Of a stretch of 36,433 nt of DNA, positions 1-36,433 are shown in pieces. The notes under the pieces were generated by a model that was not told the origin of the DNA, ran no database searches, and saw only the letters and a list, made by a program, of their open reading frames with translations. Position numbers and translations under genes: made by a program. Location of the stretch: assembly GCA_003597955.1 (NCBI GenBank), contig QZJU01000015.1:1-36433 (forward strand). The letters are read 5' to 3'. This stretch comes from Candidatus Parcubacteria bacterium (GTDB lineage: Bacteria > Patescibacteriota > Patescibacteriia > PEXW01). Position 1 is the stretch's first letter. Each line of letters begins with the position of its first letter.

Positions 1-171
1 GCTCCTTTACTTCAGGAGCTATCGAGTGATGTTTTTTCATATGCCCATACGTTAATTAGTCTAGACCGTCGTGTCTAGTATATGGGGGTCAGTACAGGTC
101 GCGCAAAGTCTGGAAAGTATCAATTAAAGAAATTCAAGCACGAAAAGCTTTTAGTGGGGAGTTTGTAAAAT
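1..171 (+). pseudogene. possible frameshifted 3' end of an unrecognised gene
   Basis: Two coding-like stretches lie in different frames. Frame 1 is open from the window edge to a TAG at 76-78. The -1 frame is then open from a TAG at 57-59 to TAA at 169-171 and reads like a basic C-terminus (ending in KAFSGEFVK), with the AAA-lysine bias typical of the neighbours. Joining them needs one -1 shift near 73-78, where I see no slippery heptamer. A hairpin follows directly at 191-208, as expected at the end of a transcript. I do not recognise the product. The alternative is non-coding structured DNA: 68-73/80-85-type local hairpins such as CTAGAC...GTCTAG lie in the same stretch. Confidence 0.25.
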
Positions 172-190
172 AATTTCATGCCCGCGGATC

Positions 191-216
191 CGGGAATCTT
201 TATTTCCGTTTTTTTG
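191..216 (+). terminator. Rho-independent terminator
   Basis: A 7-bp stem (CGGGAAT with ATTTCCG, one G-T pair) and a 4-nt loop are followed directly by a run of seven T. It would end whatever is transcribed from the left edge. Its T-run runs straight into the -10 box of the next gene. Confidence 0.6.
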
Positions 217-217
217 G

Positions 218-223
218 TATACT
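218..223 (+). promoter_or_regulatory. -10 box of the YdeI-family gene, leaderless
   Basis: TATACT lies 6 nt before the ATG at 230, so transcription should begin at about the A of the start codon. No good -35 is visible, because the preceding bases are the terminator stem and T-run. Confidence 0.45.
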
Positions 224-229
224 TATTCC

Positions 230-535
230 ATGAAAAAAACAATTTCCGGCGGTGTCGCGCACAAAATGCCGCCAGATCTGAAAAAAGTCCTCATTGCTGA
301 TAAAGCGGCGCTTCGCTTATGGGAAGACATTACCCCGCTCAGCCGCAACGAGTGGATTTGTTGGGTTGAATTCGTAAAGACCAAAGCGACCAGAAAAGAC
401 CATATCAGAAGAGTTGTTTCAGAACTCAAAGAAGGAATGCGTCGGCCGTGTTGCTGGCTAGGCTGTACGCACCGCAAAGATAAGCCACTCAACCCCACCC
501 AAAAATTCATTCTCGGCAAAAAGTCGAAAAAATAA
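230..535 (+). CDS. YdeI/OmpD-associated family protein (OmdA domain)
   Basis: A 101-residue soluble protein. Its centre matches the YdeI/OmdA family: 'PPDLKKVL' near residue 15, then 'LWEDITPLSRNEWICWV' (30-46), and an end with 'RRPCCWLGC' (70-78). Family members have been called bacteriocin-protection proteins, but no reaction is established, so the function here is open. It is a single-domain, short version with a Lys-rich tail. The start is the only ATG in a sensible place, just after a -10 box, and there is no ribosome binding site. It stands alone between a terminator and the promoter of the next gene. Sure of the family, not of the role. Confidence 0.8.
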   Translation: MKKTISGGVAHKMPPDLKKVLIADKAALRLWEDITPLSRNEWICWVEFVKTKATRKDHIRRVVSELKEGMRRPCCWLGCTHRKDKPLNPTQKFILGKKSKK

Positions 536-583
536 TAATACGGCGGATCCGGCGGGACTTGGTTGATGGGATTTTGTTTTTAT

Positions 584-611
584 TTGCCAAATTAATCTAA
601 TTTGGTATCCT
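584..611 (+). promoter_or_regulatory. promoter of the alpha/beta hydrolase gene
   Basis: TTGCCA (584-589), a 16-nt spacer and TATCCT (606-611). The predicted start is near 618, giving a leader of about 5 nt before the ATG at 623. This argues against an upstream TTG start at 602, which would overlap the promoter. Confidence 0.6.
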
Positions 612-622
612 TTGTTGTGCTT

Positions 623-1660
623 ATGAAAAAATCCGCTCTTTATTTTGCGAGCCTATGCGTAGCTGCCACGATTGGCGCGGTGAGTTTTTGGTTATCGGCA
701 AAGAATTTTCCTGAATTTCAAGATGCGAGTTTTGTTAAGAACAGTGGCCAGGTATTATCCGAAACCAGGCAGGCGATTGCGCCCCAAGCGCCGCATCCCG
801 TTTCCTACCCAGCGCTTTTTGCCGAAGATTTTAACGGCAGTAATTTGGAAATAGGCGAGGTCCTTGCCCGGACCGAAACCTACACGCGGTATTACATTAC
901 TTATGCCAGCGGCGATCTGACGATATCCGGAATCATGAATGTTCCCAAAGGCGACGGGCCGTTTCCAGCCTTGGTGCTGAACCATGGCCATATTGATACA
1001 GATGTATACACAAACGGCCGGGGCTTGCGGCGCGAGCAGGATTTTTTCGCGCGCAATGGCTTCGTCGTTCTGCACACCGATTACCGCAACCACGCGCAAT
1101 CCAGCAAAGATAACCGCGATCGTTTGGCTGTCAGGTTTTCCTATGCTGAAGACGCAATCAATGCCGTTTATGCTTTGCGCCGGTCGGGGCTTTCGGTTAT
1201 TGACACCCAGAGGATTGGTATGCTTGGCCACTCGATGGGCGGCGGCGTGACTTTGGGATCGCTGGTGACCATTCCAGACCTTATCGACGCGGCCGTGCTC
1301 TATGCACCGGTATCGGGCGACATGCGCAAAAGTTTTGAACGCTGGATGGACGCAGACCAAGATTCAGTGGCGGAAATCGCTTCAGAATACGGACTGCCTG
1401 AGGCAGCCCCGGAATTTTGGGCAAATATTTCAGCCGAGACTTTTTATGGCAGGATCAGGGCGCCAGTTCATATTTATCACGGCACCACGGATGACAGTGT
1501 TCCGTTGGAATGGTCCAAAGATACATTGGAAAAATTACGGCAAGCCGGGGTTGCTGCCGAGCTGACTGTTTATCCGGCTGCACCGCACGAATTTACGAAT
1601 GACTGGCCGGCATTTATGAATAGCGCTCTGGATTTTTTCAAACAAAACCTCAAGTCCTAA
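623..1660 (+). CDS. membrane-anchored alpha/beta hydrolase (S9/dienelactone hydrolase-like)
   Basis: A 345-residue serine hydrolase with an N-terminal hydrophobic segment (about residues 5-25), so it is exported or anchored with the catalytic domain outside. The fold starts near residue 85. 'LNHGH' (about 119-123) is the oxyanion strand. The nucleophile is Ser204 in GHSMGG. Asp290 in 'HGTTDDSVP' and His322 in 'APHEF' complete the triad. This is the arrangement of prolyl-oligopeptidase-like and dienelactone-hydrolase-like enzymes; the substrate (peptide, ester or glycan ester) cannot be told. The ATG at 623 is preferred because the promoter ends at 611. Base composition looks more GC-rich than in the later operons, consistent with transfer, but I did not measure it. 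Confidence 0.85.
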   Translation: MKKSALYFASLCVAATIGAVSFWLSAKNFPEFQDASFVKNSGQVLSETRQAIAPQAPHPVSYPALFAEDFNGSNLEIGEVLARTETYTRYYITYASGDLTISGIMNVPKGDGPFPALVLNHGHIDTDVYTNGRGLRREQDFFARNGFVVLHTDYRNHAQSSKDNRDRLAVRFSYAEDAINAVYALRRSGLSVIDTQRIGMLGHSMGGGVTLGSLVTIPDLIDAAVLYAPVSGDMRKSFERWMDADQDSVAEIASEYGLPEAAPEFWANISAETFYGRIRAPVHIYHGTTDDSVPLEWSKDTLEKLRQAGVAAELTVYPAAPHEFTNDWPAFMNSALDFFKQNLKS

Positions 1661-1681
1661 TCAAAGCGCGATTTTTTAAAA

Positions 1682-1711
1682 TAAAAAAGCCGGACCAAGA
1701 AATCTGGCCCG
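1682..1711 (-). terminator. Rho-independent terminator of the reverse-strand gene pair
   Basis: On the reverse strand, a 7-bp stem (CGGGCCA with TGGTCCG, one G-T pair) and a 7-nt loop are followed after two bases by six T. It lies just after the reverse-strand gene ending at 1743 and also separates it from the converging hydrolase gene. Confidence 0.65.
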
Positions 1712-1742
1712 TCTTATTAAAGATCATCTAATCATTGTCCCC

Positions 1743-2132
1743 TTAAAAGTTGGTTTTGAAAGGTTTCGGCAATTTGTAGGTCCTGTAAATGAAATCGTCA
1801 ACCGGATCGCTTTTAATCGAAGGCAAGTTATGGTCAAATTCCGCTGTGTAAGTCCGGGTCACTGGAAAATTGAAAATTATACCGCCTGACCCGATGGTCT
1901 GCTTGACTTCGACCGAACGATTACCCGTTCGTTCCGCCGTGTCAATAATCCGCCTGGAATCGTCCTCGGCGATTTCGTCAATCTCGTCGGCATAATCTTT
2001 TTTGCTGGCCGCGAAGAAAGCCGGCCAAAACAAGAAAGCGGCCGGACCGATCATTACCGACAACAAGCCGCTGGCGACCGTGGCCCCGAGCGCAGAGGGG
2101 CCGTTGCTGGTGGATTTTCTGATGCGTGCCAT
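1743..2132 (-). CDS. unrecognised small membrane protein
   Basis: A 129-residue protein that I do not recognise. A short basic N-terminus is followed by a hydrophobic, Gly/Ala-rich segment (about residues 14-42, containing 'MIGPAAFLFWPAFFA'), then an acidic stretch (KDYADEIDEIAEDD) and a soluble beta-rich C-terminus. This suggests a single-pass or hairpin-anchored protein. It begins 4 nt after the stop of the upstream partner gene, so the two are co-transcribed. AGGT upstream of its ATG is a weak ribosome site. The pair has its own promoter and terminator. The forward-strand reading of this stretch is judged a shadow. Confidence 0.6.
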   Translation of the reverse strand: MARIRKSTSNGPSALGATVASGLLSVMIGPAAFLFWPAFFAASKKDYADEIDEIAEDDSRRIIDTAERTGNRSVEVKQTIGSGGIIFNFPVTRTYTAEFDHNLPSIKSDPVDDFIYRTYKLPKPFKTNF

Positions 2133-2136
2133 TTTC

Positions 2137-2478
2137 TTACCTCACTTTCACCCGCGTGCGGAGATAAGAAGTTTCGGCTTCGCTAAAGAATATTCTTTTC
2201 CGACCCGCGAAACCGCCGGTTTCTATTTCGATTTCCGTTTCACCCGGAAGCCGATGTGCCAACCAGGTGCAGGCAATGGCCGCGTGATTATTCGAAATGC
2301 TTCGGATAGTCAGGTTCCGCTCTTCGGCCCGTTTCGTGGCCAGCGCGTTATTCGCCCATTTGACGACATCAAACGGGACTTTCTCTGCCGCGACAGCCAA
2401 AGGCGAAGGCGGCGGAGTTAACATCGGGAAAGCGTTCCTGTAGGCAACCGGCAGCAAATCGTCGTCGTTTTGATACAT
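2137..2478 (-). CDS. unrecognised small protein, first gene of an orphan pair
   Basis: A 113-residue protein, probably cytoplasmic, with no motif I can name. It starts with an acidic MYQNDDDLLP segment, has a proline run (TPPPSP) and ends with a basic tail. The ATG at 2478 is chosen over longer readings because a strong Shine-Dalgarno site (GGAAGGAGAG) sits 5-7 nt upstream, one of the few clear ones in the window. A longer start at 2595 would place the coding sequence across the promoter. The gene has a strong promoter and a 5' leader of about 64 nt, unlike the leaderless neighbours. It is followed at 4 nt by the membrane-protein gene. Function unknown. Confidence 0.6.
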   Translation of the reverse strand: MYQNDDDLLPVAYRNAFPMLTPPPSPLAVAAEKVPFDVVKWANNALATKRAEERNLTIRSISNNHAAIACTWLAHRLPGETEIEIETGGFAGRKRIFFSEAETSYLRTRVKVR

Positions 2479-2548
2479 AAAAACTCTCCTTCCAATGTTG
2501 TTGGGGTTTGTAAAAGTCCATTTTTTGGCTGGTTTTTGTTCCAAAATA

Positions 2549-2576
2549 ATTATATGTCCGGCCGGCTTTTTGTCAA
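2549..2576 (-). promoter_or_regulatory. strong promoter of the orphan gene pair
   Basis: Reverse strand: consensus TTGACA (2576-2571), a 16-nt spacer and consensus TATAAT (2554-2549), the best promoter in the window. The predicted start is near 2542. The -35 abuts the repeated GC-rich element at 2575-2591. Confidence 0.8.
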
Positions 2577-2591
2577 CCCCGCACCACTTTC
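2571..2591 (-). repeat. 21-bp promoter-associated repeat, copy 1
   Basis: The reverse strand here (GAAAGTGGTGCGGGG running into TTGACA) is identical over 21 bp to the forward strand at 36133-36153. In both places the GC-rich block sits immediately upstream of and overlaps the -35 box. A third copy of the block, in opposite orientation, lies at 36041-36059. Confidence 0.9.
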
Positions 2592-2690
2592 GCAAAATGC
2601 TTAAATTATAGCTTAGGGACTGAAGATTGCCAGAGCGAATTAAAGATTTTAAGGTCGGAAATCCGCAAAATTGCGCTAAAAGCCCAAAAA

Positions 2691-2948
2691 GTGATAAGCT
2701 ACCAAATGCCGGCTTTCAAACTGAATGGGTACTTGGTGAATTATGCGGCCTTTAAAGATCATTTGAGCTTGTTTCCGGGCTCTTCCGGCGTAAGAAAGTT
2801 TAAAAAATATTTGCGCAAATACAAGTGGTTAAAAGGCACGGTTCAGTTTTCTTTGACCAAGCCGTTGCAATTGGGCCTGGTGAGAAAAATCGTGAGGTTC
2901 AGGCTAAAAGAAAATTTAGCCAAGCGAAAATTAGCGAAAAAAGATTAA
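2691..2948 (+). CDS. DUF1801-family protein, apparently 5'-truncated
   Basis: An 85-residue reading from GTG. 'VISYQMPAFKLNG' then 'YAAFKDHLSLFP' and 'GTVQFSLTKPL' with 'KIVRFRLKEN' match the DUF1801 (YdhG/iron-chaperone-like) family, whose members run about 115-125 residues. The missing N-terminal helices are still readable in frame upstream (about 2601-2690, ending 'LKILRSEIRKIALKAQK'), but no ATG, GTG or TTG is in frame before the TAA at 2547-2549. The expected start would fall inside or next to the repeat at 2571-2591. The gene is therefore either a decaying remnant or translated from the internal GTG. It precedes the VOC gene by 13 nt. Function of the family is not firmly known. Confidence 0.6.
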   Translation: MISYQMPAFKLNGYLVNYAAFKDHLSLFPGSSGVRKFKKYLRKYKWLKGTVQFSLTKPLQLGLVRKIVRFRLKENLAKRKLAKKD

Positions 2949-2961
2949 AAAAGTAAAATTT

Positions 2962-3360
2962 ATGCCAAACCGAATCGTGCATTTTGAGATCCAAGCTGAT
3001 GATCCGCAAAGAGCAATTGTTTTTTATCAGACGGTTTTTGGCTGGGAATTTCCCAAATGGCTGGACGAGCCGCCGTATTGGGGCGTGATGACGGCGACGC
3101 AGGAAAGCAAAGAGCCGGGCATTAATGGCGGTTTATTGCCCAGGCCGGCCAAAACTCCAGGCTTGGGCTTTGGCACAAACGCATTTGTCTGCACTGTGCA
3201 GGTTGAGAATTTTGACGAGATCGCGGCAAAAATTGAAAAAGCCGGGGGCAAAGTCGCTTTACCCAAACAAGCCATCATGGGCATTGCCTGGCAGGGTTAT
3301 TTTTTGGATACCGAAGGCAATACTTTCGGCATCCATCAGCCAGACAAGAACGCGAAGTGA
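2962..3360 (+). CDS. VOC (glyoxalase/bleomycin-resistance fold) family protein
   Basis: A 132-residue protein with the paired beta-alpha-beta-beta-beta layout of the vicinal-oxygen-chelate superfamily. It opens with 'IVHFEIQADDPQRAIVFYQ' (about 4-22), followed by 'VFGWEF', and closes with 'GYFLDTEGNTFGIHQP' (about 112-127). His7 and Glu9, in strand 1, are possible metal ligands, but the usual glyoxalase I set is not complete enough to call that enzyme. Many single-domain members have unknown substrates. There is no ribosome site upstream. It follows the DUF1801 remnant closely. Confidence 0.8.
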   Translation: MPNRIVHFEIQADDPQRAIVFYQTVFGWEFPKWLDEPPYWGVMTATQESKEPGINGGLLPRPAKTPGLGFGTNAFVCTVQVENFDEIAAKIEKAGGKVALPKQAIMGIAWQGYFLDTEGNTFGIHQPDKNAK

Positions 3361-3385
3361 TTCGTTATCGATTTTAATAATTTTT

Positions 3386-3769
3386 GTGACTGAATTTGAG
3401 TTTCAGGATTTAGTCGAGAAAACCATCAAAGAAATTCCCGCCAAGCTCCGAGAAAAAATTCAGAATGTGGTTTTTACGGTCGAGCCCGATGCTCGTGTGC
3501 CGCAAGGGAATGAAATTAAAATAAGCCGCGGCAATTTTTTATTGGGTTTGTACCAGGGCGTGCCTTTGACCCGGCGGGGGATCCATTACAGCCTGGCATT
3601 GCCGGACAAAATCACTTTTTTCAAAAAGAATATCGAAAAGATTTCCGACAACGATCCGGCAAAAATCGCCAAGAATTTAAAGGCTGTGGTTCTGCACGAG
3701 ATCGCGCACTATTTCGGTTTTTCCGAAGCCGAAATCCGGAAAATGGAAAAAGCCAAAAACCCTGGTTAA
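3386..3769 (+). CDS. small zinc metallopeptidase (zincin, DUF1025/Zn_peptidase_2 type)
   Basis: A 127-residue protein with the HExxHxxGxxE signature near its end (His104, Glu105, His108, Glu114 in 'HEIAHYFGFSE'), typical of the small Zn_peptidase_2 zincin family found widely in bacteria; substrates are not established. The N-terminal part 'EFEFQDLVEKTIKEIP' is also family-like. The start is taken as GTG 3386, because the homologous part begins there and everything upstream overlaps the VOC gene in another frame. No signal peptide, so cytoplasmic. It is followed by a strong hairpin at 3775-3815 that probably ends its transcript. Confidence 0.75.
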   Translation: MTEFEFQDLVEKTIKEIPAKLREKIQNVVFTVEPDARVPQGNEIKISRGNFLLGLYQGVPLTRRGIHYSLALPDKITFFKKNIEKISDNDPAKIAKNLKAVVLHEIAHYFGFSEAEIRKMEKAKNPG

Positions 3770-3774
3770 CCTAG

Positions 3775-3815
3775 GGAAAAAAGCCCGTTTTTCTTTGACA
3801 GAAAGGCTTTTTTCC
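3775..3815 (+). terminator. hairpin between zincin gene and glycan operon, overlapping a promoter
   Basis: A perfect 11-bp stem (GGAAAAAAGCC 3775-3785 with GGCTTTTTTCC 3805-3815) can be extended by an inner TTTCT/AGAAA stem. The right arm carries the T-run. It can act as a terminator, but the -35 box of the next gene sits in its loop and the right arm fills the spacer. Confidence 0.55.
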
Positions 3816-3823
3816 GGTAATTT
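3795..3823 (+). promoter_or_regulatory. promoter of the glycan operon, leaderless
   Basis: TTGACA (3795-3800), a 17-nt spacer and TAATTT (3818-3823). The predicted start coincides with the ATG at 3830, so the first glycosyltransferase mRNA would have no leader. Confidence 0.6.
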
Positions 3824-3829
3824 CAGGCC

Positions 3830-4732
3830 ATGCCTGAACCAAAAGAACTCGCGGTTATAATTGTCAGTTGGCGGGTTAAAACTCAATTGCGTGACTGCTT
3901 GGAAAGCATTTACGCTTTAGCCGAACCTCAACAGCCGGGTGAAGTTTTTGTGGTTGATAATCATTCCAATGACGGAACGAATGAAATGTTGAAAGCGGAT
4001 TTTAGGCAAGTCAAATTGATCGCCAACCAGGAGAATCTGGGATTTGCCAAAGCCAATAACCATGCCCTGGCCCAGACCCAAAAACCTTTTATTTTTTTTC
4101 TAAACCCGGATACCAAAGTAACCGAGGGTGCTTTTGCTAGAATGCTCCAAGTTTTTGAAAGGCATGAACGCGCCGGCATAGTCGGGCCCAAGCTTTTGAA
4201 TCCTGACAATTCATTGCAAAAATCCGTTAGAAATTTGCCCACGCCTTTGGCCCTGGTCGCGATTTTTTTAAAAATGCGTTTTTGGTGGCCGAATTTTCCG
4301 CCGTTAAAAAAATATTTGCAAATCGATTTTGATTACGACCGCGAGCAATCGGTCGGCCAGGTTATGGGCGCGGCCTTTTTGGTCCGGCGGAAAGTTTTTG
4401 AAGAAATTGGAAATCTTGATGAAAAGTTCTGGATTTGGTTTGAAGAGGTGGATTTTTGCATGCGGGCCAAAAACGCGGACTGGGAAACATGGTATACACC
4501 CGAAGCGAAGATTTTTCATACAGGCGGTGAAAGTTTCAGCCGCCAAAGTTCATTTCGGAAACAACGACAGTGGTTTGCCAGTGTTTTAAAATACAGCCAG
4601 AAACATTTTAATTATTTCTCAACTTTTTGTTTGTTTGTGTTTGGGGTTTTTAGTTTGCTTGGCACGGGGACAGTGCAGCTATGCCAAAAAATTATCGCGC
4701 GGCCGGCGAAAGTCGGCTCGTTGCAATTATGA
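3830..4732 (+). CDS. GT2 family glycosyltransferase (rhamnosyltransferase-like), membrane-attached
   Basis: A 300-residue GT-A fold enzyme, first gene of the glycan operon. It should transfer a sugar from a nucleotide donor to a lipid-linked glycan at the inner membrane face. Seen: 'VVDNHSNDGT' (41-50, nucleotide binding), 'NLGFAKANNHAL' (69-80), 'NPDT' (92-95, in the place of the DXD metal site), and 'FEEVDFCMR' (204-212, catalytic ED region). A hydrophobic C-terminal segment (about 262-285) probably anchors it. This is the WbbL/rhamnosyltransferase-like subgroup, but donor and acceptor cannot be read from sequence. Its stop overlaps the next gene's start (ATGA at 4729-4732). Confidence 0.88.
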   Translation: MPEPKELAVIIVSWRVKTQLRDCLESIYALAEPQQPGEVFVVDNHSNDGTNEMLKADFRQVKLIANQENLGFAKANNHALAQTQKPFIFFLNPDTKVTEGAFARMLQVFERHERAGIVGPKLLNPDNSLQKSVRNLPTPLALVAIFLKMRFWWPNFPPLKKYLQIDFDYDREQSVGQVMGAAFLVRRKVFEEIGNLDEKFWIWFEEVDFCMRAKNADWETWYTPEAKIFHTGGESFSRQSSFRKQRQWFASVLKYSQKHFNYFSTFCLFVFGVFSLLGTGTVQLCQKIIARPAKVGSLQL

Positions 4733-6189
4733 AAGGCAAGACGATTTTATTGTTGGTTTTCGCCTTAATCGGCCTGGAGGCCGCCTCATTTCTGGCCTGG
4801 CGGTTCCCAAGTTTTGGGGTTTTTGCCTGGCTGATTATCGTCGGTTTGGTCGTGGCAGTGAGTTTAGTAAAATTGGAATTTGGGTTAAGTTGGGTTATAG
4901 CGGAATTGATTTTGGGCGGCAAAGGGTATTTGTTTTCTTTACCCCTGGGCAATTTTGATTTGTCCATCCGCCTGGGAATTTTTTCAGCGGTGTTTTTGGT
5001 TTGGGTCTTGCGCGCGGTAAAAACTAAGAATTTTTGGGGGAGCCAATATAACTTTCGCTGGCTTTGGATAGGCTTGGGCGGAATCGTTGTTTGGGCTGGG
5101 CTTATTGGTTTATTGCGCGGCAATGGTTTGAAAGCGGTTTTTTTGGACGCAAACGCCTTTTTATTCTTAGGCCTAGTCCCGGCTTTTGGTTGCCTGAAAA
5201 GCCGGAAAGATTTTTTTAGCCTTTGCAATTTTATAGCCGCGGCTTTGATCGTTTTGGCTTTGAAAACCGGCTTGACCCAAGGTTTATTCAACCACCTGCC
5301 CTCGACTTCTTTGGCGGATTATTATAAATGGATCCGCGATACGGGCGTGGGGGAAATCACCTTCATTATTGGGCACCTGTACCGGGTTTTTTTTCAAAGC
5401 CAGGTGTTTGGCTTGCTGGGTTTCTTTTTGGGCATTGGTTTGGTTATGGCGCAACCCAAGTTTCGATGGTTGTGGACGGGAGTTGCCGGTTTATCGGTTT
5501 TCGTCGTCATCACCAGCCTCTCCCGAAGTTTTTGGCTGGGCGGCGGCGTAGCTCTGGTAATGGGCTTGATTGGTTTACTGGCGATAAAAAGCGCGCGCCA
5601 AGGTTTTGGCAGAGTAATTTTTCATAGTGCCGTTGCCGGACTAATTGGATATTTGGGTTTTATGTGGGTTTTGAATTTCCCTTATCTGTGGGGCGGGGGA
5701 ATCCAGGGCGGCTCGCTGGTTAGAATACGGACCGACATTAGTTCCGAATCAGCGGCTTCCAGCCGGAAGGAGCTTTTGCCCGTGATAAACCAAGCGATTT
5801 TAGATCATCCCTATACAGGCAGCGGCTTTGGCACGGCCTTGACTTACCGCACTAAAGATCCCCGGGTGAATAAAAACGGCAATGCCCAAGGCACGCTATA
5901 CACAACCACGGCTTTTGAGCTGGGTTATAACGCCCTGGCTCTGCAATTTGGTCTGCCGTTTTTTTTGGGCTACCTTTTAGTTTTATTCACGATTTTAAAA
6001 AAGGGGATTGTCTTGTTTAAACTCGAAAGCCGGCACCGGGCAATTATTGCCGGTCTGGTTTTAAGCCTGATTGCCGTGTTTGCCTTACACGCGACCACAC
6101 CATATTTAAATCATCCTTTGGGCTTGGGTATTTTGATGCTGGCTTTATGCGCCTTTGCAATTTTTGACCCGCGATATGAACGAAATTGA
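4729..6189 (+). CDS. O-antigen ligase/polymerase-like membrane protein (Wzy/WaaL superfamily)
   Basis: A 486-residue polytopic protein of about ten to twelve membrane segments. A long outer loop (about residues 325-400) holds 'RKELLPVINQAILDHPYTGSGFG', the region conserved in the O-antigen ligase/Wzy family (PF04932), with Arg residues before it. Such proteins polymerise or ligate lipid-linked oligosaccharides on the outer face of the membrane. As CPR bacteria lack LPS, polymerising a surface glycan or glycosylating S-layer protein is more likely than LPS ligation; this is inference. The ATG at 4729 gives the standard 4-nt overlap; a start at 4681 would overlap the previous gene by 52 nt. No flippase is seen in the cluster. 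Confidence 0.85.
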   Translation: MKGKTILLLVFALIGLEAASFLAWRFPSFGVFAWLIIVGLVVAVSLVKLEFGLSWVIAELILGGKGYLFSLPLGNFDLSIRLGIFSAVFLVWVLRAVKTKNFWGSQYNFRWLWIGLGGIVVWAGLIGLLRGNGLKAVFLDANAFLFLGLVPAFGCLKSRKDFFSLCNFIAAALIVLALKTGLTQGLFNHLPSTSLADYYKWIRDTGVGEITFIIGHLYRVFFQSQVFGLLGFFLGIGLVMAQPKFRWLWTGVAGLSVFVVITSLSRSFWLGGGVALVMGLIGLLAIKSARQGFGRVIFHSAVAGLIGYLGFMWVLNFPYLWGGGIQGGSLVRIRTDISSESAASSRKELLPVINQAILDHPYTGSGFGTALTYRTKDPRVNKNGNAQGTLYTTTAFELGYNALALQFGLPFFLGYLLVLFTILKKGIVLFKLESRHRAIIAGLVLSLIAVFALHATTPYLNHPLGLGILMLALCAFAIFDPRYERN

Positions 6190-7111
6190 TTTGACTTACG
6201 ACATCAGCCTGGTGAGCTGGAACAGCGAGCCTTGGCTAGAAAAATGTTTACGGGCCTTAAAAGCCCAAACCATAAAGCCGAAAAATATCTTTGTGGTTGA
6301 TAATAATTCCCAGGATGGTTCGTTGAAGGTCTTAAAACAGTTTTCGGAAGTTCAAGTGTTCCCCCAAAATGCCAACCTGGGCTTTGCTAAAGCGCATAAT
6401 CTGAACATTAGCAAAAGTTCCACCGACTTTATTTTAGCGCTTAACCCGGATGTGGTGTTGGAAGCCGATTATGCTGAAAAACTTTTGGATTTTGCCCGAA
6501 ACAATCCTCGGGCCGCGGCCCTGGTCGGCTCGATTTTTTCATTAGGAGCAACGGAGATTGACACCGCGGGTTTAAAAATTACCATCTGGCGAAAAGTAAA
6601 AGAAATCAAAAAATTATTCAGCGAACCAACCCAAATTTTCGGTGTTTCCGGAGCGGTGGCCATGCTGCGCCGGAACGCGCTTGAGCAGATAAAAGTAAAT
6701 GCTCAATTTTTGAACGAGGCTTTTTTTGCCTACAAAGAAGATATTGAATTGGCTTGGCGCTTGCGTTGGGCCGGTTGGCAGGCTTTTTGTATTCCCCAGG
6801 CCAAAGCCCAGCATTTTCGAGTCTTGAAAACCGAAGCGCCTCGCAAAACCAGGGCGGCGGAGCGGCGGAGGTTAAGTTACCGGAACCAGCTTCTGCTTTA
6901 CCCGAGCGTGGAAAGTTTAAAAACTTTCCTGCCGCATGCGTGGGCAATCCTGCCGGCGGAAATCTTTCGATTGGTTTTTTTGCTGTTAACTGATTACAAA
7001 ATTACTGTTTCGGCCCTTGCTGAAGTCAGGAAAATGTGGCATGATGCAAGAACCTTTGCTCGTGAGCAGCCGCGTTTAATAAAAGCGAAAGAAGTTCGCG
7101 CGGCATTTTAA
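6176..7111 (+). CDS. GT2 family glycosyltransferase
   Basis: A 311-residue GT-A enzyme, second GT2 of the operon. Seen: 'VVDNNSQDGS' (40-49), 'NLGFAKAHN' (67-75), 'NPDV' (90-93) and 'KEDIELAWRLRWAGW' (187-201). The C-terminus is Arg/Lys-rich with a hydrophobic stretch (about 255-272) that may sit on the membrane. The ATG at 6176 is chosen over 6155 because the GT fold begins at residue 6 of this reading; it still overlaps the ligase gene by 14 nt. It probably adds a sugar to the lipid-linked repeat unit polymerised by its neighbour. Sugar specificity is unknown. Confidence 0.85.
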   Translation: MNEIDLTYDISLVSWNSEPWLEKCLRALKAQTIKPKNIFVVDNNSQDGSLKVLKQFSEVQVFPQNANLGFAKAHNLNISKSSTDFILALNPDVVLEADYAEKLLDFARNNPRAAALVGSIFSLGATEIDTAGLKITIWRKVKEIKKLFSEPTQIFGVSGAVAMLRRNALEQIKVNAQFLNEAFFAYKEDIELAWRLRWAGWQAFCIPQAKAQHFRVLKTEAPRKTRAAERRRLSYRNQLLLYPSVESLKTFLPHAWAILPAEIFRLVFLLLTDYKITVSALAEVRKMWHDARTFAREQPRLIKAKEVRAAF

Positions 7112-7115
7112 AATC

Positions 7116-7937
7116 ATGCCAGATCAACCTGTCGTTTCCATAATTATTTTAAATTATAAAACCCGAGGCTTGCTTCGGCAGTCTTTAAAGGGCATCGCCA
7201 GTTCGGGCGACGAGGTCGCAAAAGAAATTATCGTGGTGGATAATGCTTCGGGCGACGGCAGCTTGGAAATGCTGGCCGCGGAATTTCCCGAAACGCGTGT
7301 GATAGCGGCCAAGCAAAACCGGGGTTTTGGCGCAGGCATGAATTTGGGCATGCAAGCCGCAAAAGGCCAGTATTTTATTTTGCTGAATCCCGATGTAGCG
7401 ATTATGGACCGGCCTTTTGATCGGTTGGTCGAATACATGGACACACACACGCAGGTAGGCCTGGCTGGACCAAAACTTTTAAATCCCGACGGTTCAGTGC
7501 AGTTCTCTTGTTTCCGTTTTCCAAAATGGTACACGCCGATTTTGCGTCGATCACCACTAGGTACTCTGCCAAAATTCCGCACGCATTTGAAAAAATATCT
7601 AATGAAAGACTTTTCCCACCAGGAAAATCGAAATGTCGATTGGCTTTTGGGAGCTTTTTTAATAGTTCGGCGATCGGCCGTGGAAAAAGTCGGCAGATTT
7701 GACGAAAGGTTTTTTTTATATTTTGAGGATGTGGATTGGTGTCGACGTTTCTGGTCAGCAGGCTGGGCAGTGCACTATGTTTCGACAGTCGAGGTTGTGC
7801 ATTACCATAAGCGCGAATCGGCAGAAATCGCTGGTTTTTCCGGAATATTCGCTTACCCGACACGAATCCATATTAAGTCCTGGTTTAAGTATTTAAGAAA
7901 ATATTTTAATCAAAAGTTGCCTAAAACCCACGAGTAA
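7116..7937 (+). CDS. GT2 family glycosyltransferase
   Basis: A 273-residue GT-A enzyme, third GT2 of the operon. Seen: 'IVVDNASGDGS' (39-49), 'NRGFGAGMNLGM' (68-79), 'NPDV' (91-94), and 'YFEDVDWCRR' (202-211). It resembles the first GT2 more than the second (shared 'GPKLLNPDGSVQ' core after the DXD region), so the pair may have arisen by duplication. No clear C-terminal membrane segment, only a basic amphipathic tail. It starts 4 nt after the previous stop, with no ribosome site, so translation is probably coupled. Confidence 0.87.
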   Translation: MPDQPVVSIIILNYKTRGLLRQSLKGIASSGDEVAKEIIVVDNASGDGSLEMLAAEFPETRVIAAKQNRGFGAGMNLGMQAAKGQYFILLNPDVAIMDRPFDRLVEYMDTHTQVGLAGPKLLNPDGSVQFSCFRFPKWYTPILRRSPLGTLPKFRTHLKKYLMKDFSHQENRNVDWLLGAFLIVRRSAVEKVGRFDERFFLYFEDVDWCRRFWSAGWAVHYVSTVEVVHYHKRESAEIAGFSGIFAYPTRIHIKSWFKYLRKYFNQKLPKTHE

Positions 7938-7940
7938 AAT

Positions 7941-9899
7941 ATGAATTTTTTAAAAAATCTTAAAAAATTTTTTCCGCTCAAACCCTCCGAACGTTTTAAA
8001 TTAAGACTAAAGAAAATTTGGCGCTATGCTTGGTCTCCGCTTTTGGTCCTGGTGGCACTGATTTTGACCCTGGCCGGCATCTTTGGCCCCAGCTTTAAAC
8101 GCGTTTACCAAGAAGCTTTGGCCGGCCGTGTCGATCTGGAAAAAGCCCAACAACACATTGTCAGCCAAGAATTCGTGGAAGGCCAGGCTAAGCTGGTAAC
8201 CGGAAAGGCACATTTGGAAAACGCCCAAAACAGCTTGAAAAAACTGAACTCTTTGAAAAAACTTCCTTGGGTAAAAACCCAGATCTTGGCGTCGGAGAAT
8301 TTGCTTGCTTCGGCAATCGCCGTAACCAGCGGCGTGAACCGCTTAAGCACTTGGGCGGAAACCGTTATCGAGCCGTTTAAAAAGGGCAAGGCTTTTAATT
8401 TAGGGACTTTAAAACCTGACCAAAAGCGCTTGATTTTAAAAGCCATATATGAGGCTCAGCCGGATTTACAAGCCGCCAAAGCCTCGATTGATTTAGCCGT
8501 TACGCACCTTAACCAGATTCCGGAAAAAGGCGTGATTGGTAAATTACAGGAAGCAATAGAACCATTTCGGGAGCAGGTGCCGCAACTCCAAAAAGGCATT
8601 GCCGAAGCCATTCCAGCGTCCAAAGTCATTCCGCCGCTTTTGGGTTACCCGGATCAGCAAAACTATTTATTCTTGCTCCAAAATAATTCGGAATTGCGAC
8701 CTACGGGTGGGTTCATCGGCACCTACGGAATTATTAAAACTAAAGACGGGGAGATCGTTTCGTTTATTACCGACAATGTTTACAATCTTGACGATAGGGC
8801 GAAAAATTTAAGCGTTACGCCGCCCGCGCCCTTGATTCGTTACAACCGAACCAAAAAATGGTATTTCCGCGATTCCAACTGGTCGCCGGATTTTCCCACG
8901 GCGGCGCAAGAAGCATTAACTTTTTATCGGCGTGAAGGCGGATCCGAAAGGAAGATTGACGGCGTAGTGGCTGTTGATCCGGAGTTTTTCAAAGCCCTAC
9001 TTAAACTTACAGGTCCGATCACGATTGGCAAAACCACATTTACGGCTGGTAACTTGGTGGAAGAATTGCAGTACATTACTGGTTATGCGTATGTTGATCA
9101 GAAATTTGTGGATACCAGTCAGCGAAAAAGCATTATTGGCGAATTGGGCCAAGCGCTGATTGATAAAATGTTGAAATTGCCAAAGAACAATTATGGTAAA
9201 GCCTGGACGATATTTAATGAATCTGTGGCGGAGAAGCATTTGATGGTCTGGGTTGCGAACAGCAGCCGCCAGAATATTTTGGAAAGCTTAAAATGGTCAG
9301 GTTCGGTGGAAAATCCCTCGGGCGATTATTTAATGATCGTGGACGCTAACATCGCCAGCTTAAAGACCGATCCCGCCGTGAAGCGGACGATAACTTATAA
9401 TCTTGAGAAAAAGAGCGATAAGTTGATTGCGGATTTAATCATTAAATACGAAAACACCGGCAAGCTGACTTGGAAAACCACCCGCTATCGAACTTACACC
9501 CGGGTTTACGTGCCTTTGAATAGCAAATTAATTTTGTCAGAAGGCGAAATGTACGAATGTAATTCCAAGCGAAAAGGCGAAGTTGAGACTTTTGACGAAT
9601 TGGGGCACACCGTCTTTGCGGCCTTTACCTGCACGGAAATCGGCGCTTCCCATGAGCTCAAAATTAGATACGAATTACCCCAAGGGCTTATAGCGCAGCT
9701 TGAACAAGGCGAATACAATTTGCTTATCCAAAAGCAGCCGGGGACGCTGGCTCACGGCTTGAATTTGAAGGTTGACACCGGCCGGGAAATTGCTAATTTG
9801 TCAAAATCCACAGAAACCGCGAAAGTTCACAATTCGGAACTGAAGGACCAGAGTAATTTAGAGGTTGATCGCGAATACCAGCTTAAGTTTAAGGAGTAA
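7941..9899 (+). CDS. DUF4012 domain-containing membrane-anchored protein
   Basis: A 652-residue protein with a basic cytoplasmic N-terminus, one membrane segment (about 31-50) and a large outside part. Residues about 55-235 are helical and probably coiled. The DUF4012 core starts at 'NYLFLLQNNSELRPTGGFIGTYG' (the diagnostic block begins near 241) and continues to about 480, followed by a beta-rich domain and a charged tail. DUF4012 proteins are common in Patescibacteria and some Actinobacteria, often beside exopolysaccharide genes, but the activity is not established. Placement between GT2 and MreB genes suggests a role in attaching or organising the glycan outside the membrane; this is inference from position only. 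Confidence 0.85.
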   Translation: MNFLKNLKKFFPLKPSERFKLRLKKIWRYAWSPLLVLVALILTLAGIFGPSFKRVYQEALAGRVDLEKAQQHIVSQEFVEGQAKLVTGKAHLENAQNSLKKLNSLKKLPWVKTQILASENLLASAIAVTSGVNRLSTWAETVIEPFKKGKAFNLGTLKPDQKRLILKAIYEAQPDLQAAKASIDLAVTHLNQIPEKGVIGKLQEAIEPFREQVPQLQKGIAEAIPASKVIPPLLGYPDQQNYLFLLQNNSELRPTGGFIGTYGIIKTKDGEIVSFITDNVYNLDDRAKNLSVTPPAPLIRYNRTKKWYFRDSNWSPDFPTAAQEALTFYRREGGSERKIDGVVAVDPEFFKALLKLTGPITIGKTTFTAGNLVEELQYITGYAYVDQKFVDTSQRKSIIGELGQALIDKMLKLPKNNYGKAWTIFNESVAEKHLMVWVANSSRQNILESLKWSGSVENPSGDYLMIVDANIASLKTDPAVKRTITYNLEKKSDKLIADLIIKYENTGKLTWKTTRYRTYTRVYVPLNSKLILSEGEMYECNSKRKGEVETFDELGHTVFAAFTCTEIGASHELKIRYELPQGLIAQLEQGEYNLLIQKQPGTLAHGLNLKVDTGREIANLSKSTETAKVHNSELKDQSNLEVDREYQLKFKE

Positions 9900-9901
9900 T
9901 T

Positions 9902-10915
9902 ATGGCCATTTTTGGCAAAAAATTAGGCATTGATCTGGGCACGACTAATACCTTGGTGCACATTCCAAACCGGGGCATTGTTTTAAACGAACCTTCAGTC
10001 GTTGCGGTTTCGGTTATGGATAAAAGGGTTTTGGCTGTTGGCGCCGAGGCCAAAGAAATGTTGGGTCGGACACCGGATACGATTGTGGCTTCGCGGCCCC
10101 TGAAAGAGGGCGTGATTGCCGATTACAAAACCACTGAAGCGATGCTGCGGTATTTTATTAATAAAGCCTTAGGCGGTGTTAGATTTTTTCGGCCGGAGGT
10201 AATGATAGCTGTGCCAGCGGGCATCACTTCAACTGAACGACGCGCGGTAATTGATGCCACCATTCAAGCCGGTGCTAAAGCTGCTTATATTATTAAAGAA
10301 CCTATTGCCGCGGCTATCGGCGCAAACATCCCCATTGGTTCGGCTTCGGGGCACATGATAATCGATATGGGCGGCGGAACTTCAGAGGTCGCAGTTATTT
10401 CTTTGGGCGGTATAGTCGCAAATACTTCGGTGCGGATCGGCGGAAATAAATTCGATGCCGCGATCCAGGAATACACTCGGAAAAAGCACGGGGTGGCGAT
10501 TGGCGAACGGACGGCCGAAGAATTGAAGATCCAAATCGGTTCGGCTTTGGCTTTGTCCGAAAAACTTTTCATGGATGTTAAAGGCCGAGATATGGTAAGC
10601 GGATTGCCAGCCACGCTGCGACTTTCCTCGGACGATGTTACGGCCGCGATCCAAAATGAATTGATGGGCATTATCCAAGCCGTCAAATCCGTTCTGCAAA
10701 ATACGCCGCCGGAATTATCGGCGGATGTAATTGACAAAGGCATGGTTTTGTCCGGCGGTTCAGCCTTATTAAGAAGTCTAGACAAGCTTTTGGCCCAGGA
10801 AACCGGCGTTCCGGCCTATGTGGCGGAAGAGCCTCTGTTGTGCGTGGCAAAAGGCACGGGCGTGGCCTTGGATAATTTGGATTCCTACAAGCGCAGCATT
10901 CTTTCCGCGACCTAA
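9902..10915 (+). CDS. MreB/Mbl-family actin-like protein, second paralogue
   Basis: A 337-residue MreB with intact ATP-binding motifs: 'DLGTTNTLV' (phosphate 1, about 12-20), 'DMGGGTSEVAVISLGG' (phosphate 2, about 158-173) and 'LSGGSALLRSL' (adenosine, about 282-292). The start has a clear ribosome site (AAGGAG 7 nt upstream), rare in this operon. MreB forms filaments under the membrane that guide wall synthesis. This copy is not next to mreC/mreD, which follow a different mreB at 17082; it lies between a DUF4012 gene and a GT4 gene, so it may organise glycan assembly rather than elongation. The two paralogues differ at many positions and neither looks broken. Confidence 0.9.
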   Translation: MAIFGKKLGIDLGTTNTLVHIPNRGIVLNEPSVVAVSVMDKRVLAVGAEAKEMLGRTPDTIVASRPLKEGVIADYKTTEAMLRYFINKALGGVRFFRPEVMIAVPAGITSTERRAVIDATIQAGAKAAYIIKEPIAAAIGANIPIGSASGHMIIDMGGGTSEVAVISLGGIVANTSVRIGGNKFDAAIQEYTRKKHGVAIGERTAEELKIQIGSALALSEKLFMDVKGRDMVSGLPATLRLSSDDVTAAIQNELMGIIQAVKSVLQNTPPELSADVIDKGMVLSGGSALLRSLDKLLAQETGVPAYVAEEPLLCVAKGTGVALDNLDSYKRSILSAT

Positions 10916-10930
10916 ACTTTGCTTATTCGT

Positions 10931-12139
10931 ATGCGCATTGGCATTGATGCTTCCCGCGCAAACCTGGGAGTAAAAACCGGGACCGAATGGTACGCTTTTA
11001 ACTTGCTGAAAGCTTGGTTGCCCCTGACCGCTTCGCGCGATCAGGTGGTTTTGTATCTAAAGGCCGAGCCTCTGGCCGAGTGGGGTAGATTGCCAAAAAA
11101 TGTCGAATTTCGAGTTTTGAGATGGTGGCCAAAGATTATGTGGACGCAGCTTCGGCTGGCTTGGGAAATGCTTTTTCACCCGCCGGAAATTTTATTCGTG
11201 CCCGCCCACACCGTGCCGATGATTTGCCCGCGCAAAACTATTACGACTCTTCACGACATCGGTTTTGAGCATGCCCAGGAACTTTATAGCCAGCAAAATC
11301 TTTTGGGGCAGGGGATTGGCAGCCGAATTTTGAATTTTTTGATCCGTGTTTTGACCCTGGGCAAATACAGCGCGACAGAATTTGATTACCATCGTTTTTC
11401 CGCACGTTTGGCTTTAAAGAAATGTTCGGTGATTTTAACGGTTTCGGAATATTCAAAACAAGACATCATTAAAACCTACGGCCTAGATCCCAGCCGAGTC
11501 GAAGTAATACCAAATGGCGTTGATACGCAGATTTTTAAGCCCGAAATCCGCCATGAATCGGCAAAAATCGAGGAAATTCTGAAGAAATTCGGTTTGCAAA
11601 AGCCGTATCTAATGACCTTGGGCCGCATCGAAAAAAAGAAAAATTCCTTAGGCCTGTTGGCGGCTTTCCGCGAACTGCGGGCCAAACCCGAAAACCAAAA
11701 ATTAAAACTTTTATTTGTCGGCCCAGCCGGTTTGGGCGGCGAAGAAGTATTCCAGCAAATCAAAAACTGGAATTTAGCTGACTCGGTCATTTGCCCAGGC
11801 TGGGTCAAACCGACGGAATTGCCTTACTTGCTTGCGGGTGCCGAAGTTTTTGCTTTACCTTCTTTTTTTGAAGGCTTTGGCATTCCTATTCTAGAAGCCA
11901 TGGCTTGCGGAACGCCAGTCGTCTGCAGCAACTCAACCGCGCTGCCAGAAGTCGCCGGTTCAGCCGCTTTCTTAGTTAACCCGTATAAATCCGGGGAAAT
12001 CGCCCAAGCCATTCAAAAGATTTTGGCTGATCCAAAATTAGCTGATGCTTACCGGACCGCTGGCTGGCAGAGAGTCAAAGCCTTCACTTGGCAAAGGAGC
12101 GCCGAGCTTTTTGATCGGATCATTCATTTCAAAGTTTAA
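10931..12139 (+). CDS. GT4 family glycosyltransferase (GT-B fold)
   Basis: A 402-residue GT-B enzyme, last gene of the glycan operon. The N-terminal domain begins 'MRIGIDASRA' and holds 'LTVSEYSK' (about 176-183); the linker is followed by 'VIPNGVDTQIF' (about 192-202). The C-terminal donor domain carries 'TLGRIEKKKN' and the EX7E region 'EGFGIPILEAMACGTPVV' with both glutamates present. The family includes mannosyl- and glucosyltransferases using retaining chemistry; the donor is unknown. The ATG at 10931 is used rather than TTG 10919 because the Rossmann strand begins at once. It starts 15 nt after mreB. Confidence 0.87.
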   Translation: MRIGIDASRANLGVKTGTEWYAFNLLKAWLPLTASRDQVVLYLKAEPLAEWGRLPKNVEFRVLRWWPKIMWTQLRLAWEMLFHPPEILFVPAHTVPMICPRKTITTLHDIGFEHAQELYSQQNLLGQGIGSRILNFLIRVLTLGKYSATEFDYHRFSARLALKKCSVILTVSEYSKQDIIKTYGLDPSRVEVIPNGVDTQIFKPEIRHESAKIEEILKKFGLQKPYLMTLGRIEKKKNSLGLLAAFRELRAKPENQKLKLLFVGPAGLGGEEVFQQIKNWNLADSVICPGWVKPTELPYLLAGAEVFALPSFFEGFGIPILEAMACGTPVVCSNSTALPEVAGSAAFLVNPYKSGEIAQAIQKILADPKLADAYRTAGWQRVKAFTWQRSAELFDRIIHFKV

Positions 12140-12159
12140 AGATTGTAAAAAATAAGGAC

Positions 12160-12188
12160 TTGTCAAAAAGCCGGTTTTATTGTATTAT
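12160..12188 (+). promoter_or_regulatory. promoter of the holB-frr-mre operon
   Basis: TTGTCA (12160-12165), a 17-nt spacer and TATTAT (12183-12188), with a predicted start near 12195 and a leader of about 30 nt. It marks the boundary between the glycan operon and the following long operon and rules out a start for the delta' gene at 12160. Confidence 0.65.
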
Positions 12189-12225
12189 CATACCAGTCAA
12201 AAACTTTAAAAAACTTGGCTGCTTG

Positions 12226-13119
12226 ATGGAAACATTTGGTCAGGAAAAAATTCAAAAAGCTTTATTGCGGATTTTAAAAAAATCTAACTTTGGGCATGCG
12301 GTTATTTTTTTCGGGCATGACGAGTTCGCGGCCGCGGCTTTAGCGGAATGGTTTGGTCAAATGCTGCTTTGCGAAGAACGCGCCCAGCTAGAGCCTTGCG
12401 GTGTTTGCCAAAACTGCCAAAATCGGTTTAAAACGCCGGCAGTAGTTTTCCCGCAGCTGGATTTGCTTAGCAATGGGTCCGGCATCGATGCCGTCAGGGA
12501 ATTAAAATCCAAAATGGCTTTAAAAAATCTGACGGATTCAAACCGGGTTATTTTTTTAAAAAACATTCACAATTTTAAGGCCGCGGCCGCCAACGCATTG
12601 TTGAAAATTTTAGAAGAACCGGGAGAAAAAGTTTACTTTGTGATGACCGCCAACAGCTTGCGGAACGTATTGCCGACCATTAGTTCCCGGGCCATGCATC
12701 TCGTCGTACAATCCGTGCCTCGGAAAGTGATGTCCGCCGAGCTTGCCAAGCGGGGTTTGAAAAAATCGGATATTGAGCTAGCGCTCGAACTTTTTCCCGG
12801 CCAGTTAGCAAAAGCTGTGAATTTTTTCAAAAACGAAGCAAATATCGAACAAATCAAAGCGGATTATCGACTGGCAACAGATTTGCTTAAGGCCCCAAAT
12901 CGCAAAAGATTCGCCGAAACTGAAAGGCTTTTGAAAAAGCAGGAAAGCGGGACTCAACGCGAGCAGGTCCGGCGTCTATTGGAGCTGGTTTTAATTCGTT
13001 TGCGGCAAGAGGCTAAATATAATAACTTTTTACAGGCATTATTAAAAGCTTTTCGCGATCTAAAAACTAACGCGAATCCAAAGCAGATTTTCGAATCTTT
13101 ATTAATTCAGCTACCATGA
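12226..13119 (+). CDS. holB: DNA polymerase III delta' subunit (clamp loader)
   Basis: A 297-residue AAA+-type protein, the delta' stator subunit that helps load the sliding clamp. Seen: a degenerate P-loop (GHDEFAAA, 30-37, without GKS/T), normal for delta', which does not hydrolyse ATP; four zinc cysteines (Cys49, 58, 61, 64); 'NALLKILEEP' (123-132); and the sensor-like 'TISSRAM' (151-157), where the usual SRC has become SRA. It is a little shorter than the E. coli protein. The ATG at 12226 is used since upstream sequence is promoter. It overlaps the next gene by ATGA. A paralogous DnaX-like reading is unlikely given the missing Walker A. Confidence 0.85.
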   Translation: METFGQEKIQKALLRILKKSNFGHAVIFFGHDEFAAAALAEWFGQMLLCEERAQLEPCGVCQNCQNRFKTPAVVFPQLDLLSNGSGIDAVRELKSKMALKNLTDSNRVIFLKNIHNFKAAAANALLKILEEPGEKVYFVMTANSLRNVLPTISSRAMHLVVQSVPRKVMSAELAKRGLKKSDIELALELFPGQLAKAVNFFKNEANIEQIKADYRLATDLLKAPNRKRFAETERLLKKQESGTQREQVRRLLELVLIRLRQEAKYNNFLQALLKAFRDLKTNANPKQIFESLLIQLP

Positions 13120-14177
13120 AAAAAATCCTATTACCGATACTGGCTTTAATTTTTTTGTCCGGCTGTCTAATCCAATTTAAAACTTCCTCATCGGGATCAG
13201 GCCAGGGTTCGGGCGATGGCGGCGTGTTTACTTCGACGGATCGGGGGGAGACTTGGCAACAGAAAGTTTTCGTGAGTCAGGAAGCGCAAAAAGTCACAAC
13301 CATCGGCAATACCAACGTCGGTTTTTTCTATTTTCACCCAATAGATCCGGATTTGGTTTACTTCAGTTCGATTGAAAACGGACTTTGGCAAACCAAGAAC
13401 TTAGGCGAAGCTTGGTCAGCCACAGCCTTGCGTTCAGGCTATGTTACGGGTTTTGACATTGATCCCAAAAACCCAGACACCATGTACGCCGGTTTTCAGA
13501 ATACGGTGCAAAAAAGCGTTGACGCGGGCGTGACTTGGGAAACGATTTACACCAATCAACCTGGGCACACCATTAATCAAGTCCGGGTTGATCCTTTTGA
13601 CAGCCGGGACATCTTTGCCGCTACCAGCGGCGGGGTGCTGTTAAAAAGCGAGGATCAAGGCGTGACCTGGAGGATCATTCAGCAGTTTTCCGGCAAAGAT
13701 CTGAAACGCATGCAAATTTTAAAAAACGATTCGCGCATAATGTTTTTGGTAACACAGAACGGAATTTTGCGTTCCACCGACGGCGGCACGAGTTGGAATG
13801 AAAACATGAGCCAGGCCTTGGCAAAAATAAACGCCTTGCCCGTAAATGATTTTGTTTACACCGAACGAAATCCTTCTACTATGTACGTGGCTAGCAATCT
13901 TGGCTTGGTGCGTTCCACCGACGGCGGCACGAGTTGGCAAGTGGTGCCGACTGTTATCCCGCCCAGTACCGTCCCGATTCAAGCCGTGGCGATAAACTCT
14001 TTTGACGAAAAAGAAATTTACTTCACAGCGGGTTCGACCTTTTACAAATCCCAAGATGAGGGGGCGACCTGGCAAACCCTAAAAAATGTGCCCTCGGGCC
14101 GGTTGTTCAAGGTTTTGGCTGCACACCCCAAAAAACCCGGCACTTTGTTATTAGGCACGCAATTAGTTAAAAAATAA
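13116..14177 (+). CDS. lipoprotein with seven Asp-box (BNR) repeats, beta-propeller
   Basis: A 353-residue exported lipoprotein: a signal peptide with lipobox LSGC, lipidated Cys17. The mature part carries repeated Asp boxes: 'STDRGETW', 'TKNLGEAW', 'SVDAGVTW', 'SEDQGVTW', 'STDGGTSW' (twice) and 'SQDEGATW', which points to a seven-bladed sialidase/VPS10/YCF48-like propeller anchored outside the membrane. No sialidase catalytic set is recognisable, so a binding or assembly role is more likely. Two blades share an exact 29-bp DNA repeat. It overlaps holB by 4 nt and precedes frr by 3 nt, so it is made with the core operon. Confidence 0.85.
   Translation: MKKILLPILALIFLSGCLIQFKTSSSGSGQGSGDGGVFTSTDRGETWQQKVFVSQEAQKVTTIGNTNVGFFYFHPIDPDLVYFSSIENGLWQTKNLGEAWSATALRSGYVTGFDIDPKNPDTMYAGFQNTVQKSVDAGVTWETIYTNQPGHTINQVRVDPFDSRDIFAATSGGVLLKSEDQGVTWRIIQQFSGKDLKRMQILKNDSRIMFLVTQNGILRSTDGGTSWNENMSQALAKINALPVNDFVYTERNPSTMYVASNLGLVRSTDGGTSWQVVPTVIPPSTVPIQAVAINSFDEKEIYFTAGSTFYKSQDEGATWQTLKNVPSGRLFKVLAAHPKKPGTLLLGTQLVKK
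13768..13796 (+). repeat. 29-bp exact direct repeat inside the Asp-box gene, copy 1
   Basis: Identical to 13909-13937, offset by 141 bp (47 codons, in frame). It encodes the RSTDGGTSW Asp box. The other five Asp boxes use different codons. Confidence 0.95.
13909..13937 (+). repeat. 29-bp exact direct repeat inside the Asp-box gene, copy 2
   Basis: Second copy of the 13768-13796 repeat. Identity stops abruptly on both sides, which suggests recent blade duplication or gene conversion. Confidence 0.95.
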
Positions 14178-14180
14178 ATT

Positions 14181-14738
14181 ATGTCAAAAGATTTTATTCA
14201 AAAACACGATCCCGATTTTGAAAAAGCCTTGGAACATTTAAAGCAGGAATTGCAGGCTTTGCGGACTGGGCGCGCGACGCCGGCAGTTGTTGAACCAATC
14301 ATTGTTGACGCGTATGGCGCACCTACGCCCTTGGTTCAGTTAGCAAGTATTTCCAGCCCAGAGCCGAGTCAGCTATTCATACAACCCTGGGACGCCAATC
14401 TTTTAAAGAATATAGAAAAGGCTATTCAAACCTCGAGTTTGGGCTTAATGCCGATAATTCAGGGCAACGGCTTGCGTCTGAATTTTCCGCCCTTGACTGA
14501 AGAGCGACGAAAAGAATTGGTCAAGGCCTTGCACGAAAAGCTTGAAAGCGCGAAAATTTCTATTCGTGGAATCCGCGAGCTTATTCAGAAGAGCATAAAG
14601 CAGGCCGAACGAAAAGGCGAAATTTCTGAAGACGAAGCCGATATGGAGCTAAAAGCCCTGCAAGAAAAAGTTGAAATTTTTAACGGCAAAATTCAGGAAG
14701 TCGGACAAGCCAAAGAAAAAGATTTAACCACCATTTAA
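14181..14738 (+). CDS. frr: ribosome recycling factor
   Basis: A 185-residue protein of the usual length, which with EF-G splits the post-termination ribosome. Seen: the N-terminal 'LKQELQALRTGRATPAVV' (about 20-37, with the conserved 'LRTGRA'), 'IQPWDANLLKNIEKAIQTS' (about 72-90), and the 'LTEERRKELVK' helix (about 111-121). Two long helical arms flank the beta domain as in the family. It sits 3 nt after the lipoprotein gene and 6 nt before rseP, with no ribosome site. The order frr-rseP-proS is a shortened form of the frr-uppS-cdsA-dxr-rseP-proS order known from other bacteria. Confidence 0.97.
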   Translation: MSKDFIQKHDPDFEKALEHLKQELQALRTGRATPAVVEPIIVDAYGAPTPLVQLASISSPEPSQLFIQPWDANLLKNIEKAIQTSSLGLMPIIQGNGLRLNFPPLTEERRKELVKALHEKLESAKISIRGIRELIQKSIKQAERKGEISEDEADMELKALQEKVEIFNGKIQEVGQAKEKDLTTI

Positions 14739-14744
14739 ATTCCC

Positions 14745-15845
14745 ATGCTAACCATTTTGGTTTTTATTTTAATTTTAGGTTTACTTATTTTTGTTCATGA
14801 ACTTGGGCATTTTTTGGCAGCCCGAATTCTGGGCGTCGCCGTGGAAGAATTCGGTTTTGGTTTTCCGCCCAGGCTTTGGGGATTCCGCCGCAAAAAAACC
14901 ATTTACAGTTTGAATTGGATACCTTTGGGCGGCTTTGTGCGCCTGAAGGGCGAAAACGATCAAAGCCAAGATCCAGAAAGCTTTAGCGCGCAAAAAGCCT
15001 GGAAAAGATTGGTGATTTTAGTTTCCGGCGTGACTATGAATGTGGTTCTAGCGGCGGTAATATTTGCCTTTGGCTTTCGGCTCGGCTTGCCTTCAGACAT
15101 CAGCGCCGGTGTCCCCCCTGGCGGCAAAGTAAGAAATCCTCAAGTTCAAATCATTGAGATCCGCCCGGATTCGCCGGCTGCAAAGTTTGGCATGCAAGTC
15201 GGCGATGTTTTGCTGAAAATTGGCCAAACTCCGATTGATTCAATTGCCGCGGCGCAGAGAGCCGCAAAAGTGATCGGAGAAAATAGCGTGAGCGTTGAAT
15301 TTTCGAGGTCAGGTCAGGTCTTAAGCGGGCAAGTCGTTTTGCAAAACTTGCCAGAATTGAATCAGCCCGGTCTGGGCGTAAGCTTGGTCCACAGTGGTTT
15401 GGTTTCATTTCCCTGGTGGCAGGCAATTTGGCAAGGCTGTCAGACCGCAATCCGAGCCTTAGGCATGATCGTGGCGGCTTTTGCCCAAATCATAAAGGAT
15501 CTGTTGTTTGAACAACGAGTGACCGTGGATGTTGCCGGTCCAGTCGGAATTGCCATGCTGACCGGTCAGGTTGCCCGACTCGGTTTCATTTATCTTTTGC
15601 AGTTTGCTGCTTTGCTTTCTTTGAATTTAGCCTTAATAAACATTTTGCCAGTCCCGGCTTTGGACGGCGGCCGCGTGCTGTTTTTACTGTTGGAAAAAAT
15701 ACGCGGTAAACCAATCAGTCAAACTTTGGAAGCAAAAATCCATAATACCGGCTTTGTGATTTTGTTGTTATTGATAATGATGGTAACCTTCAGAGACATT
15801 TGGAAGTTAGAAGTCATAAAATCGCTTTGGAGTAAAATATTTTAA
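14745..15845 (+). CDS. rseP: RseP-family site-2 intramembrane metalloprotease (M50)
   Basis: A 366-residue membrane protease with the zinc motif HELGH (His18, Glu19, His22) in the first membrane segment, a following 'EFGFGFPPRLWG' loop, a single PDZ domain (about 128-205, including 'IRPDSPAAKFGMQVGDVLLKI'), and the third ligand region 'LPVPALDGGR' (about 301-310, Asp307) in a late membrane segment. Proteobacterial RseP has two PDZ domains; one is usual in Gram-positives. The family cuts membrane-anchored anti-sigma factors and remnant signal peptides. No anti-sigma gene is seen here, so the substrate is unknown. Confidence 0.93.
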   Translation: MLTILVFILILGLLIFVHELGHFLAARILGVAVEEFGFGFPPRLWGFRRKKTIYSLNWIPLGGFVRLKGENDQSQDPESFSAQKAWKRLVILVSGVTMNVVLAAVIFAFGFRLGLPSDISAGVPPGGKVRNPQVQIIEIRPDSPAAKFGMQVGDVLLKIGQTPIDSIAAAQRAAKVIGENSVSVEFSRSGQVLSGQVVLQNLPELNQPGLGVSLVHSGLVSFPWWQAIWQGCQTAIRALGMIVAAFAQIIKDLLFEQRVTVDVAGPVGIAMLTGQVARLGFIYLLQFAALLSLNLALINILPVPALDGGRVLFLLLEKIRGKPISQTLEAKIHNTGFVILLLLIMMVTFRDIWKLEVIKSLWSKIF

Positions 15846-15849
15846 CACT

Positions 15850-17085
15850 ATGTTGCAATCTACGATTTTTTTACCAACCCAAAGTGCCGTACCGACTGAA
15901 GAAATTTCTCGTAACGGCAAATTGCTGCAACAAGCCGGCTTTGTTTCCAAACTTCAGGCCGGCGTGTATAGTTGGCTGCCAATGGGTTTGCGGGTTTTGG
16001 AAAAAATTTCCAAACTTATCCGCCGAGAACATCAGCGCATTGGCGCGGAAGAGCTTTTAATGCCGGCTTTGCAACCCAAAGCCCTTTGGTCAGAAACCGG
16101 ACGCTGGGAGAGCTTAAAAAGCATCATGTACCAATGGCAGGACAAATCCGGGCACGATTTGGGCTTGGCCACCACCCATGAAGAGGTAATTGTCGATTTA
16201 CTGAAAAAGTCGGCATTGAGTTATCGAGATTTGCCCAAAGCGCTTTATCAGATTCAGTGGAAATTCCGCAATGAACCGCGGGCCAAATCTGGCGTAATTC
16301 GCGGACGGGAATTTCTAATGAAAGACCTTTACAGTTTTCACGTTTCGGCTGAGGATTTAGATCAATATTACGCCAAGGTCCACCAGGCTTATCGGAATAT
16401 TTATGCTGACATTGGCCTGAAGGCCTATTTAACCGAAGCTTCAGGCGGCACATTCACCAAAAGGCATTCGCACGAATTCCAGGTGATAAGTGATGCCGGG
16501 GAGGATAAAATTTTAGTTTGCCCCAAGTGCGAATACGCGCAGAACCTTGAGCTGGGCGGGAATTTGAAAAAATGCCCGAATTGCGGAAAAACTTTGGAAA
16601 CCAAGAAGAGCATCGAAGTCGGCAACACATTTATCTTCGGTGATTATTATGGCCAGCAAATGCATTTGAAATTCACGGATAAACAAGGCACGCAGCAGCC
16701 CGTTTATGTTGCCAGCTACGGAATTGGCATTACGCGGCTCGTCGGCGCCGTGACTGAAGTTTACAGCGATGCCAAAGGCCTGGTCTGGCCCAAAGCCATC
16801 GCCCCTTTTCAAGTGCAGCTTTTGGTTTTGGGTAATCAACCGAATTTGACTAAACGCGCCCGAGCTTTTGAAAAAACTTGCGAAAAAAATCACCTCGATA
16901 TTTTACTGGATGATCGTAATGCTTCACCCGGCTTTAAATTAAAAGATTCTGAATTAATCGGCATGCCTTGGCGCGTGGTTTTCAGCGAAAAGCGCGGACA
17001 AAAAGTCGAATTGACCAATCGCCAAACCGGCAAGGCTGAAATCTTGGAAGAGAAAGACGCTTTAGCTAAACTTCTTAAACCATGA
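15850..17085 (+). CDS. proS: prolyl-tRNA synthetase, short form without the editing insert
   Basis: A 411-residue class II synthetase that charges tRNA-Pro. Seen: 'MPALQPKALWSETGRWE' (motif 1 region), 'THEEVIVDLLKK' (about 109-120), motif 2 'KFRNEPRAKSGVIRGREFLMKD' (starting about 137), and motif 3 'ASYGIGITRLVGAVTE', then the anticodon-binding domain (about 315-411). The usual bacterial editing domain of about 180 residues between motifs 2 and 3 is absent. In its place is a short linker with two CxxC pairs (CPKC and CPNC), which looks like a small zinc ribbon. It overlaps mreB by 4 nt. Confidence 0.95.
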   Translation: MLQSTIFLPTQSAVPTEEISRNGKLLQQAGFVSKLQAGVYSWLPMGLRVLEKISKLIRREHQRIGAEELLMPALQPKALWSETGRWESLKSIMYQWQDKSGHDLGLATTHEEVIVDLLKKSALSYRDLPKALYQIQWKFRNEPRAKSGVIRGREFLMKDLYSFHVSAEDLDQYYAKVHQAYRNIYADIGLKAYLTEASGGTFTKRHSHEFQVISDAGEDKILVCPKCEYAQNLELGGNLKKCPNCGKTLETKKSIEVGNTFIFGDYYGQQMHLKFTDKQGTQQPVYVASYGIGITRLVGAVTEVYSDAKGLVWPKAIAPFQVQLLVLGNQPNLTKRARAFEKTCEKNHLDILLDDRNASPGFKLKDSELIGMPWRVVFSEKRGQKVELTNRQTGKAEILEEKDALAKLLKP

Positions 17086-18146
17086 TTTTTGATTCCATTT
17101 TAGGCAGATTTTCGAAAGATTTAGGAATTGATTTAGGCACTTCCAGCACATTGGTGTATGTGAAAGGCAAAGGCATAATGATCAACGAGCCTTCGGTGGT
17201 TGCCGTGAACACTCGCACCCAGCAAATCCTAGCCGTTGGCACAGAAGCCCGAAAAATGGTGGGCAAAACGCCCAGCCACATTATCGCGGCCAAACCATTG
17301 GTCGACGGCGTAATTTCCGATTTTGAAGTGACTGAAAAAATGCTTAGGTATTTTGTCGAAAAGGTCCATAAAGAAGGCTTTACCCTGATTCCCAGGCCGA
17401 GAGTGGTTATCGGGATTCCTTTGGGCGTTACCGAAGTTGAACGGAAAGCGGTGGAAGACGCGGCTTTGCACGCTGGCGCTCGCGAAGTCTATTTAATCGA
17501 ACAGCCCATGGCAGCCGCAATCGGTTCACGCCTGCCAATCCAAGATGCATCTGGGAATTTAATCATTGACATTGGCGGTGGTACGACTGACATTGCTGTT
17601 ATATCTTTGGGCGGGGTAGTGACTTGGCGGAGCCTGCGAACCGCCGGTAACGCGCTGGACAACAGCATAATCCAATATTGCCGGTCGCATTTTAATCTGT
17701 TGGTTGGCGAACGTATGGCTGAAGAAATTAAAATTTCCATTGGTACGGCCACCGAAGAAAACGACGCTTTGGAAACTAAAGCCCGGGGCCGTGATCTTAT
17801 TACAGGTTTGCCAAAAGAAATTACCATAACCGGCCAGCACGTGCGTGAGGCTTTAAGTCGCTCATTAGGAATTTTGGTGGAAAATATCGGCAGCGTTATT
17901 GAAAGTACTCCGCCGGAATTAGTTGCCGATATCCATCAGCGCGGGGTTTTACTCACGGGCGGGGGAGCGCTACTGCGTGGTTTAGCTGACCTTATTCAAA
18001 GAGAGATAAAAATCGCCGTGCATGTAGCTGACGATCCTTTGACTGCGGTGGTTCGTGGCACGGGCATTGTCTTGGAGGATTTAGATAGTTTAAAAACTAT
18101 TTTGGTGCTTTCAACGGAAAATAGCGAACAAGGAGGTAAGCGCTAG
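17082..18146 (+). CDS. mreB: rod shape-determining protein MreB (canonical locus)
   Basis: A 354-residue bacterial actin. Seen: 'DLGTSSTLVYV' (about 13-23), 'IGIPLGVTEVERKAV' (about 110-124), 'DIGGGTTDIAVISLGG' (phosphate 2, about 166-181), and 'LTGGGALLRGL' (about 290-300). It is followed directly by mreC, mreD and PBP2, the standard elongasome order, so this is the elongation MreB, in contrast to the paralogue at 9902. Its start overlaps proS by ATGA. A Shine-Dalgarno sequence for mreC (AGGAGG, 18131-18136) lies inside its last codons. Confidence 0.96.
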   Translation: MIFDSILGRFSKDLGIDLGTSSTLVYVKGKGIMINEPSVVAVNTRTQQILAVGTEARKMVGKTPSHIIAAKPLVDGVISDFEVTEKMLRYFVEKVHKEGFTLIPRPRVVIGIPLGVTEVERKAVEDAALHAGAREVYLIEQPMAAAIGSRLPIQDASGNLIIDIGGGTTDIAVISLGGVVTWRSLRTAGNALDNSIIQYCRSHFNLLVGERMAEEIKISIGTATEENDALETKARGRDLITGLPKEITITGQHVREALSRSLGILVENIGSVIESTPPELVADIHQRGVLLTGGGALLRGLADLIQREIKIAVHVADDPLTAVVRGTGIVLEDLDSLKTILVLSTENSEQGGKR

Positions 18147-18148
18147 CT

Positions 18149-18940
18149 ATGGAAAAATCCCGCCTTCGAATCACGATCCTGGCGGTATTTTTGATTGTTG
18201 CGGCTCTGACTTTTGCCGGAGTTTTACCAATTGTGCAGAGAATAATCAAGCCGATATTGCTGCCGGTAAGTCAGCTTGTCAACCGGGTGGTCACTAATGT
18301 GGCGCAAAATTTCAAGTCGCGCGAAGACTTGCAGAGCCTTGAGTCTGAAAATCAAGCCTTGCAGCAAAAAATCGTCGAGTTGGAAATCCGGCAGGCAGAT
18401 CTGAACCGGCGGCTGTCAGAACTCCAGCTCCTTAGAAAGGAAGAAGATTTTTTGAATCGGCATGAGCTCCGTGGCCAGCCAGTGCGCGTAATCGGCCGTT
18501 CGCAGAGTTCAGCCCAGTTGCTATTGCTGGATGCAGGCTTGAATCAAGGTTTGAGTCTTGGTCAGCCGGTAATCGCGGCCGATGGCGTTTTAGTCGGTTT
18601 AATACAAGAAGTAGGCGAAATAACCAGCAGCCTTAAACTCCTGACCTCGGAAGGCTTAAACATAGCGGCTCGCGTCGAAAATGAGACAAAGTCGCCAGGC
18701 ATAGTTACAGGCGAAAAGGGCGTGGGCATTAAATTGACACTCGTTCCACAAAATGAAGTGCTGCAATCCAGTCAATCAGTAGTCACTTCGGATCTTGATC
18801 CGAAAGTTCCGAGCGGATTGCTGATTGGTAGTATTTCTAAAATCGAACAGACTTCCGGCCTGCTCTTCCAAAGCGCCACCGTCATTCCCGCTTTGCCTTA
18901 TGATACCTTAAACGTTTTAATGGTTTTAACCGCGCAATGA
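18149..18940 (+). CDS. mreC: rod shape-determining protein MreC
   Basis: A 263-residue protein: a short cytoplasmic start, one membrane segment (about 7-27), a coiled coil (about 55-100), and the paired beta-barrel domains of MreC (about 105-263; 'VIGRSQSSAQLLLLDAGLNQGL' opens the first and 'GLLIGSISKIEQ' lies in the second). It links MreB to PBP2 outside the membrane. AGGAGG lies 12 nt before the ATG, a long spacing. It starts 2 nt after mreB and overlaps mreD by ATGA. Confidence 0.93.
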   Translation: MEKSRLRITILAVFLIVAALTFAGVLPIVQRIIKPILLPVSQLVNRVVTNVAQNFKSREDLQSLESENQALQQKIVELEIRQADLNRRLSELQLLRKEEDFLNRHELRGQPVRVIGRSQSSAQLLLLDAGLNQGLSLGQPVIAADGVLVGLIQEVGEITSSLKLLTSEGLNIAARVENETKSPGIVTGEKGVGIKLTLVPQNEVLQSSQSVVTSDLDPKVPSGLLIGSISKIEQTSGLLFQSATVIPALPYDTLNVLMVLTAQ

Positions 18941-19461
18941 AAAACCTTTTAAAACACCTTGTTTGGGTGATTTTATTTCTGGTTTTGCAAATCGGCACAA
19001 CTGCCCTTTTTAGTGAAGGTTGGCCGGCTAATATCTTAAGTGTACTTGCCATAATTTTCGTCTGGCAAAACGCCTTTGACAAAATAAAATATGAAGTCCT
19101 GCCATCGGCGATTCTGGTCGACTTGATCCAAAGCTCACGTTTGCCGCTGTTAACCTTCACTGTCTTAGGGGTCTGGTTTACCACGGCACTGATTCAAAAA
19201 AAATGGTTAACAAACCATTCCAGTGCTTCGCTTTTAGGTTTAGCATTTTTAGGCGGCCTCATCCGAATTTTTTTGACCTGGATTATTATCAGCTTTGGCT
19301 TTCTATTCAGCTTTTCAAATATTCGACTGAATTTTACCTGGTCGACATCGCAAATTTTATGGTTGCTTGTTGTCGAACTGGGCTTGGCCTTTTTTCTCGG
19401 GATTTCGCTGGTTTGGCTGAAAAAATTCATGCGCAAAAAATTATTTTATGGTGCAGCTTAA
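18937..19461 (+). CDS. mreD: MreD-like membrane protein
   Basis: A 174-residue very hydrophobic protein with about five membrane segments. It has little sequence signature, as is normal for MreD, and the call rests on length, topology and position between mreC and the PBP2 gene. The segment 'PSAILVDLIQSSRLPLLTFTV' around residues 56-76 resembles the conserved 'G...DL....LG' loop of MreD. The basic end (KKFMRKK) is on the cytoplasmic side. It overlaps the PBP2 gene by 14 nt, so the two are likely translationally coupled. Confidence 0.75.
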   Translation: MKNLLKHLVWVILFLVLQIGTTALFSEGWPANILSVLAIIFVWQNAFDKIKYEVLPSAILVDLIQSSRLPLLTFTVLGVWFTTALIQKKWLTNHSSASLLGLAFLGGLIRIFLTWIIISFGFLFSFSNIRLNFTWSTSQILWLLVVELGLAFFLGISLVWLKKFMRKKLFYGAA

Positions 19462-21382
19462 TCCATTCGAAATTTTACCTAATACCCATTTGGGCAAGCC
19501 CAAGCTTGTAAAAACTTTTAAAAGTTACGAATTTAGCGATGAGACTTTGGAAGCCCAAAGAACGGATTCGCCAACTCTCAAGCAGCAAATTCAGGGCAAA
19601 CGCCTAAAAGTCATTAGTTGGATTTTTGCTTTTTTGCTTTGTCTGCTGACCTACAGGGTTTTCTGGCTGCAGCTGGTAAAAGGCAGTGAATATCGGCGGT
19701 CGGCAGAAAATAACCGGATACGGATTTCTTCGATCCCGCCGGTCCGTGGCGTCATTTATGACAAAAACGGGAAAAGCTTGGTTGAAAACATCGCAGAGTT
19801 TAGTTTCGGGGTAATTCCTGCGGATTTAAAAAATGAAAGTGACGCAAGAGCCCAACAATTATCAGCATTCGCCGAAACCGCAGGAATACCAGTTGCCGAA
19901 TTTGAGAAAGTACTGGTCGAAAAGAAAGCGAACAGTACGGAATTTGCCGTGGTAAAAGAACATCTTGATTACGCGCAGGCAATGAAGTTGAAGATACTAT
20001 TTAAAAACGAACCAGCCGTGAAGGTGGAAATAATGCCCCGCCGGCATTATTTAGGCGGAGAAGCCTTCAGCCAGATTTTAGGGTACACCGGAAAAATATC
20101 CGAAACAGAGTGGGATGATATTAAAAATTCCGAAGACAACGATTACCAGATGAATGAGGTTATTGGCAAAACTGGCTTGGAAGCAGTCTACGAACGGCAA
20201 ATGCGCGGGATCAGCGGCAAGGCTTCGATTGAAGTCAATGCCGAACGACGGGAACAAAAAGTTTTAGCCGCCGAAGAAGCGGTGCCGGGACAAAACTTGG
20301 TGTTGCATTTAGATAGCGAGCTCCAAAAATTACTGTATAAAAAAGCTAACGCCACCGTGAAAGCCTTAAGGACCACGGGCGCGGCTGTGGTGGCGCTCGA
20401 TCCCCAGACCGGTGGCGTCTTGGCTATGGTCAATGCCCCGAGTTATGACAATAACGACTTTGTTTCCGGTATTTCCAGTTCACTTTATGAGCAATTAATC
20501 ACTGATTCGCATAAGCCGTTGTTTCCGCGAGCCGTTGCCGGCGAGTATCCTTCAGGCTCGACCATCAAACCGCTTTTTGCCGTCGCGGCCTTGGATCAGG
20601 GCATTGTAACGCCGCAAACCACGGTATTAAGCACTGGCGGAATAAAAATCGATAAATGGTTCTTCCCTGATTGGCGGCCCGGCGGACACGGAGTTACAAA
20701 TATTTACAAAGCGATTGCGGATTCAGTTAACACTTATTTCTACACTATCGGCGGCGGCACGGAAAATTTTGATGGCTTGGGCATTGATCGGATGACTCAG
20801 TATGCTAGAACTTTTGGACTTGGCGGCCAAACCGGACTGGATCTACCTGGCGAAAGACCTGGCTTTTTGCCAAGCAAAGCATGGAAGGAGCAAACCAAAG
20901 GCGAAGCTTGGTACATTGGCGATACTTACCATTTTGCAATTGGCCAGGGCGACCTTTTGGTGACACCTGTGCAAATGGCTCTTATGACCGCCACAATTGC
21001 AAATGGCGGCACGGTTTTTAAACCCCACCTGGTTGCCGCGTTTCAAGACAGCGCAAAAAAAATCAGCAAAACTATTGAGCCTGAAATTATCCGTAAACAA
21101 ATTGCCAAACCCGAAGCCTTCCAAGTCGTCAGGGACGCTATGCGCCAAGCAGTAACTTCCGGCAGCGCCAGCCGCCTGCAAAGCATAAGCCAGCCGGTAT
21201 GCGGCAAAACTGGCACGGCGCAATTCGGCAACCAGAATAAAACCCATGCTTGGTTCATCGGTTTTGCGCCATGCACCAATGCCAGTATTGCCATTGCAGT
21301 TATCGTCGAAGGGGGAGGGGAGGGTCACGCTGCAGCCCTGCCCATCGCGGAATCCGGCTTCAAATACTGGCTGAAAAAATAG
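19448..21382 (+). CDS. mrdA: penicillin-binding protein 2 (class B transpeptidase of elongation)
   Basis: A 644-residue class B PBP that cross-links peptidoglycan. It has a cytoplasmic N-terminus of about 52 residues, one membrane segment (about 54-74), the pedestal domain with 'RISSIPPVRGVIYDKNGK' (about 92-109), and a transpeptidase domain with Ser371 in STIK, SVN (426-428) and KTG (587-589). All three catalytic motifs are intact, so it should bind beta-lactams. It ends the operon. A rodA homologue, often next to it, is not in the window. The ATG at 19448 overlaps mreD; no better internal start exists before the membrane segment. Confidence 0.93.
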   Translation: MVQLNPFEILPNTHLGKPKLVKTFKSYEFSDETLEAQRTDSPTLKQQIQGKRLKVISWIFAFLLCLLTYRVFWLQLVKGSEYRRSAENNRIRISSIPPVRGVIYDKNGKSLVENIAEFSFGVIPADLKNESDARAQQLSAFAETAGIPVAEFEKVLVEKKANSTEFAVVKEHLDYAQAMKLKILFKNEPAVKVEIMPRRHYLGGEAFSQILGYTGKISETEWDDIKNSEDNDYQMNEVIGKTGLEAVYERQMRGISGKASIEVNAERREQKVLAAEEAVPGQNLVLHLDSELQKLLYKKANATVKALRTTGAAVVALDPQTGGVLAMVNAPSYDNNDFVSGISSSLYEQLITDSHKPLFPRAVAGEYPSGSTIKPLFAVAALDQGIVTPQTTVLSTGGIKIDKWFFPDWRPGGHGVTNIYKAIADSVNTYFYTIGGGTENFDGLGIDRMTQYARTFGLGGQTGLDLPGERPGFLPSKAWKEQTKGEAWYIGDTYHFAIGQGDLLVTPVQMALMTATIANGGTVFKPHLVAAFQDSAKKISKTIEPEIIRKQIAKPEAFQVVRDAMRQAVTSGSASRLQSISQPVCGKTGTAQFGNQNKTHAWFIGFAPCTNASIAIAVIVEGGGEGHAAALPIAESGFKYWLKK

Positions 21383-21394
21383 GGAAAGCCAGAT

Positions 21395-21423
21395 TTGACA
21401 GATTTTTGCCTTTCCCGTATCCT
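21395..21423 (+). promoter_or_regulatory. greA promoter
   Basis: Consensus TTGACA (21395-21400), a 17-nt spacer and TATCCT (21418-21423), with a predicted start near 21430 and a leader of about 22 nt. An inverted repeat GGGAAAG (21382-21388)/CTTTCCC (21410-21416) encloses the -35 and enters the spacer. Confidence 0.75.
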
Positions 21424-21451
21424 GTTTACCATATTCTTAAATTTTTTGTTT

Positions 21452-21910
21452 ATGCCGGACAAACAGTTTATAACTTCAGAGGGTCTAGAAAAACTCAAAA
21501 GCGAATTAAATATTTTAAAAACCGAGAAACGTAAAGAATTGGCAGATCGAATTCAGGAAGCAAAAGAGTTGGGGGATTTGTCGGAAAATGCCGAGTATCA
21601 GGAAGCCAAAAATGAGCAATCTTTCGTTGAAGGCCGGATTGTTGAACTCGAGAATCTGTTAAAAAATGCCCAGATCATTTCACCCTCAAATTCCACGATA
21701 GTGCAGGTGGGTTCAACGGTTGAAACTGATCTAAATCAGACAATTAAAACTTTTTACATTGTCGGTTCAAATGAAGCCGATCCGGTTAATGGCCGGATTT
21801 CTAATGTTTCACCTCTGGGCCAGGCCTTCTTAGGCAAAAGAGTTGGTGAAAATGTGGTGGTTCAAACGCCTGGAGGCGAACTAAAAGCCAAAATCATCAG
21901 TATCAAATAG
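21452..21910 (+). CDS. greA: transcription elongation factor GreA
   Basis: A 152-residue protein close to the family's usual 158. It enters the RNA polymerase secondary channel and triggers cleavage of backtracked RNA. The N-terminal coiled coil (about 8-72) carries the tip 'LGDLSENAEYQEAKNEQ' with the conserved acidic residues Asp and Glu in DLSENAEY. The C-terminal FKBP-like domain has 'GRISNVSPLGQAFLGKRVGE' (about 115-134). The ATG at 21452 is used; an upstream start at 21395 would lie on the promoter. It has its own promoter and is followed by a separate lysS promoter. Confidence 0.95.
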   Translation: MPDKQFITSEGLEKLKSELNILKTEKRKELADRIQEAKELGDLSENAEYQEAKNEQSFVEGRIVELENLLKNAQIISPSNSTIVQVGSTVETDLNQTIKTFYIVGSNEADPVNGRISNVSPLGQAFLGKRVGENVVVQTPGGELKAKIISIK

Positions 21911-21933
21911 GATTTTTGTTGAATCCGCAAACA

Positions 21934-21962
21934 TTGTCATTTGCTTAGGGAAATGATAAATT
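21934..21962 (+). promoter_or_regulatory. lysS promoter, leaderless
   Basis: TTGTCA (21934-21939), a 17-nt spacer and TAAATT (21957-21962), with the predicted start at the ATG (21969). A TCATTT/AAATGA inverted repeat with an 8-nt loop overlaps the -35 and fills the spacer; it may be an operator or a weak terminator of greA. Confidence 0.5.
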
Positions 21963-21968
21963 TTAATT

Positions 21969-23438
21969 ATGAAATATGACATTAATGATGAACGCAGTAT
22001 TCGGCTTAAGCGGCTGGAAGAATTGCAGGCGGCAGGAATAAATGTTTATCCCAGCCGATCTCGCAGAACCCACAAGCTTCGAGAAATTGATTTGAATTTT
22101 TCAAAAATAAAAGGGCTGGTTGGGGTAGTTGGCCGGATCCGCGGCTTAAGAAGTCACGGCGGCTCGACTTTTTTGGATTTGCAGGATGATTCGGGGAATT
22201 TGCAGATTTTTTGCAGCCGGAAAGAAATAGCCGAATTGTACGATATATTAGTTAGTCGGCTTGACATCGGCGATTTTGCACAGGCTGAAGGGGAGCTGTT
22301 CATCACCAAAAGCGGCCAGAAAACTCTTTTGGCCAAAAAACTTTCGATAATAAGCAAAGCGCTAAAGCCTTTACCAGATAAATTGCACGGCTTGACCGAC
22401 ACGGAACAAAGATTACGCCAACGGGAACTGGATATTTTGGCAAATCCGGATTCGCGGGCGGTAATTGAAACGCGGCTCAAAATGTTTAAAATTTTCAGAA
22501 ATTTGATGGAAGAATCCGGCTTTGTGGAGGTGGAGACGCCGATTTTGCAACCTGTGGCCAGTGGAGCCAGCGCCAAGCCATTTGTCACACACCATAACGC
22601 CTTGAAAGCGGATTTGTTTCTGCGGGTGGCGCCAGAATTGTATTTAAAAAGACTTTTGATCGCGGGCTTTGAAAAAGTTTATGAGGTCGCTCGCTGTTTT
22701 CGGAATGAAGGTTTAAGCCCCCAGCACAATCCGGAGTTCACCCAAATAGAATTTTACGCGGCTTTTTGGGATTATCGGCAGCTGATGGACTTTTGCGAAA
22801 AACTTGTTGTTTCAGTTGTTGAAAAAGTTAAAGGCAAGCTGGAATTTTTGGTTGGAGGTAAGGAAATTGATTTCGTGCCGCCTTTTCCCCGATTATCATA
22901 TGTTAAAGCGATTGCCGACGCCACCGGCATAGAGGTTTTAGAAATTTCCGAAAAAGCTCTCCGGCAGGCTTTGAAAAAGCTCAAAATTGAGGTTGAACCC
23001 AAAGCTGAAAAAGGCAAATTAATTGACGAATTATGGAAAAGCCAAGTCCGCCCTAGCATTCACCGTCCGACTTTTATTTTTGATTACCCAGTCGAGCTTT
23101 CACCTTTAGCCAAACGCAAAGCCGAAGACCCTCGTTTAGTGGAAATGTTCCAGTTGGTTATTGCGGGCGCGGAAATAATTAAAGCCTTTAGCGAACTGAA
23201 TGACCCCCTGGATCAGCGGAAACGCTTTGCCGAGCAGGAAATCTTGAAAAAGCGGGGAGATGAAGAAGCGCAGGGGAATGACCCGGAATTTATCGAGGCC
23301 TTGGAACATGGCATGCCTCCAGCGGCCGGGGCAGGCATAGGCATGGATCGCTTGGCTGCAATATTAAGCGGCAGTCATTCAATAAAAGAGGCCATCATTT
23401 TTCCAACTTTGAGGCCAGTCAAAAACAAAAGCAAATAA
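21969..23438 (+). CDS. lysS: lysyl-tRNA synthetase, class II
   Basis: A 489-residue class II LysRS. The N-terminal OB-fold (about 45-145, 'GVVGRIRGLRSHGGSTFLDLQ') binds the anticodon. Motif 1 lies near 'MEESGFVEVETPILQPVASGA'; motif 2 is 'VARCFRNEG' with 'HNPEFTQIEFYAAF'; motif 3 is 'GAGIGMDRLAAIL' (about 459-471). All catalytic arginines and glutamates expected in these motifs appear present. It starts an operon with an HD-domain gene, serS and an ftsQ-like gene. Its stop (TAA) directly abuts the next ATG. Confidence 0.96.
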   Translation: MKYDINDERSIRLKRLEELQAAGINVYPSRSRRTHKLREIDLNFSKIKGLVGVVGRIRGLRSHGGSTFLDLQDDSGNLQIFCSRKEIAELYDILVSRLDIGDFAQAEGELFITKSGQKTLLAKKLSIISKALKPLPDKLHGLTDTEQRLRQRELDILANPDSRAVIETRLKMFKIFRNLMEESGFVEVETPILQPVASGASAKPFVTHHNALKADLFLRVAPELYLKRLLIAGFEKVYEVARCFRNEGLSPQHNPEFTQIEFYAAFWDYRQLMDFCEKLVVSVVEKVKGKLEFLVGGKEIDFVPPFPRLSYVKAIADATGIEVLEISEKALRQALKKLKIEVEPKAEKGKLIDELWKSQVRPSIHRPTFIFDYPVELSPLAKRKAEDPRLVEMFQLVIAGAEIIKAFSELNDPLDQRKRFAEQEILKKRGDEEAQGNDPEFIEALEHGMPPAAGAGIGMDRLAAILSGSHSIKEAIIFPTLRPVKNKSK

Positions 23439-23999
23439 ATGAAATTGCCAAACCGCGCCCACGCGCTTGCACTTTTGGATGAGTGGGTAGAAAATCCGAA
23501 TTTAAAAAAACATATGTTGGCCGTTGAGGCGGCTATGCGATCTTACGCAAAGCTTTTCAAACAGGACGAAGAATTCTGGGGCTGCGTTGGGCTTTTGCAC
23601 GACTTTGACTACGAAAGATTTCCCGATGCCAAGCATCACCCCTACGAAGGCGTAAAAGTTTTGGAAAGATTAGGCTATCCGGACGAATTTTTAAAAGCCG
23701 TATTGGCGCATTCCACGCATACTGCCGAACCCCGCGACAGTCTCCTAAAAAAGGCAATTTACGCAGTGGACGAATTATGTGGCTTTTTGGTGGCAGTCGC
23801 CTTGGTGCGGCCAGCAAAGCAGCTTCAGGACGTTTCGGTTGATGCGGTTAAAAAGAAGTTAAAAGAAAAATCTTTTGCCGCAAAAATCAATCGCGAGGAA
23901 ATCATTGGCGGCGCCAATGAATTGGAAATTACCTTGGAACAACACATTCAAAACGTTTTAACCGCAATGCAAAATATTCATTCACAACTTGGACTATGA
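23439..23999 (+). CDS. HD-domain metal-dependent phosphohydrolase
   Basis: A 186-residue protein with the HD signature: His25, His54-Asp55 ('LLHDFDYERF'), His66/His67, His91 and His94 ('LAHSTHT'), and Asp111. These can bind one or two metal ions. HD proteins of this size hydrolyse nucleotides or other phosphoesters; the substrate is not readable. It lacks the RelA/SpoT or GYP hallmarks. It sits between lysS (stop abuts its start) and serS (ATGA overlap), so it is made with two synthetases; a link to tRNA or nucleotide housekeeping is only a guess from position. Confidence 0.8.
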   Translation: MKLPNRAHALALLDEWVENPNLKKHMLAVEAAMRSYAKLFKQDEEFWGCVGLLHDFDYERFPDAKHHPYEGVKVLERLGYPDEFLKAVLAHSTHTAEPRDSLLKKAIYAVDELCGFLVAVALVRPAKQLQDVSVDAVKKKLKEKSFAAKINREEIIGGANELEITLEQHIQNVLTAMQNIHSQLGL

Positions 24000-25297
24000 T
24001 CGACTATAAAGATTTTTTGAAAAACCCGGAAAAATATTTCCTTACCTATAGAAATCGAGGCGGCGAAACCTTGTTTAAACAAGCGAAAACCACTTTGGCG
24101 AAAATCCAAAAGGTTTATAATAAAGCCGCGCAGCAAAAACTAGAAACTTGGCAGGCAGAAATCAATCAGGCTAGCCGGATCTTCCCGAAATTGGACGCCA
24201 AGCAAAAAAAAATAAAGCAGCAGGAATTAAAGAAATTGTCCGCAAAGATTGCATTACTTGAAAAGCAAATTAAGGAGGGCGAAGGAATCATTGACGAATT
24301 AATCGGGAATTTGCCGAATTTGATTTTTAACGATGTGCCGCTCGGCCCTGATGCAAGTAATAATGAAGTGGTTAAAATCGTTGGTGCAAAGCCGAAATTC
24401 GCCAAACCGCCCAAAGACTATTTAAGCTTGGCGGAAAAATTGGATCTTATTGATATTCCCCGGGCGGCAAAAGTTTCCGGCTCGCGTTTCGGGTATTTAA
24501 AAGGCGATGCCGTGCTTTTAGAATTTGCCTTGATTCAGTACACTCTGGAAACCTTAATGCAAAACGGCTTTTTGCCGATATTGCCGCCAGTAATCATCAA
24601 ACAGGAATACATGGAGGCCATGGGTTATCTGGCCCAAGGCGGCGAAGCCGAGGTCTATAATTTGCCAAAGGACAATCAATATCTAATCGGCACTTCGGAA
24701 CAATCCGTGGGTCCGTATTACGCCGGTGAGATATTAACAGCCAAAGATTTGCCCAAAAAATTCTTGGCCTTTTCCACGTGTTTTCGCCGGGAGGCGGGTA
24801 GTTATGGCAAAGACACCAAAGGCATTTTGCGCGTTCATCAATTCGATAAATTGGAAATGTTCGTATTTTCCGCGCCGGAAAATTCGGAGCATGAACACCA
24901 AAAACTTCTGCAGGCCCAGGAAGCGTTGGTTCAAGGCTTAAATTTGCCGTATCGTGTCGTAAAGCTTTGTAGCGGTGATTTGGGCTTTCCTTCAGCCAAA
25001 ACATTTGACATCGAATGCTGGTTGCCTGGTCAAAATCAGGGCCAGGGCGAATATCGGGAAACCCATTCGACATCCAACACGACTGATTTTCAAGCTCGCG
25101 CTCTGAACATGCGTTACCAGCCGGCAACAGGCAAAAAAGAATTTGTTCACCTCTTGAATGGCACGGCCTTTGCCATTGGCCGGATTCTAATCGCAATTTT
25201 GGAAAATTACCAGCAGCCCGATGGCAGCATTGAGATTCCAAAAAACCTGCGGAAACACTTAGGCCAAAGACAGAGCATAACTAAAAGTCAAAATTAA
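23996..25297 (+). CDS. serS: seryl-tRNA synthetase
   Basis: A 433-residue class II synthetase of normal length. The N-terminal antiparallel coiled coil (about 30-110, Lys/Gln-rich) grips the long arm of tRNA-Ser. Motif 2 is 'STCFRREAGSYGKDTKG' followed by 'LRVHQFDKLEMF'; motif 3 is 'LLNGTAFAIGRILIAILENY' (about 381-400). 'EYRETHSTSNTTDFQARR'-like sequence between them matches the family. It overlaps the HD gene by 4 nt and is 11 nt before the FtsQ-like gene. Confidence 0.96.
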   Translation: MIDYKDFLKNPEKYFLTYRNRGGETLFKQAKTTLAKIQKVYNKAAQQKLETWQAEINQASRIFPKLDAKQKKIKQQELKKLSAKIALLEKQIKEGEGIIDELIGNLPNLIFNDVPLGPDASNNEVVKIVGAKPKFAKPPKDYLSLAEKLDLIDIPRAAKVSGSRFGYLKGDAVLLEFALIQYTLETLMQNGFLPILPPVIIKQEYMEAMGYLAQGGEAEVYNLPKDNQYLIGTSEQSVGPYYAGEILTAKDLPKKFLAFSTCFRREAGSYGKDTKGILRVHQFDKLEMFVFSAPENSEHEHQKLLQAQEALVQGLNLPYRVVKLCSGDLGFPSAKTFDIECWLPGQNQGQGEYRETHSTSNTTDFQARALNMRYQPATGKKEFVHLLNGTAFAIGRILIAILENYQQPDGSIEIPKNLRKHLGQRQSITKSQN

Positions 25298-25308
25298 ATA
25301 AATCCGAG

Positions 25309-26127
25309 ATGCAAAGGGGCTCAATTGAAAAAAGATATTTTAAAGCCAGCTATGCACAAGTTGGCCGGGCGCCCTGGCTCTTTCGGCATCCAAAATTAGC
25401 AGGTTTTTTAACTCTGTTCCTGATTGGCGGCGGAGTTTATTTGTTATACGGCCTGCCATATTGGCAAATAAAAAAGATTCAAATTTCCGGCGAACGCGCT
25501 TTTGCCAACGAAACCTTGCGGACGGCAACTTTAAATCAAATGCAGGCCCGTTGGCTTTGGTTTTTTAAACAGAATAAATTATGGACTTTTGACACCAAAG
25601 CTTTTGCTCGTCGCTTGAAAGAGAAATGGATTTTTTCAGAATTGAAAATCAGCAAACGAATGCCTGATACGATAATTCTCAAAGTCACCGAAGAAAGACC
25701 CGCCTTTGTCCTAAAAACTAATTCGGAGACCCTGGTGGGCATTAACAATTTTGGAATCGCGTCAAATCTTATACCGGCCGAAAGCGCAAAAGAATTTATA
25801 CCTTTGGAATTTGAAACCTGGCCGCCAGACCTGGCACTTGGCAAAGAAGTGCTTTTTAAAAACGATATTCTGGCCTTAAAAGATTTTGTAAACGCATTAA
25901 ATCAGCGCAAAGAAAATAGAATTTCGCCGCAATCGATTTTAATCAAAACCTCGCCTGACCGAACCGCGATCATCAAGCTGGCAGGGGAGCGGGAACTAAA
26001 AATCGACCGAAGCGCAAATATTCAGAAACAAATCAATGCCTTTTTTCTGGCATACGATCAAAAATTAAGCAGCAAAAATTTCGAATACATTGATGTCACG
26101 GTTCCAGATCGGGTTTATTACAAATAA
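25309..26127 (+). CDS. ftsQ: FtsQ/DivIB-like cell-division protein
   Basis: A 272-residue bitopic protein: a basic cytoplasmic start, one membrane segment (about 29-48), then a POTRA-like domain (about 52-125, 'IKKIQISGERAFANETLR' at its start and 'RMPDTIILKVTEERPAFVL' at its end) and a beta domain. This is the layout of FtsQ/DivIB, which holds FtsB-FtsL at the divisome. Sequence is divergent, and the call rests mainly on topology and the POTRA-to-beta transition. It lies apart from any mur/fts cluster, behind serS. No ribosome site upstream. Confidence 0.75.
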   Translation: MQRGSIEKRYFKASYAQVGRAPWLFRHPKLAGFLTLFLIGGGVYLLYGLPYWQIKKIQISGERAFANETLRTATLNQMQARWLWFFKQNKLWTFDTKAFARRLKEKWIFSELKISKRMPDTIILKVTEERPAFVLKTNSETLVGINNFGIASNLIPAESAKEFIPLEFETWPPDLALGKEVLFKNDILALKDFVNALNQRKENRISPQSILIKTSPDRTAIIKLAGERELKIDRSANIQKQINAFFLAYDQKLSSKNFEYIDVTVPDRVYYK

Positions 26128-26130
26128 TAT

Positions 26131-26574
26131 ATGCTGTTAACCGTTCATATCCTGGCTGGCTCAACCTTTGCTTTAGCTTTGGTCAATCCCTATTATACCG
26201 CGGTATTATGTTTTGCGACACATCTTGTTCTTGACGCCATTCCGCATTGGAACTACCCCGTACCTAAAGCTAGAAACCTAAAAACTTTTTATCAGGCTTT
26301 TGGGCCTGACCTTATAATGACAATTTCAGTTTTTCTGGCACTCTTAGTAGTTTTTAGAGATCGCTGGTATTTAGTTATTTGGGGTGCATTCTGGTCAGCC
26401 TTGCCAGACTATCTAACCTTATACAAAAAGGAGAAGCCTTTTAAAACGCTTTTAAAGCCCTATTACAATTTTCACGATAAAGTGCAGTTTGAAGTGAATA
26501 AAGGCCCTGGAATCGCATTTCAGGGGTTTACAGTCGTTATTTTGGTGCTAATTCTGCTCGGTCTTGCCAATTAG
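26131..26574 (+). CDS. small polytopic membrane protein of unknown function
   Basis: A 147-residue protein with about four membrane segments. 'HLVLDAIPHWNYP' (about 30-42) is an H-x4-D-x3-H motif at a membrane edge, and 'ALPDYLTLY' and 'FHDKVQFE' follow later. The motif recalls DUF457/YdjM-type membrane-bound metal-dependent hydrolases, but it is too short and divergent for a firm call. It starts 3 nt after the ftsQ-like stop and closes the lysS operon. It converges with the M23 gene across a 147-nt gap. Confidence 0.65.
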   Translation: MLLTVHILAGSTFALALVNPYYTAVLCFATHLVLDAIPHWNYPVPKARNLKTFYQAFGPDLIMTISVFLALLVVFRDRWYLVIWGAFWSALPDYLTLYKKEKPFKTLLKPYYNFHDKVQFEVNKGPGIAFQGFTVVILVLILLGLAN

Positions 26575-26614
26575 GGAGCTATTTTTAAGCTGAAAAAACC
26601 GTTTTGCGATTATA

Positions 26615-26646
26615 TTGTGTCGTCTAAGATATATTGTACGACGCAA
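26615..26646. repeat. imperfect inverted repeat in an AT-rich convergent gap
   Basis: TTGTGTCGT (26615-26623) pairs with ACGACGCAA (26638-26646) with one G-T pair and a 14-nt AT-rich loop. It lies between two converging genes. No T-run follows on either strand, so it is not a classic terminator. The rest of 26575-26721 is AT-rich with no gene. Confidence 0.5.
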
Positions 26647-26721
26647 TTATATTACCTAAATTTATATAATCCAATATTCCCCTTTTTAATAATAAAGATA
26701 AAAAAACTTTGAATTAATTTA

Positions 26722-28035
26722 TTAGGGTAGATAGTCCAAAGGGTTAACTGGAAAACCGTTTAGTCTGACTTCAAAATGCAAATGTGCGCCAGTGGTTAAA
26801 TTACCAGCGCCAGGTGTACCTGGCAATCCCCCGCTAAGCCCGATTATTTGACCTTTTTTGACATAAGTTTCTTCGGCAACATTTATTTGACTAACATGGC
26901 CATAAACCGTGGCAATACTGTTTGAATGAACTAGCATTATATAGCTATAACCAAAGCCTGCATTTTTAGCCCGCGCCACATAGCCGTCGTCAGCCGCCGC
27001 AATTGCCGTGCCTTGGTTTGTTGGGATATCAATTGCCGGGTGCTCAAAATAACGCCGATACGGGTAAGTCGGATCGTGAAAATAGGCACTAATGCCTTTT
27101 GCCGGCGATACTGGCCAAGAAAGCTGAACATTTCGATTGCCGGTGAAGATATTCTCTTGCGCTTGGCTGGTCGTTTCCTTGCCCCCAAGTTTGGATTTTA
27201 AAGTATCCTGCAAGGATCGAATGTCTGCATCGGCGTTAAGCTGTTCTTGCCGGGATTGCTCTAAGAGCTGATTATATAATTGCTCATTCGATTGAGTGTC
27301 TGAAAGAATTTTGGATTTATAGGTTTTTTGATCACCCAAACTCTTAGAGGTGGTTTCTAGTTCCGATTGTAAAGTCACTAATTCGGCCTTTTGCCTTTCG
27401 CGCTCGGTTTTTTCCCTTTCCAAATTGCTTTTGGCCAAGCGAATGTCACTCAATGAGTCGGATATCGTATTTTGCAAGGCGCTGGCGGCGCGGATATCGT
27501 TAACCACATCGGAAAAGGAATTGTGAGCGATTAAAATTTCCAGCTGATCTTTTTGATCATAACGGTAAATGGTCTTAACCAGTTCACCCAAGAAGCCGCG
27601 CAGTTTGTCAATCTCTTTTTCTTTGTCGCCTATGGCTTTTTGCGTCAGGTTTATCTGCAGCTGCTTTTCTTCAACCGTAAAATTCAAAGCTTGAATGTCA
27701 AGCTCGGTCTTGCTGATTTGCGCGTCAAGCAAAGTCAGCTCGTTTTTCAGGCTGGCAGAAGTTTTTTGTTTTTCAGCAATGATGTCTTGGTATTCCTGCA
27801 ACTTTTGCTCTAGCAGTCTTTTTTGGTCCTGCTTTTCCTGAATGCTCCGGTTGAGTTCATCAACGCTTAAATTATTTGGATCGCTAACAGTCGAAAGACT
27901 TGAATTCGAGTTAAGATTCTGATTTTGATTGGAATTTTCAACTTGGGCCGTGCCCCGATTGGGCAAAATTAAAAACAGACTGATTAGCAGACTTAAAAGC
28001 AATAATACCGGTTTTTGGGTTTTGTTTTTGGCCAT
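26722..28035 (-). CDS. EnvC/NlpD-like M23 peptidase with coiled coil
   Basis: A 437-residue secreted protein: signal peptide (about 1-30), low-complexity Asn/Gln/Ser stretch, long coiled coil (about 56-285), and a C-terminal M23 (LytM) domain. The zinc and catalytic residues are present: His332-xxx-Asp336 (HPAID), Tyr-Gly-His380, and His418-x-His420 (GAHLHFE). It should therefore be an active endopeptidase on peptidoglycan cross-links, unlike E. coli EnvC, whose site is degenerate. The coiled coil and membrane export suggest control by a division partner (FtsEX-like), not seen here. It has its own promoter. Confidence 0.9.
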   Translation of the reverse strand: MAKNKTQKPVLLLLSLLISLFLILPNRGTAQVENSNQNQNLNSNSSLSTVSDPNNLSVDELNRSIQEKQDQKRLLEQKLQEYQDIIAEKQKTSASLKNELTLLDAQISKTELDIQALNFTVEEKQLQINLTQKAIGDKEKEIDKLRGFLGELVKTIYRYDQKDQLEILIAHNSFSDVVNDIRAASALQNTISDSLSDIRLAKSNLEREKTERERQKAELVTLQSELETTSKSLGDQKTYKSKILSDTQSNEQLYNQLLEQSRQEQLNADADIRSLQDTLKSKLGGKETTSQAQENIFTGNRNVQLSWPVSPAKGISAYFHDPTYPYRRYFEHPAIDIPTNQGTAIAAADDGYVARAKNAGFGYSYIMLVHSNSIATVYGHVSQINVAEETYVKKGQIIGLSGGLPGTPGAGNLTTGAHLHFEVRLNGFPVNPLDYLP

Positions 28036-28044
28036 ATCAGACCA

Positions 28045-28073
28045 AATATATCACAAAATCTCGGAAAAATCAA
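28045..28073 (-). promoter_or_regulatory. promoter of the M23 gene
   Basis: Reverse strand: TTGATT (28073-28068), a 17-nt spacer and TATATT (28050-28045). The predicted start is within about 2-3 nt of the ATG at 28035, so the mRNA is nearly leaderless. Confidence 0.6.
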
Positions 28074-28087
28074 GCTTTTTGGAATAC

Positions 28088-29545
28088 TTAGAACTTGGCT
28101 ATCCCCTTTTCCACTCTCTGCAGGGTCTTCTTTTTGCCTAAAGCAACCGCGATTTCAAACGGGTCCGGACTTTTTTCTAGACCAGATAAGGCCACGCGAA
28201 AGGGCCAAAGCATTTCAGCATTGGTTTTGTTTTGGCTTTTTATCCAAGCTAAGATATTATTTTTAAAATCGCCTTGATTGTTCCAGGCAGTTTGCGGAAT
28301 TTCTTTGAGAAAATCGTGAATTAGGGTTAGGTTTTCTTTTACCGCCGTTTCACTATTTATGTGCTTTGGCATCAATAGATCTTTTGAATAATTTATTTCG
28401 TCAGTCAGTAAAAAATTTATAGACTTTGGAATGTCGGAAAGTTTTTCAGCTCGGTCCAAGGCCAAAGGTAAAAATTTCTGGCATTCTGCCGGACTCAAAC
28501 CTAAGCCGACTTTTTCCGCCAAGACAATCGGATCCTGGGCGCGTAAATGCTGGCGATTTAAATATATCAGCTTTTTTAGTTCAAAAATGGCCCCAGCCCG
28601 ATTGATTTTTTTCAAATCAAAATCTGCGGCTAGATTTTCCGGGCTGGGATAAAATTCTTGATTGGTTTTGGGATTCCAGCCAAGCAGGGCGATAAAATTC
28701 AAAATTGCATTCGGCAAGTAATCTTTTAAATAATCCTTGGCCGCCGTATCATTGTCCCGCTTTGAAAGTTTCTTGCGATTTGGTCCTAAAATCAAAGGCA
28801 AGTGAGCGAACTCCGGCATTGGCCAATTCAAAGCTTGATAAAGCTGAATATGCAAAGGCAAGGAGGGCAGCCACTCTTCGGCGCGGATAACATGGCTGAT
28901 CGCCATCGCGTGGTCATCCACCACATTGGCTAAATGGTAAGTCGGAAAGCCGTCAGCTTTTAAAAGAACGGCGTCTTCCAAAAAAATGTGTTTGAAGCTC
29001 ACTTTCCCTCGAATTAAATCATCTGCATCTGTCTGGCCGGTTTTTGGCATTTTAAAACGGATGATGTGTTTTTCGCCTTTCTTTACTCTCTCTTGGCTTT
29101 CCGCGCTAGGCAAATCACGGCAGAAGCCATCGTAGCCCGGGGGCAGATTTTTTTGAACCTGTTGTTTGCGTATGTCTTCCAATCTTTCAACCGTACAAAA
29201 ACACGGATATGCAAAATTTTTCGCAACCAGCTTTGATGCGGCCTCTTGGTAAAATTTGAGTCTTTTTGACTGCACATACGGACCGCTATCCCCTTTTTCA
29301 TCTAACCGGCCATTTTTTAGAATTGGACCTTCATCGTATTTAAGTCCGAAAGCGTTTAAAGTTTTTATGATCTCTTCAACTCCGCCCAAGACAGATCTTT
29401 TTTGATCTGTATCTTCAATCCGCAAAATGAAAGCACCATGATTTTTCCTGGCGAATAAAAAATTGTAAAGCGCGGTTCGCAAACCCCCGATGTGCAAACT
29501 GCCCGTCGGCGAAGGCGCAAAACGAACTCGAATCTCTGATTTCAT
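28088..29545 (-). CDS. gltX: glutamyl-tRNA synthetase
   Basis: A 485-residue class I synthetase. Seen: 'RFAPSPTGSLHIGGLRTALYNFLFA' (HIGH box, as HIGG) near the N-terminus, 'HVIRAEEWLPSLPLHIQLYQAL' and the KMSKS box as KLSKRD (about 260-265). The anticodon-binding helical domain fills 320-485. Cysteines around 115-145 may hold a small zinc site. No glnS is seen in the window; in lineages without it, GluRS mischarges tRNA-Gln and GatCAB amidates it. Whether this enzyme is of the non-discriminating type cannot be read. It overlaps the upstream gene by ATGA. Confidence 0.96.
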   Translation of the reverse strand: MKSEIRVRFAPSPTGSLHIGGLRTALYNFLFARKNHGAFILRIEDTDQKRSVLGGVEEIIKTLNAFGLKYDEGPILKNGRLDEKGDSGPYVQSKRLKFYQEAASKLVAKNFAYPCFCTVERLEDIRKQQVQKNLPPGYDGFCRDLPSAESQERVKKGEKHIIRFKMPKTGQTDADDLIRGKVSFKHIFLEDAVLLKADGFPTYHLANVVDDHAMAISHVIRAEEWLPSLPLHIQLYQALNWPMPEFAHLPLILGPNRKKLSKRDNDTAAKDYLKDYLPNAILNFIALLGWNPKTNQEFYPSPENLAADFDLKKINRAGAIFELKKLIYLNRQHLRAQDPIVLAEKVGLGLSPAECQKFLPLALDRAEKLSDIPKSINFLLTDEINYSKDLLMPKHINSETAVKENLTLIHDFLKEIPQTAWNNQGDFKNNILAWIKSQNKTNAEMLWPFRVALSGLEKSPDPFEIAVALGKKKTLQRVEKGIAKF

Positions 29546-30252
29546 AATTTAAATACTAAGGCGTTCCAAAACCCGAATGTTGCCCGCCAAATCCGGCCAA
29601 AGCGCCAGGGCTGGGTAATCAGGCGCCATAGCCATTCTAAACCAATTCGCCTTAAAAACCTAGGCGCGCGTTGTCTGGCACCGGTTAGAAAATCAAAAGC
29701 GCCGCCAACGCCCACGGCGACTTTGCAAGTTTTTAATTGAGTGCGATTCTTTTGAATCCAAACTTCTTGATTTGGCTGGCCTAGGGTTAAAAAAAGAATC
29801 TGAATTTTTCCGGCGTTGATGTTTCGAATCGCGTCAGCATCATTAGAAAAAACCTGATGATCAAGCCGGGGAAAAAGTTTTTGCATGGCGCTTGAAATCC
29901 GTTCAGGTGAAGAAAGCCCGCCTTTGGGTATCAATACGCCGATTTTTAGATTTCGGCTTTCCGCCAAAGCGCAAATATCCAAAACCAAATCAGCGCCCGG
30001 GTGTCTGAAAACCGAAGTTTTAAAAGCCCATTTCACGGCCCAAGCTAAGCCTACGCCGTCTATTAAGATCAAATCCGCCTGATTATTAACCTCAAGCAGT
30101 TCTGGCTTTTTACTGGCCAAAACCATAAACTCCGGGTTTAAAGTTAAAATTTGCCGGCACCTCTCGCCCAAAAGAAAATTTTCAATATTTTTGGCAATCT
30201 CCGGCTTTTCGCCTAGATCAATATTAAAACCCTTGTAGTTAATTCTCTGCAT
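29542..30252 (-). CDS. WecG/TagA/CpsF family glycosyltransferase (GT26)
   Basis: A 236-residue GT26 enzyme. Such enzymes transfer N-acetylmannosamine(uronate) or a similar sugar to undecaprenyl-PP-linked GlcNAc, an early step of surface-glycan or teichoic-acid linkage synthesis. Seen: 'LILIDGVGLAWAVKWAF' with the Asp (about 60-76), 'LFLTLGQPNQEVWIQKN' (about 151-167) and 'VGVGGAFDFLTGARQRAPRFLRRIGLEWLWRL' beginning near 177, all diagnostic. The ATG at 30252 is preferred to 30306, since the homologous part begins there and the upstream stretch overlaps the divergent promoter. It may serve the glycan cluster at 3830-12139, though it is far from it. Confidence 0.88.
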   Translation of the reverse strand: MQRINYKGFNIDLGEKPEIAKNIENFLLGERCRQILTLNPEFMVLASKKPELLEVNNQADLILIDGVGLAWAVKWAFKTSVFRHPGADLVLDICALAESRNLKIGVLIPKGGLSSPERISSAMQKLFPRLDHQVFSNDADAIRNINAGKIQILFLTLGQPNQEVWIQKNRTQLKTCKVAVGVGGAFDFLTGARQRAPRFLRRIGLEWLWRLITQPWRFGRIWRATFGFWNALVFKL

Positions 30253-30299
30253 ATTATTAAAACTAATTTTTTTACTGACTTTTAGCAAGAGCCTTGGTC

Positions 30300-30328
30300 T
30301 TGTCAAAAAAAATTCGGTGAGCTATAAT
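30300..30328 (+). promoter_or_regulatory. promoter of the secreted repeat-protein gene
   Basis: TTGTCA (30300-30305), a 17-nt spacer and consensus TATAAT (30323-30328), with a predicted start within about 3 nt of the ATG at 30338. On the reverse strand the same bases read TTGACA (30306-30301), which may serve as the -35 of the diverging GT26 gene with a weak TAAAAG -10 at 30284-30279. Confidence 0.75.
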
Positions 30329-30337
30329 AATTAAGCT

Positions 30338-31720
30338 ATGTTTAAAAGACTAATAAAACATTTTTTGTTCTTTAGTCTAATTTTGGTTTGGTTAGCGCCG
30401 AATTCGGCTTTTGCCGCATTCAATCCCGGCCGGATAATCTCCGACGAAGAATTCACTGATGCCAATAGCTTGAGCGTCGGCGACATTCAGAACTTCTTAG
30501 TTCGACGTGGCGGGGTTTTGGCTAACCGTACCTTGGAGGACTTTAACAAGGTTAGTAAAACCGTCAGCGAGGCCATTTTGGAAATCGGCAAGCTATACAA
30601 CATAAATCCCAAGGTAATCCTGGTGACTTTGCAAAAAGAACAAAGCCTCTTGAGCGACCCGACGCCCACACAAAGGCAATTTGACTATGCCATGGGTTAT
30701 GGTTGCCCGGACAGCGGCGGGTGCAGCGCCAACGCCAAAGGCTTTTACCGGCAAATGGATTTTGCTGCCTGGCAGTTCCGTCGCTATTTGGATTTCCCTT
30801 CGCAATTCACCTACCAGGTTGGACGGAGTTACACTTTTTCAGATTTGAATAACAGCCGAAAGACCACAGTGACCATTGAAAATCAGGCCACGGCGGGCTT
30901 GTATAACTACACGCCCCATGTCTATAACGGTAATTTTAATTTTTACAACTTTTACACTACCTGGTTCGCCAAGCATTATCCTGACGGGTCTTTGGTTAGA
31001 GCTAAAAATACCGGCGGTGTTTGGCTGATCCAAAACGGCGAAAAAAGGGCCATCCAAAATCGAACGGCTTTTATGACGCGCTTTGGTGATTTTTCCAAAG
31101 TTCTGGAAATCACTCAAGATGAACTGGAAAATTACGCGCGCGGCCCGGATATTAAGCTGCCGAATTACTCCTTGGTTCGAACGCCAGATTTAGCGATTTA
31201 TTTAATTAGCGGAGACGAAAAAAGACTGATTCAATCTCAGGAAGTTTTCCGGAATTTAGGGTTTAATCCTGAAGAAGTAATTGATGTTTCTTTTGAAGAT
31301 GTGGCCGCGTATCTGGACGGCTTCCAAATTTCAAACTCCAGCGCCTATCCCGCCGGCGCTTTGGTGCGGATTCGCGAAAATGGCGCGATTACTTGGATTG
31401 AAAACGGCGTCTGGTATCCGATTGTTGACCGAGCGATCCTGAAATCCAGATTCCCGAACCGCAAGCCCAGCTTGACCATTTCCAATTCCGAATTAGATCA
31501 ATACACCAAAGGCCCGGCTTTAAAACTGCGTGACGGCGAACTCGTCCGGGTCAAAGGCGAAGGCGCGGTCTATGTAATCTCTAATGGGCTGCGCCGGGGT
31601 ATTACTTCCCGACAAATGCTCAACCAATTTGGCTATAAGATTAAAAATGTATTAGTAATCAGCCCACGTTTGGCTGAAGAACATCCGGTCGGCGAAAAGC
31701 TTAACAATGTAAATTTGTAA
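30338..31720 (+). CDS. secreted lysozyme-like domain plus four-repeat protein
   Basis: A 460-residue exported protein (signal peptide about 1-26, cut after SAFA). Residues about 40-210 look like a lysozyme/lytic-transglycosylase-type domain: 'INPKVILVTLQKEQSLLSD' (89-107) resembles the transglycosylase catalytic helix, with Glu101 as candidate acid, and 'LYNYTPHVYNGNFNFY' (188-203) is a block I associate with CPR proteins of this kind. Four repeats of about 58 residues follow from about 215, each of the form '(D)GSLVR...VWLIxNGxKRxI...F..(F/G)G'. They may bind wall or a surface polymer. I cannot name a specific family for the whole protein. It precedes the LigB gene by 1 nt. Confidence 0.7.
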   Translation: MFKRLIKHFLFFSLILVWLAPNSAFAAFNPGRIISDEEFTDANSLSVGDIQNFLVRRGGVLANRTLEDFNKVSKTVSEAILEIGKLYNINPKVILVTLQKEQSLLSDPTPTQRQFDYAMGYGCPDSGGCSANAKGFYRQMDFAAWQFRRYLDFPSQFTYQVGRSYTFSDLNNSRKTTVTIENQATAGLYNYTPHVYNGNFNFYNFYTTWFAKHYPDGSLVRAKNTGGVWLIQNGEKRAIQNRTAFMTRFGDFSKVLEITQDELENYARGPDIKLPNYSLVRTPDLAIYLISGDEKRLIQSQEVFRNLGFNPEEVIDVSFEDVAAYLDGFQISNSSAYPAGALVRIRENGAITWIENGVWYPIVDRAILKSRFPNRKPSLTISNSELDQYTKGPALKLRDGELVRVKGEGAVYVISNGLRRGITSRQMLNQFGYKIKNVLVISPRLAEEHPVGEKLNNVNL

Positions 31721-31721
31721 A

Positions 31722-32519
31722 ATGAGCATAGCGCTTGCCGCATTGGTTCCACATTCCCCTTTGCTTTTGCCCACAACTGATGAAGCCCACAAAAAAGCCT
31801 TACGCGGCCTCTTTTTTGCATACCACCAACTCTCTGAATTACTGCATGCCCGAAAAGTCGAAGAAATTATTTGCTTTAATCCTCACGCGACCAGCGTCGG
31901 CAATGTTTACACCTTTAATCTAGCCCGAAAACTGACGGCCACATTTACAGAATTCGGAGATTTAACCACCAGGATGGAGGCCCCAGGCTCTCCGACTCTG
32001 GCTTATCGATTAAAAGAATCATTAGAAGCGCATTGGTCGGTTTCCGCGATTATCAAAGAGGAGGTCAATTACGGGTCGGGTATACCCATATTAATGCTTT
32101 CAAACTTGCCGAATAAACCAAAATGGAACTTGATTTCCACCCGGGAAGCAAGTTTGCGTGAACATTTTAGCTTTGGCGTTAATTTGCAAAACGAACTTTT
32201 GAATCATCGCAAAAGAATAGCGATTTTGGCTTCAGGCGACATTGCCACCGGCGTCAGCTCGGCTGCCCCGAACGGCGAGATTCCAGGCGCGAAAGCCTAT
32301 TACCAGGACTGGCTGACTGTCAGCTCTGACATAAAACGGCTGAAAAATTTTCTTTTCGCCCAAAAACCCAAAACTTTAAAACTTTTTAACGCTTGCGGCG
32401 CCTATAGCCTGTCGCAGTTGCTGGGGGCTGTGAACAGCTTAAACCTGAGCAATCATAACCTTTACGCAGACGAGCCGTTCGGAGTCGGCTACCAGCTGGC
32501 AGTTTGGCAGCCGAAGTGA
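31722..32519 (+). CDS. LigB-type extradiol dioxygenase/MEMO1-like protein
   Basis: A 265-residue protein of the LigB/MEMO superfamily. It opens with 'ALVPHSPLLLP' (about 7-17, with the conserved His11) and holds 'FNPHATS' (about 52-58), 'YGSGIPILML' and 'ASGDIATGVSSAAPNG' (about 167-182). The family includes ring-cleaving dioxygenases and MEMO1-like proteins often paired with AMMECR1 and a radical-SAM enzyme; neither partner is in the window. Whether iron is bound and what is cleaved are not known. It starts 1 nt after the previous stop. Its 3' end lies 1 nt from the end of a converging gene. Confidence 0.8.
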   Translation: MSIALAALVPHSPLLLPTTDEAHKKALRGLFFAYHQLSELLHARKVEEIICFNPHATSVGNVYTFNLARKLTATFTEFGDLTTRMEAPGSPTLAYRLKESLEAHWSVSAIIKEEVNYGSGIPILMLSNLPNKPKWNLISTREASLREHFSFGVNLQNELLNHRKRIAILASGDIATGVSSAAPNGEIPGAKAYYQDWLTVSSDIKRLKNFLFAQKPKTLKLFNACGAYSLSQLLGAVNSLNLSNHNLYADEPFGVGYQLAVWQPK

Positions 32520-32520
32520 A

Positions 32521-33330
32521 TTAAGTGGCTATATCGCGTTTTTTGAAAAAGTACGCGGCCAGAATCGCGCAAAGCGCACTGCTCAACAAAAAAACCAACC
32601 AAGAAAGAGTTTCGATCCGACCTTGAGTCAAGGCTTGGTTTACGTTGTAATAATGGAAGAAAGAAAAATACTTCAAAAAATCCAGATTGTCTTTAAGCGA
32701 TGCCAATATATTAAAAACGTACATGCAAATCAAAATGCCGCCGCTAAACATGTAAGTTTTGCTCCTTTCGGAAAAAATGGCAGAGAAGAATGCGGTCAGA
32801 CTGAATATGCACATTCCGAAAAGCAAAGCCAGAATGCCAAAGATTAAATGGTTCTTAAAAACCGTGGCAACATTATAAATTTTTGATAAAGGCGCGATTG
32901 TCAAAATTGAAAATATGCAGAAAATCATTAGAGCCGCAGCACCGGCAAAATAACGACTAAAGAAAAGCTTCAGGCGGGAAATCGGTTTGGCCAAAAGATA
33001 TTCAATTGTGCCTTTCTCGATTTCACCCGATAAGCTGGCGCCAGCAAAGGCTGAAACCAAAAATATCAACATCAAAGGCCAAATTATGGAAAATTGCTCG
33101 GTGGCCAGGAAATTTTCAATATTTAAAAACATACTGGCTAAATCTGTCATCCCAAATGCTTTCATCAGGCCTTCGGGAAAACTTTTCATGTAGTCCAGCA
33201 TTTGTTCACCGGTTTTTGAAAAACTTGGGAAAAGACTCACATACATCCATAAGAAACCCAAGGAGGCGAAACTAAAACCCAAAATGGATATCCGCTTGTC
33301 TTTTAAAATTTTTAAGATGAGCGAAAACAT
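32521..33330 (-). CDS. ABC-2 type transporter permease
   Basis: A 269-residue integral membrane protein with about six segments: one near residues 16-35, then a pair around 80-105, and others up to the C-terminus (KKRDIAT). 'GEIEKGTIEYLLAKPISRLKLFFSRY' after the second segment is the coupling-helix region of ABC-2 permeases. It starts 3 nt after the stop of the ATPase gene, so the two form an exporter of the family that handles drugs, lipids or polysaccharides. The substrate is not readable. As one permease and one ATPase are seen, each would work as a homodimer. Confidence 0.88.
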   Translation of the reverse strand: MFSLILKILKDKRISILGFSFASLGFLWMYVSLFPSFSKTGEQMLDYMKSFPEGLMKAFGMTDLASMFLNIENFLATEQFSIIWPLMLIFLVSAFAGASLSGEIEKGTIEYLLAKPISRLKLFFSRYFAGAAALMIFCIFSILTIAPLSKIYNVATVFKNHLIFGILALLFGMCIFSLTAFFSAIFSERSKTYMFSGGILICMYVFNILASLKDNLDFLKYFSFFHYYNVNQALTQGRIETLSWLVFLLSSALCAILAAYFFKKRDIAT

Positions 33331-33333
33331 AGA

Positions 33334-34206
33334 CTATTTTTCGTAAAATTCCAGGAAAATTTCTTCCAAAGGCACATGTTCGATGTGGAGGTCTTTGATG
33401 GAATGCTGGCTGATTTTCTTGATCAGCGGGTTAATATCCCCTTTAACATTTAAAACTAAACGATCACCTAAGTTTTTAACCACCTGGACGCCGTCGAAAT
33501 TAAATTCTGGAATTGAAAACTTATCGTTAAACGCCACCTGAACCAATTGCATTCTTTTGTCTTTTAATGTCTGAATGCTTTCAATTGCCGCCATTTTGCC
33601 TTTTCGAATTATGCCGATGCGGTGGCAAATTCTTTCAACTTCAGCCAAATTATGAGAGGACATAAAGACCGTGCTACCGGCTTTTGCCAAATGTTGTATT
33701 AATCCGTAAACCTCATTCTGCAAAATCGGATCCAGGGCGTTTGTCGGCTCATCTAAGATTAAAATTTTTGGCTGAAACATGAACGCCAAAATCACCCCTA
33801 GTTTTTGCCGGTTGCCGGAGGACAAATTTTTTATTTTTGAATCGACATTGAAATCAAATCGTTCGCAAAGGTCTTGGCTGATGTCAGGTTTTTTTACCAA
33901 AGCCTTGGCAAAATCAATATGCTCAGCACCAGTCCATTTATCGTAAAAACGGGCATTACCGGAGAGATAACCGATTTCATTTTTTAATTCTACTGAAGCG
34001 CATTGCGCGTTTTTATTCAAAATTTCAACCTTGCCTTCGGTCGGACGAATAAAGTCCAACATACAACGAATGGTAGTGGTTTTACCAGCCCCGTTTGGGC
34101 CTAAAAAGCCAAAAATTTCTCCGGCCTCGACATCAAAAGAAATGTCATCAACGGCCCGGGTTTTGCCAAAATACTTTTTCAAGTTTTTAACTTGGATTGC
34201 CGGCAT
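33334..34206 (-). CDS. ABC transporter ATP-binding protein
   Basis: A 290-residue nucleotide-binding subunit. Seen: Walker A 'GPNGAGKTT' (36-44), the signature region 'LSSGNRQKLGVILAF' (about 127-141), Walker B 'ILILDEPTNALDP' (about 148-160), and the switch His in 'SSHNLAEVERI'. A C-terminal extension of about 75 residues after the ATPase core is typical of ABC-2 partners such as CcmA/DrrA. It begins at the ATG at 34206, 6 nt after a -10 box, so it is leaderless. It is divergent from priA. Confidence 0.92.
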   Translation of the reverse strand: MPAIQVKNLKKYFGKTRAVDDISFDVEAGEIFGFLGPNGAGKTTTIRCMLDFIRPTEGKVEILNKNAQCASVELKNEIGYLSGNARFYDKWTGAEHIDFAKALVKKPDISQDLCERFDFNVDSKIKNLSSGNRQKLGVILAFMFQPKILILDEPTNALDPILQNEVYGLIQHLAKAGSTVFMSSHNLAEVERICHRIGIIRKGKMAAIESIQTLKDKRMQLVQVAFNDKFSIPEFNFDGVQVVKNLGDRLVLNVKGDINPLIKKISQHSIKDLHIEHVPLEEIFLEFYEK

Positions 34207-34212
34207 TTAAAA

Positions 34213-34241
34213 ATTGTAAATCAAATTTCGGAAAAAATCAA
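34213..34241 (-). promoter_or_regulatory. promoter of the ABC transporter operon, leaderless
   Basis: Reverse strand: TTGATT (34241-34236), a 17-nt spacer and TACAAT (34218-34213). The ATG at 34206 follows after 6 nt. A TTTCGG/CCGAAA inverted repeat (34226-34231/34251-34256) lies across the divergent gap. Confidence 0.6.
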
Positions 34242-34269
34242 AAAATTCGCCCGAAAATGGTTTTTTTAG

Positions 34270-34275
34270 TAAAAT
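34270..34275 (+). promoter_or_regulatory. -10 box of priA, leaderless
   Basis: TAAAAT ends 7 nt before the ATG at 34283. No clear -35 is seen (TTCGCC at best). Confidence 0.4.
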
Positions 34276-34282
34276 TCAGCAT

Positions 34283-36025
34283 ATGCTTGAATCAATATTC
34301 AAAGTTATACCCTTAAGAAGAGTGCCTCGAAAGCTTGAAATTTTGAATTACCTTCTGGCGCCAAAATCGAAAGAACCGCAAAGGGGCGAGATCGTCAAAA
34401 TAGTTTTTGGCAAAAAAAAGATCTCCGGCGTGGTCTGGGCGAAGACGCGAAATTCCAGTGGTATCAGTGAAGCAAAACTTAAGAGTTTTGAAACTGAAAA
34501 AAATCCCCAGAGGTTTTCAAATTATCAAATCGCCTTGAGCGAATGGTTAGCCGAAAATACCCTTGCGCCTTTGAATGTTATTTTCTTAGCGTTAACTCAT
34601 TTAGATTTTAAAGATTTTCAGCCCAGCTTAAAATCAATTTCAAAACCAGAATTAATTCTAGCCAACCGTTTGAGTACCCGAGAAAATTTGATAAAGATTT
34701 GGTCAAACAAGATTAGTTCCGATGAATCAAAAACTTTGGTTATTGTGCCGACATACGCTTATGCCGAAACATGGCTTAAGCATCCGTCTTCGTCCACCGT
34801 ATTTTTGCACGCCAAATTGACGCAGGCTCAAGAAAAAGAACTGCTGAAAAAATTACCTTGCGCTAAACTTGTTGTTGCCACGTTTAAGGGCCTTTTCTAT
34901 CCCCTGCCGAAATTCGGCCGAGTGATCGTGGATCAGGCTGATGACGAAGGATTTTTTGCTTTTGATCAAATGCCGCGGTTGGATATTCGACAAATCGCAA
35001 GATTTATCGCTGATTTGAATAACGCCCGTTTGATTTTTTTGGCGCGATGGCCAAGTCCAACCATTTTAGCCTTTAATCCCCGAAAACCTTTGCGCCGACT
35101 CGATAATCCGCTAGCTATCAGCCTAATTGATCGAGAAAAAGAGAACTTTGGCGAGCGAAAAGAGCTGATTAGTTCGAGACTTTTAACCAAAAGTCTGACT
35201 GGAAAAAACTTGTGGTTAATTTCGCAGAAATTTGAAGTTGCGCAATACCGGTGCCGGGATTGCCAAGCAATAGTTAGCTGTCCGAAATGCCGACTGCCGT
35301 TAAAACTTTTCGTCCTAAACAAAAAAACCGTGCTTATTTGCGAGAGGGACAATTTGAAAATCGCGCCCCCGGAAAAGTGTGAAAATTGCCAAGGATCAAA
35401 TTTTTCAACCTTTGGTTTTGGGCCTGATCGAATTGTGAGTATTCTGAAAAAAAGCTTTCCGAACGCTAAAATCGCATTACTTCAAAAAACCCAAGATTAT
35501 AAGCACTTAAAAACGGTTAAACATCTCATCGCCACGACCGCGATTGCGAATTATCCACAGGCCCGTTTCGATAACGTAATAATTTTAAACCCTGAAATTG
35601 TTTTAAATAGCGGAGAGTACCGAGCCAAAGAAAAATTCGTTGGCTTAATTTTCCTAGCCGGACAATTTCTTCAAGCTTCTGGCTCGTTGTTTATCCAAGT
35701 GTCCAAAAGCGACATCCTGGGCGTTAAAATAGAAAAAGATTTTTATGAAATATCCAAAAACTTTTTAAACGAAAGGAAAACCTACCACTACCCGCCTTTC
35801 GGTTGCATAGTGATGCTCAAGCCGACTGGATCTTTTCGGAAACTTACGCCGCCATTTGAACCGGAAGCGCTACAAATTTTAAAACTTGACTTCAAGGTCG
35901 ACCAAATTGAAAATAGAATCATAATCAAGTCGAACGCCGAAAACAAAAAAAACCTTTTGCATTTTTTGCGATCTAATTTGAAAGACCCTTGGTCAGCCTG
36001 GGTTAACCCACCGGACTTTAATTAG
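34283..36025 (+). CDS. priA: PriA-like primosomal protein with degenerate ATPase motifs
   Basis: A 580-residue PriA homologue, shorter than the E. coli protein (732). The N-terminal DNA-binding part ('RGEIVKIVFGKKKISGVVW', 34-52) and the zinc region (Cys324, 327, 333, 336, 353, 366, 369) identify it. The helicase motifs are lost: the Walker A site has become 'LILANRLSTREN' (about 124-135, no GKT), DEAH has become Asp217-Gln-Ala-Asp220, and the AGRAGR arginine motif has become 'LAGQFLQASG' (458-467). The eighth zinc cysteine is Asp356. It probably still recognises forks and recruits partners, as proposed for actinobacterial PriA, but should not unwind DNA. Confidence 0.88.
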   Translation: MLESIFKVIPLRRVPRKLEILNYLLAPKSKEPQRGEIVKIVFGKKKISGVVWAKTRNSSGISEAKLKSFETEKNPQRFSNYQIALSEWLAENTLAPLNVIFLALTHLDFKDFQPSLKSISKPELILANRLSTRENLIKIWSNKISSDESKTLVIVPTYAYAETWLKHPSSSTVFLHAKLTQAQEKELLKKLPCAKLVVATFKGLFYPLPKFGRVIVDQADDEGFFAFDQMPRLDIRQIARFIADLNNARLIFLARWPSPTILAFNPRKPLRRLDNPLAISLIDREKENFGERKELISSRLLTKSLTGKNLWLISQKFEVAQYRCRDCQAIVSCPKCRLPLKLFVLNKKTVLICERDNLKIAPPEKCENCQGSNFSTFGFGPDRIVSILKKSFPNAKIALLQKTQDYKHLKTVKHLIATTAIANYPQARFDNVIILNPEIVLNSGEYRAKEKFVGLIFLAGQFLQASGSLFIQVSKSDILGVKIEKDFYEISKNFLNERKTYHYPPFGCIVMLKPTGSFRKLTPPFEPEALQILKLDFKVDQIENRIIIKSNAENKKNLLHFLRSNLKDPWSAWVNPPDFN

Positions 36026-36040
36026 ATTATGATTCTGTTT

Positions 36041-36149
36041 AACCCCGCACCACTTTCCAGTAAAGCGCCAACACTTAGTACTAAGATATTTACTAGGCAA
36101 ACAACCTTACACTAAACTTAAGGTTTAATTTGGAAAGTGGTGCGGGGTT
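36041..36149. repeat. 109-bp element with perfect 19-bp inverted repeats
   Basis: Left arm 36041-36059 (AACCCCGCACCACTTTCCA) is the exact reverse complement of right arm 36131-36149. The 71-nt middle is AT-rich and holds a perfect 12-bp palindrome (CTTAGTACTAAG, 36074-36085). The right arm runs into the -35 box of def. The same block precedes another promoter at 2571-2591. No target-site duplication or coding sequence is seen. MITE-like or regulatory. Confidence 0.85.
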
Positions 36150-36176
36150 GACAAAGCAACTTTTGCAAGTTATTTT
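36148..36176 (+). promoter_or_regulatory. def promoter
   Basis: Consensus TTGACA (36148-36153), a 17-nt spacer and TATTTT (36171-36176), with a start about 3 nt before the ATG at 36186. The first two bases of the -35 belong to the inverted-repeat arm. Confidence 0.7.
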
Positions 36177-36185
36177 TTCTTAACT

Positions 36186-36433
36186 ATGGCAATTAGAAAA
36201 ATTGTTACAATCCCCCATCCGATTCTTCGGCAAGTTATGCCTGAAATAAATTTTAAACAGATTTCTCTGGAAGGACTAAAAAAAATCATTGATGACTTAA
36301 CTGAAACGATGTTTGCCGCTGACGGGGTTGGCATTGCGGCCAACCAAGTTGGGTTAAATTTACGAGTTTGCGTGATAAACGCCAAAACCGGACCAGTGGT
36401 CCTGATCAACCCGAAAATTCAAAAGTTTTCTTG
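36186..36433 (+). CDS. def: peptide deformylase, cut by the window end
   Basis: The first 82 codons of peptide deformylase, the metalloenzyme that removes formyl from new proteins. It opens with 'IVTIPHPILRQV' (about 5-16), which matches the family start, and carries motif 1 'GVGIAANQVG' (about 47-56; canonical GxGxAAxQ). Motifs 2 (EGCLS) and 3 (HExDH) lie beyond the window. The ATG at 36186 follows a clear promoter with almost no leader. The reading frame is intact to the edge. Confidence 0.92.
   Translation, partial: MAIRKIVTIPHPILRQVMPEINFKQISLEGLKKIIDDLTETMFAADGVGIAANQVGLNLRVCVINAKTGPVVLINPKIQKFS

Follow-up and report, generated by a model that had tools for sequence, protein, structure and literature searches.

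A MITE-like element in the def promoter of a Patescibacteria genome and its probable GIY-YIG-encoding relatives

The inverted repeat upstream of def

The locus raises the question of why a perfect inverted repeat should adjoin the −35 box of def and why one of its arms should recur beside a second TTGACA. The window, that is, the whole stretch of 36,433 nucleotides analysed here, comprises bases 1–36433 of contig 4 of a Patescibacteria genome (990 kb, 21 contigs) that shares its genus with a Ca. Kerfeldbacteria genome. The element is located between a PriA-like gene (34283–36025, plus strand, assigned by inspection of the translation) and the peptide deformylase gene def (36186–36433, plus strand, continuing past the window end). 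The left terminal inverted repeat, AACCCCGCACCACTTTCCA (36041–36059, minus strand), and the right, TGGAAAGTGGTGCGGGGTT (36131–36149, plus strand), are each 19 nt long, 100% complementary and separated by 71 nt. The element body, CCCC...GGGG (36043–36147, no strand given), is flanked by TTAA on the left, in the position of a target duplication (36039–36042), and by TTGA on the right (36148–36151, plus strand); the two 4-mers match at three of four bases, an imperfect duplication. TTGA is the target site and forms the first four bases of the def −35 box TTGACA (36148–36153, plus strand), which is followed after a spacer of 17 by the −10 box TATTTT (36171–36176, plus strand). The single strand of the element folds with z = −6.7.

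This geometry is as the sequence-only reading described it, and that reading also rightly noted an identical block at a second place, although it gave 21 bp (2571–2591) where the block common to the right arm and the minus strand at 2569–2591 is 23 nt, ending in TTGACA in both places. The second site is a solo arm (2569–2591, minus strand) with TTGACA at 2571–2576, a 16-nt spacer and TATAAT at 2549–2554; an inverted partner was looked for and none was found. No chance match to the 23-nt block occurred in 100 shuffles, in line with the earlier judgement that chance identity is very unlikely. The resemblance to MraZ boxes that had been suggested does not hold, as there is one AAAGTGG per arm, inverted and upstream of def, and the tandem spacing of an MraZ box array is absent. 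An integron attC site (RYYYAAC...GTTRRRY) was also considered, but the right end, GTTGACA, misfits GTTRRRY.

Copies, ends and target site

A genome-wide search with the arm AAAGTGGTGCGGGGT gave 90 matches at two or fewer mismatches in the host genome, compared to 2 for the reversed control. Most of the arms form inverted pairs, about 37 in number and 103–169 bp in length, the majority being 103–113 bp and three being larger (133–169 bp). Five 45-bp palindromes share their outer ten bases with the inverted pairs, giving a total of about 42 elements, and there are a few solo arms, that at 2569–2591 among them. Some elements are 97–99% identical despite unrelated loci; the window element matches the copy at 81893–81999 of contig 17 at 106 of 107 positions (A...T ends counted), and these two copies lie in opposite orientations relative to their own promoters. 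The core, some 70 nt long, is conserved from copy to copy, and the two arms of one element are more alike (0.89 mismatches per 17 nt) than arms of different elements (1.94; 0 of 5000 permutations). A larger subfamily has these ends and TGGTTGT...GGTTTTGGGTATAGATAT-like cores (contig 2, 40398–40566; contig 6, 25167–25299; contig 4, 72253–72392).

The terminal inverted repeats begin CCC[C/A]GCACC..., and the 4-mers that flank CCC...GGG are directly repeated and follow the pattern TTNA. Among the pairs listed from 14 other genomes, in which paired arms were taken regardless of flank identity, 64 of 80 have exact direct repeats (permutation 14, maximum 27 in 5000 permutations). Exact repeats flank 25 of the 42 host elements (13.5 expected, maximum 21) and 51 of 82 on named public contigs, with 13 expected. 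Some copies, that of the window among them, have imperfect direct repeats, which counts against the mechanism proposed below. In G104 and G111, paired ends carry unlike 4-mers (TTCA/TGAA, TTTA/TGAA), like the TTAA/TTGA of the window, which may stem from bases brought along from a donor site or from copies having recombined. A C usually follows the right TTNA copy, and two to three bases ahead of the left one GG is overrepresented, which makes the target approximately GGN|TTNA|C.

The window element is thus short and non-coding, with terminal inverted repeats, many dispersed copies and a short (4-bp) TTNA target-site duplication, preserved in three of four bases; these are features of a MITE. 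ISDra2 and IS608 have the targets TTGAC and TTAC, and REP/RAYT and other IS200/IS605 palindromes, which Y1 (HUH) transposases mobilise, resemble the present copies in their foldback structure and TTGAC-like target. The host genome has RAYT genes, but the arms do not flank them, the Y1 genes are unlinked to the elements, and several element-bearing genomes give no Y1 match. HUH elements make no target duplication, whereas the flanks here co-vary (TTTA/TTTA, TTGA/TTGA, TTCA/TTCA). Movement by such an enzyme is therefore very improbable, and the copies do not belong to the RAYT/REP group.

Insertion into promoters

The position of the arms relative to −35 boxes was analysed for the host copies that end in TTGAC. 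A −10 box (TA...T) is located 16–18 bp downstream in 23 of 24, compared to 10.5% for other TTGAC in the host genome (p = 7e-22) and 38 of 90 intergenic controls (42%; p = 1e-6); coding controls gave 15 of 414. Together with the TTNA direct repeats, this indicates MITE-like insertions into −35 boxes with regeneration of the box. The duplicated target is TTGA, and the −10 box belongs to the unique DNA alongside, so that existing promoters receive the element without being disrupted. The proposal that it spreads a ready-made promoter is consequently not supported, since the promoter preceded the insertion. Sequence specificity does not by itself account for the surplus of true promoters relative to intergenic TTGAC (96% versus 42%), which weighs against the mechanism proposed below; both transcription-linked access and selection are possible, and how the element finds promoters becomes a question in its own right.

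The association with real promoters, beyond intergenic TTGAC sites generally, is what would be expected if the inverted repeat were a conserved operator that binds a regulator beside −35 boxes, as had also been suggested. An operator, however, accounts neither for cores conserved over some 70 nt nor for direct repeats that follow the target, and the elements lie either way round relative to the promoter, at random. It leaves the copies in pilin and epimerase coding sequence and the GIY-YIG-bearing versions described below unexplained and is contradicted by the restored empty sites, so that we give it very little credence, although some copies could have been adopted by a regulator. The other earlier suggestion, a small non-autonomous mobile element, is borne out by dispersed near-identical copies, direct repeats and restored empty sites.

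Insertion into coding sequence

Scanning 85,000 genomes for both ends as a pair gave 89 stretches, most of them from Patescibacteria (Kerfeld-, Komeili-, Moran-, Staskawicz-, Magasanik-, Doudna-, Levybacteria and others); some came from Nitrospirae/Thermodesulfovibrionales, Omnitrophota and Deltaproteobacteria, and no paired element was found among 2.9 million viral contigs. Many copies interrupt pilin genes precisely at G^F, the prepilin site, and other coding copies are located in NAD-dependent epimerase-like genes at VTGGAG^FIG. Contig 16 of the host has a run of pilin genes with leaders inside elements. The old gene start is kept on the left flank (e.g. MHLLVTGGAG, MRRNPQNCHG), and the right end of the element encodes a new start (MRLLITGGAG, MKSGAG) that replaces the lost residues. 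Several copies (L089, L093, L098, L116 and L148) are open in frame throughout. The same-genus genome does not keep the gene order ahead of def, so empty sites within genes served in place of one at priA–def: joining the flanks at the repeat restored a normal gene start in all 14 cases tested.

Tandem arrays of arm units of about 33–38 bp (FTLLARKSGAG repeats) occur at pilin starts (L125, 900–1200; L109, 7230–7400; G107, contig 56, 970–1134), where the assemblies contain N runs; the arrays look as if the element had inserted repeatedly into its own regenerated target. An 85-bp unit comprising an epimerase start and an element is duplicated in tandem in L155 (6270–6481). L114 (genome G478) has seven elements within 8 kb, each inside another repeat with GCGAAGCGAG/CGCTTCGCTC arms, and L076, L090 and L129 have similar flanks.

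Elements encoding a GIY-YIG protein

Two longer elements among the hits of the scan, 285 and 293 bp in length (L146 and L114), encode a complete GIY-YIG protein between the ends of the short elements. The L146 element is laid out as MNKG|TTCA|element|TTCA, with matching direct repeats at a pilin site, and its GIY-YIG ORF runs in frame via the right end (FKNGAG) into the pilin (FTLVELL). As a blind check of the prediction, ends spaced 256–316 bp apart were sought in 380 Patescibacteria genomes with no other criterion; five loci were found, and in four a single-domain GIY-YIG ORF fills the element, from which we infer an autonomous parent, a GIY-YIG element of 285–310 bp. L243 is an in-frame fusion of GIY-YIG to a pilin with TTTA repeats, L246 has TTGA repeats at a −35/−10 promoter site with a recognisable −10 box, and L247 has TTGA repeats at a TTGACA site. 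The long-element proteins score well above the Pfam cut-off for GIY-YIG (PF01541), and the fusions also match N_methyl. Tyr, Arg and Glu of the catalytic site do not vary, and with this domain and these residues the protein of the parent belongs to the GIY-YIG superfamily; among solved structures, UPF0213 (1zg2) and SLX1 (6seh) are closest.

Only four GIY-YIG ORFs are present in about 560 kb around short elements, and each of them is either inside an element or no more than about 100 bp away from one. GIY-YIG genes or remnants adjoin elements on host contigs 16 and 2, and in G478 the subterminal sequence of the GIY-YIG element is similar to that of eleven 41-bp palindromes. Several observations count against a GIY-YIG parent: the host genome contains no intact copy bounded by the terminal inverted repeats, most GIY-YIG genes in the genomes surveyed lack these ends, and three genomes with a GIY-YIG element gave no short copies under the pattern used. 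The candidate parent does share its ends with the short elements, but its gene encodes a GIY-YIG protein, not a known transposase.

MITEs are normally driven by DDE transposases, for which a fixed 4-bp direct repeat is typical, and we know of no GIY-YIG enzyme that acts as a transposase; such an enzyme would be without precedent. The main rival is accordingly that a conventional transposase moves all copies with these ends in trans and that the GIY-YIG gene is a captured passenger. We regard this as unlikely, as among the arm pairs listed from about 20 genomes there is neither an IS-sized element with these ends nor a transposase between them, and GIY-YIG is the only ORF found inside such ends, at six independent loci and with diverged proteins. 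A 1153-bp arm pair in G111 was considered as a larger element and rejected, since it contains ordinary genes.

Proposed mechanism

Our preferred reading, to which we assign a probability of roughly 0.7, is a non-autonomous MITE-like element that inserts at GGN|TTNA(C), duplicates TTNA and has autonomous GIY-YIG elements of 285–310 bp as relatives. These share ends and targets with the short copies and carry a single gene, for an SLX1/UvrC-type GIY-YIG endonuclease of about 85 amino acids, which is likely the mobilising enzyme. The nuclease would recognise the GGG/TNNA junction found at both element ends as well as the GGN/TTNA target and would make cuts staggered by 4 nt at each; the cut that the model predicts in GGGTTTAC/GGGTTGAC duplexes is this stagger at TTNA. 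Fill-in by the host would then produce the TTNA duplication, and the short copies would be mobilised in trans. Insertion at TTGAC, the −35 consensus, regenerates the −35 box and would for this reason be tolerated. GGN-TTY-AC or GGN-TTY-ATH encodes the prepilin G^F and the GAG^FIG of Rossmann epimerases, so that here insertion regenerates the protein N-terminus, with the same expected outcome. The choice of target motif would amount to a safe-haven strategy, in which the insertion itself rebuilds the promoter, prepilin cleavage site or Rossmann motif that it enters.

With some reserve, we lean towards a new class of DNA transposon of about 300 bp, with terminal inverted repeats, a 4-bp duplication and a GIY-YIG protein of about 85 amino acids as its only mobility enzyme, which targets −35 boxes and Gly-Phe codons, restores the gene that it enters and in pilin genes makes its nuclease a removable prepilin leader. 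If so, it would be among the smallest autonomous DNA elements known, moved by a single-domain nuclease outside the accepted transposase classes, and some of the small GIY-YIG genes that are frequent in Patescibacteria may represent such elements.

Comparison with known systems

Prokaryotic MITEs such as Correia elements (PMC10969869) are likewise short, free of ORFs and near promoters, with inverted ends, target duplication and many copies. In its anatomy the window feature is a MITE, and the novelty would lie in the GIY-YIG parent element. No DDE parent was found; the parent here encodes GIY-YIG, unlike every MITE parent known to us. Correia elements carry promoters themselves, whereas here the promoter is the target, with the TTNA duplication in the −35 box.

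The nuclease domain and its invariant residues are common to the present protein, GIY-YIG homing endonucleases and single-domain proteins of the Slx1 cluster (PMC1564403; PDB 1zg2, 6seh). Homing endonucleases also spread selfishly and insert in conserved coding motifs, but homing genes move by allelic gene conversion and have neither terminal inverted repeats nor short target duplications. The ectopic copies of the present element, with inverted ends and target duplication, argue that allelic homing is probably not its sole mode. GIY-YIG-coding insertions that resemble no intron are described in CPR rRNA genes (PMC11270868). They share CPR hosts and GIY-YIG cargo with the present element but have rRNA targets, and the part of that report used here mentions neither inverted repeats nor pilin or promoter targeting; they could be relatives. 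Our survey of the open-access literature gave no account of GIY-YIG elements bounded by terminal inverted repeats or of GIY-YIG–pilin fusions.

A different arrangement is seen in L206 (1459–1850, genome G003) and L058 (1600–2150, host contig 2), where a GIY-YIG gene and a short palindrome interrupt or adjoin a tRNA-Leu-like gene. Ahead of the insert stands the 5′ portion of this tRNA and after it a full tRNA copy, which suggests an insertion that restores the tRNA.
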